Assembly: GCF_000970285.1 (NCBI RefSeq)
Contig: NZ_CP009516.1
Location: 3,699,036 to 3,763,035, forward strand
Direction: 5' to 3'
Length of the DNA stretch: 64,000 bases
Source: Methanosarcina horonobensis HB-1 = JCM 15518
GTDB taxonomy: Archaea; Halobacteriota; Methanosarcinia; Methanosarcinales; Methanosarcinaceae
Shown in pieces: positions 1 to 64,000 of this stretch; the first letter of the stretch is position 1; every line of letters starts with the position of its first letter. The notes beneath the pieces were generated by a model, which was given only the letters and a program-made list of their open reading frames with translations, was not told the DNA's origin and made no database searches. The position numbers were made by a program, and so were the translations under genes.

Positions 1-722
1 AAGAGTGCCAGATAAGCAGTTGTTCCCAGAGCACGCCTGAAACTGACATCATTCAGAAAAGTGTCTCTATCAAGAACATAGAGTGTAAGTGATAGAGCAA
101 GAGCGATTACAGGCAGAAAGACAAAAACATGCTCTTTTGCCTCCATTATAATTTCATGTGCCCAGGGATAAGGACCTTCCAGGATTACAGGTTTTATCCT
201 GGAGCCGTAGACCGTCAGGTAATTGTAACCACCTGCAAGCCAGCATCCTGCAATCACTAGAAGTGTAGCAAAATAGCTTGCTATCCTGACTCTTGTGAGT
301 GACCTGTCTGCCGGATACCTGACTTCCAGAAGTACCCAGACCAGAGCAAGAGCAACCAGACCTCCGGATATCGAGTGCAGGAGAACCAGACTCTTTGTTC
401 CTTGAGTTACTCCGTTATATAGACCCCAGCTGGCATCAACGAATAGAATTGGAGCCAGGGAGTATCCCATTATTTTGTGCAATCCTCTGTAGCTGGCCCG
501 GTTCTTTAAAACCAGACTTGGAATTATCTGTAGAATTACAATAAGAACGATGATCAGACCCAGCTTTCCGTGGACAGATGATAGTACGGGCTCTCCATGC
601 TGCAGCCTCATCAGCAGACCATAGATAAACGATCCCAGGATAAAGGCTCCAAAATAAATGCCGCTCCTTCTATGAAGCCTGAAGACGTTCCCAGGGATTC
701 TCTTTATCCTTCCTTTGAGCAT
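1..722 (-). CDS. b561-like multi-helix membrane protein, C-terminus outside the window
   Basis: The reverse strand reads open from about 905 down to base 1. It encodes several hydrophobic helices with conserved-looking histidines between or inside them (HRRSGIYFG, VHGKLGL, LHKIMGYSLAP). This arrangement resembles cytochrome b561 or ferric-reductase-type membrane domains, where paired His residues bind heme. The first ATG (722) would remove an upstream helix that is clearly coding-like. The frame reaches back to a stop at 906-908 without ATG or GTG, so the true start is unclear: a non-ATG codon near 905 behind a GGGGGG stretch, or a damaged 5' end. The heme-binding role is inferred; the membrane nature is seen directly. 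The gene runs off the window edge. Confidence 0.5.
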   Translation of the reverse strand, partial: MLKGRIKRIPGNVFRLHRRSGIYFGAFILGSFIYGLLMRLQHGEPVLSSVHGKLGLIIVLIVILQIIPSLVLKNRASYRGLHKIMGYSLAPILFVDASWGLYNGVTQGTKSLVLLHSISGGLVALALVWVLLEVRYPADRSLTRVRIASYFATLLVIAGCWLAGGYNYLTVYGSRIKPVILEGPYPWAHEIIMEAKEHVFVFLPVIALALSLTLYVLDRDTFLNDVSFRRALGTTAYLAL

Positions 723-1011
723 AGCTCCGGTTGTAAGAGCATAAGTAATCAGCAAAAGACTGATGATAGCTATCAGAGCGTGGCCTATCCAGCTTTCGTA
801 CAGAAAGGCAATGCCACTAATAACTAAAAGTAAAATCAGACCTATGTATATATCTGATGCCTTTTTATCTGATATCTTTTGTCTTGGTTTCGGTTCTTTG
901 GAAATCTAATCCCCCCGGTAATACCTTTTCCAAAGATTTTCAAATATATCGGTTACCTTACTGAACTTGGAGTCACATATAACTCACTTAAAGAATGCCT
1001 CAGAGCATCAC

Positions 1012-1050
1012 TGTCCTAACGAACTCTTTTGTGGACATTCTTTTAGGACA
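1012..1050. promoter_or_regulatory. Inverted repeat in the gap between divergent membrane-protein genes
   Basis: The interval 906-1238 holds no gene. It contains the perfect 8-bp inverted arms TGTCCTAA (1012-1019) and TTAGGACA (1043-1050), separated by 23 bases, between the b561-like gene on the minus strand and the TSUP gene on the plus strand. It could be an operator or a hairpin. Arms this short can also arise by chance. Confidence 0.25.
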
Positions 1051-1238
1051 AAAAATATAGTCATAATTAAGTATGGTTATAATAAATAAGATAATTCATA
1101 TAATATTACTTGCCTATGTCATTTTAAAATCCTTTGACATCTGTTTTAAAAAAGTCTTGAATCTCAGCAGGTATATCTTTCAGATCTGGATTTGATCCCA
1201 AAAGTATAATGCCGTGATGAGACCAATACAATAAAAAT

Positions 1239-1970
1239 ATGATTGCATATGAGGAAATTATTTTTGTAGCTCTCCTCACACTGCTGGCAAGCCTGATCGG
1301 GACTCTGGCCGGATTCGGAATATCCACAATTATGGTGCCTGTTCTCCTGACAGTCCTTCCTCTGCCTCAGACCCTGCTTTTTGTAGGCATAATTCACTGG
1401 TTTAATGATATCTGGAAAATGCTCTTATTCCGGAAAGGCATAAGATGGAAACTCTTTCTTGCCTTTGGACTTCCCGGTATCTTCACGAGTTTCATTGGAT
1501 CATCTTTGTCCCTGAGAATTTCCCAGGAGATTCTCTCAAGAGCTTTAGGAGTATTTCTTCTGGTCTATGTTCTTTTTATCACCTTCAACCGAACCTTTAA
1601 ACTTAGCCAGCGGTTATCAGTAGCAGTATCCGGTGGAGCCCTGACAGGATTTTTTGCAGGCATTTTCGGCATAGGAGGGGAAATAAATGCAGTAGCCCTG
1701 AGTGCTTTCAATCTGGAGAAAGCCATCTATATTGCAACCGCAGGTGCCATATCATTTATGATCGATTCTACAAGGATAGCAACCTATATAGGAGGCGGCA
1801 TAAGGCTGAACCCTGCCATTTTATCAGGCTTTTTTGTCTTCATACCCATGTCTTTAATCGGGGCAATGATCGGAAGAAAGGGAGTTGAAAAAATACCTCA
1901 GGAAAAATTCAGGAACTTTGTTGCAGTTTTCATATTCTTATTCGGGATGAAACTGGTGCTGTTTCCATAG
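1239..1970 (+). CDS. TSUP (TauE/SafE) family membrane permease
   Basis: This 243-residue, very hydrophobic protein has about eight predicted membrane segments in two related halves. Each half carries a glycine-rich motif: GTLAGFG near residues 21-27 and GIFGIGG near 141-147. This is the signature of the TSUP/TauE/SafE (DUF81) family, whose members export or import small anions such as sulfite, sulfoacetate or other organosulfur compounds. The length fits the family (about 250). The substrate cannot be read from the sequence. No clear ribosome binding site precedes the ATG, so a leaderless or short-leader mRNA is possible. The next gene downstream is the CooS-like gene, 280 bases away with its own promoter, so they are probably not one operon. 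Confidence 0.8.
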   Translation: MIAYEEIIFVALLTLLASLIGTLAGFGISTIMVPVLLTVLPLPQTLLFVGIIHWFNDIWKMLLFRKGIRWKLFLAFGLPGIFTSFIGSSLSLRISQEILSRALGVFLLVYVLFITFNRTFKLSQRLSVAVSGGALTGFFAGIFGIGGEINAVALSAFNLEKAIYIATAGAISFMIDSTRIATYIGGGIRLNPAILSGFFVFIPMSLIGAMIGRKGVEKIPQEKFRNFVAVFIFLFGMKLVLFP

Positions 1971-2059
1971 TTTGATGGGAACCTTTGCTCTATAACTTTT
2001 TACACGATCTTTGTGCTCTATACCGAGTTTTCCAGGAAATTTTTGCCTCTAAATTAACG

Positions 2060-2070
2060 TTTAAATATTA
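2060..2070 (+). promoter_or_regulatory. Predicted TATA box of the cooS-like gene 1 operon
   Basis: TTTAAATATTA matches an archaeal TATA element. Transcription would begin about 25 bases downstream near 2091, giving a leader of about 160 bases before the gene at 2251. The perfect palindrome at 2093-2110 falls on this predicted start. Confidence 0.45.
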
Positions 2071-2092
2071 ACAGCGAGTTTGGTGTTTTACC

Positions 2093-2110
2093 AGTTCACA
2101 ATTGTGAACT
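2093..2110. promoter_or_regulatory. 18-bp perfect palindrome, candidate repressor operator
   Basis: AGTTCACAATTGTGAACT is a perfect 18-bp palindrome. It lies 23-40 bases after the predicted TATA box, where RNA polymerase would start, and 141 bases before the cooS-like gene. This is the expected position for a repressor of the cooS-ABC operon. The cognate regulator is not identified. Confidence 0.5.
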
Positions 2111-2250
2111 TAAAAACGTGAAGCTATTGCACAAGACAGATGTAAGCTAGAAAATTTTTAGCAGTCTTAGATATGTGGGAGGAAACTACCCGGAAATAAA
2201 GGTGCCCGCAATTGAATTTAGTAAAACTTGCAAATAGAGGTCTTTGAACA

Positions 2251-4266
2251 ATGAAGTTACCTGAGATTTACCATCATGATGATCATTCTCATAAAGATGA
2301 TCACGATCATCACAACCATAGTCATGACGGGGGAGACTTCACTGATTATACGGAAGCCGTGTCTGAATACAAAAAAAGTTTTCCGACGAAGGCAGAAGTG
2401 TTAGAGCATACACCTGATCCAGCGGTTAAAAAGATGTTATTGCAGATGGAGAAGGTCGGCTGTGAAACTCCTTTTGATCGTTTTGATCAGCAGAAGCCAC
2501 ATTGTAACTTCGGTATGGCGGGGATATGCTGCCGCAATTGTAATAACGGACCGTGCAGGATCACCAGAAAAAGCCCTAGAGGGGTATGTGGAGCGAACGC
2601 AGACCTCATTGTCGCAAGAAACCTGTTAAGATGGGTTGCTGCAGGCGTGGCTGCCCATGGTGCCAGAGGGCGAGAAATTATGCTTGCCTTAAAAGCTTCC
2701 GCAGAGGGTAGCCTGAGACTACCGATTGCAGGCGAGGAGAAATTAAGAAAATCCGCTGTTCAGTTAGGCATCGATATTGAAGGAAAAACAACAGACGCAG
2801 TCGCTTTGAAGGTTGCCGCCGCTCTCCTTGAGGATTTATCCAGAGCAGTGCCCGAAAAACATAAAACATTAAGTGCTTTTGCAACGCCGGAGCGAATAGA
2901 GGTATGGAAAGATCTGGATATTCTCCCGGTTGGCGCTTATCACGAAGTGTTTGAAGCTCTCCATCGGACAACCACGGGGACCGATGGGGATTGGAAGAAC
3001 GTTATGCAGCAGTTCCTGCGATGCGGTCTCGCCTTTGCCTGGACCAGCGCCCTTGGATCTTCAATTGCCATGGACAGTCTTTTCGGCCTGCCTGAGAGAA
3101 GCACGGTCAGGGTGAATGTCGGAGCTCTAAAGGAAGGATATGTGAATATCGCAATTCACGGTCACTCCCCTCTTCTTGTAAGCGAGATTATAAAGCAGGG
3201 GAGAAGTGAGGAGTTTGTATGTCTTGCAAAAGAAAATGGTGCTGAAGGAATTCAGTTTTACGGCATATGCTGTTCTGGGCTCTCTGCAATGTACCGCTAT
3301 GGCGGGGTAATACCGTTATCAAATGCAATTGGAGCAGAGCTTATACTCGGGACCGGTGCGCTTGACCTCTGGGTGGCCGATGTTCAGGACGTCTTCCCGA
3401 CAATCATTGATGTGGCAAAATGCTTTAAAACAACGGTAGTTACGACCAGTGATTCGGCAAAGCTGCCAGGGGCAGAACATTACGGCTATGACCATATTCA
3501 TTCAAACCTGAAAGAAACGGAAAATTTGGCGAAAAAAATAATCCGAAGGGCAATTGAAAGTTTCGCAGCAAGAAGGGATGTCCCGGTTTTCATTCCCGAT
3601 TACGAGGTTAACGCAGAAATAGGCTTTTCACTGGAGTACGCTGTAAGCCGTTTTGGAAGTATAGATGTTATCGCAGATGCATTGAAAGAAGGCAAGGTCG
3701 CCGGTGTGGTAAATCTGGTAGGATGCAGTAATACAAGAGTTGTTTATGAAAAAGCAGTTGCTGATGTAGCCACCAAATTAATCGAAAATAACATTCTGGT
3801 TCTCACCAACGGCTGTGCCTCATTCCCCTTAATGAAACTGGGTTTCTGCAACCAGGAGGCTCTTGACAGAACCGGAAGAGAGTTGAGAGGATTTTTAGAG
3901 CCTGACCTTCCTCCGGTATGGCATATGGGAGAGTGCATTGACAATGCCAGAGCGTCTGCGTTATTCAGGGCTTTATCTGACGCTTCAGGTAAAGATATCA
4001 AAGACATGCCGTTTGCACTTGCAAGCCCGGAGTGGTCAAACGAAAAAGGTCTGGGTGCTGCCCTTGGTTTCAGATTACTGGGCGTAAATTCATACCACTG
4101 TGTGCATCCTCCTGTACAGGGCTCGGAAAACGTCATGAAATACCTGTATGAAGATACCGGAGAGACCCTGGGCTCAGTAATGGTAGTGGAGTTAGATCCT
4201 TCGAAGCTCGCCGACAGGATAGTATCGGATATTCAGGAGAAAAGAAAAGCTCTCGGATGGAAGTAA
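2251..4266 (+). CDS. cooS: CooS-like carbon monoxide dehydrogenase family protein 1 (deviant C-cluster)
   Basis: This 671-residue protein belongs to the homodimeric CODH family (CO + H2O to CO2 in true members). It opens with a His/Asp tail (nine His in residues 8-25). The D-cluster cysteines are C85 and C93; the B-cluster cysteines are C94, C97, C102 and C113. H136 matches the proton-relay His, H305 the GHxP cluster ligand, C340/C341 the GICC motif, then C492, C522, C562 and catalytic Lys599 (NEKG). The position of the canonical DVQC ligand reads DVQD: residue 380 is Asp (codon 3388-3390). One C-cluster cysteine is therefore absent, and CO oxidation cannot be assumed. A GAGGT stretch lies about 10 bases before the ATG. 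An ABC operon follows after 51 bases. No cooC or cooF is adjacent. Confidence 0.85.
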   Translation: MKLPEIYHHDDHSHKDDHDHHNHSHDGGDFTDYTEAVSEYKKSFPTKAEVLEHTPDPAVKKMLLQMEKVGCETPFDRFDQQKPHCNFGMAGICCRNCNNGPCRITRKSPRGVCGANADLIVARNLLRWVAAGVAAHGARGREIMLALKASAEGSLRLPIAGEEKLRKSAVQLGIDIEGKTTDAVALKVAAALLEDLSRAVPEKHKTLSAFATPERIEVWKDLDILPVGAYHEVFEALHRTTTGTDGDWKNVMQQFLRCGLAFAWTSALGSSIAMDSLFGLPERSTVRVNVGALKEGYVNIAIHGHSPLLVSEIIKQGRSEEFVCLAKENGAEGIQFYGICCSGLSAMYRYGGVIPLSNAIGAELILGTGALDLWVADVQDVFPTIIDVAKCFKTTVVTTSDSAKLPGAEHYGYDHIHSNLKETENLAKKIIRRAIESFAARRDVPVFIPDYEVNAEIGFSLEYAVSRFGSIDVIADALKEGKVAGVVNLVGCSNTRVVYEKAVADVATKLIENNILVLTNGCASFPLMKLGFCNQEALDRTGRELRGFLEPDLPPVWHMGECIDNARASALFRALSDASGKDIKDMPFALASPEWSNEKGLGAALGFRLLGVNSYHCVHPPVQGSENVMKYLYEDTGETLGSVMVVELDPSKLADRIVSDIQEKRKALGWK

Positions 4267-4317
4267 GGACGATATTGAATATATAAAACCAATAAAATTT
4301 TAATCGGAGTAGTTAGG

Positions 4318-5289
4318 ATGAAAAAAGCAATTGTTGCAGTTGTGTCGGCTGTCATAATAGCGTCCTTGTTGTTCAGCCTGGTCGGTTGGGGCAATGATAA
4401 AGAAGAAAACTCTGCACAAAATGAAATCAAGACTGTGAAGATCGGTTATCTTCCAATCACCCATGCCCTTCCATTATTTGTTGAAAATGATCTTCCAGCA
4501 AATGATTCCAGGAACTTCAAAGTGGAACTGGTAAAGTTTGGTTCCTGGACTGAGCTCAGTGATGCGGTAAATAGCGGGCAGGTTGACGGTGCTTCTATGT
4601 TGATTGAACTTGCTATGAAATCAAAGGAGCAGGGAATCGATCTGAAAACCGTTGCCCTGGGACATAGAGACGGTAATGTGGTGGTCGTATCTAAGGATAT
4701 CAATGAGGTTGCTGATTTGAAAGGAAAAACTTTTGCAATTCCTCACAGGCTTTCAACTCACAACGTTCTTCTATACAAGATGCTGAAGGAAAATGACCTT
4801 ACAGTCAATGATCTGAATATTGTAGAGCTCCCACCACCGGAAATGCCAGCTGCTCTTTCCGAAGGAAGAATTTCAGGCTACGTAGTTGCAGAGCCTTTTG
4901 GAGCAGTAGCGGTAGCAAGCGGCAACGGGAAGGTATTGTTCGAATCCCGGGATTTATGGAGTGGTTCCGTGTGCTGTGGTCTTGTACTTAGAAACGATTT
5001 CATTGAAAACAACCCCACAGTTGCAGCGGAATTTGTAAAGGAATACGTCAGAGCGGGTGAAAGAGCCGAGTCCAAAGACCCCGAAGTTCTGGATGCTGCG
5101 AGCAGGTATATGAAAGTCGAACCTGAAGTACTCGACCTATCACTCCAGTGGATTTCCTACAATAACCTGAAGCTGGAAGAGAAGGATTACAATGAACTAT
5201 CCCAGTATCTTGTGGAAATGGAGCAAATGAAAAATCCTCCCAAATACTCGGAATTTGTGGATAATTCATTTATTGAAACGGTAAAGTGA
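4318..5289 (+). CDS. ABC transporter substrate-binding protein, NitT/TauT (SsuA/NMT1-like) type
   Basis: This 323-residue extracytoplasmic binding protein has a hydrophobic N-terminal segment (residues 4-24) followed by an NMT1/SsuA-like fold (VKIGYLPITHALPLF; LKGKTFAIPHRLSTHN). Relatives bind taurine, alkanesulfonates, nitrate or pyrimidine precursors; the ligand here is unknown. The segment ends LFSLVGWGND, where a lipobox would normally read VGC. A Trp codon (TGG) stands one base away from Cys, so this protein is either a membrane-anchored variant or a recent mutant. It lies 51 bases after the CooS-like gene and overlaps the permease start, so the four genes look co-transcribed. The ligand may serve the CooS-like enzyme, but that is inference. 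Confidence 0.8.
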   Translation: MKKAIVAVVSAVIIASLLFSLVGWGNDKEENSAQNEIKTVKIGYLPITHALPLFVENDLPANDSRNFKVELVKFGSWTELSDAVNSGQVDGASMLIELAMKSKEQGIDLKTVALGHRDGNVVVVSKDINEVADLKGKTFAIPHRLSTHNVLLYKMLKENDLTVNDLNIVELPPPEMPAALSEGRISGYVVAEPFGAVAVASGNGKVLFESRDLWSGSVCCGLVLRNDFIENNPTVAAEFVKEYVRAGERAESKDPEVLDAASRYMKVEPEVLDLSLQWISYNNLKLEEKDYNELSQYLVEMEQMKNPPKYSEFVDNSFIETVK

Positions 5290-6068
5290 GAACAATGGAA
5301 AGACTAAAAAAGGCAGGTACCGTCATTGTAAGCCTCACTTTGCTGGTTTTACTCTGGGAAATTGTGATTCTTACCGGAAGGTATGAATCATCCCTCCTTC
5401 CTTCCCCCTTTAAGGTTCTGGAAGGCATAGCTGAACTGATCAACGATGGAACCCTCGCTACTCATTTCCAGGTCAGCCTGTTAAGGTTCCTGACCGGGTA
5501 TTTGACGGCATCAGTTACAGGGATTTTCCTGGGTCTGACTCTTGGATATTACGGAAAAATGTGGGCTTTTATCGATCCTGTGGTGCAGGTGTTAAGACCT
5601 GTTTCGCCAATTGCATGGTTCCCGTTTATAGTTCTCTGGTTTGGCATTGGGGATTTGCCCGCTGTCGTGATCATTTTTATAGCGGCTTTTTATCCGGTTC
5701 TCCTATCAACCATTTCCGGAGTTAAAAAAGTAGATCCGATATACCTTAAAGTAGCTCAGAATTTCGGTATCAAACAACCAGATTTGTTGTCAAAAATTAT
5801 CTTTCCGGCAGCTTTTCCAATGATTACAAATGGTCTGTATATGGCATTGGGGTCAGCCTGGGTATTTCTGGTTGCCGGAGAAATGGTTGGAGCTCAATCA
5901 GGACTGGGATACTTGATAATTGATGCAAGAAATTCAATTCGGTCAGACCTTGTACTTGCCGGGATTATCTGCATAGGAGTGACAGGGTTTTTACTGGATA
6001 AAACGATCAGGCTTCTGGAAAACCGGGTGCAAAAGCAATGGGGAATGTCCCCAGAAAGGGTGAGTTGA
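5286..6068 (+). CDS. ABC transporter permease, NitT/TauT (SsuC/TauC-like) type
   Basis: A permease of about 257-260 residues with roughly six membrane helices. It carries the binding-protein-dependent transport motif that docks the ATPase (sequence around FYPVLLSTISGVKKVDP, then AAFPMITNGLYMALGSAW). The start is either GTG at 5286, overlapping the stop of the binding-protein gene by four bases, or ATG at 5295. The overlap suggests translational coupling. The length and helix pattern match SsuC, TauC and NrtB. With the flanking genes it makes a complete importer for a small, probably anionic, organic or nitrogenous solute. Confidence 0.85.
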   Translation: MRTMERLKKAGTVIVSLTLLVLLWEIVILTGRYESSLLPSPFKVLEGIAELINDGTLATHFQVSLLRFLTGYLTASVTGIFLGLTLGYYGKMWAFIDPVVQVLRPVSPIAWFPFIVLWFGIGDLPAVVIIFIAAFYPVLLSTISGVKKVDPIYLKVAQNFGIKQPDLLSKIIFPAAFPMITNGLYMALGSAWVFLVAGEMVGAQSGLGYLIIDARNSIRSDLVLAGIICIGVTGFLLDKTIRLLENRVQKQWGMSPERVS

Positions 6069-6069
6069 T

Positions 6070-6807
6070 ATGTTTATTTCTGTTGAAGGAGTATCAAAAA
6101 CATACGAGCTAAAGGACAAAAGTAACTCCGTAGCTCTGGAAAAAGTCGATTTATCAATTGAAGAAGGGAAATTCATCTGCCTGCTTGGTCCGAGTGGATG
6201 TGGAAAAACAACGCTCTTGAATATGATAGCAGGTTTTGATAAACCTTCTACTGGAGTTATTAAGATTAACGGAGGTGATGTTAACCAGCCTTCAATTGAT
6301 AGAATTGCTATATTTCAGAATTTTGGACTGCTGCCCTGGAGAACAGTAATCAAAAACGTAGAGTTGGGGCTGGAATCAAAAGGATTCGATGAGAAGAAGC
6401 GTCGTGAGATAGCTGAAGAATATCTCGAACTGGTAGGATTGTCGAATTACAAAAAACATCACCCTAACCAGCTTTCAGGTGGTATGCAGCAGAGAATTGC
6501 TATCGCAAGGGCTCTCGCGGTTGACCCGGAAATTCTTTTTATGGATGAGCCCTTCGGCGCCCTGGATGCAATGACAAAAATGACCATGCAGGATGAAATC
6601 GAAAGAATCTGGCAGGAGAAGAAAAAAACAATCATATTTGTTACACATGATATTGAAGAAGCAGTATTTTTAGCGGATAAAATTGTTGTTATGACAGCTG
6701 GTCCCGGAAAAGTGAAAAAAATCATTGATGTGCCGTTAGTCAGGAAAAGGGACAGAACCAGTCCTGATTTCCTGGCTATACGCGATAAGGTGTTTACGGA
6801 ATTATGA
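6070..6807 (+). CDS. ABC transporter ATPase, NitT/TauT (SsuB/TauB-like) type
   Basis: A 245-residue ATP-binding subunit with Walker A GPSGCGKTT near residue 40, Q-loop FQNFGLLPW, ABC signature LSGGMQQR, Walker B ILFMDEPFGALD, and the H-loop THDIEEA. The length and motif spellings are typical of the SsuB/TauB/NrtD group. It begins one base after the permease stop, behind a good ribosome binding site (GGGTGAG). It is the last gene of the cooS-like/ABC operon and converges on the short HMA reading frame, leaving 10 bases between the two stop codons. Confidence 0.9.
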   Translation: MFISVEGVSKTYELKDKSNSVALEKVDLSIEEGKFICLLGPSGCGKTTLLNMIAGFDKPSTGVIKINGGDVNQPSIDRIAIFQNFGLLPWRTVIKNVELGLESKGFDEKKRREIAEEYLELVGLSNYKKHHPNQLSGGMQQRIAIARALAVDPEILFMDEPFGALDAMTKMTMQDEIERIWQEKKKTIIFVTHDIEEAVFLADKIVVMTAGPGKVKKIIDVPLVRKRDRTSPDFLAIRDKVFTEL

Positions 6808-6817
6808 GGGCTCGGAA

Positions 6818-6994
6818 TTATAAAGGCTCGTACCCTGCCTCCCGAACAGCAGCTCTAATTTGTTCAAGGTCGGTTCTGGTCTCCTCGAATTCCACAACTG
6901 CTTCTTTTGTTTCCAGATTTACATCAACCTCAGTTACGCCCTTTACGGAAGCAATAGCTCTCCCCACTTTAATTACACAATGATTGCATTCCAT
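6818..6994 (-). CDS. Small heavy-metal-associated (HMA) domain protein, start unclear or damaged
   Basis: The minus strand encodes a heavy-metal-associated domain with the metal site MECNHC, then GRAIASVKGVTEVDVNLE and EEFEETR-like strands, ending EAGYEPL (58 residues from the ATG at 6994). Such CopZ-like chaperones bind Cu(I) or other soft metals through the two Cys. The expected first beta strand (QEIIRIEG) is encoded just upstream in frame, but no ATG, GTG or TTG precedes it before the stop near 7115. Either a rare start is used (a CTG follows a GGGGG stretch) or the gene has lost its start. It converges with the cooS-like/ABC operon, so a role in metal supply there is possible but unproven. 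Confidence 0.55.
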   Translation of the reverse strand: MECNHCVIKVGRAIASVKGVTEVDVNLETKEAVVEFEETRTDLEQIRAAVREAGYEPL

Positions 6995-7184
6995 GCCTTC
7001 AATTCTTATGATTTCCTGTGCCAGAGAAACTGCCCCCTTTCTCTTAATAAACGTAAGTTTTGATTCGGCCGGTTTTGCCGAGTTATATAAAAGTAAAACG
7101 GATATTGTAAAATGTCATTCTGTACTGTATTAATTTAAATTCCTCTTTATTAGAGCCTTTGCATTGAAAAACTTACTTTCGTTC

Positions 7185-8840
7185 TCAGTCTCTGCGCAAT
7201 AGAGCAATGAGAGTTATAAGGATTGATCCTCCAAACCCGATAAGTCCTACCCAGGAAAGAGCACCTCCGTTCAGTAATATAAAAGTCGAGACAACGAGCA
7301 GGACAACAAGGAAAAACTCAGTAGAGAAAACACTGCGTTTGCTTTCTTTTTGTTTTCCTTCAAGGAATCTGTCCCCCATGTCTTCCATTTTGTCGACAAG
7401 CTCCCTGATCGCGGCCCTCAGTTCGGCTTTTTCATTCACTGGCTCGGCGGAGAATTCGATGTGCAGAGCAGGTCCTTTTGTGGCATTGAGTTTCTTGTAG
7501 GCATCCATAAGGACAGGGATTGCAATGCTTTTAATATTGTACCTCGGGTCAAGTTCGAGGCAGACTCCTTCTATAAGCAGGATTGCCCTCTGAAGAGTTG
7601 AGAATTCGCCGGGGAGTCGGATATCGTATTTCAGGCCCAGCTTTGCATAATTGTCGCTCTGGCGGCCTTCAAGCCCGTAGTTCTGGTTTGCAATCAATTC
7701 ATCCATGTCCTTTCTGAGCCTGCGGACATCCACATCTCTTGCGTCCGCACCTCCTATTTTCAGGAAGCTCTGTGTTGCCTCTTCTACATCCCTGTTATTG
7801 ATGGCGTAATAAAATTCAAGCATGTTCTTTTTGAGCTCGTCATCTATACTGCCAACAGCCCCGAAATCGATGAAAGCAATGGTGTCGTTCTCCTCAACCA
7901 GCATATTGCCGCCGTGGGGATCTGCATGGTAAAAGCCGTCAATATAAACCTGCTTCAGGTAACTCTTGGTAATCGTGCGAGTATATTCGGACTTTTTGCT
8001 TTGAGGCACCTGCATGTCAATTATGTCTTTAATCTGGGTTCCCTGAATAAATTCCATTGTAAGGACATTTGCCGAACAGAAATCCGGATAAATTTTAGGT
8101 ACAGCAACATTTTTCACATTCTTAAAATTATCTTCAAAACGTCTCATATTAACAGCTTCAATCCTGAGGTCAACTTCCCGTGTAAGCATTTCCCGGATTT
8201 CCAGCAAAAAAGCGTCAATGTCAAAGTTCTTTCCTATTCCCAGGACCCTTTTCACTACAGGCTTGAAGTCGTCAAGAATCGAAAGGTCAATATTTATAAT
8301 GTCAATCAGGTTCGGACGGAGAATCTTGACAGCTACGGGCTTGCCTTCAAGGACGCCTTTATAGACCTGAGCAATAGACCCGCATGCAATCGGATCAGGG
8401 TCAAAGCTGTCGAAAATCTTAATAAAGGCTCTGGCTTTTCTTTCCCTTGCAGCTTTCAGCTGCTCTTCACTTTTTTTCCTGTTTCTTTCCTCAGGTATCT
8501 GATACTCACACACGCATGCAAGATCAAGAGATTCAGCCATCTCTTCAAAAGGCACAGGCTTAACCTTATCCTGCAAATTCGACATTTCAATGACATATGG
8601 CTGGGGCACAAGGTCAGGCCGCTTGCTCATAGTTTGACCCATCTTGATAAAAGTGGGTCCGAGCTCTTCAAAAGCTTGCCTGAGTTTTACTGCTGTCTGC
8701 CTGTTTTCAAGGTCAAAATCACAGGTACAATCGGTATTTGAAATATAATCGGTGCGCAGATCCCGGTAGAGTTCGGGAATAAGATTGTACTTCAAAAGAA
8801 CTCTTGTAACCTCAAGATAGCGCTTTGTTTTCTCCAGCAT
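7185..8840 (-). CDS. AarF/ABC1/UbiB family kinase-like protein with C-terminal membrane helices
   Basis: A 551-residue atypical kinase-like protein. The family hallmark KxGQ appears as FIKMGQTMSKRPD near residue 66, followed by GSIAQVYKG (glycine-rich loop with AAAS/K-type changes), VAVKILRP, the catalytic HADPHGGNM and metal-binding IAFIDFGAVG. The C-terminus has two hydrophobic stretches (about residues 508-548), suggesting membrane anchoring. Bacterial and eukaryotic relatives support quinone synthesis and lipid functions. In Methanosarcina it might relate to methanophenazine or isoprenoid lipid metabolism, which is inference. It is a single-gene unit on the minus strand. A long open frame on the opposite strand (7914-8741) is a shadow. 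Confidence 0.85.
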   Translation of the reverse strand: MLEKTKRYLEVTRVLLKYNLIPELYRDLRTDYISNTDCTCDFDLENRQTAVKLRQAFEELGPTFIKMGQTMSKRPDLVPQPYVIEMSNLQDKVKPVPFEEMAESLDLACVCEYQIPEERNRKKSEEQLKAARERKARAFIKIFDSFDPDPIACGSIAQVYKGVLEGKPVAVKILRPNLIDIINIDLSILDDFKPVVKRVLGIGKNFDIDAFLLEIREMLTREVDLRIEAVNMRRFEDNFKNVKNVAVPKIYPDFCSANVLTMEFIQGTQIKDIIDMQVPQSKKSEYTRTITKSYLKQVYIDGFYHADPHGGNMLVEENDTIAFIDFGAVGSIDDELKKNMLEFYYAINNRDVEEATQSFLKIGGADARDVDVRRLRKDMDELIANQNYGLEGRQSDNYAKLGLKYDIRLPGEFSTLQRAILLIEGVCLELDPRYNIKSIAIPVLMDAYKKLNATKGPALHIEFSAEPVNEKAELRAAIRELVDKMEDMGDRFLEGKQKESKRSVFSTEFFLVVLLVVSTFILLNGGALSWVGLIGFGGSILITLIALLRRD

Positions 8841-8978
8841 TCCTTTATGAATTAGTTTTTATTGTTTAATAGAGTTTCTTTGGAATATTTCTTGGGAGCA
8901 CATCGATTTTGGGCTTTTGAAGAGCTGGATAAATTGATTATATGTATTATCGGATGTTTTATTGATTGAAAAGACAAT

Positions 8979-9019
8979 TATGAATTAAATTGGATAATTG
9001 CGAATTATATTAGATAAAT
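8979..9019. repeat. Degenerate tandem repeat, about 21 bp x 2
   Basis: Two imperfect copies of an AT-rich unit (ATGAATTAAATTGGATAATT and a related GCGAATTATATTAGATAAAT) lie side by side just upstream of the membrane protein at 9050. This is one of many short tandem duplications in leaders of this window. Confidence 0.35.
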
Positions 9020-9049
9020 TAATAAAGTTTGATACAACAATAACAGTGA

Positions 9050-10000
9050 ATGTTACTCGCACCCATGTTGCTTACTATCCTCACACAATCGGCCGAGTAT
9101 CTTTTAAAAACAGGTCCTTCAATAGTCCTGGGAGTTGTCCTTGCCGAATTTCTTGTAAGCTTCGGCTGGTTCTACAAATTTGATTTTCTGGTAAAACCGG
9201 TCACAAACTACGCCCATCTCAAAAAAGAATGTGGAGTAAGTTTCCTTACGGCTTTTGCATCCACCTCCTCGGCTAATGCTTCACTTAAAAGTATGTATGA
9301 CGGAGGAATCATAAAGGAAGATGAACTGATCATAGCCTCGGTTTTGAACTCCTTTCCTGCAATTGTCATGCACTGGAGAACCCTGCTTCCGGTACTTGTA
9401 CCCCTGCTCGGGACAACAGGGATAATCTATGTCGGACTGATAACGCTCGTAGGTTTTGTAAAAACTCTAATCGTAATTATTGCCGGACATTTCCTGCTTG
9501 AAGAAAAAGATGTACATTTTGAAGACTTTGAAAAGAAAGATTCTCCTACATTGAAGACGGCTTTTAAAGAAAGCCTGGGGACTTCGAAGAAAACCGTAGT
9601 CAGGATTTTCAAAGTGATGGTGCCGGTAACAATCCTCGTTTTTGCTCTGACAGACCTGGGAGTCTTTGATTCCTTTGGCTCGTATCTCAAACCCATCTCG
9701 GAATACCTACCCGTACCTGTGGAAGGACTCCCTGTAATTGCAGCCCTTTTTGCAAGTCATCTTGCAGCCTATACCCTTTCGGCAAACCTTATGGAACAGG
9801 GAATCTTAAACGGCATTGAAGTAATAATCGTCCTCCTAATAGGCAATATAGTAACAAGCCTCGGGACGCTGAGAATTTATATTCCGCATTATGTAGGGAT
9901 CTTCGGTCCCAAAATAGGGATGAAAACCATTCTGATTTCCCAGACCCTAAGAATATTTGTTATGGTTGGAATCACAGGATTCATTTTAGTAGTTTTTTAA
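9050..10000 (+). CDS. Multi-pass membrane protein with nucleoside-recognition (Gate)-like repeats
   Basis: A 316-residue protein with about eight membrane segments. Two regions resemble the Gate/nucleoside-recognition fold seen in spore-maturation and YjiH/YjiG-type proteins (GVSFLTAFASTSSANASL near residue 63; LPVIAALFASHLAAYTLSANL near 225). Each has a Ser/Ala-rich break in a helix, as in the family. No substrate is known for such archaeal proteins. The start is ATG at 9050 or 9065. It stands alone between the kinase-like gene and the double-cubane gene, on the same strand as the latter with 137 bases between. Confidence 0.6.
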   Translation: MLLAPMLLTILTQSAEYLLKTGPSIVLGVVLAEFLVSFGWFYKFDFLVKPVTNYAHLKKECGVSFLTAFASTSSANASLKSMYDGGIIKEDELIIASVLNSFPAIVMHWRTLLPVLVPLLGTTGIIYVGLITLVGFVKTLIVIIAGHFLLEEKDVHFEDFEKKDSPTLKTAFKESLGTSKKTVVRIFKVMVPVTILVFALTDLGVFDSFGSYLKPISEYLPVPVEGLPVIAALFASHLAAYTLSANLMEQGILNGIEVIIVLLIGNIVTSLGTLRIYIPHYVGIFGPKIGMKTILISQTLRIFVMVGITGFILVVF

Positions 10001-10137
10001 AAAATGAAAATCAGTTAACGAAGGAGAAAGCTGCCTGATGTTACAGCTCTTCCTGAGATTATCTCTTTGTTTCGGAATTATATTGCGGTAATCGAAAACG
10101 ATTTAACATATTCATCACAAAGCATTTTGCAGAGAAA

Positions 10138-11322
10138 ATGACACATTTTGAAGCGACATGTTTTGAAACTCTTGATTATATTAAAAACTCATATAGTGCC
10201 CGGATCTGCCAGCTAGAAGAGGAAAAGAAAGCCGGAAAGAAGATAGTTGGCACTTTATGCCTGTTCGTACCTGATGAGATAATCTTTGCGGCAGGAGCAG
10301 ACCGCGTTATACTCTGCGGGGGTAAGAATGATGCTGTGTCCATAGCTGAGCAGTACTTGCCAAGGAACATATGTCCACTTATCAAGTCTTCCTTTGGCTC
10401 GATCGTAAATAACGGTTATTCAGGTGTAAAATCCTGCTCTCACTTTGGTCTTGTAGATATGGTCGTCGCCGAGAATACATGCGATAGCAAAAAAAAGACT
10501 TATGAATTAATGGGAGACTATGTCCCGACTTATGTACTCGACCTCCCTCAGAAACCTGAGGGCCCTGCTGCCGTAAAATATTTTCTGGAAGAGCTTAACA
10601 AATTCAAAGGCATCATGGAAGAGCTGACAGGCAATAAGGTCACAGTCGAACAATTAAAGAAAGAAATAATCTCCTCGAACGAGACAAGAAAGCTGCTACA
10701 CAGGCTCTATGACCTGCGAAAAAGAGAGTATCCCCCAATCAGCGGTTTAGATATGATAAAGGTCATGCAAAAGCAGTATGTTTTATCGGCAGAAGATTTT
10801 AAAGAAGCACTTCGGACCCTCATTAACGAAGCAGAGCAGACCAGGGCTGATTCCATTGCTGGTTCTAAGGATGAGTTTACTCACAGGCCCAGAATAATGA
10901 TCTCAGGCTGCCCGATGCCGGGCGGGAGTACCAAAGTTCCGGAAATTATAGAGAACAGAGGTGGTTTAATTGTCGTGGAGGAAAGCTGTACGGGCACAAG
11001 ATCGTTCTGGGACCTGGTAGACGAAAACAAAGATCCCATGACTGCGCTTGCCGAACGCTACATCAAAATACCATGTTCCTGCATGACTCCGAACGACAGG
11101 CGTATCGATAACATTCTGGAACTTGCAAGAGAGTTTAAAGTCGATGGTGTGGTGAACTATACCCTGCAGTTCTGCCACGGTTACAATATCGAGCGGTACA
11201 AGGTACAGCAAGCTCTGAAAAATGCCGGAATACCCGTACTTTCAATAGAAACGGACTACAGCGACTCGGATGTTGAGCAGATAGGACTTCGCGTGGATGC
11301 TTTTATGGAGATGCTTTCATGA
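10138..11322 (+). CDS. Double-cubane-cluster protein (HgdB/BcrC/DCCP family) reductase component
   Basis: This 394-residue protein belongs to the 2-hydroxyglutaryl-CoA dehydratase D-component family (PF06050). It carries the cysteine spread expected of double-cubane proteins: C41 (GTLCLFVPDE), C60, C79 (RNICPL), C100, C115 (ENTCDSKKKTYEL), C258 (SGCPMPGG), C284 (EESCTGTR), C313 and C315 (IPCSCMTPNDRR), and C346 (LQFCHGYN). Family members are reduced by an ATP-driven activator. Dehydratases act on acyl-CoAs, whereas the DCCP branch reduces small molecules such as acetylene or hydrazine. A single 394-residue subunit paired with one activator fits the DCCP branch better than two-subunit dehydratases. 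The native substrate is unknown. It overlaps the activator gene by four bases. Confidence 0.75.
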   Translation: MTHFEATCFETLDYIKNSYSARICQLEEEKKAGKKIVGTLCLFVPDEIIFAAGADRVILCGGKNDAVSIAEQYLPRNICPLIKSSFGSIVNNGYSGVKSCSHFGLVDMVVAENTCDSKKKTYELMGDYVPTYVLDLPQKPEGPAAVKYFLEELNKFKGIMEELTGNKVTVEQLKKEIISSNETRKLLHRLYDLRKREYPPISGLDMIKVMQKQYVLSAEDFKEALRTLINEAEQTRADSIAGSKDEFTHRPRIMISGCPMPGGSTKVPEIIENRGGLIVVEESCTGTRSFWDLVDENKDPMTALAERYIKIPCSCMTPNDRRIDNILELAREFKVDGVVNYTLQFCHGYNIERYKVQQALKNAGIPVLSIETDYSDSDVEQIGLRVDAFMEMLS

Positions 11323-12092
11323 TCTCAGTGGGAATAGATTCGGGTTCTGCCACTACAAAAGCTGTCCTGGTAATTGACGGCAGGATCGCCGCTAATAATA
11401 TACGTCCAACAGGGTTCGATTTTTTATCAGCCGCAAAAAATGGGTACGAAGACGCACTCACCAATGCCGGAATCGACAAAAAAGATGTAAACGGCATATA
11501 CGCAACCGGATATGGTAGAAACAGCATAAAGTTTGCCGATAAAGCAGTAAGCGAGATCACAGCCCATACAATGGGCGTCTATCACCTCTATCCGGCTGTC
11601 AACGGGATTATTGACATCGGAGGCCAGGACAGTAAGATTATCTCGGTAAGTGACGGTAAGGTAACTGATTTTCTAATGAACGACAAATGTGCGGCTGGAA
11701 CGGGTAAATTCCTTGAATATACCGCAAAGGCGCTTGAAGTACCGATAGAGGAACTGGGTAGCCTGGCTCTTGTTTCAAAAGAACCTGCCAGCATTACAAG
11801 CATGTGTACCGTATTTGCCGAATCTGAGGTTATATCTCTCAGGGCAAGAGGATTTAAAAAAGAGGATATAGCGGCAGGGCTCATTGAAAGCATCGCCAGA
11901 AGGGTTGCGGTTATGGTCCGGCAGGTAGGATTAAAACAAAACGTGGCTTTTGTAGGTGGTGTTGCAAAAAATGCGGGCATTAAGGTGTTTCTGGAAAAAG
12001 AACTGAATATTTCGCTCTACGTACCTCCTGAGCCACAAATTACAGGAGCGCTTGGAGCTGCACTGTACGGCGTTAGTAAAAAAGTTAAGTAA
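11319..12092 (+). CDS. ATP-dependent activator of the double-cubane protein (BadF/BadG/HgdC family)
   Basis: A 257-residue ASKHA-fold ATPase with IGIDSGSATTKAV at the N-terminus, the central DIGGQDSK motif near residue 99, NDKCAAGTGKF (C124), SMCTVFAESE (C163) and the C-terminal GALGAALYG. The two Cys would hold one [4Fe-4S] cluster at the homodimer interface. ATP hydrolysis would drive low-potential electron transfer to the partner encoded just upstream. The ATGA overlap with that gene makes co-translation and a 1:1 complex likely. The length (about 255) is standard for HgdC and DCCP reductases. The electron source is probably ferredoxin (inference). Confidence 0.85.
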   Translation: MISVGIDSGSATTKAVLVIDGRIAANNIRPTGFDFLSAAKNGYEDALTNAGIDKKDVNGIYATGYGRNSIKFADKAVSEITAHTMGVYHLYPAVNGIIDIGGQDSKIISVSDGKVTDFLMNDKCAAGTGKFLEYTAKALEVPIEELGSLALVSKEPASITSMCTVFAESEVISLRARGFKKEDIAAGLIESIARRVAVMVRQVGLKQNVAFVGGVAKNAGIKVFLEKELNISLYVPPEPQITGALGAALYGVSKKVK

Positions 12093-12394
12093 ACCCATTT
12101 TGCTTAATTTTGATAAGATCTATAATTTCCTTACTACCCAACTAATAAATTTAAGAAATAACCGATTTTGTAATGATGCTTGAATAGGGGTTTATAAAAA
12201 AGTTTAATAAGCAATAAATCTATGTTACAAGCTGTGTTACTTGATATAGCCTATTCATAATTCATAGATTATTCCTTTTAATTAATTTACGTCATCAACT
12301 TTTGGGATAAAAGAAAAATTTGGCTTAAATAAAAAAAGAAGAGAGAGTTAACAATTAACCTCAAAAACAAGTTTGGACGTGAAGTTATCCTTCA
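12093..12394. other. AT-rich convergent intergenic region
   Basis: About 300 bases between the 3' ends of the activator gene and the hydrolase gene. It is AT-rich with T and A runs, which could serve as transcription termination for both. No reading frame, strong hairpin or repeat was seen. Confidence 0.4.
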
Positions 12395-13777
12395 TTATTT
12401 CCCATTTAGTTGTCGGGTATCCTTGAAATAAGACTGCGTTTCTGATGAGTTTAGTCCGGTAACAAAAAATGCTTTCCTGAAATTAAGGTAATAATCATCA
12501 TATCTATCGCGTTTATGCGAGTCGTTGAAAATTGCCTGCTGAGAATTGGGATACGAATCGCTGATCCATTTACCCATCTGCGTGCTAAAGTCCTGGTCTT
12601 CCGTGCCAGACCACACCATGACCTCACCGGTATAATTTGACCGGTTCAGACTAAAATGTGGAGTTGGGATTGTACCATCAACGTTAGCTTTTAAAAAGTC
12701 AGCAAGGACAACCCCCGTCCATTCACACATTAAATTTACTTCCTGAGAAGAAGCAGGATTATACTCCTGTAGATCTGCACCTATCAACTCATACATCCTT
12801 ACCTTTACCTCCAGTTCGGAGGGAATACTAATTATGAAACTAACGAAAGGAAAGTTATAGGGAGGATTAATCCATTTTTTAAAATACAGATATTTGTCTT
12901 TTAACTTAGATCCTTCAACCTGGCTTTCAACGACTCTGGTTTGTGATTCTTTATCACCTTCCAGACCTAATTTGAACATAGTAAATGCTAGAGATGTCCT
13001 TGTCTCATTCCGGGATAAAACAAAGTAGACTTTTGCTGCTTCTGGATTCTGCTCATACAAATTATTAGCAAAAGTTACGTTATGTTGCTGTGCGATATCT
13101 GGAGCTCCGCTGAACTCGATAAGTGCACGGGAAACATGAGAACCGTATTTGTCCAGGTATTGCTGAACTAAAAATCCTCCACCTGATCCACCATAGAGCA
13201 TTATTCTTCCATCATGGGGAAGAAGTCCCTTTTTTTGCATATCCTGCCTTACAGCTTCTAGATCTTCAATTTGCTGGGATGAGCCATATAACTTTAAAGC
13301 AAGATTATAGTTGACTGTCCCGTTTTTATAGTAAACCTCCGGAAACAGTGTTGGATTAACTCCACGGTTGCCTATGAGTACATACGAAAGCCCTTCCAGG
13401 TTATTTTCAAAGTACTCAAAATCATCGGGAGAATTAATCATCCCCACCGCTTCCTGCTGGTTATCAAAAAGCCAGAAAATGACTTCTTCACCCTGCTTGA
13501 AGTTAGGGCTCAGGATATAAAAGTCCGTAAAATTTCCTTTGGAAGGGTTATTATGATCGATTGGTAACTGTAAATAGTAATGATGGCTATCTGGTGGCAT
13601 CTCTGGATAGTAACTTCCAGTAGCAAGTCTCGTAGTAGGTACAGAAGTAAATTCTTTATATTCATAATATCCATATACAAGGCTTCCCACAAAGATAACT
13701 AACGTTATGAATTTGAAAAACTTAAGACCTTTCATTTTATACTTCAACTGGATAACCTCGTCCATTATTGATTTCAT
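12395..13777 (-). CDS. Membrane-anchored alpha/beta hydrolase, peptidase S33-like
   Basis: A 460-residue protein with one N-terminal membrane helix (about residues 19-38, FFKFITLVIFVGSLVYG), so the body is probably outside the cell. The nucleophile motif is YGGSGGGFLVQQYL near residue 193, a GxSxG variant. A late Asp (SGTEDQDFS) and His (NDSHKRDRYDDYY) complete a plausible catalytic triad. The layout resembles proline iminopeptidase and tripeptidyl aminopeptidase-type hydrolases. Substrate and exact family are uncertain. It is a single gene on the minus strand. The 349 bases upstream (13778-14126) are AT-rich and hold no other gene. Confidence 0.6.
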   Translation of the reverse strand: MKSIMDEVIQLKYKMKGLKFFKFITLVIFVGSLVYGYYEYKEFTSVPTTRLATGSYYPEMPPDSHHYYLQLPIDHNNPSKGNFTDFYILSPNFKQGEEVIFWLFDNQQEAVGMINSPDDFEYFENNLEGLSYVLIGNRGVNPTLFPEVYYKNGTVNYNLALKLYGSSQQIEDLEAVRQDMQKKGLLPHDGRIMLYGGSGGGFLVQQYLDKYGSHVSRALIEFSGAPDIAQQHNVTFANNLYEQNPEAAKVYFVLSRNETRTSLAFTMFKLGLEGDKESQTRVVESQVEGSKLKDKYLYFKKWINPPYNFPFVSFIISIPSELEVKVRMYELIGADLQEYNPASSQEVNLMCEWTGVVLADFLKANVDGTIPTPHFSLNRSNYTGEVMVWSGTEDQDFSTQMGKWISDSYPNSQQAIFNDSHKRDRYDDYYLNFRKAFFVTGLNSSETQSYFKDTRQLNGK

Positions 13778-14126
13778 ACAGAAATTGCACGTCCCACCTT
13801 CAATTTATGTGATAATCCAAAGTCCAGATTTTAGATGATATATTCTGAAAAACTCCATTCCAGTGACTGTTACCATTTTAATATTTCAATTACTACGATT
13901 TAGTATACTCTGATTATAGTACAAACATCTGCAGAATGCCCTCGATTAATTGACAACATTTCTTAATGAACGTGGAGTTCAAAAAACTTTTGAAATTATA
14001 ATAAATGTCAATTGATAGCAGCATTAAATCCATGTGTAAATAAGAAAACCTTAAGTTTAGACAGATAACATGAACTAAAGTGAAGTAAGTCGTAAAACCA
14101 GATTACCAGTAAAATTTAAAAATTTT
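13778..14126. other. AT-rich intergenic region upstream of the hydrolase gene
   Basis: No reading frame, hairpin or tandem repeat stands out. It presumably holds the promoter of the hydrolase and the terminator of the methyltransferase gene, both transcribed on the minus strand. Confidence 0.35.
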
Positions 14127-14726
14127 TTACGGTTTTGCCCTAATCTTCCTGAAAACATCCTTAAAAGCCAGATTTTTTTCTTCTATGATAGTAAACCCAG
14201 CCTTTTTGATATTCTCCAATGTATCCCGGGTCGTTTCATCCCCTATAAGGAAATACATAAGCGGGTTGATCAAATCTTCAAACCACGCAATAAGGCGGTT
14301 GCTGCTGCGCATATGTTCAAGGGCAATCAGCTCCCCTGAAGGCTTGAGGACTCGCCTCATTTCTTTTAAAGCCTTCACCGGATCAGGAACCGAACAGAGG
14401 ACAAAGGTTGTGATAACATAATCAAAGGTATTATCCGGAAACTCCATATGTTCGGCATCCATAAGGAGAAGAGTGAGGTTTTGCATGCCTCCGGCTTTTT
14501 CTCGAGCTTTTTCAAGCATCCCTTCACTGTTATCGATTCCAATCACGTGAGCGGCCGCAGGATAGTGTTCCAGATTCCTTCCGGTTCCCACTCCTACTTC
14601 CAGGACTCTGCCTTTGAGGTTTGAAAGCGCTTCTTCCCTCCACCTTCCGTATAAGAAAATCTCTATCGGCGCCTCTATCAAGTCATAGATCCTAGAGATT
14701 CGGTTATATTTTGAGACTACGGACAT
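14127..14726 (-). CDS. Class I SAM-dependent methyltransferase (UbiE/Coq5-like)
   Basis: A 199-residue methyltransferase with SAM-binding motif I GRVLEVGVGTGRNLEHYP near residue 38, the acidic loop GIDNSEGMLEKA, and FDYVITTFVLCSVPDPVKALKEMRRVLKPSGELIALEHM, the motif II/III pattern of the Methyltransf_11/UbiE group. The acceptor is unknown; relatives modify quinones, lipids and many small molecules. It stands alone on the minus strand. The upstream interval towards argH is shared by the two divergent genes. Confidence 0.8.
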   Translation of the reverse strand: MSVVSKYNRISRIYDLIEAPIEIFLYGRWREEALSNLKGRVLEVGVGTGRNLEHYPAAAHVIGIDNSEGMLEKAREKAGGMQNLTLLLMDAEHMEFPDNTFDYVITTFVLCSVPDPVKALKEMRRVLKPSGELIALEHMRSSNRLIAWFEDLINPLMYFLIGDETTRDTLENIKKAGFTIIEEKNLAFKDVFRKIRAKP

Positions 14727-14888
14727 TACATGAATTTACGCTTTCATGCCTGATATATTGCCCGGGAAAATTCCCGAAAACCGATTCGTATTTAAGTATT
14801 TGAAATAATACCACGCTTCGGATTTCACGTTAAAGACCAACAAAGACCTGATAAAGGAAAATAAAGATTACTCGAGATTCAGGGCTGG

Positions 14889-14927
14889 CTCACAATATCA
14901 TCTCACAATACCATCTCACAATATCAT
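14889..14927. repeat. 13-bp direct repeat, three tandem copies, upstream of argH
   Basis: The unit CTCACAATAYCAT occurs three times without spacers (14889, 14902, 14915), with only one C/T difference, and a partial fourth copy (CTCACAGGA) follows. It sits in the 303-base interval (14727-15029) between the divergent methyltransferase and argH, about 100 bases before argH. It may be a regulator-binding array or a slippage duplication. Confidence 0.6.
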
Positions 14928-15029
14928 TTATCTCACAGGAGTCATTATTACATAGAGATTCTTACAATACGGATCTATTCCATAATCTCATAACACAGAT
15001 CTATTTCAAAATTATACAGAGGAAACCCG

Positions 15030-16505
15030 ATGAGCAATATTTTACGCAGAGGCAGGCTTGAAGCTGCCCAGGATGAGGAAATTTTACGTTACACCTCCTC
15101 AATGGAGGCTGACAGATGGATTTTTAATGCTGATATAGTGGTGGATCTTGCCCATACGGTAATGCTGAGAGAGCAGGGGATTATAAAAGAAGAAGACTGC
15201 AGCAAAATCCTCACCGGGCTTTTGAAGATAAGGGAAGAAGGCATGGAAAAGCTCGACTTCAGCTACGAAGACATACACATTTCACTTGAATCCAGGCTCA
15301 TCGATATGGTCGGAGAGGATGTGGGAGGCAGGATGCATTCGGGGCGTTCGAGAAATGATGAGGTCGCAACCTGTATCAGGCTGGCTCTCAGAGAAGAACT
15401 TCTCGACCTGCTCGAAGAAATCTTTGCCCTCAGAAAAACTCTTGTCGCCCTTGCAGGAAAACATACAGAAACCCTAATGCCCGGCTTTACTCACCTTCAG
15501 CATGCCCAGCCGACTACCCTTGCTCACCACCTCTGTGCACACGAATCTGCTCTCGGCAGAGACTTTGACAGGGTGCAGGACGCTTTTTCCAGGGTTAACC
15601 TCTGCCCGCTCGGAGCTGCCGCGTTTGCATCTACTGGCTTTAACCTGGACAGGAAAAGGACACAGGAACTCCTTGGCTTTGAAGGTCTGCTGGAAAATTC
15701 AATGGATGCGGTCAGCAGCAGGGATTTCCTTATCGAATGCGCATCTGTGTTTTCTAACCTTATGATTAACCTGAGTCGGATGGCTGAAGAACTTGTAATC
15801 TGGTCTTCGTCCGAGTTCAATTTCATTGAGCTGGATGATATATATGCCTCCACTTCTTCGATCATGCCCCAGAAGAAAAACCCGGATACTGCGGAATTAA
15901 TGCGCGGAAAAACAGGAGTTGCTGTAGGTGCCCTTATGTCCCTGCTTACAATCTGCAAAGGCCTGCCACTCAGTTATAACCGAGACCTGCAGGAAGCAAC
16001 TCCCAATATCTGGCGCTCGGTTGAAACCGTAAGGGCTTCGGTCAGAGTAATGGGAGGGATGACCGGGACTATGAAAGTCCACTCCGAAGTGCTTGCAGCC
16101 GAATCAATCACTGGTTTTACGACAGCTACCGAACTTGCTGATACTTTTGTTCGGGAAACGGGAATTCCTTTCAGGACTGCTCACCAGATTGTCGGGATGC
16201 TTGCAAAGGAAAGGGAAAAGCCCACAATGGAAAAAATAGATTCTGCGGCTGAAGTTGTTCTCGGAGAATCGCTTTCGAGCAGGGGGTTGACGGAAAAGAT
16301 GGTAAAGGAAGCTCTCAACCCGGTCTCCAATGTAAAGAGAAGAAAGATTGTGGGAGGTCCTGCTCCTGAAGAGATGCAGCATTACTTATCAAAGAGGCAA
16401 ACTGAACTTGAACTGAATGAGCAGGAGATTGCAACCCTGAAAGATATAACAGACTCGGCTTTTGAAAACCTGCTTGCGGTAGTTGATGAATACAGGAAAA
16501 TCTAA
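15030..16505 (+). CDS. argH: Argininosuccinate lyase
   Basis: This 491-residue enzyme of the fumarase/aspartase superfamily splits argininosuccinate into arginine and fumarate, the last step of arginine synthesis. The signature SSIMPQKKNPD lies near residue 276 (flexible loop with the catalytic Ser). Other family blocks are GRMHSGRSRNDEV near residue 92 and TPGFTHLQHAQPTT-like LMPGFTHLQHAQP near 150. The length is close to the usual 460-500. The ATG is preceded by AGAGGAAA at good spacing. The gene has its own leader with a 13-bp tandem repeat and is followed, 170 bases on, by gatD. Confidence 0.97.
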   Translation: MSNILRRGRLEAAQDEEILRYTSSMEADRWIFNADIVVDLAHTVMLREQGIIKEEDCSKILTGLLKIREEGMEKLDFSYEDIHISLESRLIDMVGEDVGGRMHSGRSRNDEVATCIRLALREELLDLLEEIFALRKTLVALAGKHTETLMPGFTHLQHAQPTTLAHHLCAHESALGRDFDRVQDAFSRVNLCPLGAAAFASTGFNLDRKRTQELLGFEGLLENSMDAVSSRDFLIECASVFSNLMINLSRMAEELVIWSSSEFNFIELDDIYASTSSIMPQKKNPDTAELMRGKTGVAVGALMSLLTICKGLPLSYNRDLQEATPNIWRSVETVRASVRVMGGMTGTMKVHSEVLAAESITGFTTATELADTFVRETGIPFRTAHQIVGMLAKEREKPTMEKIDSAAEVVLGESLSSRGLTEKMVKEALNPVSNVKRRKIVGGPAPEEMQHYLSKRQTELELNEQEIATLKDITDSAFENLLAVVDEYRKI

Positions 16506-16574
16506 GCGCGGCGATTTTAAGTACGAAAAAAAACGTTTAAAAAAACACGTTTAATTTTAATATTATTTAGACCT

Positions 16575-16610
16575 CTTAGTATCACACACATTCTTAGTAT
16601 CGAACACATT
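16575..16610. repeat. 18-bp tandem repeat x 2 in the gatD leader
   Basis: Two adjacent 18-base copies, CTTAGTATCACACACATT and CTTAGTATCGAACACATT (two differences), lie 66 bases before gatD. Confidence 0.55.
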
Positions 16611-16675
16611 TACCGTGTTACATCACTTTTACAGCATTACAGCACATCAAAAACTCAGCAGAAAAGGGATTATTC

Positions 16676-17953
16676 ATGGAATTCAAACAGGGCGATCGGG
16701 TACGCATTGAAAAGAACGGCACTGTCTACGAAGGCAAAGTAATGCCGTCCATGGAAGGGTATATTACTATAAAAATGAAGAGCGGTTACAACGCCGGTTT
16801 TTCTATAGATAAGGTAAGGATAACCCCTCTGGAAAATAACGGAGAAACTGTAAACGGAGGCAATGGACAGAGAAATGGGCTAATAGAGACCGGAATGACA
16901 AAAGAGAAAGTCTCCAGGCCCGGACTCCCGAAGATTGCAATCCTTTCCACAGGCGGGACAATTGCCAGCAAAATCGATTACAGGACAGGTGCAGTTACAT
17001 CCCAGTTTACTGCTGACGATATTCTTGCCGCAATCCCTGAACTGAAGGAAATTGCAGACTTTAAAGGCAGGGTGATCTCAAGCATCCTCTCCGAAAACAT
17101 GGACTCCGATTCCTGGCAGAACCTTGCAAAAGCAGTTGTTGAAGAAATCGAAGCCGGGGCTGATGGAATAATCGTTACTCACGGAACAGATACAATGATG
17201 TACTCTGCTGCAGCCCTTTCCTTTATGATAGAAACTCCGGTACCTATCGTTTTTGTGGGTTCCCAGAGAAGCGCAGACCGTCCCAGCAGCGATAATGCCA
17301 TGAATGCGATCTGCGCAGCAAAAGTTGCCATAAGCGATATTGCCGAAGTCGTGGTAGTTATGCACGGCACAACCTCGGATGACTTCTGTGAGATCCACCG
17401 CGGAACGAAAGTCAGAAAAATGCATACCTCCCGCAGGGACGCTTTCAAGTCCGTGAATTCTTTTTCGATAGGAACTGTGGATTACGGCACAGGAGAAATA
17501 AAGACATTTATTGACTATACCAGACGCGGAGAAAAGTCCCTCAAATTCAAACCCGGAATGGAACCGAAGTGCGCCCTTGTCAAGTTCACTCCCGGAGCAG
17601 ATCCCTCAGTTCTCGACTGTTATATTGATGGCGGCTACAGGGGGCTTGTTCTCGAAGGTACCGGTCTCGGGCACGTCTCTACGAAATGGATTCCTTTTAT
17701 CCGGAAGGCTGTGGACGCAAAAATGCCTGTAGTAGTTACATCCCAGTGCCTTAACGGCAGAATTTGCGACCGTGTTTACGATACAGGCCGTGATATGCTG
17801 AAAGCCGGTGCAATCGAAGGAGAAGACACTCTTCCCGAAACTGCTCTTGTCAAGCTCATGTGGGTACTTGGTCAGACCAATGATTTTGAAAAAGCTGGCA
17901 GTATGCTCAGAGAGAATATGAGCGGAAAAATCAGTCAGTGTACTGAAAGATAA
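16676..17953 (+). CDS. gatD: Glu-tRNA(Gln) amidotransferase subunit D
   Basis: A 425-residue archaeal amidotransferase subunit. With GatE it converts Glu-tRNA(Gln) to Gln-tRNA(Gln); GatD releases ammonia from an amide donor. An N-terminal beta-barrel domain (residues 1-65, [20 protein letters not shown]) precedes an L-asparaginase domain with the two Thr motifs [17 protein letters not shown] near residue 88 and [15 protein letters not shown] near residue 163. The length and domain order match GatD, not plain asparaginase. GatE is not in the window. AAGGGAT lies before the ATG. Confidence 0.95.
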
Positions 17954-18393
17954 AAGTCTAAAAGTCTGAGAAAATGGTTTTAAGATTAGATAATGAGCCC
18001 CTAAAGGGGTTCATCTGTAACTTCTTCTTCCGCGATAACTTTTCTTCTTATCTGCGATAACTTTTCTTCTTATCTTTATTTACCCTGAGTTTTGCTTCCC
18101 AGGTGAATGAACTATAAAAGATTTGACTCGTACAAATTTATTCGCTATAAAATGGAAGGAGAGAGAAGTCAAAAAACTAGTCCGGCTACTGTGATAGCCT
18201 AATCATAGTTTTTCCGGATTGACAGGCTGACAATAACCGCATGCATGTGGAACAAACCTCTAATTTTTAAAAAATCACTTCAATGTGAACGTTATCACGC
18301 TCAACATATTTAAATAACAAAAAGCTATACTGTAGTGTGCTAACAGGTGTCATGTTAGCTGATAGCAGGAAATTATAGGCAGGTGTGTAGTAG
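17954..18393. other. Intergenic region between gatD and the symporter operon
   Basis: This 440-base interval holds a small CCCC-TAAA-GGGG hairpin after gatD, a perfect 22-bp tandem duplication (18032-18075) and a TATA-like CATATTTAAATAAC near 18305 that would serve the small membrane protein gene at 18394. No other reading frame was seen. Confidence 0.45.
18032..18075. repeat. Perfect 22-bp tandem duplication downstream of gatD
   Basis: The 22-base unit beginning GCGATAACTTTTC occurs at 18032-18053 and again at 18054-18075 with no differences. It is pyrimidine-rich and may be part of the gatD termination region. Perfect identity suggests a recent duplication. Confidence 0.7.
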
Positions 18394-18558
18394 ATGTTAG
18401 TGTTAGGAATTCAGGATCCACAGATCTGGCTTGCATACGTTCTTTGTATCTTAAGCGCGCTCGGATGCATGGTTTACGGGGCATTGAACTGGAGAGGCGG
18501 GGAAGAAGAACAGACAGTCAAGAGTGGAGCTCAGAGAACAGCGGTTCAGGATCAGTAA
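18394..18558 (+). CDS. 54-residue single-helix membrane protein, probable symporter accessory subunit
   Basis: The frame starts MLVLGIQDPQIWLAYVLC and has one membrane helix (about residues 10-31, ending CMVYGALNW), then a short charged tail (RGGEEEQTVK). It precedes a sodium:solute symporter gene by 90 bases on the same strand. Small single-helix partners upstream of such transporters are known in bacteria and archaea (MetS-like or symporter small accessory proteins), and size and position fit. It is the first gene after a TATA-like element. The function is inferred from context. Confidence 0.7.
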   Translation: MLVLGIQDPQIWLAYVLCILSALGCMVYGALNWRGGEEEQTVKSGAQRTAVQDQ

Positions 18559-18648
18559 AACCGATCAGGGATTAAGCTTAACTCTTTCTTCAGGCGGTCT
18601 TTAGTACGCCTGCGAAAAACAGCAGTTAATACTATTTACTATTCTGGA

Positions 18649-20316
18649 ATGATTCTTATGGCAGTCAGTACTTCAACTCTTATCCTGTTTGTTATTATTT
18701 ATCTTACGGCCACTTTTTATGTTGCCTACCTGGGATACAGAAAGAATTCCCAGACAGAAGGGTATATGCTCGCCGGTCGAGGTGTGCATCCTGCAATTAT
18801 GGCTCTTTCCTATGGAGCTGCGTTTATCAGCACTTCTGCAATAATAGGGTTCGGAGGAGTAGCCGCTTCTTTAGGAATGGGACTTCTATGGCTTGTGTTT
18901 ATGAATATCTTTTTTGGGATCTTCATCGCCTTCGTTATTTTTGGTCCTCCTACCAGACGTATGGGACTGAATCTTGGAGCCATAACTTACCCTGAGTTTA
19001 TAGGAAAACGCTTCCAGTCAAAGTTCATTCAGGCTTTTTCCGGGCTTCTGATCGGCATTTTCATGCCTCTTTACGCCGCAAGTGTTATCATAGGAGCCGG
19101 AAGATTCCTTGAGACAACTCTGGGAGTCAACTATAATATTGCTCTTATAATCTTTACCATTATAATCGCTTCTTATGTGATTAAGGGCGGCCTTCTCTCA
19201 GTAATGTATGTTGATGCCATGCAGGCCATCCTTATGCTGCTGGGCATGGGTTTTCTGCTTGTCTTTACTTACATTAAACTCGGAGGGGTAGTTGAAGCCC
19301 ACCAGGCTCTTACCAGTATGGCAAACCTTGTGCCTCAGGCCCTTGTAGACCAGGGACACAGGGGCTGGACTTCGATGCCTGCATCCGGCTCTCCTATATG
19401 GTGGACAATGATTTCCACAATCATAATGGGCGTAGGAATAGGTGTGCTTGCACAGCCTCAGCTCGCAGTCAGGTTCATGACTGTAAAAGACGACCGTTCC
19501 CTGAAAAGGGCAGTTGCTGTCGGAGGCCCCTTCATCCTTATGATGGCTGGAGTCGCTTATGTTGTAGGAGCTCTTTCCAATGTATACTTCTACAGGACTA
19601 CAGGCATGATTTCCCTTCAGGTCGTGCCTGAGGGAAATACGGATCTCATAATGCCCACATTCCTGAACCATGCCATGCCTGAAATGTTTGTAGCACTCTT
19701 CATGCTCAGCCTGCTCTCAGCTGCAATGTCTACCGCAGCTGCCCAGTTCCATACAATGGGCACAGCCATTGGGTACGATGTCTACCAGCAGAGCCTTATG
19801 AAAGGCAAGTCCACAGCGACAGTCCATGTTACAAGACTGGGAATTGCCTTTACCATCCTGGTCGCGGTTGTTCTGGCATATATCCTGCCAATAAGCATTA
19901 TTGCCAGAGCCACTGCCATGTTCATGGGCCTGTGTACGGCTGCTTTCCTGCCCCTGTTCATTGGAGCACTTTTCTGGAAGCGCACGACAAAAGCCGGAGC
20001 AACTGCAAGCCTTGTAATCGGATCTTTAAGCAGTCTCTTCTGGCTGACTTTCGTCCATGCAAAAGAAGCAGTTCCTCTGGGGATCTGCCAGGCAATTTTC
20101 GGAAAGGCAACCTTACTTTCAGGCACCTGGACCGTTGTAGACCCGATCCTGATCGCAACTCCACTCTCTCTCCTTGCACTGGTCGCAGTAAGCCTTATGA
20201 CACCTCAGTTTTCACCCGAATTCCTGAAAAAGGCTTTCAGGCTCAGGTTTGAGGACGAAGAAGAGGAAATATCAGAATCAGCATCACACAAAGCAGTTGA
20301 ATCTACAGGCGTTTAA
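18649..20316 (+). CDS. Sodium:solute symporter family (SSF) transporter
   Basis: A 555-residue transporter with about 13 membrane segments. The SSF core is clear: an N-terminal TATFYVAYLGYRKNSQTEGYMLAGR segment, AALSYGAAFISTSA-like ALSYGAAFISTSAIIGFGG near residue 52, and SLLSAAMSTAAAQFHTMGTA near residue 365, matching the Na+ site Ser/Thr region. Relatives carry proline, pantothenate, acetate or other solutes; the substrate is not determined here. The C-terminus is acidic (FEDEEEEISES). The gene forms a pair with the small membrane protein upstream. A hairpin terminator follows at 20337. Confidence 0.9.
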   Translation: MILMAVSTSTLILFVIIYLTATFYVAYLGYRKNSQTEGYMLAGRGVHPAIMALSYGAAFISTSAIIGFGGVAASLGMGLLWLVFMNIFFGIFIAFVIFGPPTRRMGLNLGAITYPEFIGKRFQSKFIQAFSGLLIGIFMPLYAASVIIGAGRFLETTLGVNYNIALIIFTIIIASYVIKGGLLSVMYVDAMQAILMLLGMGFLLVFTYIKLGGVVEAHQALTSMANLVPQALVDQGHRGWTSMPASGSPIWWTMISTIIMGVGIGVLAQPQLAVRFMTVKDDRSLKRAVAVGGPFILMMAGVAYVVGALSNVYFYRTTGMISLQVVPEGNTDLIMPTFLNHAMPEMFVALFMLSLLSAAMSTAAAQFHTMGTAIGYDVYQQSLMKGKSTATVHVTRLGIAFTILVAVVLAYILPISIIARATAMFMGLCTAAFLPLFIGALFWKRTTKAGATASLVIGSLSSLFWLTFVHAKEAVPLGICQAIFGKATLLSGTWTVVDPILIATPLSLLALVAVSLMTPQFSPEFLKKAFRLRFEDEEEEISESASHKAVESTGV

Positions 20317-20336
20317 GACTGCTCCCTTAAAATCAG

Positions 20337-20352
20337 GCGCATTTTTATGCGC
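20337..20352 (+). terminator. Hairpin terminator of the symporter gene
   Basis: GCGCAT TTTT ATGCGC forms a perfect 6-bp stem with a T4 loop 21 bases after the symporter stop, followed by T-rich sequence. The rest of 20317-20630 shows nothing else. Confidence 0.6.
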
Positions 20353-20630
20353 TATCTCTTTTTCGATTCATTTTCTATTTAAGTTTATTAAATAAACAAA
20401 AAGCAGACCGTCCTGCGGTATGAGTGTTATTCCGGCACCAGAGTTGTCAGGTATCTAACATATTCTTTATACTTACTACGGGCAGGCGAGTTAAAGCGGC
20501 GCACGAGCAATAGAGAATAGTAGAAAGTGTATCAGGGAAGAAGAAAAGAAAAAAGAAAAAGATCCTGTTTAAACCGTCCTTAGTAAAACAGTATTTGATG
20601 GAGTGTGGCGTAGCGTAAACCATTATTATT

Positions 20631-21398
20631 TTACATCTTTTTCCCAATATAAAATACATATCCATAATACTGTTTGTATTTTGAATATAGGTCTGCCTCA
20701 CGCCTCATAAATGCAATCATATCCTCAACGGTTTTATTTCCCGCATGTATTTTCAAAAATTCTTCTTGCCTTGCTTTTTGCGGAATAAGATAATTGTCTA
20801 TCCAACAATTCTCAGGCAGCGTAAATGCGGCAACAGGAATATAACCTGTTTTTTGCATGATGGAAATATTATGCCCTATTGTGCTAATTTCAGGAACTGC
20901 GTCTAACCACCACTTCTCAATTTCAGCGGGGCGCTCATCAGTAAACCATGACTCATATGTTACGGCAACATAACCATCTTTTTTGAGGAACCCCTTCCAG
21001 TGATTCAAGCCTTTTTCAAAACCTACATTGGCAATAGCCCCCTCAGACCATATAAGGTCAAATTCGTCATTCTGAAACGGCAAATTATCCATTGAACCGA
21101 CAATACCTTTTACCCTGTTCTGCAAACCAAGTTTTCCGGCTGTTACGTTAAGTTTATCAATCGAGCCGGCGTAAAGGTCGAGGGCGGTGATGGTTGCTTC
21201 TGTATTTTGTGCCAGAACCATTGTTTGAGCGCCTGTGCCGCAACCTAAATCGGCAATTTTTGTTTTGTTTGAAAGATTGTCGATAAAACCTAATGCTCTG
21301 ATGGTTTCTTCGGGGCTGCCGGGTCCCTGCCGTTCAAGCTCTGTGAAAAATTCATTGATGAGGGCAAAATCAAATTCGTGGATTGTTATTTCTTCCAT
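20631..21398 (-). CDS. Class I SAM-dependent methyltransferase, probably transferred from bacteria
   Basis: A 255-residue methyltransferase with SAM motif [18 protein letters not shown] near residue 53, the acidic [12 protein letters not shown], and [22 protein letters not shown]. It resembles the small methyltransferases paired with TetR repressors in Clostridia and Bacteroidetes; the substrate is unknown. A strong AAGGAG sits 8 bases before the ATG, more bacterial-looking than its neighbours. It lies 38 bases downstream of the TetR gene on the same strand, so the two form one transcription unit. Confidence 0.8.
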
Positions 21399-21436
21399 TG
21401 TTCATACTCCTTATCTTCTAAATTATACCTTTGGTT

Positions 21437-22066
21437 TTACTCCTTTTGTTTCCGTGGGGAGGCGTTTTTATCTATAAAGCGCTCAATGTGTGCCGCTAAT
21501 AGCTTAGCGGCCTCTTTCTTGTCAGGCGTTGTATCTGAAATGCTTACCAGCAAATAAAACGGCGCGTAAAACTCAAGCGCAAGCTGTTTTGGGTTACTTT
21601 TGTTCCAAATGCCTTGTTCCATCATTTCACGGAATAAATCTTCCATATAGCTGACCGGCCCGCTTACAAGGCATTTTTGATACAGTTCCATTATTTCCGG
21701 GTTTCTGTATTGCTCCAAAGTCAACATTTTTCGGAAATTACTGAAAAATTCGTCCTCCGTCAAAAAATAAAACTGCGCCTCGATGAAAACCTTGATTTTA
21801 TCCACAGCAGTATTGCGGTAGGCCGATGGTGATTTATCAAATGTTTCCTCCGGTACTTCATACTTTTTCGCTCTTTCAACATCTATCTGATATATACGCT
21901 CCACAATGCTGTCGAATATATCCCGCTTATTCTTATAGTGCTTGTATAAAGCCCCTTTTGTCATGCCAAGCTCTCCGGCAATATCGCTGACCGAAGTAGC
22001 CTCATATCCATCCTGCGCAAATAAACGAAGCGCAGTATGCAAAATGTTTTCTTTTGTGGTGGCCAT
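21437..22066 (-). CDS. TetR/AcrR family transcriptional repressor
   Basis: A 209-residue regulator. The N-terminal TetR helix-turn-helix spans about residues 8-55 (ILHTALRLFAQDGYEATSV, then GELGMTKGALYKHYKNKRDIFD). The divergent C-terminal half would bind an effector. Directly upstream lie two copies of a 21-bp unit and one inverted copy of its core, a typical autoregulatory operator. It probably controls itself and the methyltransferase gene. TetR-type repressors of this kind are far more common in bacteria, and the local sequence looks imported. Confidence 0.9.
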   Translation of the reverse strand: MATTKENILHTALRLFAQDGYEATSVSDIAGELGMTKGALYKHYKNKRDIFDSIVERIYQIDVERAKKYEVPEETFDKSPSAYRNTAVDKIKVFIEAQFYFLTEDEFFSNFRKMLTLEQYRNPEIMELYQKCLVSGPVSYMEDLFREMMEQGIWNKSNPKQLALEFYAPFYLLVSISDTTPDKKEAAKLLAAHIERFIDKNASPRKQKE

Positions 22067-22086
22067 CTAAAAATTCTTCCCATGAA

Positions 22087-22146
22087 GTAAACTATCGTTC
22101 ACTATTATTAAACTATCGTTCACTATTATAGAAAACGATAGTTTAC
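22087..22146. promoter_or_regulatory. Operator region of the TetR gene
   Basis: A perfect 21-bp tandem duplication (22088-22108 and 22109-22129, TAAACTATCGTTCACTATTAT) is followed by an inverted copy of the core: GTAAACTATCGTT at 22087-22099 pairs exactly with AACGATAGTTTAC at 22134-22146. Together they give three half-sites for the repressor, starting 21 bases upstream of its start codon. Confidence 0.7.
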
Positions 22147-22262
22147 TTGTCAATATGGTTCACAAAAAAGGCATAGCAAATTTCGCTTCCGTTTTGGCAT
22201 ACTGCTTTGTCCCCCCATCGACAAATCTGTTTACTCATTCTACTTATTAGGACGAAGAATAA

Positions 22263-22302
22263 AAAACAGGTGTATCGCTTATTTGAACTATACGCCTGTT
22301 TT
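22263..22302. terminator. 13-bp-stem hairpin, terminator-like, at the edge of the TetR module
   Basis: AAAACAGGTGTAT (22263-22275) pairs with ATACGCCTGTTTT (22290-22302) with one G-T wobble and a 14-base loop. It looks like a bacterial intrinsic terminator. It may terminate the LarA-family operon region or may have been carried in with the TetR-methyltransferase pair. The rest of 22147-22425 holds no gene. Confidence 0.5.
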
Positions 22303-22425
22303 CAGACATTTTACTTGGCAGTGCCCATAAACAGTTTAAGTTTTTATACTGTCTTATGCAGGACTACCATTTGCTAGACCTTTTTTAATAGATTTTTTGA
22401 TAGATCTTTTTTGATGTATGGTTTT

Positions 22426-23697
22426 TCAGGTTTTATTTTCTTTTCTGACAGGCAGGGTCTGCCCCCCATGAGGCATGAGGTGAACCTTTGCGTCGGGATT
22501 TTCCGAAAGGACAGCAGACAGTGCGTCCTGTACACTTGCCATAGGGGTAAAGAATGCGGTTCTGGCTTTTTCTTCAGGAAGCTTTGAGACCAGGTAAAGC
22601 TTGAATTTCTTTGCGGCTTTTGCAACAATCGCACTCTTGTGGCCTCCGAACTCGAAGCATTGCTTGAAACGTTCTATTGCATCTTCCGGATTTTTACACT
22701 CCATGTTCCAGCACTCATAAACCTGATTTCCTATTCCTTCTGCACATTCCGCTACAAGGATAATCGAACCGCCATCCTTCACAGCCTGGGTTGCGTTGTC
22801 CAGAGCCTTGTTTGCCTGGTAGAGATTGATGTCTTTAGGATAGCCTCCGCAGGAAACGACTACAGCATCTGCAGGTTCTACGGGAACTTTATACATTGCA
22901 TCCACAATCTCTACCCCTTTCCTGTGGGCTTCGATAAAATCACCTGCAACTGCAGCAACAATTCCTTTCTTGCTGTCAAGCACAACATTAAGAATAAACT
23001 TCAGGCCGAAGACTTTTGCAGCTTCCTCCATATCCTGCCTGACAGGACTGTCTACCCTTCCGGAAACCGCATTTTCATCTATCATCATTTTATGGTTGGT
23101 AAGCACAGCTTCCTCGGAGCTGACACCGGGAAGTACGGACTTTGCTCCCCCGCTATATCCTGCATAGTAATGGAACTCTATTCCTCCAGTTCCAATAACG
23201 AAATCAGCATCGAGAACTTCCTCAAAGATATCAATGGGAGTGCCACGGCTGGTTGTTCCTATCCTTCTGCATCTGGAAGTATCGTGCTGTATGCAACGGG
23301 TTTTTTTGTAGATATCTTCCCCAACCAGTTTCTTTGATTCTTCTTCAGTTTGCTGGCGGTGGAGTCCGAGAGCAAATATAATAGTAATGTTCTCATCCTT
23401 TGCTCCACCAAGGTAAAGCTCTTCAAGTAAAGGAGGAAGAATTTTTGCTGTAGGAGTGGGCCTGGTAACATCGCTTACGATAATTGCAATCCTGGACTTT
23501 GGGTTTACAATCTCGGAAAGTCTCCTGCTCTTGATAGGATTCTCGAGAGCTTTCCTGATTAAAAGACCTTCATCTTCCTTTTTTTCGGGTTCTGAAGGCA
23601 GGATCAGGCTGGAAATATTTTTTTCAGGGATATTCAGCTCAGAAATCCCATTTCCGAAAGCAAGTGGAATCTTTTTTATATTTGTCATCATGTTCAT
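22426..23697 (-). CDS. larA: LarA-family nickel-pincer racemase/epimerase, paralogue 1
   Basis: A protein of about 423 residues in the LarA (DUF2088) family. LarA racemizes lactate using a Ni-pincer nucleotide; relatives act on other 2-hydroxyacids. Expected active-site residues are present: His in FALGLHRQQ, the HYYAGYSGGAKSVLPG block (His and the cofactor-linking Lys), and His in VLTNHKMM. The frame could begin 45 bases earlier (23742), but a TATA-like TTTTATATTA lies inside that extension (23718-23727), about 25 bases before the ATG at 23697. A leaderless mRNA starting there is likely. larB, larC and larE, which make the cofactor, are not in the window. Confidence 0.8.
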   Translation of the reverse strand: MNMMTNIKKIPLAFGNGISELNIPEKNISSLILPSEPEKKEDEGLLIRKALENPIKSRRLSEIVNPKSRIAIIVSDVTRPTPTAKILPPLLEELYLGGAKDENITIIFALGLHRQQTEEESKKLVGEDIYKKTRCIQHDTSRCRRIGTTSRGTPIDIFEEVLDADFVIGTGGIEFHYYAGYSGGAKSVLPGVSSEEAVLTNHKMMIDENAVSGRVDSPVRQDMEEAAKVFGLKFILNVVLDSKKGIVAAVAGDFIEAHRKGVEIVDAMYKVPVEPADAVVVSCGGYPKDINLYQANKALDNATQAVKDGGSIILVAECAEGIGNQVYECWNMECKNPEDAIERFKQCFEFGGHKSAIVAKAAKKFKLYLVSKLPEEKARTAFFTPMASVQDALSAVLSENPDAKVHLMPHGGQTLPVRKENKT

Positions 23698-23717
23698 GCC
23701 GATGATTTCGTATTGAT

Positions 23718-23727
23718 AATATAAAAC
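23718..23727 (-). promoter_or_regulatory. TATA box of LarA paralogue 1
   Basis: TTTTATATTA on the minus strand lies about 25 bases upstream of the ATG at 23697. The same element with the same flanks stands before paralogue 2 (25127-25136), so the promoter was duplicated with the gene. Confidence 0.5.
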
Positions 23728-23837
23728 CATATAGGTAAACAATATTAAGGATTAAAATTGTGATTTAAACTTCAGTCAAACAAACAGTACAAGCTTTACA
23801 GGTCTATTTCTTTTTGCACCTTTGTTTACCTGTTATC

Positions 23838-25106
23838 TCACTTCCGGACAGGTAGAGTCCACCCTCCATCGGGTACTATGTGAACTTTTGCCTCAGGATT
23901 CTCTGCAAGAATATTTTCAAGGGCTTCCTGTACGCTTTTTGCTGGAATGAAGAAAGCTCTTCTGCTTTCCTCTTCGGAAAGTTTTGAAACAATATAGAGT
24001 CTGAACTGTTTTGCAGCTTTTGCAACGATTGCGCTTTTATGTCCTCCGAACTCGAAGAACTGCTTAAATCGTTCTATAGAGTCGTCCGGGCTTTTGCATT
24101 CTCTGTTCCAGCATTCATAGACCTGGTTTCCAATTCCTTCTGCACACTCAGCTATGAGTACAATCGAGCCTCCTGTTTTCACGGCAGGGACAGCATTTTC
24201 CAGGGCTTTTGTTGCCTGATAGAGGTTGATGTCTTTGGGATAGCCACCGCAGGAAACAATTACTGCATCAGCTGGCTCTACGGGCACTTTATACATGGCA
24301 TCTACATATTCTGCCCCTCTCCTGTGAGCCTGGACAAAGTCCCCGGCAACGGCGGCAATAATTTCTTTTTTGCTGTTAATTACCACGTTCAGGATAAAAT
24401 CAAGACCTGCAGTTCCTGCAGCTTCTTCAATATCTTTCCTTGCAGGGCTGTCGATTCTACCCGAAAGGGGTTCTCCTTCGAAAAACTTGCTATAGTGACT
24501 GTGGAATGAAAGTACGGCTTTTTCCGAACTGACTCCAGGAAGGATGGACTTACCCCCTCCGCCATAACCTGCATAATAATGGAACTCAATTGTTCCGGTG
24601 CTGATAATTAGATCTGCATCCAGAACTTCTTCAAAGACCTCAGTCGGAGTCCCAAAACTCGTTTCCCCTATGTGCCTGCACCTGTCTTTATCGTGCTGGA
24701 TAAATCTAATACTTTTGGAAATATTCTCACCCAGGAGCTTTCTGCACTCCTCTTCAGTCTGCTGGCGGTGAAGTCCGAGAGCAAATACAATAGTGATGTT
24801 CTCGTTCTTTGCTCCACCAAGGTAAAGCTCTTCGAGTAAAGGAGGGAGAATTTTTGCTGTAGGAGTGGGCCTGGTAACATCGCTTACGATAATCGCAATC
24901 CTGATTTCAGGGGTTACAATCTCCGAGAGTCTCCTGCTCTTGATAGGATTCTCGAGTGCTTTCCTGATTAAAAGAGCCTCGTCTTCTTTTTGTTCAGGTT
25001 CTGAAGGCAGGATCAGGCTGGAGATATTTTTCTCAGGGATATTCAGCTCAAAAACCTCATTTCCGAAAGCAAGTGGAATCTTTTTTATATTTGTCGTCAT
25101 GTTCAT
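23838..25106 (-). CDS. larA: LarA-family nickel-pincer racemase/epimerase, paralogue 2
   Basis: About 422 residues, very similar to the neighbour downstream and oriented the same way, so this is a tandem duplication. It keeps FALGLHRQQ, HYYAGYGGGGKSILPG and a His-bearing loop, but that loop differs (VLSFHSHYSKFFEGEP against VLTNHKMMIDENAV in paralogue 1), which may change the hydroxyacid used. The start at 25106 is chosen for the same reason as in paralogue 1: a duplicated TATA box about 25 bases upstream. The upstream interval to 25653 holds no other gene except a 38-codon frame. Confidence 0.8.
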   Translation of the reverse strand: MNMTTNIKKIPLAFGNEVFELNIPEKNISSLILPSEPEQKEDEALLIRKALENPIKSRRLSEIVTPEIRIAIIVSDVTRPTPTAKILPPLLEELYLGGAKNENITIVFALGLHRQQTEEECRKLLGENISKSIRFIQHDKDRCRHIGETSFGTPTEVFEEVLDADLIISTGTIEFHYYAGYGGGGKSILPGVSSEKAVLSFHSHYSKFFEGEPLSGRIDSPARKDIEEAAGTAGLDFILNVVINSKKEIIAAVAGDFVQAHRRGAEYVDAMYKVPVEPADAVIVSCGGYPKDINLYQATKALENAVPAVKTGGSIVLIAECAEGIGNQVYECWNRECKSPDDSIERFKQFFEFGGHKSAIVAKAAKQFRLYIVSKLSEEESRRAFFIPAKSVQEALENILAENPEAKVHIVPDGGWTLPVRK

Positions 25107-25151
25107 GCCGGTGAGTTCATATTGATAATATAAAACCGTATAGGTAAACAA

Positions 25152-25536
25152 TAGCTAAAGTATGTGTTAAATGCGATTTAAATCTGTGCTTTAGAGCCGG
25201 AATCAGATCGTTTGAGAATTTAGAAAACACTGTTTTTTAACTTTCACTGGCCATTTTCACTAGTCTTGACCACTCTTCTATTACTTTTTATTATTTCAAT
25301 AAAATAAAAAAGTTCATTGCAAAAAAATAACGTATCTTTGGAAAATGCCCTGAGATGCTCCCGGGCACACTTATTAAAGAAAATTTCCTCTAAAATCTAG
25401 TGCTAATTGAAAACCTCATAGTTGGGGGAGTTTTTTGGGAGATAAAACAATATTAGTTATAAGGATTAGAAATGCTCAAAAAACCGGAAACTAATTCAAA
25501 TATATCTTTTGAGCAAATAACTGTTTAAGCAGAATA
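25152..25536. other. AT-rich intergenic region upstream of LarA paralogue 2
   Basis: This region holds the duplicated LarA promoter (GTTTACCTATA then TTTTATATTA, minus strand) at its left edge. It is otherwise AT-rich with no clear gene. Confidence 0.4.
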
Positions 25537-25653
25537 ATGCGCTTAAAAACTACTTTACTTAAAATAGATCCCAAAGTCTCTAAAAAAATAAGAGGAAAGC
25601 CTACAGGAGCTGTTTCTGAAGACTGTCGAATCAAAAGCTATAAAAGTTCTTAA
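25537..25653 (+). CDS. Possible 38-codon leader frame overlapping the secreted-protein start
   Basis: ATG CGC TTA to TAA encodes a basic 38-residue peptide (MRLKTTLLKIDPKVSKKI and onward). Its TAA overlaps the ATG of the next gene by one base (TAATG), an arrangement typical of translational coupling. There is no homologue I recognise. It could be a real small protein, a regulatory leader, or chance. Confidence 0.3.
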   Translation: MRLKTTLLKIDPKVSKKIRGKPTGAVSEDCRIKSYKSS

Positions 25654-27476
25654 TGAATGTAGAGATAATTATAATTAATTCTGGTGGTTTAGTGAGGAAT
25701 TTCAGTCGTCTAAAAACGTTCACTTTCATACTGCTTATGTTAATATATCTGTTAACCGGAGAAGCACATGCATCCCTTGATACAGATAGTTCAGAAATGA
25801 TTGAGAATACTAATCAGGGTAGAATTGTCCTGTTTTCACAGAACTACTCTGAAGTAAACGGTCTTCCAGCCAATGTCTTTATCGCGAAGGTTCATAGAGA
25901 AGAGATCTACGATAAATTGTATTCAAGTATATATGCAACGCAAGAATCAGAATTATGTTTTGATAATACTTCAAACGGACTGAAGTATACTAATATAAGA
26001 GATTCTCCTTTAATCCCATGCAGTCTGCTGCCAGGTATTGATGTCATTTCTTGTTTTGGAATCAATGAATACCTGGGACATTATAGAAGCGATCTGGATA
26101 TTTTTACCTTTTGTAAATGTACTGCTGTCCCTATAATTCACTACCTCGAAGAACCAAGACAGGCAGGAGCTCTGTATGTATGCAATCTTACACCAATGGT
26201 TAGATGTTCTTATGAAGTTTCAATGGATGTAGACGCTGATGACCCTGAGAGTTTTGTTGAGCTGGACGGTCCGGGTTCAAGGATAATAATTCACGAGATC
26301 GATAATCAGATCCTGCTTAAAAGCTATTATAGAGATCCATCTGGAGAGCTCAAACATGAAGAAGTTATTCTTGGTGACGCATCAGAAAGAGTAAACTTCA
26401 AAATAATCTTTGATGGTTATAACAAAACAAATGCAATTTACGCAGAAGACGGCAGTTCCATAGTCACCCCATTCTATAATCTCGACAGGCAAAAGCTGCC
26501 TTATATCGATTTTTCAAACGGATATATCAAATTCACGACTTTTATCCTTGGAGAAGGGACTTACCTTGATGTTGATTTATACAACATAAACCAGACAGCG
26601 GAAAGAAAGTTCATAACTGCAATCGGGAACAGCAGGATAATCCCGTTCGGACTTGACGGACCGATGAATGGAACTGAAGAAGGAATTGATTACCTGAAGA
26701 GCAAGGGATATAGAGGTACTCTATGGTTTGATAAGGGACTGCTTGAGAAATCCAACGAAAGAGAGATTAGTTACCTGCGCAGCCTGGTCGCTAACGATTC
26801 ATGGGAAGTTGGCATACACTATACAAAGGAGTTAAACAACCTTCCTCTTGAAGAAGCATACAGAGTAATGAATGAAGAGTATTCATACGTATACGAAAAA
26901 GTGGGCAAAAAACCGACAAACTGGTGCTGCCTTAGAAACCGCGATAACCTTACACATGCAATTTATGCATACGACAACCTGGGAATGACCTGGAGAAACG
27001 GAGACGCAGCAATTCACGCAGAAAGGGATGTCGGAAACCTGTACGATGATACATGGGAATGGTGGGAGCCAGCATCAAAAGCAGGCATGTCCTATCCGGT
27101 GTTCTCCCATCAACTCGATGTAGAACCTGCAATAAAGTACTCAATCAGCCGCTCAAAGTTCCGGGAATGGGTTGACAACTATTACGCAAACAACATGACC
27201 GTAGTGTCGTTTTATGAATACAACCAGATAAGCCGCAACACATACGATGCAAACTTTGGAAATCTGCAGTACGATGAGAACCTGCTTTCATTCGACGCAC
27301 ATACAGATGGGTTCAAAGCTCATGTGAACATAAACATAACTGCAGGAAACGACACACAGGTCTACGATACTACCCTTGAACAGTACCTTGATTACAAAAC
27401 CGAACAGGACAGGTCAATTACTTTCTGGGTTGAGGACGGCCACAATTATAAGGTGTATATAAACAAATTAGACTAA
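25653..27476 (+). CDS. Secreted protein with polysaccharide-deacetylase-like C-terminal region
   Basis: A 607-residue protein with an N-terminal signal-like segment (about residues 20-41, FTFILLMLIYLLTGEAHA, cleavage after AHA). An N-terminal beta-rich half carries five or six Cys. A C-terminal part from about residue 325 has a (beta/alpha)-barrel feel (IIPFGLDGPMNGTEEGIDYL, GYRGTLWFDKG, WEVGIHYTKEL, VVSFYEY), vaguely like CE4/NodB-type deacetylases, with Asp and His in roughly suitable places. The assignment is weak; a cell-surface carbohydrate-active enzyme is the best guess. A pyrimidine-rich tract follows the gene (27590-27640) and would terminate transcription. Confidence 0.5.
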   Translation: MNVEIIIINSGGLVRNFSRLKTFTFILLMLIYLLTGEAHASLDTDSSEMIENTNQGRIVLFSQNYSEVNGLPANVFIAKVHREEIYDKLYSSIYATQESELCFDNTSNGLKYTNIRDSPLIPCSLLPGIDVISCFGINEYLGHYRSDLDIFTFCKCTAVPIIHYLEEPRQAGALYVCNLTPMVRCSYEVSMDVDADDPESFVELDGPGSRIIIHEIDNQILLKSYYRDPSGELKHEEVILGDASERVNFKIIFDGYNKTNAIYAEDGSSIVTPFYNLDRQKLPYIDFSNGYIKFTTFILGEGTYLDVDLYNINQTAERKFITAIGNSRIIPFGLDGPMNGTEEGIDYLKSKGYRGTLWFDKGLLEKSNEREISYLRSLVANDSWEVGIHYTKELNNLPLEEAYRVMNEEYSYVYEKVGKKPTNWCCLRNRDNLTHAIYAYDNLGMTWRNGDAAIHAERDVGNLYDDTWEWWEPASKAGMSYPVFSHQLDVEPAIKYSISRSKFREWVDNYYANNMTVVSFYEYNQISRNTYDANFGNLQYDENLLSFDAHTDGFKAHVNINITAGNDTQVYDTTLEQYLDYKTEQDRSITFWVEDGHNYKVYINKLD

Positions 27477-27589
27477 TGTATAAAACCCAACCGCGGGAGG
27501 CACGAAATAGCAAAGGAAGGTATAACCTGTTCCCTTCGTATTGAGCTTTCCGGGGTTAACTCTTTTATTATGTAAGTGCATTCTCTGTT

Positions 27590-27640
27590 AGCCTTTTTTT
27601 CTTTTCCTTTATTTTTCTTTATTTTCCTTTATTTTCTTAA
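27590..27640 (+). terminator. T-rich termination tract after the secreted-protein gene
   Basis: Repeated TTTTCTTTATT-type runs follow the stop of the gene at 27476. Archaeal termination often uses such T-rich tracts without a hairpin. Confidence 0.4.
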
Positions 27641-27660
27641 ATACGATATAAATGAAGTAT

Positions 27661-27795
27661 AACAGCCAGCATATCTCCAGTTATAACAGCCAATAACTTC
27701 TAATTCTAAAGGTCAACAAACTTCTACTCCTAACAATTAGCACACTTCGAACTTTAACAGTCAACGTACTTCCCTAACAGCTGCCGTGCTTTTAA
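27661..27795. repeat. Degenerate tandem repeat, about 24 bp x 5-6, upstream of cooS-like gene 2
   Basis: Imperfect copies begin at 27661, 27685, 27708, 27732, 27756 and about 27776 with an approximate consensus AACAGYCAACAWACTTCT. The 24-base spacing is kept over five units despite many substitutions. The block lies 170-300 bases before the CODH-like gene and upstream of a TATA-like AATATTTATACAT near 27868. Candidate regulator array or old duplication. Confidence 0.6.
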
Positions 27796-27961
27796 TAAAT
27801 TGTAAATAATTCCTGCACTGATACTATTAATGACTGCAAACCTTCTTACCGAAAAATCTATGTCATAATAAAAATATTTATACATAACTGAATGGAGGGG
27901 GTTTCCTGACCTGTGAGGTAAGAAGGAGAAAGGAGTAGCAGTTAACCGGGGAGTAATAACA

Positions 27962-29863
27962 ATGGACAAAGAAAGAATTTCCTATCACGAGTCCGTTCAA
28001 AAAATGTATGAGCGGATAAAGAAAGATAATATGACAAATGTTTGGGATCGTTATGAGGCTCAGGGAATAGGCGGAGTTCCGGACAGGAGATGCACTTTCT
28101 GTATGGCAGGAGCCCGCTGCGACCTTTGTTCCAACGGCCCATGTCGTTCGGACGCTGAAAAGGACAAAAGAGGAGTCTGTGGGATCACCGCTGACGGAAT
28201 GGCAATGCGGATGATGCTCCTCAGAAACGTAATGGGGGCTTCGACCTATCACTATCATACCGACCAGACTATACGGACTTTGAGAGAAACCGCAAAGGGT
28301 AAAACCCCCTACAGTATCAGAGAACCTGAGAAACTGAGGACATTTGCAGGCAGGCTCGGGATAGAAACCCTCGGAAGTGATTCCGAAATTGCCCTTAACC
28401 TGTGCGACTTTGTGGAAAAGGACTTCAGCAGGCCTGCATACGAGCCAAGCAGGATTGTTGAGATACTTGCCCCTCCCGAAAGAAAGAAAAGGTGGGAAGA
28501 GCTGGGAATATTCCCGGGAGGGATCTACGGGGAGATGATGTTTTCAACGAGCTCCTGCCTGACAAACGTTGACGGATACTACGCGAGCCTGGCCCTGAAA
28601 GCTATGCGTCTTGGAATTGCGATGGCATACCAGAGCCAGATCGTAAACGAATACTGCCAGGATATCCTTTTCGGAATCCCAAAACCTCATATGATGAGGG
28701 TTGACCTCGGGGTGCTCGACCCAGGGTATGTAAACGTACTTCCGAACGGGCATGAACCTTTCCTGGGCTTTGCCATGGTTCAGCTCGCAAGAAAACCTGA
28801 ATGGCAGGAAAAAGCAAAAGCAGCCGGAGCAAAAGGACTGAGGATCATTGCCAGCATAGAAACCGGGCAGGAAATGATCCAGAGGTGGGAGGAAGACGAT
28901 GCTTTCTACGGTTTTACCGGCAACTGGATTTCCCAGGAGGCTGTGCTTGCAAGCGGGAGTGTGGACCTTTTTGCCGCAGACATGAACTGCTCGCTTCCGG
29001 TAGCTCCTCTCTATGCTGAGAAATACGGGTTCAAACTCATGCCCGTAAGCGAGCTTATAGCTTTTGAAGGGATTAACGAGCGCCTGAACTATAACCCTGC
29101 GGAAGCTGGAAGACAGGCAGCAAAACTCCTGAATATGGCAATCGAAAACTTCAAAAACCGAAAAAGCTCGGTAGAACCCGTATCAAATCTTCCGGTAAAA
29201 GAAGCAGTCGTTGGTTTTTCAACCGAGAGTATACTTGATGCCCTGGGAGGTACCCTTGACCCGCTCCTTGATGCTATAAAAAGCGGTGCGATTAAGGGAG
29301 TAGTCGGGATGGTCTCCTGCACTACGTTAAGGGACTACGGGCAGGATGTACACAGTGTTGCCGTGGTAAAAGAACTGATTAAAAGGGATATACTTGTCCT
29401 GTCCATGGGCTGCGGGAACGGAGCTATGCAGGTGGCAGGCCTCTGCTCCCCCGAAGCCAGGGAGTTTGCAGGAGACAGCCTGAAGGCAGTTTGTGAAGCC
29501 CTTGGAGTCCCTCCCGTACTCAGCTACGGGACATGCACCGATACCGGCAGGCTTGCCGACCTTCTCGGAGCCATCTCCGCAGTCCTGGGAGCCCCTGTCC
29601 CTGACCTCCCGGTTGCTGCCGCAGCTCCCGAATACATGGAACAAAAAGCCACAATCGATGCCATCTTTGCCCTGGCCCTCGGGCTCTATACCTATGTGAA
29701 CCCTGTCCCGACCGTCACCGGGGCACCTGATCTGGTCAAACTGCTAACCGAGGACTGCCGGGAAGTTACAGGCGGGATACTGAATGTGGAAAAGGATGCC
29801 GTTAAGGCAGCTGACGGGATAGAGCAGCACATAATGGAGAAGAGAAAGAAGCTGGGGATCTGA
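27962..29863 (+). CDS. cooS: CooS-like carbon monoxide dehydrogenase family protein 2 (deviant C-cluster)
   Basis: A 633-residue CODH-family protein, clearly diverged from the one at 2251. B-cluster cysteines C53, C56, C61 and C73 are present. The D-cluster pair reads C44-T-F-C47 (CX2C) instead of the longer spacing of most CooS, and the usual second D-cluster cysteine position is Arg52. C-cluster ligands kept are H264 (NGHEP), C343 (ADMNC), C453, C484 and C525, with Lys562. The GICC motif is replaced by ASIETG: residues 299-300 are Ile-Glu (Glu codon 28859-28861). The cysteine that binds the unique iron in CODH is therefore missing. CO oxidation is doubtful. GGAG lies 8 bases before the ATG. 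No cooC, cooF or transporter is adjacent. Confidence 0.82.
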   Translation: MDKERISYHESVQKMYERIKKDNMTNVWDRYEAQGIGGVPDRRCTFCMAGARCDLCSNGPCRSDAEKDKRGVCGITADGMAMRMMLLRNVMGASTYHYHTDQTIRTLRETAKGKTPYSIREPEKLRTFAGRLGIETLGSDSEIALNLCDFVEKDFSRPAYEPSRIVEILAPPERKKRWEELGIFPGGIYGEMMFSTSSCLTNVDGYYASLALKAMRLGIAMAYQSQIVNEYCQDILFGIPKPHMMRVDLGVLDPGYVNVLPNGHEPFLGFAMVQLARKPEWQEKAKAAGAKGLRIIASIETGQEMIQRWEEDDAFYGFTGNWISQEAVLASGSVDLFAADMNCSLPVAPLYAEKYGFKLMPVSELIAFEGINERLNYNPAEAGRQAAKLLNMAIENFKNRKSSVEPVSNLPVKEAVVGFSTESILDALGGTLDPLLDAIKSGAIKGVVGMVSCTTLRDYGQDVHSVAVVKELIKRDILVLSMGCGNGAMQVAGLCSPEAREFAGDSLKAVCEALGVPPVLSYGTCTDTGRLADLLGAISAVLGAPVPDLPVAAAAPEYMEQKATIDAIFALALGLYTYVNPVPTVTGAPDLVKLLTEDCREVTGGILNVEKDAVKAADGIEQHIMEKRKKLGI

Positions 29864-29906
29864 GAGCGGGACTTGAATACGGGATCTGAGAGCAGATCTT
29901 AAGAAT
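29855..29906. repeat. 26-bp imperfect tandem duplication over the CODH-like gene 2 stop
   Basis: Units beginning GGGATCTGAGAGC at 29855 and 29881 are direct repeats. The first includes the end of the coding frame (ATC TGA), the second lies just after it. It looks like a slippage duplication of the gene end. Confidence 0.5.
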
Positions 29907-29918
29907 TGGAGTCTTGAA

Positions 29919-29958
29919 AAAAGAGGTTTAAAAAACTCATACTTATCCAACCTCTTTT
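29919..29958. terminator. Bidirectional hairpin between converging genes
   Basis: AAAAGAGGTT (29919-29928) pairs with AACCTCTTTT (29949-29958) across a 20-base loop, between the 3' ends of the CODH-like gene and the UPF0173 gene. The stem gives A/T runs on both strands, fitting termination in both directions. Confidence 0.5.
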
Positions 29959-29997
29959 ACTTTCTATTTTTAAGCTAAATGAACCGGAACCTGAGAA

Positions 29998-30690
29998 TCA
30001 AAGTTCAATAAATTCTCCCGGTTCCAGGATAACTACTTTCGTGTCAACTTTTGATTCCACAGCTTTCCTGAACTCTTCAGGATCCTGCCTGATGACATCA
30101 AAGGTGTTATAGTGCATTGGCACGACAATCTGAGGCTCGATCAGTTCCACGGCTTTTACGGCTTCCTTTATGCCCATGGTAAACCGGCCTCCTATGGGCA
30201 GCAGGGCGATTTCGGGTTCGTAAAGTTCCCCGATAAGCTGCATATCCCCGAAAACCCCCGTATCTCCTGCATGATAAATGGAATGCCCGCCAATATCTAT
30301 CACAAACCCTGCCGGGCTGCCTCCGTCGAAACTGAAACAGGAGGCATCAATTGAGGAGGAATGAAGCGCATGAGTCATGGTAAGGGCAACGCCTTCCACT
30401 TCCATTGTACCTCCTTTATTCATGCCTTCGGCAAAGACTCCCTTCGATTTGATATAATTTACAACCTCGTGGATCGAGATGATCCGGCAGCCAGCCCGGG
30501 TTCCGATCTCGATGGTATCTCCAAGGTGATCACGGTGTCCATGAGTCACAGCTATGATATCGGGATTCAGTTCTTCAGGAGTGCAGGGAGCTTTCGGGTT
30601 TCCGGTAATAAAAGGGTCGATCAGTAATTTCTTTTCGGCTTCGAACAAAAATGCAGCATGCCCAAGCCAGGTAATTTTTAAGTCAGCCAT
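29998..30690 (-). CDS. UPF0173 family metal-dependent hydrolase (metallo-beta-lactamase fold)
   Basis: A 230-residue protein with the MBL start [12 protein letters not shown], the zinc motif [11 protein letters not shown] (HxHxDH) near residue 50, [11 protein letters not shown] and [11 protein letters not shown]. The length and motif spellings match the UPF0173 group (about 227 residues) found across bacteria and archaea. The activity is presumed hydrolytic; the physiological substrate is not known. It is a single gene on the minus strand converging on the CODH-like gene. Confidence 0.9.
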
Positions 30691-30831
30691 CTCTTTGCCT
30701 CTTCTCCTTATGTTTTGTCAGAACGTAACAATGCGTAATGTAATTTTCGATAATAATCGGATAATTATTATACAACACACTGTTCAGGCTACATTGGTCA
30801 GGCCGGTATCAGGAGCATGCCGAAAGGCGAG

Positions 30832-30861
30832 TACAGAATAATATTATACAGAATAATATTA
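30832..30861. repeat. Perfect 15-bp tandem duplication upstream of the DUF2117 gene
   Basis: TACAGAATAATATTA occurs at 30832-30846 and 30847-30861. It is AT-rich, about 50 bases before the chosen ATG, and overlaps the probable TATA region. Confidence 0.65.
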
Positions 30862-30909
30862 ATATCTGCCCTTAAGTGTAATCAGGTAAGAATGTTTGAG
30901 TGTAACCGG

Positions 30910-32076
30910 ATGAAAATGAAAATCAGCCTTGTAATTCACGGACCCGAAGTAATCGATTCGGGAGAAGCGAAAATAATTTTAGAAAAACTTTCCTGCCTCG
31001 GCGAAGTGAAAGCAGAGCTTGGCGGGACCATGGGGAAGGCGGCTGTCATTGATGCAGGGCTTGAAAAAATCATAGATACAAGCAGGCATCTAAAGCCAAG
31101 CGCCTGTATTGAATTGTTTTTTGAGACTGCAGACCTTGTTTGCCTGCTGAACAAAGGAAAAACTTTTGAAACCGGCAGAATCTTCGGATCAAAGGTTGCT
31201 TCTCGCCTGAAAGAACCTGAAAAGAAACCCCTGATCCAGATCGAAAGCCCTGGTTGCTCCTTCGGGAAACTCATTCCTCTGAACAAAAGAGCCGACAGCT
31301 GCATTGAAAAGCTCTCCAAGACCCTTGAGATTCCTGCAGAAAAACCTCTGCCTTTTCACGACGCAATTTCAATACAAAACTGCTCGAATACCGGAAAAAG
31401 CCGCACTATCAGAGAAATTGCAGGAGTTCTTCCCGGAGAAAATATCTTTGTAAACGGAATCGTAATTGGAAAAGCCCTGTCTTCAAAAATAAGAATAATC
31501 TCCGAAAACGGTTTCATTACCTCAATCGAAGGCGGAGAAATAAAAGAACACGGGCTTGAAAAGCTCCACAATTATGAGAAAAGGAATCCTGTTGACCTTG
31601 CCGGAGCCTGGATAAAAAGCGGGGATATCCGAAGAAGCAGTTCCTTATTCCCGGATGCCCTGAAACAAAACGCCAGTTCCCGAAAATCAGATTCTACTTT
31701 CCTGGCAGGAGCAGGAAAAGTTGTGCTTATAGACCACACCGCCGAAAACACTTTTGAACTGGCTGCCGGAGCTAAACTTGCGGTTACGGTTGGAGATGAT
31801 ACTACAGCCATAGCAGGCGATATCCTCTACAGGCTCGGGATTCCGATAATAGGGATCACTGACGGAGACTGCGATAATGTTACCTGTGAGCCAAAAACCT
31901 TTCCTGGATCGGTTATTCTCAGGCTGGTGCCCGGAAGCGACGATATAGTGGGTGAGAGGGTGAAGCAGGAGCTCTTGAACGGACAAAACTCAGCTATTTT
32001 TGAGAACCTTTTAGCCTTTAAAGAAGATGTGCTGAAACTGGCAGAACCATCAATAGAGGCTGTTTTTGAATATTGA
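30910..32076 (+). CDS. DUF2117 family methanogen protein
   Basis: A 388-residue protein (from ATG 30910; another in-frame ATG at 30916) starting MKMKISLVIHGPEVIDSGEA. The C-terminal region has VLIDHTAENTFELAAGAKLAVTVGDDTTAIAGDILYRL-type sequence and PGSVILRLVPGSDDIVGE, which I recognise as DUF2117, a family of unknown function conserved in methanogens. The frame can be extended to 30817, but that extension is basic and low in complexity, and contains an AT-rich duplicated promoter-like element, so the later start is preferred. GDDTTAIAGD might be a metal or nucleotide site (speculative). It is followed by a two-hairpin element. Confidence 0.7.
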   Translation: MKMKISLVIHGPEVIDSGEAKIILEKLSCLGEVKAELGGTMGKAAVIDAGLEKIIDTSRHLKPSACIELFFETADLVCLLNKGKTFETGRIFGSKVASRLKEPEKKPLIQIESPGCSFGKLIPLNKRADSCIEKLSKTLEIPAEKPLPFHDAISIQNCSNTGKSRTIREIAGVLPGENIFVNGIVIGKALSSKIRIISENGFITSIEGGEIKEHGLEKLHNYEKRNPVDLAGAWIKSGDIRRSSSLFPDALKQNASSRKSDSTFLAGAGKVVLIDHTAENTFELAAGAKLAVTVGDDTTAIAGDILYRLGIPIIGITDGDCDNVTCEPKTFPGSVILRLVPGSDDIVGERVKQELLNGQNSAIFENLLAFKEDVLKLAEPSIEAVFEY

Positions 32077-32097
32077 GAACTTCTGACCAAGATAACC

Positions 32098-32158
32098 TTA
32101 CTCGCTTTACCGGGTCATTCACTTCTCCTTTTTGTGAGGGGCCGCCAGACAAGCTGGC
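32098..32158 (+). repeat. Two-hairpin intergenic element, copy 1
   Basis: ACTCG-CTTTAC-CGGGT forms one hairpin and GCCAG-ACAAG-CTGGC a second, joined by a T-rich linker with TTTTTGTG. A closely related element occurs at 41284-41336 in the same orientation. It starts 22 bases after the DUF2117 stop. Candidate terminator, small RNA or mobile repeat. Confidence 0.6.
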
Positions 32159-32368
32159 AGAGGCACACTATAGTCCATAAGAAGAATACGGCTACGTGGG
32201 TCAAGAAAATAGTTCTCAGGCAGACAGGCTGCAACCTGTTCGGCTTACGGACAAAATAGATAGATAATGGAGACAACATAGATAGAGACGTTTAAAGGGA
32301 AAAAATACTTGGTTAAGATAATTTTCAGATAAAAATATAACAGAAATTATAGGTTCAGGGGGAAGGAC

Positions 32369-32767
32369 TTGAAGCTTAATATCGAAACTTCCAGGCGCAT
32401 AGAGCTGATAGATATCACCTCGGATATACAGGAAGAAGTCAGAATAAGCGGGGTACAGGAAGGCGTATGCATAATAAGTACAAGGCATACGACTGCAGGC
32501 ATTATAATTAATGAAAACGAAAGCGGACTCAGGGAAGACATTCTGAATCTGCTGGACAGTCTCGTGCCTCAGGGAGCCGGGTACAGGCACGATAGAATCG
32601 ACAATAATGCTGATTCACACCTCAAAGCCGTACTGCTCGGATCAAGCGAAGCCCTGCCGGTTGTACAGGGAAAACTGGAACTCGGTACCTGGCAGAGTAT
32701 CTTTTTTGCCGAGATGGACGGACCCAGGCACAGGACAGTAAATGTGACGATTTTAAAGGCCGAGTAA
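32369..32767 (+). CDS. YjbQ/UPF0047 family protein
   Basis: A 132-residue protein with IISTRHTTAGIIINENESGLREDIL and LGSSEALPVVQGKLELGTWQSIFFAEMDGPRHRTV, the full-length signature of the YjbQ/UPF0047 family (about 130-140 residues, trimeric barrel). Bacterial members complement loss of thiamine phosphate synthase, though the true role is debated. The start is TTG, not ATG: GGGGGAAGG lies 5-10 bases before it and no ATG fits the conserved N-terminus. Thiamine genes (thiDN) lie 2.6 kb away on the same strand but are not in the same operon. Confidence 0.88.
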   Translation: MKLNIETSRRIELIDITSDIQEEVRISGVQEGVCIISTRHTTAGIIINENESGLREDILNLLDSLVPQGAGYRHDRIDNNADSHLKAVLLGSSEALPVVQGKLELGTWQSIFFAEMDGPRHRTVNVTILKAE

Positions 32768-32842
32768 TAGCATAAAAGCTGGTACAAGTTGCGGATAGAA
32801 CAATAAAAGAGTAAAAAAGTAAGAAAAGTAAAAAGAAAGTCC

Positions 32843-34300
32843 TTAAAGGTTGTCTGAAGAGACTGCCTGAGAGGGTCTTCCAGCTTTACTGAAATCGTCC
32901 AGACGGGTCTGTTTTTTTCTGCATTTCTCGCCAGGGATTTCTACAGGATACTCGCCTGTAAGGCAGCCAATGCACATGTCGTTCTTATCGCACTCAAGAG
33001 CTCTCATTAACCCATCAATACTGAGATACCCGAGAGAATCAGCGCTTATTAGCCCTTCGACCTCTTTTATGGTCTTGTACGAGGCGATAAGTTCCTGCCT
33101 GGTTGCCATATCGATCCCGAGATAACAGGGAGCAATAATTGCCGGGCTTCCGACCCTTGCATGGACTTCCGAAGCACCTGCTTTCCTGACCATATCTATG
33201 ATACGTCTGGAGGTTGTGCCACGGACAATGCTGTCATCGACCAGGACCACGCTTTTGTCTTTGACGTTGTCCTGAATGGCGTTCATTTTAAGCCTGACTG
33301 CAGTTTCACGCAGGTCCTGTCCCGGAAGAATGAAGGTACGCCCTATATAACGGTTCTTCATAAGCCCTTCTAGGTACATGATTCCGGATTCCCTTGCATA
33401 GCCTATTGCCGACGTGATTCCCGAGTCAGGGACAGGAGAAACGATATCTGCATCTACCTGGTGTTCACGGGCAAGTTCCCTTCCGATCCTTTCCCTTACT
33501 TTGTAGACAAGTTTGCCGTCTATGACAGAGTCGGGCCTTGCAAAGTAAATGAACTCAAAAACGCAGTGTGCCGGATGGGGCTCGTTTGTGAGCTGGTGGC
33601 TCTCAAAACCTGAGCCTGTAAAAACCATAACCTCGCCCGGTTTGACATCCCTGACAAGGGTGCCGTTCAGAGTGTCTATGGCTACGCTTTCGGAAAAGAC
33701 TCCATATCCGCCGTCAACCTCTCCGAAACAGAGAGGCTTGAAACCGAAGGGGTCCCTGACAGCATAGATAACACCGTTAATGAAGATAACAAGAGAGTAA
33801 GAACCGACAAGCTTGCGCATTACATTCCTGATAGACTCGATGGGGTCGTGTTTTATCAGTTCTTTCACAAGCAAATGGCCTATAACTTCGGTATCGGAAT
33901 CGCTGATAAAAATCCTGCCTTCGTTTTCCAGCTCGTCTTTAAGTTCTCTGGCATTTACCAGGTTCCCGTTGTGAGCAATAGCAACTGTTCCACCCTTAAA
34001 GTTCAGGATAAAAGGCTGACAGTTTTCAATTTTTGACCCGCCAGTCGTGGAGTAGCGGACATGCCCGACTCCTGCATTCCCGATCAGACGCCCAAGAGAA
34101 TCCTTGTTATATACATCAGGTACAAGCCCCATTCCTTTAATAGAAAGCGGACAAGTGCCGTTATGCACCATTATACCTGTTGATTCCTGTCCTCTGTGCT
34201 GGAGGGCATAAAGGGCATAGTAAAGCTTGAACGCGACAGCATTTGATATGGGTCTGTCTCCAGGGAGGATTATGCCTGCAACCCCACATTCTTCTTTCAA
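32843..34300 (-). CDS. purF: Amidophosphoribosyltransferase
   Basis: This 485-residue enzyme makes 5-phosphoribosylamine from PRPP and glutamine, the first step of purine synthesis. A four-residue propeptide (MKEE) precedes the catalytic Cys (ECGVAGI). The glutaminase half shows ALQHRGQESTG and GHVRYSTTG. The PRPP-binding site is SVVLVDDSIVRGTTSRRI near residue 350. A Cys-rich C-terminus (MCIGCLTGEYP) may hold an Fe-S cluster, as in Bacillus-type PurF. The start is TTG, supported by GGAGGTC six bases upstream. rpl37e lies 50 bases upstream on the same strand, so lsm-rpl37e-purF probably form one operon. Confidence 0.95.
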   Translation of the reverse strand: MKEECGVAGIILPGDRPISNAVAFKLYYALYALQHRGQESTGIMVHNGTCPLSIKGMGLVPDVYNKDSLGRLIGNAGVGHVRYSTTGGSKIENCQPFILNFKGGTVAIAHNGNLVNARELKDELENEGRIFISDSDTEVIGHLLVKELIKHDPIESIRNVMRKLVGSYSLVIFINGVIYAVRDPFGFKPLCFGEVDGGYGVFSESVAIDTLNGTLVRDVKPGEVMVFTGSGFESHQLTNEPHPAHCVFEFIYFARPDSVIDGKLVYKVRERIGRELAREHQVDADIVSPVPDSGITSAIGYARESGIMYLEGLMKNRYIGRTFILPGQDLRETAVRLKMNAIQDNVKDKSVVLVDDSIVRGTTSRRIIDMVRKAGASEVHARVGSPAIIAPCYLGIDMATRQELIASYKTIKEVEGLISADSLGYLSIDGLMRALECDKNDMCIGCLTGEYPVEIPGEKCRKKQTRLDDFSKAGRPSQAVSSDNL

Positions 34301-34349
34301 TTTTGACCTCCGGTGCAGGTAAAAAATAGAGAAAATTGAGCAGGCAGGC

Positions 34350-34541
<192 letters not shown>

Positions 34542-34658
34542 TCAATTATGTGATATTCGATAATTCGAAGCGATTTCGTTTTTCTGAATTCATCTCAGTC
34601 ATACAGATTATGCTGCTCACCGAGGTTTAACGATAATAGATGAAGTGCTTGATATAGA

Positions 34659-35338
<680 letters not shown>

Positions 35339-36685
35339 ATGACAGGAAAACCCCCAGTGCTAAAAACACCTATTGTAATGACTATTGCAGGTTCGGATTC
35401 AGGAGGAGGAGCAGGAATTGCTGCTGATCTCAAAACTTTTGCAGCATTAGGAGTCCACGGAACCTGCGCCATTACTTCCGTAACAGCCCAGAATACCACA
35501 GGAGTTCTTAAGGCATTTGACCTTGCCCCTGAAGCTGTTGCGAGCCAGATTGAGGCGATCTGTACGGATATGGATATTAAATGGGCAAAGACCGGAATGC
35601 TAGCCTCTTCAGAGATAGTAAAGGAGGTTGCAAAGCAGGTAAAAAAATACAGGCTTTCCCTTGTGCTTGACCCTGTAATGGCTGCTGAAGCCGGGGGAGA
35701 TCTCCTGCGAAAAGAAGCTCTTTCAGTCCTTACTGAAGAACTGTTGCCTCTCTGTAAGGTTACAACCCCAAACGCTTCCGAGGCAGGTACACTTGCGGGA
35801 ATCCCGGTCAAATCGCATGAAGACGCAAAACTTGCGGCAAGGAAAATTGCAGACCTTGGGGTTGAAGCTGTCATTATTACCGGAGGGCATATCGACGCAA
35901 CTGATCTCCTCTATGAGTCAGGCACAGATAGCTTTACCCGCGTTCCGGGCACTTTTGTCAAAGGAGGAACACATGGTTCGGGCTGTACTTATTCTGCATC
36001 AATAGCTGCCTGCCTTGCATATGGGGACAACCTGGAAACCGCTGCTAAGAAGGCAAAGTTGTTCGTGGAACAGGCGATTGTAAGAAGCGTACCTGTTGGA
36101 CAGGGAGTGGGACCTGTAAATCCCCTTGGGAAGACCCTTGAGGATAAGGAACGCTACCTTGCTCTGAGAGAGGTAAAAGAGGCAGTTTCAATTCTTGCAG
36201 ACAACCCTGAGTTTGCAGAGCTCATTCCTGAGGTTGGCTGTAATATAGGAATGGCGATTCCAAGCGCCAGAACTTACGAGGACATAGCGGCTGTAGAAGG
36301 CAGGATAGTGAAATATGGGGGAAGGGGGAAGCCTGTCGGCTGCGTTAGTTTTGGAGCCAGCAGATACGTAGCAAGCGTTATTTTTGCAGCGCTTCGCGAG
36401 AAGCCTGACATTAGAGCTGCAATTAATGTAAAATACTCGGAAGAAATCCTTGAAGCCTGCAAAGAAATGGAACTTGGTATCTCTTCTTTTGACAGAGCTA
36501 AAGAGCCAGGAGATATCAGCGCCATGGATTGGGGGACTTCTGAGGCAATAAGAGAGTACGGAGGAGTGCCTGAAGTGATCTATGATAAAGGAAAAGTAGG
36601 CAAAGAGCCTATGGTCAGACTCCTCGGCAAAGATGCTTCAGAGGTGGCAAAGCTTGCAGTGGAGCTTGCCAGAAGGATCGAGTAA
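35339..36685 (+). CDS. thiDN: Bifunctional HMP/HMP-P kinase and ThiN-type thiamine phosphate synthase
   Basis: A 448-residue fusion protein. The N-terminal ThiD domain (about residues 1-260: [39 protein letters not shown] with the catalytic Gly-Ser-Gly-Cys loop) phosphorylates hydroxymethylpyrimidine twice. The C-terminal ThiN domain (about residues 270-448: [48 protein letters not shown]) joins it to thiazole phosphate, replacing ThiE in many archaea. The open frame extends to 35174, but that stretch is basic and unconserved in look, while AGAGGA sits 6 bases before ATG 35339. A hairpin terminator follows. Confidence 0.93.
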
Positions 36686-36712
36686 CAGCCAGTAGAAGGC
36701 TGGCAGTTTTTT
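36686..36712 (+). terminator. Hairpin terminator of thiDN
   Basis: CAGCC (36686-36690) pairs with GGCTG (36698-36702) around a 7-base loop, followed by a T6 run at 36707-36712, directly after the thiDN stop. Confidence 0.6.
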
Positions 36713-36861
36713 ATTCCCATGATTCCAAGTTTCAATACTGTTTTACTACTTTAGTTTCTATAAGGTATAAAAGAGAGGTTTGTAGATCATATATGAGAAA
36801 CGGATAACGCTTAAATACATCAAAGTGCGATTTTGTACGGAAACGCTGTGAGGAGATTTTT

Positions 36862-38160
36862 ATGGAGCAGACAAAGATTATTCTTGACGAAAATGAGATG
36901 CCGAAGAAATGGTACAATGTCCTTTCCGATCTTCCCTCTCCAATTGACCCGCCTCTGGACCCCAGAACCTGGCAGCCCATAAGCCCGGATGCTCTTGAGC
37001 CTATTTTCCCAAAGGCACTGATCAGGCAGGAAATGAGCAGTGACAGGTATATTGATATCCCCGAGGAAATACTCGATGTTTACAGGCTCTGGAGACCAAG
37101 CCCTCTATTCAGAGCTCACCAGTTGGAAAAAGTCCTCAAGACCCCTGCAAAGATATATTATAAGTACGAAGGAGTTAGCCCTGCAGGCAGCCACAAAACA
37201 AATACCTCCATTGCCCAGGCTTACTACAATATGAAAGAAGGCACAGAAAGGCTCACAACCGAGACAGGAGCAGGGCAGTGGGGAAGCGCACTTTCTCTTG
37301 CCTGTAATTACTTTGACCTCGAATGCAAGGTCTATATGGTCCGTTCCAGTTTTTACCAGAAACCTTACAGGAAATCCCTTATGACACTCTGGGGAGGAAA
37401 TGTTGTGCCTTCCCCAAGCCCGGATACGGAGTTCGGAAGGAAGATCCTGCAGGAACAGCCTGATACCCCCGGAAGCCTAGGGATTGCAATTAGTGAGGCT
37501 GTGGAGGATGCAATAGCCCACGATAACACAAAGTATTCCCTTGGAAGCGTGCTCAACCACGTTGTGCTACATCAGACCGTAATAGGAGCCGAATGTAAGA
37601 AACAGCTCGAGCAGGTCGAAGAGTACCCTGATGTGGTCATCGGGTGCTGTGGCGGAGGAAGCAACCTGGGAGGAATCGGGCTTGAGTTCATAAAAGACAG
37701 GCTTGAAGGAAAGAACAATGCAAGAGTGGTTGCAGTCGAACCCTCAGCCTGCCCTTCCCTGACAAAAGGGGAATACAGGTATGACTTTGGGGACACTGCC
37801 GAGATGACGCCTCTTCTTAAGATGTACACCCTCGGGCACAAGCATGTGCCTCCTGCCATTCATGCCGGAGGACTTCGCTATCACGGCGACTCTCCGATCA
37901 TAAGCAAGCTCTGTGCAGAAGGGCTTATGGAAGCTGTTTCATATGATCAGAAAGAGGTTTTTGATGCAGCTGTTCAGTTTGCCAGGACAGAAGGAATAGT
38001 GCCTGCACCTGAATCTTCCCATGCTATCCGCTGTGCAGTTGATGAAGCTCTTGCAGCCAAACAGACAGGGGAAGAAAAAGTTATTCTCTTCAACCTTAGC
38101 GGACATGGGCACTTTGACATGACATCCTATGACAAATATTTCAGTGGAGAACTTGACTGA
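36862..38160 (+). CDS. trpB2: Tryptophan synthase beta-like protein TrpB2
   Basis: A 432-residue PLP enzyme. The PLP lysine is in [15 protein letters not shown] near residue 110. Other beta-subunit blocks are [15 protein letters not shown] and the phosphate-binding [12 protein letters not shown] near residue 259. The long N-terminus and 430-residue length mark the TrpB2 branch, which makes tryptophan from indole and serine (or phosphoserine) without a TrpA partner in most genomes; no trpA is adjacent. GAGGAGAT precedes the ATG, and a TATA-like CTTAAATACA lies about 50 bases upstream. Confidence 0.92.
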
Positions 38161-38289
38161 CCCATCGTAAGGATAAAGAGATTTTATTAAAAACCCAAAA
38201 ACACGAAAAAAGTAAAGCCTGAGGTACACAAGCCAAGATAAGAGCTGAGTTTTCAGGCTAAAACACGCAACTGAAGAGTATAGAACAGG

Positions 38290-38305
38290 GATGCCTTCAG
38301 GCATC
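38290..38305. terminator. Bidirectional hairpin between trpB2 and DUF1699 gene 1
   Basis: GATGCCTTCAGGCATC is a near-perfect palindrome (6-7 bp stem) between two converging genes, 32 bases after the DUF1699 stop codon. It probably ends transcripts from both sides. Confidence 0.5.
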
Positions 38306-38337
38306 TCTATATTTCAGATGTTTAAAGAATTTATTTT

Positions 38338-38748
38338 TTACAAATCAAGAGGTTTCCTGTTCAGGATATAATGGATCATCTTCTGATTGAGTTTGCTTTC
38401 TCGGATTATCTTCTCTGTGATTTTGTCGTTGGGAACTCCTTCTGCTTTCATATTTCTTATTTTACTCATAACTGAAGGAGGTACGGTGTAATATTCGTTT
38501 ATGTCTTTTCTATGACCCCAGACATCTCCTTCAAGCAACTGAATTTTTTGCATTTCCAGAAACATCTCCATAGACTTTGAGATAGTCCGCTGATATGAGT
38601 TCGGAAGCTGGACTATTTCGAGCTTGGGACATGTTTCAACAAGCAAAAAGATATCCTTATTCGAAGGCCTGAACGCAAGATGAATTACCTTTTCGTTCGG
38701 GTTTAAGGAGAGAATTTCATCTCTTGAACTTACAACTCTTATTTTCAT
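38338..38748 (-). CDS. DUF1699 family protein, paralogue 1
   Basis: A 136-residue protein that starts MKIRVVSSRDEI, with the shared blocks VIHLAFRPSNKDIF, ETCPKLE, QLPNSYQRTISKSMEMFLEMQ and LEGDVWGHRKDINEYY, and a helical C-terminus ending in IHYILNRK. It belongs to DUF1699, a small soluble family I know only from Methanosarcina-type archaea. The function is unknown; the C-terminal helices (about residues 90-130) could be a helix-turn-helix-like domain, which is a guess. Two paralogues lie at 39238 and 48086. GGGGGAA precedes the ATG, and a TATA-like AATATTTAAATATT lies about 50 bases upstream. Confidence 0.8.
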   Translation of the reverse strand: MKIRVVSSRDEILSLNPNEKVIHLAFRPSNKDIFLLVETCPKLEIVQLPNSYQRTISKSMEMFLEMQKIQLLEGDVWGHRKDINEYYTVPPSVMSKIRNMKAEGVPNDKITEKIIRESKLNQKMIHYILNRKPLDL

Positions 38749-39052
38749 ACTATTCCCCCGACCCTAATTAAATAGTGAATGAAGTTTATTAGACTGCAAT
38801 ATTTAAATATTTTTCTATGTTTTTTGGCATTTTTAGAAGCAGTTGTTTTAGAATGTTTAAAGAATAGAAATCAGTAGAAGTAAAGTTAGAATTAAGTAAA
38901 TAAGTATAAATAAATAAGATCTCTAAAACTAAAATATTTTTTTCATATTGTTGCCATAAATATAAAAAGTAAGTTTTGAATTTATCTCAATTTTTCCAGA
39001 AGAATACACAGAGAGTTTTCATTGGGAAAAATACCAAAAAAAGAGAAAAAGT

Positions 39053-39083
39053 ATTTCAAGGCTGGAAATTACAGCCTTGAAAT
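39053..39083. repeat. Perfect 12-bp inverted repeat in the DUF1699 intergenic region
   Basis: ATTTCAAGGCTG (39053-39064) pairs exactly with CAGCCTTGAAAT (39072-39083) across a 7-base loop. It lies between DUF1699 genes 1 and 2 within a 489-base interval (38749-39237) without genes. Candidate terminator or small RNA hairpin. Confidence 0.6.
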
Positions 39084-39116
39084 CCATCCTGAAAAGAAGA
39101 TTTCAAAAATATGGAA

Positions 39117-39145
39117 AACTTTTTAAGACCAGGTCTTAGAAAGTT
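39117..39145. terminator. 14-bp near-perfect inverted repeat downstream of DUF1699 gene 2
   Basis: AACTTTTTAAGACC and GGTCTTAGAAAGTT (39132-39145) are inverted repeats with a 1-base spacer and one wobble, 93 bases past the stop codon of the gene at 39238 (minus strand). Likely terminator or structured trailer. Confidence 0.55.
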
Positions 39146-39237
39146 AACCGTACCCTTCAACCCAATTAGTCTTCACGGGCACAAAATAATAACCGATTGG
39201 TCCCGCAAGTAACGAATAGAAGGGAGGCTAATGTGCT

Positions 39238-39651
39238 TCAGGACAGTTCGGCGCCTTTTCTGCTGAGAATGTAGAGAATCATGTCTGAATTCAGCTTACT
39301 TTCTCTTGAAAGCTTTTCGGCAATCATCTCATTTGAAAACCGGTCGGCTTTTAATTCCTGAATTTTCTCAAGAACATTCTGAGAGACATTATAATATTCG
39401 TTTATGTCCTTCCGATGGCCCCATACATCCCCTTCAAGAAGATTTATTTTCTGCATTTCCAGGAACATCTCTATTGACTTTGAAACGGTCCTTCTGTAAG
39501 ATTTAGGAAGCTGTATGGCTTCGATTTTAGGACATGTTTCAGCAAGCATGAATACATCCTTGTTAGACGGCCTGAAAGCAAGGTGGATAACCTTTTCATT
39601 CGGGTTTAGGGTAGGAATTTCCTCCCGTGAACTAACTACTCTTATTTTCAT
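39238..39651 (-). CDS. DUF1699 family protein, paralogue 2
   Basis: A 137-residue paralogue of the neighbouring gene: MKIRVVSSREEIPTLNPNEK, HLAFRPSNKDVFML, QLPKSYRRTVSKSIEMFLEMQ, EGDVWGHRKDINEYYNV. The core (residues 1-85) is strongly conserved among all three copies and the C-terminal helical part varies, as if a common fold carried different specificities. Same strand as paralogue 1, 489 bases away, each with its own leader and terminator-like hairpins, so they are expressed separately. A GTGGGGAT-type ribosome binding site precedes the ATG. Confidence 0.8.
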   Translation of the reverse strand: MKIRVVSSREEIPTLNPNEKVIHLAFRPSNKDVFMLAETCPKIEAIQLPKSYRRTVSKSIEMFLEMQKINLLEGDVWGHRKDINEYYNVSQNVLEKIQELKADRFSNEMIAEKLSRESKLNSDMILYILSRKGAELS

Positions 39652-39754
39652 ATTTAATCCCCACTCTTTATCTAAGAATCAAATCTTTATTTATTTAAAA
39701 ATCAAATTTTGTTTACGCATTTACATTTTATATACATATCGATTAGCAGAAATA

Positions 39755-41047
39755 TTATTTAGAGGGTCCGTGCCTGAAACGAGTCCTAATAGCGTCAGCA
39801 TGTGCCTGTAGACCTTCTTCCTCAGCTAATGCGATTACAGTTTCTTTCAGACTTTCAAGTCCACTCTTGCTGATTTTCTGAATACTGGAATATTTAAGGA
39901 AGTGGTTTATGTTCAGACCGGAGTAAAGCTTCGCATATCCTGCTGTGGGGAGCACGTGATTGGTGCCGGAAGCATAGTCTCCGACCGGAACAGGAGCATA
40001 GTTCCCTATAAAAATCGATCCGGCATTTTTAATCCTGTCAAGCACGAAATCTGAATCTTCTACCATAATTTCAAGGTGCTCCGGAGCAAAATTGTTACTG
40101 AAGTTAATACACTGCTCGAGAGAGTCTGCAGTCAGGACTGCCGCATTTTCAAGAGAAATTTTTACAATCTCACTTCTTGCAGTATTTTCAGCTTGAACAA
40201 GCACTTCCTGTTTCACAGCCTCTGCGAGAGTTTCCGAAGTTGTCACAAGCACAGAGACCGCATTTGGGTCATGTTCTGCCTGGGCTATGATATCCGAAGC
40301 AGCCATGGCAGCATCTGCAGACTTATCTGCTATAATAAGGACTTCACTCGGACCTGCCGGGAAGTCAATCTCGGCAATATCCCTTACCTGCATTTTGGCA
40401 GAGGTTACAAAAACATTTCCGGGACCAACAATTTTGTCCACCTTCGGGACAGTTTCGGTTCCGTAAGCCATTGCTCCTATTGCCTGCACGCCTCCGAGCT
40501 TGAAAACCTTATCTGCCCCTGCAACCTTTGAAGCAGCAAGCGTAAGAGGGTGAACAGAGCCGTCAGCCCTCGGAGGAGTGCACACGATAACCTGCTCAAC
40601 TCCTGCGACCCTGGCAGGAATTACTGTCATCAGCACGGTAGATGGATAGGAAGCCCTTCCTCCAGGAGCATAAGCACCCACACTCTCAAGAGGTGTTGCC
40701 TTCTGTCCAAGGACAATCCCTGGCTGAAGTTCCATAAACCAGGTAGTCTCAGGCATCTGCGCCCTGTGGAAAGCCCGAATGTTTTCAGCTGCAATTTTAA
40801 GGTGTCCCAGCAGTTCAGGACCGATTCCTGAAAGGGCTTCTTCAAACTCTTCTTCGCTTACTTCGAAATCTGCAAGTTCAACTTTATCAAACTTCTTTGT
40901 ATATTCCCTGAGAGCGGCATCTCCTTTCATGCGCACATCGGAAAGTACGGCAGAAACGGTTTTTCCCACATCTGCAAGCCCGGATCCCCGGGAAATTAAC
41001 CTCTGCATTTCAGCTTCCGAAACATCAGACAATTTTTTGAATAACAT
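39755..41047 (-). CDS. hisD: Histidinol dehydrogenase
   Basis: This enzyme of about 430 residues performs the last two oxidations of histidine synthesis (histidinol to histidine, with NAD and Zn). Family blocks include [15 protein letters not shown] (the zinc/NAD region signature), [43 protein letters not shown] (catalytic region) and APEHLEIM with the C-terminal [13 protein letters not shown]. The start is taken at ATG 41047 (MLFKKLSDV), matching the usual N-terminus; the frame can be read from 41086. It is a single gene, not in a his operon. Confidence 0.95.
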
Positions 41048-41509
41048 GTGACCAACTCTGAGATTACCTGGTAAAACTGGATACAAACTGATCCCGATAA
41101 GTTTGGAATAAGTCTGGTATAAACTTAGAATCTGATATTATCTGCTCTCATTAAATCCCTGATCTCATTTAATATTTTACCCTGGCCACTGCAGAAATAA
41201 GCAGAAAGGTAAGAAAATAATGGTTATTCTGAAAAGAGCAAAGTTCAATAGAATTTAATTAAAACTTCATAACCTGTACAACCATACTCGCTATACCGAG
41301 TCATTCTTTTGTGGAGAGCCGCCAGACAAGCTGGCGAAAACGTTTGATTTAATTGTGAATTTAAAACCTTTTCAGCGCGGAGCAGGGCAGGGAGAGAAAA
41401 CTGAAAGTTTCTTCTCCGAATTCCGGAATAGAGAAAATAATTAATCCAAAAAAGCAAGGAATTAAAAAATAAAAAAGAAAGACCAAAAGAACCTATGTCA
41501 TAAAGAAAG
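41048..41509. other. Intergenic region between hisD and hel308
   Basis: AT-rich, no convincing gene. It contains the second copy of the two-hairpin element (41284-41336). A hydrophobic open frame on the minus strand here (41245-41520) looks like chance. Confidence 0.4.
41284..41336 (+). repeat. Two-hairpin intergenic element, copy 2
   Basis: ACTCG-CTATAC-CGAGT then, after TCATTCTTTTGTG, CGCCAG-ACAAG-CTGGCG. The first hairpin differs from copy 1 (32098-32158) in a way that keeps pairing (T-A here, T-G there). The GCCGCCAGACAAGCTGGC block is identical in both. Confidence 0.6.
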
Positions 41510-43702
41510 TCAATAATCACTTATTGTCCTCTGTCTTTCGGGAAAACCTTTTTCCAGGGACTCAATATCAGAGCTTTCAGGCACTGTTTCTTTTCTTCCG
41601 ATCTGCTTGAAGACCTTTTCAGCAATCTTTGGTCCTACAAGCGTAGCTACCTGTTCAGGAGAAGCCCTTGCAAGGTCTGCTGTGGATTTAAAGCCTGCCT
41701 CATAAAGCTTCCTTGCTCTTACACGTCCCACGCTTCTGATATCGAGAAGGTCCATAAGTTCAGGGGCTGCTCCGTACCGGATCCGTTTTTCAAGCTCTGC
41801 AGCTTCTTTTGCCCCTTTCAGGTCAAGGAGCCTTGCAAGCTGGGCTGTCACGTGCATAATCCATTCTGCAATATCTGCAGTTGCATGAATGTCTCCTTCC
41901 CCTATGCCGAACTTTAAGCAGATCTCGTTTTCAGGTTTTTCATGGATCCAGTCCATCAGAAGGAGAGAAGTTTTTACCTCACTCAGGAACCACTCGTATT
42001 CGGCGATGTTGAAGGGGTTTGGAACCTTTGAGAACTCGTCTGCGTGGGCCATTACGTAATCGTTAATATCCTGGTAGTCCTGGCTCCGCATATACATAAG
42101 GCGCATATCAGGCGTACTGCAAATCAGGTGCAGCAGGGTAAGCTCGGTAAAGGTTCCGGCTTCCCTTAAGCCCTTTGCAATAAGGGCTGCGGAGAGAGGA
42201 TCAATATAGAGCTTTGATACAAGTTTTCCGAAAACCGTGGAAACAAGGGCATCTGAATCTTTTTCAAGCATCTCTTCCTGCCGCAAGAAGTTCAGGCATT
42301 CGTCCACAACCACCGAGAGCCCGAAATTTGAGTACTGAAACGCGAAAAAGGTTGCCTCAAGAAAATCCATGAGCTCTTCTCTTGTCCGGGCAAACCCGTT
42401 CGAGATTGTTGAAAGCACATGCGTCCTGAGTGCATTTTCCGTACCGAGCTTGGACCAGATATCTTCGGCTCCGGCTTCAATGTACTTCTCGAAAAGGAAA
42501 ACGAATTCCTCGTAAGACTTAGCAAGCAGGACAGCTTCTCCGTAAGGGTCAAGCCTTGGCCTTCCTGCTCTTCCTGCCATCTGCTTGTACTCAAGTACCG
42601 GAATAGGCTGCATGCCCGCATCAGAAGAATAACGCCGATAGCTCCTTATGACCACACGCCTGGCAGGCAGGTTCAGCCCTGCTGCAAGAGTAGGGGTACT
42701 TGAGATGAGCTTTATCCTCCCTTCCCGGAAGCCAGATTCTACAAGTTCCCTCAGAGGCGTGGTAAGGCCTGCGTGATGAAAGGCAGTCCCTGAAAGGACG
42801 CAGGCTTCAAGAACTGATGAGACATCGGTTTCACTATTTTCCATGATCTCATTTGCAATACCTGCCAGAGCTTCCCTATCTTCTGCAGAAAGAGTCTTTT
42901 TTACTGCAGATGCGGCTTTTTTTGCAAAGCCCATGCAGTTTTTCCTGCTGCTTTCGAAAACAAGGCACTGCCCGCCTTCCTTAATTGTATCAAGCACAAG
43001 GTTTATGGCCTCGTCTTTTGTGGGCTTATAAACAGGTTTCTCTTTGTCCTTGCAGTAAAAAGTTCCGTTAAAAAATACCCCTTCCATAAGGTCGGTAGGT
43101 CTCCATTCGCTTAACACAAGCCCGGCATCGAGCCAGGCTGCAAGCTCATCGGCGTTCCCTACCGTTGCCGAAAGTGCAAGGATCTGACAGGAAGGGTTCA
43201 TTCTCCTGAGCTTTGCAAGAGTGACTTCAAGCGTGGGTCCCCTGTCCGGAGAATCGATAAGGTGGACTTCATCTGCCACGACAACCGAGATCTCCTGCAT
43301 CCAGGCAGTCTCGTTCCTGAGTAGAGAATCGGTTTTTTCCGAAGTGGCAACAATAATATCATTTATGCCGAGTCCTTCATCCCTTCTGTCGTAATCTCCA
43401 GTTGAGATCCCGACCCTGATGCCCAGTTCGGAAAACTCCTGGAACCGCCTGAACTTTTCGGAAGCCAGAGCTCTCAGGGGCACAATATAGAGTGCCTTTC
43501 CTCCTGCAAGTATGGACTTCAACATCGCAAGCTCTGCAAGCAGAGTCTTTCCGGAAGCCGTAGGGATTGCAGCAAGCAGGTTTTTCCCTTCAAGTAAGCC
43601 CTTTTCAACAGCTTCCGCCTGTGGAGGATAAAGTTCAAGAATCCCGGAATTTTCGTAAAAGCGCTTTATTTCATCAGGCAGGTCGAGACTTTCTATCTTC
43701 AT
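41510..43702 (-). CDS. hel308: ATP-dependent DNA helicase Hel308
   Basis: This superfamily 2 helicase of about 730 residues unwinds lagging-strand forks in archaeal replication repair. Motif I is [17 protein letters not shown] near residue 45; motif II is DEVHLID; motif III is ALSATVGN; motif VI is [17 protein letters not shown]. The C-terminal helix-hairpin-helix ([21 protein letters not shown]) and autoinhibitory tail are present. The length is typical. ATG 43702 (MKIESLDLP) is preferred over 43720, as it fits the family N-terminus. Confidence 0.95.
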
Positions 43703-43894
43703 TGAAAACCAGAAACTCACACATAAGATAAAAAACTATTTTAAAACAAAACTATTTTGAAACCGCAACGTCAGTGCCAGAACTGTCTTTCTTCAAAAGG
43801 TTGAGACTCCCTTTTTAAGGGAAATCCTGAGTTTTTGAGGATATTGAAGAAAAACCAAAAAAACTCTGGATTCTGTGAATCGTTATCTAGTGGA

Positions 43895-45661
43895 TCAGTC
43901 CTTAGCTAAGTAATAATAGTTTCCGCTTTCCTTCTGCTCCCGATCAAGTCTTGAGCCAAGGTTGTTTACGCGGGGGCGCCTTGTCTCTTCATCCCTGCGG
44001 AAAGTAATACCGAGGTTTTTCAGGAACCTGTTCATGCCGCTTTCCATACTGAAAGGCCCGTGGGCTTCACCGTATATTGAGGGCTTGCCTTCAAAAACAA
44101 GGAGTCGCTGGCTGAGCATATCTATCATGTAAATATCATGATCAACCACCATAGCGGTTTTCTGGTTATTTTCGGCAAAACGGTTGATGACCTTGGTGAC
44201 CATGGAACGCTGCTCAACGTCCAGGTGGGCACTTGGCTCGTCAAGGATATAGAGGTCGGCTTCCTGGGAAAGGCAGGCAGCAATTGCGACCCTCTGCAGT
44301 TCTCCACCACTGAGGTCAGTAAGAAGGCTGTCATAGATTTTCTCAAGCTGGAGAGGGTTTGAGATCTCAACCTCATAGTAGCTTGTCCCGAACTGCTTTG
44401 AAATACCCCTCAAGAAGTCCTGGACACTCACAGGAGTATCGGCTTTTATGTACTGGGGCTTGTAGGATATTTTGACCTCGATTCCGGGGTCTCCCTCGTC
44501 CGGCTTTATTTCTCCTGCAAGGACTTTTACGAAAGTCGATTTTCCTATCCCATTAGGACCGACTATCCCGAGAACCTCTCCTTCGCGCAGGTTTCCTCCT
44601 GTGGCTTTGAGTGAGAAACCTTCCCCAAATTTCTTTGAAAAGCCGTTAAAAGAGATCATGGACTTAAACTGGGCGTCTTCCCTTGGAGGATGGATCTCAA
44701 ACTTGATGGATTCGGGACGGATCCTGATGTTTTCCTCAGGGAGGTAGCCTTTCAGGTACTGATTGATCCCGACACGCACACTTTTCGGAAGAGTAACCAC
44801 ACCAAAACCTGCAGGTTCACCATAAGCTATGTGAATTACATCTGTAAGCATGTCAAGAAGTGCAAGGTCATGCTCGACCACAAGCACTGCCCTGTCCTTT
44901 GAAATTTCCTGGATAAGGCGGGCTGCATTAATCCTCTGGTAGATATCAAGGTAAGGGCTTATTTCATCAAAGAAATAGAACTGGGCATCCCTTGCCGCAC
45001 AGGCAGCAATTGCAACTCTCTGCAATTCCCCACCGCTCAGTTCCGTGATCTTTCTCTCGACAACACTTCTCAGGTCAAGGTAGTCGATAAGCTCATCCAG
45101 GACCCCTCTTTCATCGGTTTTCTCAAGCAGTTCCGAGGTCTTGCCTTTGAAAGCTTTGGGGATAAGGTCAACATACTGAGGCTTCTGAGAAACCTTTACC
45201 TTTCCGTCCACAACGGCTTTGAAATAGTCATGAAGTGCCGTGCCGGCGTAATGTTCCAGTACCGTATCCCAGTCTCCCTTCCCCTGCCCGAAATTTGGGA
45301 CCAGGGTTCCTGAGAGGATCTGGACTGAGGTACTTTTCCCTATACCATTTGGCCCCAGAATGCCGGTTACTTTCCCTGTCCTCGGTACAGGAAGCCCGAA
45401 AAGGGCAAAGCCATTTGGCCCGTACCTGTGTGTTGGTTCCTGCAGGGCTTCAGGAAGCCCGATAATCATGATAGCATCGAAAGGACATTTATTAATGCAT
45501 ATCCCGCAGCCCACACAGAGTTCTTCTGAAATGACCGGCTTTCCGTCTGCCTCAAAAACAATGGTCTCATCTCCTGTCCTGACTCTGGGACAGTATTTTT
45601 CACACTCTTTGCTGCACCTTCTGGGCTGGCACCTGTCTTTGTTAAGTATAGCTATTCTCAT
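43895..45661 (-). CDS. Ribosome recycling/biogenesis ATPase RLI (ABCE1)
   Basis: A 588-residue, universally conserved ATPase that splits ribosomes after termination. The N-terminal Fe-S domain (about residues 1-75) has two cysteine sets: CQPRRCSKECEKYCP and CVGCGICINKCPFDA. Two ABC domains follow, with Walker A sites GPNGIGKST near residues 104 and 370 and signatures LSGGELQRVAIAA in both halves. The length and double-cassette layout match archaeal RLI. It is probably a single-gene unit with its own leader. The 396-base upstream interval has an 11-bp tandem repeat. Confidence 0.97.
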   Translation of the reverse strand: MRIAILNKDRCQPRRCSKECEKYCPRVRTGDETIVFEADGKPVISEELCVGCGICINKCPFDAIMIIGLPEALQEPTHRYGPNGFALFGLPVPRTGKVTGILGPNGIGKSTSVQILSGTLVPNFGQGKGDWDTVLEHYAGTALHDYFKAVVDGKVKVSQKPQYVDLIPKAFKGKTSELLEKTDERGVLDELIDYLDLRSVVERKITELSGGELQRVAIAACAARDAQFYFFDEISPYLDIYQRINAARLIQEISKDRAVLVVEHDLALLDMLTDVIHIAYGEPAGFGVVTLPKSVRVGINQYLKGYLPEENIRIRPESIKFEIHPPREDAQFKSMISFNGFSKKFGEGFSLKATGGNLREGEVLGIVGPNGIGKSTFVKVLAGEIKPDEGDPGIEVKISYKPQYIKADTPVSVQDFLRGISKQFGTSYYEVEISNPLQLEKIYDSLLTDLSGGELQRVAIAACLSQEADLYILDEPSAHLDVEQRSMVTKVINRFAENNQKTAMVVDHDIYMIDMLSQRLLVFEGKPSIYGEAHGPFSMESGMNRFLKNLGITFRRDEETRRPRVNNLGSRLDREQKESGNYYYLAKD

Positions 45662-46057
45662 ATTTGTCCCCGGTTACGTTTTTTTGATTGGATAAAATGT
45701 AAACGAATTCAGTAGTATGGAAAATATAAATTAACTTAGTAATGCAGGTTTATTTTCAGTAATGTAGACTCACTCGTGTAAAATCACTGCTGGTTCGATA
45801 ATATGGCACAATTTCTGATTTCAGTTTTGCGAGTTGCCTTTGTTATTCAATATCGGTTATGAAATACCTGCTCTGGTATATGAACCGTTGGAATGTTGCA
45901 GGTGGCAATTATCCCGGTGAAATTCCGGTGAAATTCTTGTGAAAAGCATATAAAAATGAAAATGAAGATTATGAAAAAAAACAGATAGCAAAAGTGCCCG
46001 GGTAAAAAGCCCCTTTTTTTAGAGAAGCCTTTTCTGAAGCCCGGGAAAAGATCATTT
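45662..46057. other. Intergenic region upstream of rli
   Basis: AT-rich leader region. It contains an 11-bp tandem repeat CCGGTGAAATT (45914-45924, 45925-45935) with a degenerate third copy, and two CCCGGG sites flanking a T7 run near 46013-46020 that may end the EMC6-like gene transcript. No reading frame was seen. Confidence 0.45.
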
Positions 46058-46495
46058 TTAATTCAGGAGCAGAGTCCAAGTCACAAGGAAAAAGTCCACA
46101 ACTATAAACTCGACATAAAACCAGTCTTTAAACTTGAATTCTTTGGTATCTATTTTAAGCGGGATATAAATAAGCTTCTGAGCATAATACGTGATTCCGA
46201 TAACGATCATGAGTATGGCGTACCAGATCCGGTCTTCTCCTGTCCCGTACTGGCTGAACACTATAAACCCGGCAAGTATTCCGAGTATTGAAGCAACAAT
46301 TGTTTTTATAATACCTTCCCTGTGAGCTTTCTGCTTCTCTTCGGGGGTCTTTTGCTTGGTAAAGCTCTTTTTTTCGGGAACCTCAACGTTTGATGCAGTA
46401 GTTTCTACGGAAGTTTCTGTGACTTTTGCGGGTTCCTTTCTGGACTTTGACTTTGGGGACTGTTTACTCAACCTGCATTCTCTCCTGAACGACAA
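46058..46495 (-). CDS. EMC6-like small membrane protein
   Basis: A 145-residue protein. A charged, Lys/Glu/Thr-rich N-terminus (about 60 residues, KSKSRKEPAKVTETSVETT) is followed by three membrane helices (about residues 64-83, 90-110 and 125-144). The helix region resembles archaeal proteins annotated as EMC6-like, distant relatives of the ER membrane insertase subunit. The start is read as TTG 46495; a later TTG (LSKQ) is possible. It lies upstream of rli on the same strand. A role in membrane protein insertion is inferred from similarity only. Confidence 0.6.
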   Translation of the reverse strand: MSFRRECRLSKQSPKSKSRKEPAKVTETSVETTASNVEVPEKKSFTKQKTPEEKQKAHREGIIKTIVASILGILAGFIVFSQYGTGEDRIWYAILMIVIGITYYAQKLIYIPLKIDTKEFKFKDWFYVEFIVVDFFLVTWTLLLN

Positions 46496-46612
46496 TTATC
46501 TTTCCCGGAAACATATTGTTAACTGAAGCTGAAAGTTAAAACTCGATTATCAGATTAAAATCATTATATTTAAATTTTTAGAGTTAAATTATTAGGACTG
46601 AATTTAAGTGAC

Positions 46613-47632
46613 TTAAATAAATTCATTGCTTAAAACATTACCGATCTGATCTATGGATATCGAATCGATCCCTATTGAATTTAAATGTTTTGAAAATTTT
46701 GAAGGTCTGTGCCCTCCTGGATGGTAAACAAGCGTGACTTCAGGGTCGAGTTTTCTGACCATAGCCTCAAGCCCGCAGGCGTCAAGGTGGTCACTTATTT
46801 TAATAATTGGATAGGGATAATCCGCACGGCAACTCAACACGTATTTTTTCACATTCCATGGAAGCTTGTCAAGATCCCAGGGAGCCACCACAAAAACCTC
46901 ATCTTCTCCTCCGGAATCAAGCCCTGCAAGCTCTCCCGCATCTCCAAGCATGCTCCGAGTAAGTGCCCTTGTCCTTGCCTCCATCCGGATTGCGCCATTG
47001 TACCCAAAACCCCTCATTAATTCAACCGCACGCTGGGCTTTTCCGAACTCATACGCCCCGAATGCAACAGGCCCGCTTTCAAAAAGGGCGCATTTCATGC
47101 TGTCGAGGTCATCAGCAAAGTGACAGGATGGATCTTCAGGGTCACCGTAGTTGGCTTCAGTTATAAGGACATCACAGGGAGGAAGCTTGCTGGCATCTTT
47201 AACGTCTCCCGTGACCAGAATTCGTGTCCCGACATCATTTTCCCAGTAAAAAGCAGCTGCTCCGGCAGTGTGTTCTGTAGGGTAAGTTTTTACTTTTGTC
47301 CCTTCAACTTCAATCTCATTCCCAAGCCCGCACATGCTGCCCGCATATTTTTTGTCGTGCCTTATTTCAAGGGCAATTGCCGTTTTTTCAGTACAGACTG
47401 CCCTCGGTGAGAGCATAGCCGATTTTCCGTGGTGGTCAGAATGGGCATGGGTGATAAGATAAGCATCAGGCTGGGTGTGCTTTCCCGGACTACGAGTAGT
47501 ATCAATGGAAAAAGTACGTAAGTCTCCTCCGTTGTCCCTGAAACGAACTGAGATATGGGGTTTAAAGTTCCCTCTGGAGTTGCGCTGCCTGAGAGCAAGC
47601 ACTCCAAGGTCAATTAGTTTTTTAGAAATCAC
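46613..47632 (-). CDS. Metallo-beta-lactamase/beta-CASP-like RNA-processing exonuclease family protein
   Basis: A 339-residue MBL-fold protein: ITHAHSDHHGKSAML (HxHxDH) near residue 60, TEHTAGAAAFYW, LVTGDVKDASKLPPCDVLITEANYG, and a C-terminal VTLVYHPGGHRPSKF. These are the motifs of the mRNA 3'-end processing/YSH1-like group, though the protein is shorter than full beta-CASP nucleases (about 430+). A role in RNA or DNA end processing is likely but unproven. The start reads GTG at 47632. Confidence 0.7.
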   Translation of the reverse strand: MISKKLIDLGVLALRQRNSRGNFKPHISVRFRDNGGDLRTFSIDTTRSPGKHTQPDAYLITHAHSDHHGKSAMLSPRAVCTEKTAIALEIRHDKKYAGSMCGLGNEIEVEGTKVKTYPTEHTAGAAAFYWENDVGTRILVTGDVKDASKLPPCDVLITEANYGDPEDPSCHFADDLDSMKCALFESGPVAFGAYEFGKAQRAVELMRGFGYNGAIRMEARTRALTRSMLGDAGELAGLDSGGEDEVFVVAPWDLDKLPWNVKKYVLSCRADYPYPIIKISDHLDACGLEAMVRKLDPEVTLVYHPGGHRPSKFSKHLNSIGIDSISIDQIGNVLSNEFI

Positions 47633-48085
47633 GCCAATCTTTGAGGAGATTACACTTAAGGTATTTAAGCTTAGGGAAAGTGACAGTGCACCTGATGTTT
47701 TTACATTCGTAAGAGAAAATTGAAAGACAGGACTTATGGCACTTGAACTGAAAAACGGTAGTATTAAACCATTAAATGTTTAACTTGAAAATTTTAACTA
47801 TGATATCCAGGTTATTCAATTTCAGGCTCTGTAGCAGAGTGCCTAATAACATAAAAGAAAAAAGATAGCAGTAAGCGTTATTGATGCTACAGGATTTACA
47901 AGTCCTTACGCAAGCCACTATTACTCTCAAAGAATTCCCCAAAATAGGCCGAGTTACAGATTAAGATTTCAAATTAACTTTAAAAAAGAGTTTGCTGAAG
48001 GTCAGATAAAAAAAATGGTGCGGAATCGATTGCTGTACGATCTGATCTTCAGCAAAGCCTTAGGGTCATACTTCATCTGTGCTGA
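47633..48085. other. Intergenic region between the MBL gene and DUF1699 gene 3
   Basis: A 453-base gene-free stretch. Its main feature is the 17-bp-stem hairpin at 47991-48056, annotated separately. The part near 47640-47800 is AT-rich with GTATTTAAGC-like promoter sequence for the MBL gene. Confidence 0.4.
47991..48056. terminator. Long hairpin (17-bp stem) downstream of DUF1699 gene 3
   Basis: TTTGCTGAAGGTCAGAT (47991-48007) pairs with ATCTGATCTTCAGCAAA (48040-48056) with one G-T wobble; the loop is 32 bases. It lies 30 bases past the stop of the gene at 48086 (minus strand). A long-stem terminator, a small RNA or a short mobile element remnant are all possible. Confidence 0.6.
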
Positions 48086-48493
48086 TCAGGCGGTAATTTC
48101 CTTATTCAGGATATAAGCGACCATCTCAGGGTTAAGCTTGCTTTCCCTTGCGATCTTTTTCTCAATCTCTTCAGTTGGTTTGCCTTCCATCTTCATTTCT
48201 TTAATTTTTTCAATTACTGAGGATGGAATACTGTAGTATTCGTTAATGTCCTTCCTGTGACCCCATACATCTCCTTCGATAAGCTGGACCCTCTGCATCT
48301 GAAGGAACATTTCTATGGACTTTGAAACGGTGCGCATATAGGATTTGGGTAACTGGATTACCTCAATCTTTGGACATGTCTCAACCAGTCCAAAGATATC
48401 CTTGTTTGAAGGTCTGAAAGCCAGGTGAACAATACGCTCATTCGGATTAAGTGTAAAGATTTCTTCTCTTGAACTAACCACTCTTATTCTCAT
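48086..48493 (-). CDS. DUF1699 family protein, paralogue 3
   Basis: A 135-residue third copy of the family: MRIRVVSSREEIFTLNPNER, HLAFRPSNKDIFGLVETCPKIE, QLPKSYMRTVSKSIEMFLQMQ, EGDVWGHRKDINEYYSI. It is 9 kb from the other two, separated by hisD, hel308, rli and others. It has the same GTGGGGGA ribosome binding site and a TATA-like ATTTATAATA about 100 bases upstream. The 581-base interval upstream is gene-free. The function is unknown; conservation of the first 85 residues in all three suggests one biochemical role. Confidence 0.8.
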   Translation of the reverse strand: MRIRVVSSREEIFTLNPNERIVHLAFRPSNKDIFGLVETCPKIEVIQLPKSYMRTVSKSIEMFLQMQRVQLIEGDVWGHRKDINEYYSIPSSVIEKIKEMKMEGKPTEEIEKKIARESKLNPEMVAYILNKEITA

Positions 48494-49026
48494 GTTTTTT
48501 CCCCCACTGTAAAATTGCTTGTGTTTTAAGCTGTTTATATTTTAGGTTTTTTTTGTGTTTTTACTTTATTAGAAAGTACTTATACTTATTATAAATAGTT
48601 ATCTCATTGAACTAATATTATTTAAATAGTTTAACAATGAACCCAGTTATATAACAATCCTGAAAAAGAGCCTTAAAAGCCCTCAAAAAAGAATAAAGGC
48701 CTTTTTTTCAAATAGATTTTTTATTTTCCTGAGAATTTTTACCTCTATTCATATCAAAAAACTTTTTAAGCACTATTTTAATTATTCTGATCATTAAACT
48801 CCGGATTTCCTATTTTCAGTTCAATATTCAACTGAGATTTTACTGAAAGAAGGAAAAATTAAGCTCCGATCGGAATTAATAAAACGTTATCAAGTATAGT
48901 ATTCTAGATGTGAAAATTTAAACAAGGCGCAAAGAGAAGTCTCCAGAAGAAATATTCATAGGATAAAAAATCCGGTAATGGAAACTGGAAAAAACCTTCT
49001 AAAAAGAGATCGGGAAAAAGTTTGGC
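48494..49026. promoter_or_regulatory. Long leader/promoter region of DUF1699 gene 3
   Basis: Gene-free and AT-rich. It contains T-runs, an AAAGGCCTTT palindrome near 48694-48705 and a TATA-like element near 48590-48600 (minus strand). No reading frame over 40 codons looks coding. Confidence 0.35.
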
Positions 49027-49052
49027 GCCCTCAGGTTCCCTGAACCTTGGGC
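49027..49052. terminator. Strong hairpin terminator of the thioredoxin gene
   Basis: GCCC-TC-AGGTTC pairs with GAACCT-T-GGGC around a 3-base loop, with T5 runs beyond the stem on both strands. It lies 23 bases past the thioredoxin stop. Confidence 0.65.
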
Positions 49053-49074
49053 GGCTTTTTCAGAAGAACAGGGA

Positions 49075-49341
49075 TCAAAGCAGTTTATCGAGTTCAGATG
49101 CCAGTACACTGCCCTGGGTTACACCCATAAAACGCTTCACTTCAGTCCCATCCTTCTGAATGATCAGGGTCGGGACAGCGTGTATACCGTACTTTGAGGC
49201 AAGCTCCTGGTTTTCGTCAACATCGACAACCTTAAACTCAACTTTATCCCCGTACTTTTTCTCGAGCTCTTCAAGAATAGGTTTTTGCATCCTGCAAGGT
49301 CCACACCATGTTGCGGAAAAGTCCAATAACATCGGTTTCAT
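49075..49341 (-). CDS. Thioredoxin
   Basis: An 88-residue thioredoxin from ATG 49341 (MKPMLLDFSATWCGPCRM). The redox site WCGPC lies at about residues 12-16 and the cis-Pro in IHAVPTLII. A perfect AGGTGAT Shine-Dalgarno lies 4-5 bases before this ATG. The frame extends upstream to 49407 without such a site, so the shorter protein is preferred; small thioredoxins of this size are common in methanogens. Its leader (49342-49609) contains a TATATT/AATATA inverted repeat at 49522-49542 near a TATA-like stretch. Confidence 0.88.
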   Translation of the reverse strand: MKPMLLDFSATWCGPCRMQKPILEELEKKYGDKVEFKVVDVDENQELASKYGIHAVPTLIIQKDGTEVKRFMGVTQGSVLASELDKLL

Positions 49342-49609
49342 AAAATCACCTGCAATACTTGAAACGTCTGAGACTTTTTCTGTTCTTAGCTTATATACTC
49401 CGGTCAACGCACAAAGGGATCGTATATATGCGTCCGTACGGCACAGTTACCGAAACCCAATCCTGAATGATAGAAGTCTAAAGGTGGAATTACTAGATAC
49501 AGGGTCGGGGCTCAATTCGTATATATTATCTTCGAGAATATATAACGCTTATCTCAGTTCTGCGACCCTATATTTAAATATATTCCGAAAAGGGAGGCAC
49601 AGCAAGCTT

Positions 49610-50416
49610 TTACCGACTCCCTTCGTACGTACCTTCTTTTCGACCTTTAATAATGTTCCCGAAGTACATACACCCTTCCATTGAGATAGTAGGCATCTCC
49701 GGAGACTCGTCAACCATTTCTACTGGGGCTCCTCGAATAAGCACGCAGGGCACTCTTTCTCCGGCTTCACCCATAAGGAGTTCGGCAGCAGAAACCAGGT
49801 TATCTGCAGCTGCTTTGTAAGTAAGGCGGAGGGGCTTTCCGTAGATGTCAACAGTTCCCCTCGCATCTTCCACAGGCACAAAACCCGAAACCCCGAGTGC
49901 GATTCCCGTGCAGCCAAGCCGAAGAGGCTGGGTCCTGCTATCCCCTATAATGACTCCCAACCTGCAAGAGTAGTGCTGTTCAAGCCCTTTCCGGATGCTC
50001 TCGGAACTTTTTCTCGGGTCTTTAGGGAGCAGGACTACGTGACCTTCAGGAGCATTCGAAGCATCTATTCCGGCGTTAGGAGAGAGAATACCTTTTGTGA
50101 TTGTAAGTGCAGCTCCGGGAACGCCGCCAAAGAGCTCGTCACATTCTTGAAGTACAAGCTCCATTTCCCTTGGGTCTATCCCGTATTTTTCTCCAAGGAA
50201 CCTGGCCTTCTCCCCTGGTTTGACGCTGGCAAGCTTGACAATTCTGTTTTCCGCGGTACCGACAGCAGATTCAGCTAGCACAAAAATATCCCCGTCAACT
50301 GGAACAAGGCCTGCGGCCTGCAGTGAAGCTTCTAGGATCTGCACTATGTCGTCCCCTGCTTTAATGATAGGAGTCGTAATCCCGAACATCTGGATGGAAG
50401 TGATTTCTGGACTCAT
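49610..50416 (-). CDS. cofE: Coenzyme F420-0:L-glutamate ligase
   Basis: This 268-residue enzyme adds glutamates to F420-0, using GTP, to finish the methanogen electron carrier F420. Recognisable blocks are ITTPIIKAGDDIVQIL near the start, VLAESAVGTAENR, GIDPREMELVLQE, GVIIGDSRTQPLRLGCTGIALGVSGF near residue 154, and DNLVSAAELLMGEAGERVPCVLIRG near residue 207. The length (about 250-270) and motifs match archaeal CofE. It is a single gene on the minus strand. F420 dependence supports a methanogen host. Confidence 0.93.
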   Translation of the reverse strand: MSPEITSIQMFGITTPIIKAGDDIVQILEASLQAAGLVPVDGDIFVLAESAVGTAENRIVKLASVKPGEKARFLGEKYGIDPREMELVLQECDELFGGVPGAALTITKGILSPNAGIDASNAPEGHVVLLPKDPRKSSESIRKGLEQHYSCRLGVIIGDSRTQPLRLGCTGIALGVSGFVPVEDARGTVDIYGKPLRLTYKAAADNLVSAAELLMGEAGERVPCVLIRGAPVEMVDESPEMPTISMEGCMYFGNIIKGRKEGTYEGSR

Positions 50417-50629
50417 TTTGATGCCTTTAAAAAACTGTGGTTAACTTGATTTTAGAAAAAACAAAACCAATAAGAATGGAATCAAATCGTAAAATACCGA
50501 AAGGTATTGATAAATGTATCTCGTCTGGCAGATTGATGAAAAAGAAGAAAGCAGGTCTGAAATAATAAACACATAAACATAAAAAAAGTGCCAGCTTACT
50601 TTTTCATATTTATTTGCTGGTTTTCGGTT

Positions 50630-51511
50630 TTAATCATTCTTGAGAATCCCTGCCATTGAAAGCAATCTTGGAGTGTTTTTATGAGACCCGATTGGCATAA
50701 TATGGACCCCTCGTGAGAGCTTTGTCAGTTCCCTTATAGTTTCGGAAGCTATCGAAAGACCTTCTTCCAGAGGAGAAGATGCATCTTTCATTCGAAGCAT
50801 AATTTCTTCAGGCACATGAATTCCTGAGATGTTTTTATTCATAAATTCAGCCATACCCAGGGATTTTAGAGGAATCAGGCCTGCAATTACAGGTACCTCA
50901 AGATGGTTTACTGCTTCCATAAACTCTTCGAACGTGCCTATATCATAGACAGCCTGAGTCTGGATAAAATCGGCTCCGCATCTGACTTTCTTTTCGAGCT
51001 TTATCAGCTGCATTGTCTTTTCAGGGTCTATTCCTGAGACTGCTCCTGCACAAAAAGAGGTGCCACCGTCCAGTTTGTTTCCGGCAAGATCAATACCTGA
51101 ATCGAGTTTCCTCACAAGTTCAATGAGCTGTACGGAGTCAAGATCATAAACAGGCTTTGAGCCCGGATGATCTCCGCAGGTGGGGTAGTCTCCGGTCATC
51201 AGGCAGATGTTTCTTATTCCAAGCGCATATGCACCCAGAAGATCGGATTGAAGCCCTATTCTGTTCCTGTCCCGGCAGGTAAGCTGCATGATAGGTTCAT
51301 GCCCTTCATCGAGCAGGAGCTTGCTGAAAGCCAGAGAACTCATGTGCATAATTGAGCACTGGTTATCCGTAACATTCAGAGCATCTGCAATACCTCTTAG
51401 CTGGCGGGCATCTTCGAGAGAAGCTGAGAATCTTGTTCCCTTGGGCGGAGAGACTTCAGCAGTAACCAGAAATTTCCTGGAATTCAGTTTTTCACGAAAA
51501 TTAAAAAGCAT
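50630..51511 (-). CDS. metF: Methylenetetrahydrofolate reductase, catalytic subunit
   Basis: A 293-residue TIM-barrel flavoprotein that reduces 5,10-methylene-THF to methyl-THF. MetF blocks are FLVTAEVSPPKGTRF, ALNVTDNQCSIMHMSS, LTCRDRNRIGLQSDLLGAYALGIRNI (pterin/FAD region) and VPVIAGLIPLKS. It is the acetogen-like short form that usually pairs with MetV, encoded 354 bases away upstream on the same strand. A TATA-like TTTTAAATAATT about 27-37 bases before the ATG suggests its own, nearly leaderless, promoter. A THF-type enzyme is unusual in a methanogen, where H4MPT enzymes dominate. Confidence 0.9.
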   Translation of the reverse strand: MLFNFREKLNSRKFLVTAEVSPPKGTRFSASLEDARQLRGIADALNVTDNQCSIMHMSSLAFSKLLLDEGHEPIMQLTCRDRNRIGLQSDLLGAYALGIRNICLMTGDYPTCGDHPGSKPVYDLDSVQLIELVRKLDSGIDLAGNKLDGGTSFCAGAVSGIDPEKTMQLIKLEKKVRCGADFIQTQAVYDIGTFEEFMEAVNHLEVPVIAGLIPLKSLGMAEFMNKNISGIHVPEEIMLRMKDASSPLEEGLSIASETIRELTKLSRGVHIMPIGSHKNTPRLLSMAGILKND

Positions 51512-51865
51512 TAAATAAGAATATTAGAAATGAAATTATTTAAAACCATGCTCCTCAGGGACATTGATAGTATAAGAAAATCGATCCTCTTGGCTACACT
51601 ATAAAATACCTTGCCTGGAAACTAACTCGAAATTTAGAAACTAACATATAACTCGTAATTTAGAAACTAACATATAATTTCATCACACTGTTTTTAGGTT
51701 GCGGTAATAGAGTTATATTCAAAGGATTTCTCTGTAGTTTTACACATTTTATTTTCAGCTCTTAAAGGTATTATGAGATTACTTAAAAGCATTATGAGAT
51801 TATTTCTGGAAGAGATGTGCATGGGAAAAAAGAATAGATATTAAGTAAAAATATTAATAAAAAAA
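51512..51865. repeat. metV-metF intergenic region with two tandem duplications
   Basis: Two independent tandem repeats lie here. A 26-bp unit occurs at 51624-51649 and 51650-51675 with one difference, and a 21-bp unit (CTTAAAGGTATTATGAGATTA and CTTAAAAGCATTATGAGATTA) at 51761-51781 and 51782-51802. No gene was found. The right-hand unit is in the metV trailer, the left-hand unit upstream of metF. Confidence 0.65.
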
Positions 51866-52480
51866 TTATTTCACATCATGCTCCTGAGGGGCATGGGTAA
51901 CGTAAAGAAGGTCGAGCCTGTCGATTCTTTTCAGGCGGTCATAAATAAGAGTCCAGACACAGCTTTTTTCCCTGTTGACCTCGCACATCCCATCCACAGC
52001 CCCTCCACAGGGCCCATTGAGCAGGGCTTTAGGACACTGAGATTTGGGACAGAGCCCACCATACTTGCTTATGGTACAATCCCCGCACATGACGCACTGG
52101 TCAGATAGAAGTTTGCCTCCGCTGGAGCCGCCAAGTGAAAGTGTGTTGTTGGAACCGTATATGGGAAGATCTACTACACTCGCAACAGCAGAAACTCCGC
52201 TGCCGCAGCCCATAACGAGAACACAACCAGCTTCGGTTATTTTCTCGTTTTTCTCAACCAGAGATTTATAAGAACGGATGCTACATGCTGCAGTAGGGAG
52301 AGCCCAGCCAGCTACATGTTTCCCGCTCTTTTCAAGCTGTCTGCACATCTCAATGACCTCAGGTTCTCCTCCGGTCTTCAGTTTTGCAGCACATACATTG
52401 CATCCGATAACAAAAATATCGTCTTCGTCTTTTAACAAATTCAAGATTTCTTCAAGGGGTTTTGCTGAAGTTATGATCAT
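51866..52480 (-). CDS. metV: MetV-type methylenetetrahydrofolate reductase partner
   Basis: A 204-residue cysteine-rich protein of the MTHFR_C (PF12225) family. An N-terminal Rossmann-like part (FVIGCNVCAAKL; VLVMGCGSGVSAVA) is followed by a Cys-dense C-terminal region (QCVMCGDCTISKYGGLCPKSQCPKALLNGPCGG) that may bind Zn and Fe-S clusters. In acetogens MetV is the partner subunit of MetF and passes electrons to its flavin. The gene follows folP with two bases between and has GAGGTAAT before its ATG, so folP-metV are co-transcribed. Confidence 0.88.
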   Translation of the reverse strand: MIITSAKPLEEILNLLKDEDDIFVIGCNVCAAKLKTGGEPEVIEMCRQLEKSGKHVAGWALPTAACSIRSYKSLVEKNEKITEAGCVLVMGCGSGVSAVASVVDLPIYGSNNTLSLGGSSGGKLLSDQCVMCGDCTISKYGGLCPKSQCPKALLNGPCGGAVDGMCEVNREKSCVWTLIYDRLKRIDRLDLLYVTHAPQEHDVK

Positions 52481-52482
52481 AA

Positions 52483-53709
52483 TTACCTCAAATATCGGTA
52501 TTCCGGGTTAGTCCGATTCGAAATGCATTCGCGGATCATTTCTGCGATAAGTGGTAGGGAGCGTGCCTGCCCATCCAGTTTCCGGGCAAGGCGTTCAAAT
52601 TGCAAAAGAGTACCCATAACAAGCACATCGGTAGCTTCCGTTTCGTGGGAAACTGCATCCCTCGCAAGGGCTGCATCTCCCCCTCTAGCAAGCATTTCCT
52701 GTTTTATTATCAGAGCTTCTGTGGTCGTAAGGTTTCTTATCTTCAAAACAAGATGGACACTTTTTCCCTGCATTACCTGTGAACCGACTCTCGTAGCTCC
52801 GATTTTCCTCATTGCAATGCCTGCATCCAGAGGAGTTTTTACTTCAAGCACTGAAACCTCATACCTTCCTTCCTTTACAACGCTTGTACGGCTTCTCAGG
52901 GCTCCTGAAAGCTTAACAACATCAGAAGTCTCGGGAACATCATGAGTACGGATAATATGTGCGCCTTTGTAAACAGCAATTGCAGTTGCAGCCAGGCTGC
53001 CGTAAAGCCTTTCACTTGCCGGTTTCCCAAGAACTTCTCCTATGAAGGACTTTCTTGAGAGAGCTGCAAGCAGAGGTTTTTCAAAAATCTTCAGGCGCTC
53101 GAAGTCGTCAAGAGTTTCAAAATCGTACATTGGATGCTTTTCGTCCATCCATCTGCCTATTGCAGGGTCAAGAATAAGACTGTCAGGAGCTATACCTCCG
53201 GCCTCGGCAGCCTGTATGATGGAATCAAGAGCCTCAATAATAGAATCCATGCCCAGAGGGTCTCCGGGAGTCTTTTCAGAAGCCATGACCACAGCCGGGC
53301 AGCCATAGTCTGCTACAACCTCTATCATTCTGGGGTCTGCTGTAAAACCGGAGACATCGTTTATGACCTGTGCCCCTCTTTTAAGGGCTTCTTCTGCGAT
53401 TTCGGAAAACATAGTATCAACGGAGATTACCGCATCTACATTGCCTTCAAGAGCTTCGAGTACAGGGAGCAAACGCTCAAGCTCTTGTTTTCTGCTAATA
53501 TGTTCTGCAAAGCGCCATGTTGACCTGGCACCAATGTCAAGGAAAGTTGCTCCATCCTCAACCATTTTCCGGGCAACTTCAAGTGCAGATTCCGGACTTA
53601 TAATCGAACCTTCGTAAAAAGACTCAGGGCTCAGGTTAATAACGCCCATTACATGGGCAGGATACTGGTCTCCCACCTTTAAACCGCAGATATCAGTATT
53701 AACTACCAT
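52483..53709 (-). CDS. folP: Dihydropteroate synthase with C-terminal extension
   Basis: A protein of about 408 residues that joins a pterin diphosphate to p-aminobenzoate (or an analogue). DHPS signatures are VMGVINLSPESFYEGS near the start, ATFLDIGARSTWRFA, VDTMFSEIAEEAL, QVINDVSGF and LSRKSFIGEVL with IIRTHDVPETSDVVKL. After residue about 270, an extra 140 residues (YEVSVLEVKTPLDAG onward) go beyond normal DHPS (about 270-280). The function of this extension is unknown to me; clostridial-type proteins of similar length exist. The start may be TTG 53718 or ATG 53709. It is next to metV, fitting a folate gene cluster. Confidence 0.85.
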   Translation of the reverse strand: MVVNTDICGLKVGDQYPAHVMGVINLSPESFYEGSIISPESALEVARKMVEDGATFLDIGARSTWRFAEHISRKQELERLLPVLEALEGNVDAVISVDTMFSEIAEEALKRGAQVINDVSGFTADPRMIEVVADYGCPAVVMASEKTPGDPLGMDSIIEALDSIIQAAEAGGIAPDSLILDPAIGRWMDEKHPMYDFETLDDFERLKIFEKPLLAALSRKSFIGEVLGKPASERLYGSLAATAIAVYKGAHIIRTHDVPETSDVVKLSGALRSRTSVVKEGRYEVSVLEVKTPLDAGIAMRKIGATRVGSQVMQGKSVHLVLKIRNLTTTEALIIKQEMLARGGDAALARDAVSHETEATDVLVMGTLLQFERLARKLDGQARSLPLIAEMIRECISNRTNPEYRYLR

Positions 53710-53718
53710 TTTTGACAA

Positions 53719-54462
53719 CCAGGCTTATAAGTTTAAATCGATTAACGCCAGCAGGCGTTTGATAAGTTTGACAGGACAACACAGGCAATAACATACGTAC
53801 ACAGTTTCAGTCATCCGTGAATAACCCTCAAAGCCTTCCATTCCACCATCTGAAAGACTTCCTGCGAGCAAGGAAAATAATTTTCCGGCTACGAAACTGG
53901 GCACTGGAGGATTTAAAGGAGTGGAAACTCATGTTCAGTTAAGATTGAGAACTTAAAGAGTTCAGGACTTCCAGAGACCTTATATATGGAAACCTAGAGA
54001 TTTGGAGATATTGACATTCTCCCAGGTTAGATGCAGATAATGTGAAACAGGGGAAGACTGCCAATAGAACCGGTATGCCACCAACATATCAGGTAGATTT
54101 GTTTAGGGTTAACAAATAATCCACTTTAGCGCCCGAATATTTTATTGGAGCAAGATTATCAATCTGGATTTCATAATTTATTTTGATTATTTATTGATGG
54201 CAAGCAGAACTATAGTAAAATAGGCTTCAATGATAGATAAAAATATTGATGTGTAAAATTACTCTATCACAATAAGGGAATCCTTATCAAAAAGCAATAA
54301 AAAGAATATATAGCATTTTAAGGAAATAACCTGAGACGACATATCATAAATAATAAGATTAAATTCTGAATGTGAAGCAATCAAAAACAAATTTACTTGC
54401 TTTGGTGTGACAGAATAAAATGACTTAAACCCGGCCAAGAGAATAAAGAAAAATGAAATAAG
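53719..54462. other. Long gene-free region between folP and folD
   Basis: About 745 bases, AT-rich. Near folP, AACGCC-AGCA-GGCGTT (53744-53759) is a perfect 6-bp inverted repeat, a candidate operator 26-50 bases before the folP start. GAACT-TAAAG-AGTTC (about 53949-53963) is a second small one. No coding frame was recognised. This is the longest empty stretch of the window. Confidence 0.35.
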
Positions 54463-54496
54463 GAAAAGCCTTAAAGTAAAGAATTAAAGGCTTTTC
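54463..54496 (-). terminator. Hairpin overlapping the end of folD
   Basis: GAAAAGCCTT (54463-54472) pairs exactly with AAGGCTTTTC (54487-54496). The right arm covers the last codons of folD, so the terminator hairpin reaches into the coding sequence. Confidence 0.6.
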
Positions 54497-55347
54497 TCTG
54501 CACACATAAGCACATGCTTCATAAGCATCGCAACTGTGAGGGGACCTACACCGCCAGGGACCGGAGTAATAAGAGAAGCTTTTTTGATTACGTTTTTGAA
54601 ATCCACATCTCCGTATACGCCGTCTTCTTCTTTGTTAATTCCCACATCAAAGATTACCACTCCTTCTTTAACCATATCCGCTTTAATAAGGTGTTTGACT
54701 CCTGCTGCAACCACAAGAATATCGGCACCAAGACTGTATTTTTTCAGGTCATCTGTAAAGATGTGACAGACAGAAACGGTTGCGTTTCTGTTAAGAAGCA
54801 TGGCAGCCATTGGTTTTCCTACAACATTGCTGTGTCCGACAATAACTACATTTTTGCCCTTAACAGGCACGTTGTATTCTTCAAGTGCTCTGATTATTCC
54901 GTGTGGAGTGCATGGGACAAGTCCTTCGTCTCCGATCATGAGCTTTCCCATATTATAGGGATGAAAACCATCGGCATCCTTCGAAGGAGATATGGCTTCC
55001 ATTGCTTCCTGCGGGAAGAGGTGTTTCGGCAGCGGAAGTTGAAGTAGAATTGCATGCACGTCTTTGTTTTTGTTAAGGGAATCAATCAGGGCAAGCAGCT
55101 CTTCCTGAGTAGTTTCTGCCGGAAGAAAGTGGTCTTCTGCTCTGATGCCCACACGTTCGCAGGCTCTGTGTTTCAGGCGGACGTATATCTTTGATGCAGG
55201 GTCATCTCCTACAAGAATTGTAGCAAGCCCGGGAGAGACTCCCCTGTTGCTTTCAAGATCCTCTACTCCTGACCTCACTTCTTCTTCAACCTGCTGTGCA
55301 AGGACTTTTCCATCTATGATGCGTGACTCATAGCTTTCATCTGACAA
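54484..55347 (-). CDS. folD: Bifunctional methylene-THF dehydrogenase/cyclohydrolase
   Basis: A 287-residue enzyme that interconverts methylene-, methenyl- and formyl-THF. FolD motifs are [46 protein letters not shown] and [17 protein letters not shown] (cofactor site), ending [17 protein letters not shown]. The start is TTG 55347 behind a GGGGG stretch; no ATG fits the N-terminus. It lies 24 bases downstream of glyA on the same strand, forming a glyA-folD operon that makes C1-THF units. THF-specific FolD is known from Methanosarcina barkeri-type methanogens. Confidence 0.95.
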
Positions 55348-55371
55348 CTGGTAAACCCCCTATCTCCTCAA

Positions 55372-56610
55372 TTAGCTGTAAACAGGGAACTTTGAACAGA
55401 GATCCCTTACTTTAATATTGATTTCCGACAGCAGAACATCATTTCCTGCGTTCTTTATTGCAGTCTCGATATAGTCGGCAACAAGTTCCATTTCCTTTTC
55501 TTTCATACCCCTTGTGGTGCAGGCAGGGGTTCCGAGCCTTACCCCGCTGGTTACGAAGGGACTGCGGGTCTCGAAAGGAACAGTGTTTTTGTTGGCAATG
55601 ATTCCGGCTTTGCTCAGTGCAGCTTCCGCATCTTTGCCCGTAATATTCATATTATTAAGGTTTACAAGCATAAGGTGGTTGTCAGTGCCGCCTGAGACAA
55701 TATCAAATCCTTTCTGCTTCAGACAGGAACAGAGAACCTTTGCGTTCTTTATGGTCTGAGCCTGGTCCTGCATGAACTCTTCGCTCATGGCTTCTTTGAA
55801 GGCAACTGCTTTTGCGGCTATGATATGCATGAGAGGTCCGCCCTGGATACCCGGGAAGACAGCCTTATTTACGCCTGTTGCAAGCTCTTCAGTTTTTGAG
55901 ATGATCATTCCGCCCCTTGGACCGCGCAGGGTCTTGTGGGTGGTTGTAGTAACAAAATCCGCATAAGGAACAGGGCTCGGGTGTACGCCTGCGACTACAA
56001 GCCCTGCGATGTGGGCGATATCTGCAAGAAGGTAGGCTCCGACTTCATCGGCAATTTCCCTGAACTTTTTAAAGTCAATCACACGGGGATAGGCTGAAGC
56101 TCCGCATACGATCATTTTGGGCTTGCATTCTTTTGCCATTTTCATGAGCTCGTCATAGTCAAGGGCTTCAGTCTCTTCGCTGACCCCATAGGGCACGATG
56201 TTGTAGAGCTTTCCTGAGAAACTTACAGGGCTGCCGTGAGAAAGGTGTCCGCCGTGAGAGAGGTCCATAGACATGATGGTGTCTCCGGGCTGGAGTACAG
56301 AGAAATAGACAGCCATGTTGGCGCCTGAACCTGAGTGAGGCTGGACATTTACATACTTTGCTCCGAAGAGTTCCTTTGCCCTGGCAATTGCGAGGTTTTC
56401 GGCGACATCAACGAAATCACAGCCGCCGTAATAGCGTTTGCCGGAATATCCTTCGGCATACTTGTTGGTCATGATTGAGCCCTGGGCTTCCATAACAGCC
56501 CTGCTCGCATAGTTTTCTGATGCGATCAGGTTCAGTTTGTGTTCCTGACGATCGGCTTCCTTTTCAATAGCCTCGAACAATTCCGGGTCGATTTTTTCAA
56601 TATAAGACAT
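55372..56610 (-). CDS. glyA: Serine hydroxymethyltransferase
   Basis: This 412-residue PLP enzyme converts serine plus THF to glycine plus methylene-THF. The PLP lysine is in [16 protein letters not shown] near residue 225. Other blocks are [32 protein letters not shown] and [18 protein letters not shown] 56610 has AAGGTGA five to six bases upstream and is preferred over GTG 56619. The upstream region has two tandem-repeat blocks (56711-56734; 56861-56920). It is co-transcribed with folD and would feed C1 units to purine (PurN) and methionine-related steps. Confidence 0.95.
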
Positions 56611-56710
56611 TACTGTCACCTTATAATCTATGAATTAAAACTTGTTCGAATCAAGGGTTTCTTGCTAGCGTGAATTGATTAAGCGTAGTTCACTTACGAT
56701 TCTGAAACTT

Positions 56711-56734
56711 TTAGTGACATTATTAGTGACATCA
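56711..56734. repeat. 12-bp tandem repeat upstream of glyA
   Basis: TTAGTGACATTA followed directly by TTAGTGACATCA, about 100 bases upstream of glyA. Confidence 0.45.
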
Positions 56735-56860
56735 GTTTGTTGAAACCTGCAAGAACTGCCTTGCGCACTGGAAAGTCGGGGGACTGAAAGTTTCGGACAG
56801 TTCCTGGATTTCTCGATAAGGGGGATTTATCAGGCAGTTTTACAACCTTCCGGATTTAAA

Positions 56861-56920
56861 AGAGCTCTAAAAGGGGCTCTAGTTTAAAGATGCTCTAATT
56901 GAAGGGTTCTAATTAAAGGA
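56861..56920. repeat. Degenerate 13-16-bp repeat, about four copies, upstream of glyA
   Basis: Units with a GCTCTAA core recur at about 56861, 56874, 56890 and 56905 (for example GGGCTCTAGTTTAAAG and ATGCTCTAATTGAAG). The surrounding 683-base interval (56620-57302) has no gene. Confidence 0.45.
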
Positions 56921-57302
56921 AGTTTTCATATCGAGATTTCGGGGTCTCCTTTAGAGATCTAATTTATTTAGAGATTTCATGAAAAATTTACTGAGTATCC
57001 TTAGACTCAGAAATTCAGTAATATTGAAAGTTTTCGGTTGGGAGAGTAGTTTCGTGTGAGTAATATAATTTCGTATACTTATAACCATCAGAGTATTAAT
57101 GAAGATACTAATGGGTAAAAGCTATTCCGTTTTGGTCGCCTTCTCACTTCTCAAAGAAATTTGCCAGACCAATCCAGCTTGAGATTACCGAATATTAAAT
57201 ATTTTACTTTCCGGTCTGAACTTCGACGTTTCTTTACTCAGCCCTGCCTGATAAAACTAATGCAGTCCGAGGTTCCTGCGTGTGCCTGTTTGTTTAAAGA
57301 TC

Positions 57303-57911
57303 TTAAGCAAGGGTAATTACGTTCCTGCCCTCAACTTTAAGTTTATCCTCGACAAAAAGCCTGACAGCTTCGGGATAAATAATATGCTCCTGCTCGAGAA
57401 TCCTGTCAGTAAGAGTCTCTTCGGTATCCTCCGGAAGCACAGGCACGCATTTCTGGATGATGATCGGACCTGAATCGAGCCCTTCATCTACAAAATGCAC
57501 GGTGCAGCCTGCAACCTTTACTCCATATTCAAAAGCCTGTTTCTGGGCATGGAGCCCTTTGAAAGCCGGAAGAAGAGAGGGGTGAATATTCAGGATCCTG
57601 TGCCTGTATGCCTCAATTATCTCACTTCCCAGAAGCCGGAAATAGCCTGCAAGCAGAAGAAGGTCCGTATCATACTTTTTAAGGACATTCAGAATTTCCC
57701 TATCATATTCAGCTCTGTCCCGCCCTTTGGGGTCAAGAAAGACAGCACTGATTCCGTGTTTTTTTGCACGTTCGAGCGCATAAGCATCGGCTTTGTTAGA
57801 GATAACCGCATTAACTACCGCGTTTTTTATGTAGCCCTTTTCAATGCTATCTATGATCGCCTGGAGATTTGAACCCCGTCCAGAGACCAGCACTGCAATC
57901 TTTACCGTCAT
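57303..57911 (-). CDS. purN: Phosphoribosylglycinamide formyltransferase (formyl-THF dependent)
   Basis: A 202-residue enzyme that transfers a formyl group from 10-formyl-THF to GAR in purine synthesis. Motifs are VLVSGRGSNLQAII near the start, LLAGYFRLLGSEI, ILNIHPSLLPAFKGLHAQKQA (catalytic Asn-His region) and GCTVHFVDEGLDSGPIII. The length is standard for PurN. Most methanogens use formate-dependent PurT/PurP enzymes, so PurN fits the THF genes nearby (glyA, folD, folP). It is a single gene on the minus strand with its own promoter. Confidence 0.95.
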   Translation of the reverse strand: MTVKIAVLVSGRGSNLQAIIDSIEKGYIKNAVVNAVISNKADAYALERAKKHGISAVFLDPKGRDRAEYDREILNVLKKYDTDLLLLAGYFRLLGSEIIEAYRHRILNIHPSLLPAFKGLHAQKQAFEYGVKVAGCTVHFVDEGLDSGPIIIQKCVPVLPEDTEETLTDRILEQEHIIYPEAVRLFVEDKLKVEGRNVITLA

Positions 57912-58036
57912 CGAGGCTTTTAGATTGAAACAGTGATATATTAGGTTTTTGGAGCTTTATAATGCCCGTAAAAACTGAAGTAAAGAAAAAGTTTATCTCA
58001 GGCTTTCCTCCGATCCAGAAAAAAGAAAGAAGCAAT

Positions 58037-59023
58037 TTATGTTCCACTGTGAGTATCCTTACGCTCCTCTATGAAATCAAGAAGTTCCTGAGAATCACTT
58101 ATCGTGTCGAGTTCTTTCTTTTCAATCAGCACCGTGTTTTCAACGGATTTCAATTTGGAACGCCCGTTAATTATGAATACGGACTGTGTTTCCGTAACGC
58201 AGGAAATACTGCTCATCAGGTGAGCCCGTTTGATTACGGTTGTATTGAATTCGCTTACACCTGTAAGGATGACCGAAGACTTGTCCCTGGAAATCGCTTT
58301 GAAAGGTGCCTGCGCTGTAGGGAGGACATCATATCCGAGCATTGAAATCGTATTGAGAATAAGATCTTCAGGCAAAAGCATGCCGGACTTTGCCTTTGGC
58401 TCTTCCGTTTCAGGTTCTGTTTTCTTCCTCGGCTTTCTGCTTCCGCAGGATTTCAGGATATCTATTGGTTTTGCCAGTTCGACCCCGAAAATATCTTCAA
58501 GCTGGATTACGACATCAATGGAAGCATCCATGCCCTCTTCTTCATACTTGCTGATAGTCCTTCTTGAGACCCCTACCATGGTAGCCAGGGCTCCAAGGGA
58601 CATGGACTGGTCTGTCCTTGCCTTTTTCAACAGATCTCCTTCTATTGAGACATAAAGCCCTCCGGGAGCTGCTGAGACGAGAGGCCTGATGTTTTCAACA
58701 AAGTAATCGTGGAGGGTCTGGACGTTCAGGGCAAGGATATCATAGCGCATGTAGACAACACTGTCTTCAAGCATCTGATCCCTTGTCTTGGCTCCTACAA
58801 CAATAGCCGAACCTCCGAGATATTCAGCAAGATATTTCATCTCCCTTGCTGTTTCTTCGTTCAGGCCGTCAATATTAAATAAGACTTTGCAAAGTAATAG
58901 TGTGTCATCTTTCCGTGCGGCAACGTCAAAGCTCCTCGGGCGTATATTACAGCGGTCAGAGAGTGCAAAACCCGCACGTGACAATACATCAATAATTTGA
59001 TGTATGAGAACTTCTTTTGTCAT
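58037..59023 (-). CDS. Archaeal XRE-type HTH transcriptional regulator
   Basis: A 328-residue protein. An N-terminal nuclease-like or dimerisation domain (residues 1-125, KDDTLLLCKVLFNIDGLNEE; GGSAIVVGAKTRD) is followed by a Cro/XRE helix-turn-helix at about residues 128-190 (KKARTDQSMSLGALATMVG, then SRRTISKYEEEGMDASIDV), a charged linker and a C-terminal domain. It matches the conserved archaeal family of putative HTH-type transcriptional regulators. The target is unknown. It is divergent from tiaS with a 153-base shared region; a TATA-like ATATATATATAG at 59050-59064 serves this gene. Confidence 0.88.
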   Translation of the reverse strand: MTKEVLIHQIIDVLSRAGFALSDRCNIRPRSFDVAARKDDTLLLCKVLFNIDGLNEETAREMKYLAEYLGGSAIVVGAKTRDQMLEDSVVYMRYDILALNVQTLHDYFVENIRPLVSAAPGGLYVSIEGDLLKKARTDQSMSLGALATMVGVSRRTISKYEEEGMDASIDVVIQLEDIFGVELAKPIDILKSCGSRKPRKKTEPETEEPKAKSGMLLPEDLILNTISMLGYDVLPTAQAPFKAISRDKSSVILTGVSEFNTTVIKRAHLMSSISCVTETQSVFIINGRSKLKSVENTVLIEKKELDTISDSQELLDFIEERKDTHSGT

Positions 59024-59176
59024 TCCGGTATTAAATTCTATTTGAACATCTATATATATATTTCTCTGACATTGCCAGTGCCCACAGGGAGAAAATAAGC
59101 CGGAGAAACCCGAAAACGAAAATATATTCGGAGTGGAATTGCTGAAATATTAAGCTAGAAAACTGGATACGGAAAA

Positions 59177-60463
59177 ATGATAATCGGAATTGACGATACG
59201 GACTCAAACGAAGGCATGTGCACCACATATCTGGGAGCCCTGATGCTGGAAGAACTGCAAGAGTACGGAACTGTAGACTCCCTGCCCCTGCTTGTGCGCC
59301 TGAACCCTACCATTCCTTATAAAACGAGAGGGAATGCGGCAGTAGCCCTGAAAATTAAAACCGACTGCCCTGAGAAGGTAGTCACACATGTAATATCCAG
59401 AATAGAAGAACTTGCACGCATGGAGTGCGAAAAGACCAACCCTGGAGCAGTATTTATTCAGGAAAATGATTACGAAAGGCTCAAGCCTGTCCTTATGAGT
59501 TTTCTGGAAGAGGCTGTAAAGGACGTAATAGAAATAGGGAAGGCAAAGGACATTATCTCTGAGCTCGGGATCGCCTCAAAGAGTTTTAAAAACGGAAGAG
59601 GACTTATAGGTGCCCTTGCAGCCTGCGGGGCAATGCTCAACCCTGAAGGGTGGGACTTCACTTTCGAACATCTGACATACAGGCAGAAGGAAAGATGGGG
59701 AACCCCACGCGATATTGATAAAGAAAGTTTCTTTGAAGCTGATCAGGAGACCTATCCCGAAACCTGGGATACTGTGGATCTTACAAACAGGCTTGTAGTC
59801 TGCGTGCCTCATTCGGCAGACCCGGTATTATTCGGGATAAGAGGAGAGAGCCCTGAGATAGTAAATAAAGCTGCATCTCTCATCCGAGCAGAGTCTGTCG
59901 AGCGCTTTGCCGTGTACAGGACTAACCAGGGAACAGATATGCACCTCCTGCCAGCACAGAGTATTGCTGAGATCAGAGACATGCATTCTTACAGGCTTGA
60001 AGGTACGGTTTCGGTAGCCCCGAAAACCCTTGAAGGAGGTCACGTTATTTTTGCTGTAAGGGATAGGGAAGGAGCCGAAATCGACTGTGCAGCCTTCGAA
60101 CCGACAAAAAATTTCAGAGCGCTTATCCGAAAACTGGTTCCTGGAGATCTGGTTCTCCTTTCGGGAAGTGTTACTTCCGGAACCCTGAATATCGAAAAAA
60201 TCGAAATTAAAGCTCTCGTCCCTGTCTGCAGAGAAGAAAACCCTAAGTGTCCTGAGTGCGGAAAACACATGAAATCCGCAGGGCAGGGGCAGGGATTCCG
60301 CTGTAAAAAGTGCGGGACGCAATCTCTTTCAAAAGTCAGATCTGAAACCGGAAGAGACCTTGAAACAGGGCTTTATGAAGTCCCTCCCTGCGCCAGAAGA
60401 CACCTCGCAAAGCCGCTGGCAAGAGAAAAGCGTCAGGATATAATGCTTTATCCTTCCCGGTAA
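59177..60463 (+). CDS. tiaS: tRNA(Ile2) 2-agmatinylcytidine synthetase
   Basis: A 428-residue archaea-specific enzyme that attaches agmatine to C34 of tRNA(Ile2), so that the CAU anticodon reads AUA. The N-terminal kinase-like part starts IIGIDDTDSNEGMCTTYLG (ATP-binding). The middle has GRGLIGALAACGA and a ferredoxin-like segment. An OB-fold (about residues 275-345) and a C-terminal zinc ribbon (CPECGKHM and CKKCGTQ, residues about 356-380) complete the family layout. The length is typical. Confidence 0.95.
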   Translation: MIIGIDDTDSNEGMCTTYLGALMLEELQEYGTVDSLPLLVRLNPTIPYKTRGNAAVALKIKTDCPEKVVTHVISRIEELARMECEKTNPGAVFIQENDYERLKPVLMSFLEEAVKDVIEIGKAKDIISELGIASKSFKNGRGLIGALAACGAMLNPEGWDFTFEHLTYRQKERWGTPRDIDKESFFEADQETYPETWDTVDLTNRLVVCVPHSADPVLFGIRGESPEIVNKAASLIRAESVERFAVYRTNQGTDMHLLPAQSIAEIRDMHSYRLEGTVSVAPKTLEGGHVIFAVRDREGAEIDCAAFEPTKNFRALIRKLVPGDLVLLSGSVTSGTLNIEKIEIKALVPVCREENPKCPECGKHMKSAGQGQGFRCKKCGTQSLSKVRSETGRDLETGLYEVPPCARRHLAKPLAREKRQDIMLYPSR

Positions 60464-60511
60464 GAGGAAAAAACTGCAACTTAAGCTGCTCGACGCTATA
60501 TACTTAAATTT

Positions 60512-61282
60512 TCAGAATAATTCCGGCACAGGGGGAGCTTTTCTTTTATGCTCATTTCTCTCAATGCGTCCGATAACAGATTTTAGTTGTTCGGCAGAAA
60601 TCCCGGTCTTATTCTGAATTGTCTCCGGCGCTGCGCCATCTTCATGCATTCTAAGCACTTCATCGACCTTCACATACGAAATGCCAAGCTCTGCTTCATC
60701 GGTCTGACCCACCCATAGCCCAGCAGACGGTTTTTTGGTAATGAGAGACCCCGGAATTCCGAGTCTGCGGGAAAGCTCCCATACCTCAGTTTTGTAAAGC
60801 CCGCCTATAGGTTCAAGGTCAACACCTCCATCCCCGTATTTCGTGTAGTAACCAAGAAGAATTTCGGTCTTGTTTCCTGTTCCGATGACCATACAGTTCA
60901 GCTGGTTTGCGTGGAAATAAAGAAGGGACATTCTGGTTCTTGCTTTCAGGTTGCCTCTCGTGAGCCTGTCCGCAGATTCGCTTTCCGGAACAGCAGCCAT
61001 AAAAGCTGAGACAATTCCTGATATGTCAATTGTCCGGTACTCTATCCCAAGCCAGTCTGCAAGAATTTTGGCGTCTTCACTGTCAGCAGCAGGGGTAAGG
61101 CTGCTTTCGGGCATATGAATGCCAAGAACCCTGTCCTTTCCGAGAGCTTTTACTGCAAGAGTTGCGGTAAGGGCAGAATCAATTCCCCCGCTTATGCCTA
61201 CAACTGCCCCATTTATACCTGCTTTGCCAGTCTCATGCCGGATAAAATCAATAATCCTGTTCTGTGCTTTTTCAAAGTCCAT
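60512..61282 (-). CDS. nadE: NAD synthetase (ammonia dependent)
   Basis: A 256-residue enzyme that turns deamido-NAD into NAD with ATP and ammonia. The PP-loop is VVGISGGIDSALTATLAVKA near residue 27. KTEILLGYYTKYGDGGVDLEPIGGLYKTEVW is the substrate-binding block near residue 140, followed by KKPSAGLWVGQTDE. No glutaminase domain is present, so ammonia is used directly. The length matches archaeal NadE. It converges with tiaS. Confidence 0.95.
   Translation of the reverse strand: MDFEKAQNRIIDFIRHETGKAGINGAVVGISGGIDSALTATLAVKALGKDRVLGIHMPESSLTPAADSEDAKILADWLGIEYRTIDISGIVSAFMAAVPESESADRLTRGNLKARTRMSLLYFHANQLNCMVIGTGNKTEILLGYYTKYGDGGVDLEPIGGLYKTEVWELSRRLGIPGSLITKKPSAGLWVGQTDEAELGISYVKVDEVLRMHEDGAAPETIQNKTGISAEQLKSVIGRIERNEHKRKAPPVPELF

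Positions 61283-64000
<2,718 letters not shown>

Follow-up and report, generated by a model that had tools for sequence, protein, structure and literature searches.

A gene pair of the double-cubane-cluster reductase type in Methanosarcina horonobensis

Described relatives and the locus

Of the ATP-driven reductases that carry an eight-iron cluster, leaving aside the nitrogenase-type enzymes, the simplest is the double-cubane-cluster protein (DCCP). In Carboxydothermus hydrogenoformans (PDB 6eno, 7yyl) it is encoded by one PF06050 gene, paired with one gene for its activator, DCCP-R. Structures have been solved for DCCP and for BzdN of class I benzoyl-CoA reductase (8s02), and in both proteins an [8Fe-9S] cluster is held by six cysteines (PMC11971306). 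DCCP reduces acetylene, hydrazine, and azide, activities that a preliminary description of the locus studied here had also named; it does not reduce N2, and the physiological relevance of its activities has been called unclear (PMC11971306). A literature search found no biochemistry of any archaeal DCCP and no papers on DCCP in Methanosarcina.

The window analyzed here, a stretch of 64,000 nt from Methanosarcina horonobensis HB-1 = JCM 15518 (NZ_CP009516.1, positions 3,699,036 to 3,763,035), contains a gene pair of the same composition. The first open reading frame (ORF; positions 10138–11322, plus strand) encodes 394 aa and matches PF06050 with 404 bits, while the second (11319–12092, plus strand) encodes 257 aa and matches PF01869 with 226 bits; neither score is due to chance. 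The two ORFs share four bases (ATGA), such that the ATG of the activator gene overlaps the TGA of the DCCP gene, with the junction reading ...TTTCATGATCTC.... The DCCP ORF encodes exactly 12 cysteines, at residues 8, 24, 41, 60, 79, 100, 115, 258, 284, 313, 315, and 346. The preliminary description had reported an HgdB-type protein with about 12 cysteines and an HgdC-type activator overlapping by four bases, and both ORFs, at the coordinates first noted, the cysteine count, and the overlap were confirmed. The genome, a single contig of 5,018,607 bases, has only one PF06050 gene, that at 10138–11322, and two PF01869 genes, one for the window activator and one for methanogenesis marker 15. The window protein is ~41% identical to C. 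hydrogenoformans DCCP, and the genomic setting differs between the two organisms.

Assignment of the reductase and its activator

Evidence for the identity of the first protein came from the NCBI curated equivalog model NF040772, for double-cubane-cluster-containing anaerobic reductases, which it matches with 473 bits, above the model's threshold of 350. The same protein scores below the curated cut-offs for BzdN (125 bits versus 454) and BcrC (85 versus 421), and its 124 bits with the HadC model are far under the cut-off of that model. Its closest solved relatives in sequence are DCCP (6eno/7yyl, E 1e-84), BzdN (1e-33), and HadC (1e-22). In an alignment of 25 relatives, all six cysteines common to DCCP (6eno) and BzdN are present in the window protein (C41, C79, C115, C284, C313, and C346, with C315 as an alternative to C313), together with the extra DCCP-type cysteines Cys60, Cys100, and Cys315. 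The same alignment shows HadC without equivalents of C41 and C284, and MbdN without equivalents of C41, C284, and C313; the cluster of HadC is smaller than [8Fe-9S]. Because these cysteines are conserved between DCCP and BzdN, we infer that Cys41, Cys79, Cys115, Cys284, Cys313 (or Cys315), and Cys346 are the candidate ligands of an [8Fe-9S] cluster in the window protein.

In a maximum-likelihood tree, the window protein groups with DCCP and Escherichia coli YjiM, and this group is split from BzdN, HadC, and MbdN at 100/99. The branches of the tree are long and the order within the wider PF06050 family is uncertain, so only this split was used. YjiM has the same cysteine set as the window protein, with 37% identity, and enterobacterial YjiM carries the same NCBI name, double-cubane reductase. 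One difference is that DUF3343 (YtiA) follows YjiL in E. coli, whereas DUF3343 is absent from the window genome. An AlphaFold model of the window protein, built with 14 sequences and of moderate confidence (pLDDT 68, pTM 0.71), has DCCP chains as its closest structural matches (E 2e-28, TM 0.77, 38–39% identity), followed by BzdN and HadC. The preliminary description had taken placement within the CoA dehydratases as evidence against a DCCP; in the tree, the window protein lies outside both these enzymes and BzdN, and the predicted structure, also proposed there as a check, folds best onto DCCP.

Membership of the PF06050 superfamily also raises the question of whether the window protein is a subunit of a 2-hydroxyacyl-CoA dehydratase or a benzoyl-CoA reductase that acts on a CoA thioester. 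BzdN, which resembles the window protein in its six cysteines and its fold, likewise carries an [8Fe-9S] cluster (PMC11971306), and the HMMs of BzdN and HadC both match the window protein weakly. However, such enzymes need two different PF06050 subunits, while the genome encodes one. BzdN itself forms a heterodimer with BzdO that acts on benzoyl-CoA, is 26% identical to the window protein, and lies on a separate branch. No CoA-transferase or acyl-CoA genes were found among the neighbors scanned in the window, in agreement with the preliminary description, which had considered a dehydratase role unlikely on that ground. The single PF06050 gene, the scores far under the cut-offs, and the split in the tree largely refute a role on CoA thioesters, the least probable of the readings considered here.

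The second protein matches TIGR00241 (acyl-CoA dehydratase activase) with 299 bits, against a cut-off of 125, and is assigned as a DCCP-R-type activator, an ASKHA-fold ATPase. Its best solved relatives in sequence are MbdQ, HadI, and HgdC, which come ahead of DCCP-R. In activators of the HgdC/DCCP-R type, two cysteine motifs hold one [4Fe-4S] cluster between two subunits. The window activator has only two cysteines, at residues 124 (NDKCAAGTG) and 163 (SMCTVFAESEV), and these would be expected to bridge one [4Fe-4S] cluster in an activator homodimer. Methanogenesis marker 15 (TIGR03286) is a related activator-type ATPase, and the preliminary description had named placement among methanogenesis-marker proteins as a reason to abandon its assignment. 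This identity was rejected: the window activator reaches 160 bits against a cut-off of 456, while the marker 15 protein of the genome is encoded by a different gene, which scores 494 bits.

The single PF06050 gene is adjoined by one activator gene, as in DCCP, and the DCCP gene keeps an adjacent activator gene at almost every homologous locus that was inspected. The DCCP/DCCP-R assignment of the preliminary description thus agrees with the curated model, the six-cysteine set, the tree, the fold, and the arrangement of a single-subunit gene with its activator. Judged by these comparisons, the pair is a further DCCP and an activator of known type, as current NCBI models already name it.

The pair very probably functions as a DCCP and its activator, with ATP-driven electron transfer onto a double-cubane cluster that reduces a small molecule. 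The family, ligand set, activator motifs, and gene pairing in this model come from the present analysis, while the cluster type, the coupling to ATP, and the homodimer are taken from Carboxydothermus DCCP. The activator homodimer would accept an electron, probably from ferredoxin, onto its bridging [4Fe-4S] cluster, and would bind and hydrolyze ATP. By analogy, the electron would then be driven, at very low potential, to the [8Fe-9S] double-cubane cluster, which in each subunit of a DCCP homodimer would be held by six cysteines. The double-cubane cluster of DCCP would, by the same analogy, reduce the small molecule.

Neighboring genes and loss within the genus

The gene nearest upstream of the pair (9050–10000, plus strand), 137 bp from the DCCP gene, encodes a membrane protein with a Gate domain (PF07670, by profile match). 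Orthologues with at least 78% identity occur in 10 Methanosarcina genomes, 7 of which lack a DCCP over the cut-off, while at two loci (L019 and L037) an intact or broken DCCP gene is present and the Gate-domain gene is missing. Because the orthologue and DCCP occur apart, the Gate-domain gene was rejected as a partner transporter and is regarded as a positional neighbor.

Farther upstream, cooS and ssuABC-like genes occupy 2251–6807. The preliminary description had placed the pair 3.3 kb beyond this cooS-like/ABC operon, and the distance is as stated, measured from the operon end at 6807. This proximity could mean that the pair belongs to a CO-dehydrogenase/ABC-transport module, and DCCP genes of Calderihabitans go down in response to CO (PMC7306483). 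However, a kinase-like gene (7185–8840) on the opposite strand lies between the two groups of genes, and the cooS/ABC genes are therefore regarded as a separate unit. Among nine related loci, cooS was seen only at one that lacks DCCP (L098), although most of the DCCP-bearing stretches are too short to reach cooS. A functional tie between the DCCP pair and the cooS/ABC genes is unsupported, and membership of a common module is very improbable.

The window has a second cooS-type CO dehydrogenase gene, at 27962–29863, that is 32% identical to the first (2251–4266); the two score 759 and 526 bits, respectively, with TIGR01702. The first encodes a His-rich N-terminus and is followed by the SsuABC-like transporter. 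In an alignment of the two, VQDVFP of the first copy stands opposite MNCSLP of the second, and ASIETG of the second stands opposite ICCSG of the first, such that each copy seems one cysteine short at what we take to be a C-cluster ligand position. The window also contains tandem LarA-type genes (22426–23742 and 23838–25151) that are 77% identical, the first of which passes the model for the nickel-dependent malate racemase LarAH6 (593 bits, cut-off 500). Three similar ORFs of ~136 aa (MKIRVVSSR-EI...), at 38338–38748, 39238–39651, and 48086–48493, form a small paralogous family. The minus-strand ORF at 12395–13777 (460 aa) has no match in Pfam or NCBIfam.

The cut-off of NF040772 is exceeded in 28 of the 393 genomes sampled from the phylum and in 8 of the 31 from Methanosarcina. 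Broken DCCP copies were found in three further Methanosarcina genomes (G002, G010, and G017). At two loci (L037, 6001–7219; L040, 6001–7141), frameshifts interrupt the DCCP gene, and the downstream activator gene is intact. At the homologous locus of a genome of 5,751,492 bases (L096), presumably that of M. acetivorans, DCCP is absent and the Gate-domain gene is accompanied by small activator fragments (9062–9329); a similar remnant is present in another genome (G009). These patchy, frameshifted, and remnant copies lead us to infer that part of the genus had the pair at this locus ancestrally and that it is repeatedly being lost. Given genetically tractable Methanosarcina strains, a natural copy, and close relatives that have lost it, the substrate question can be tested in this genus.

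Sulfur, selenium, or nitrogen compounds as substrates

Information on the substrate came from genes that neighbor DCCP in other genomes. Small genes for sulfur carriers or redox proteins were found within 7 kb of archaeal DCCP genes: DsrE at 8 loci (chance expectation, 0.27), OsmC at 6 (0.15), and CGGC at 6 (0.14), in counts that treat related genomes as independent and involve few lineages. The loci with DsrE span at least three lineages (Methanosarcina, family f15, and G381, a genome of the Methanoperedens type). The gene for the putative selenium/sulfur carrier DUF3343/Se_S_carrier adjoins yjiM-yjiL in both E. coli and Klebsiella. Since sulfur-carrier genes adjoin related DCCP genes in archaea and bacteria, the natural substrate of DCCP may be a sulfur-containing small molecule, a suggestion that we put forward weakly. 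At the window locus, no sulfur genes adjoin the pair, and the six DsrE matches of the genome lie elsewhere; the substrate of the window copy therefore remains a guess. Tentatively, archaeal DCCP might act as an ATP-driven reductase of sulfur species that is fed by, or feeds, a sulfur-carrier relay (DsrE, OsmC, CGGC, DUF3343), as a sulfur counterpart of the proposed selenium link in bacteria. In Methanosarcina, such an activity would be niche-specific, dispensable, and now being lost. The neighbor-gene statistics make sulfur chemistry the first thing worth testing.

A role in selenium metabolism has been proposed for bacterial DCCP, whose genes, together with those of the activator, have been linked to selenium gene clusters (PMC10418091; PMC5322559, Table 1). 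Consistent with such a link, NF040772 and Se_S_carrier match the same two of 14 control genomes, those of E. coli and Methanocaldococcus jannaschii. However, SelD exceeds its curated cut-off in none of the 30 DCCP-bearing archaeal genomes tested, the window genome included, and the window genome lacks the Se_S_carrier protein. Since SelD was not found above its cut-off in these 30 genomes, the pair is quite unlikely to serve selenium metabolism here, which leaves sulfur as the natural alternative.

The in vitro activities of Carboxydothermus DCCP point to another possible function, in which the pair would detoxify or scavenge azide, hydrazine, hydroxylamine, or acetylene. NifH-family genes are present in the window genome (best match, 406 bits). 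While this is consistent with a role in the chemistry of small nitrogen compounds, the nearest NifH-family match is more than 200 kb away and the pair has no adjoining gene of nitrogen metabolism; the published doubt about the relevance of these activities in the cell applies here as well. We consider detoxification or scavenging doubtful, somewhat less probable than the reduction of a sulfur species and clearly more probable than a role in selenium metabolism.

A stand-alone archaeal threonyl-tRNA-synthetase editing domain (PF08915) also lies within 7 kb of DCCP, at 8 loci versus 0.20 expected, in a count that likewise treats related genomes as independent and involves few lineages. It is found beside DCCP in several genera (L079, 5257–5676; L081, 8821–9240; L022, 4711–5130; L039, 5225–5635), and the genomes concerned usually also encode a full threonyl-tRNA synthetase with that domain.
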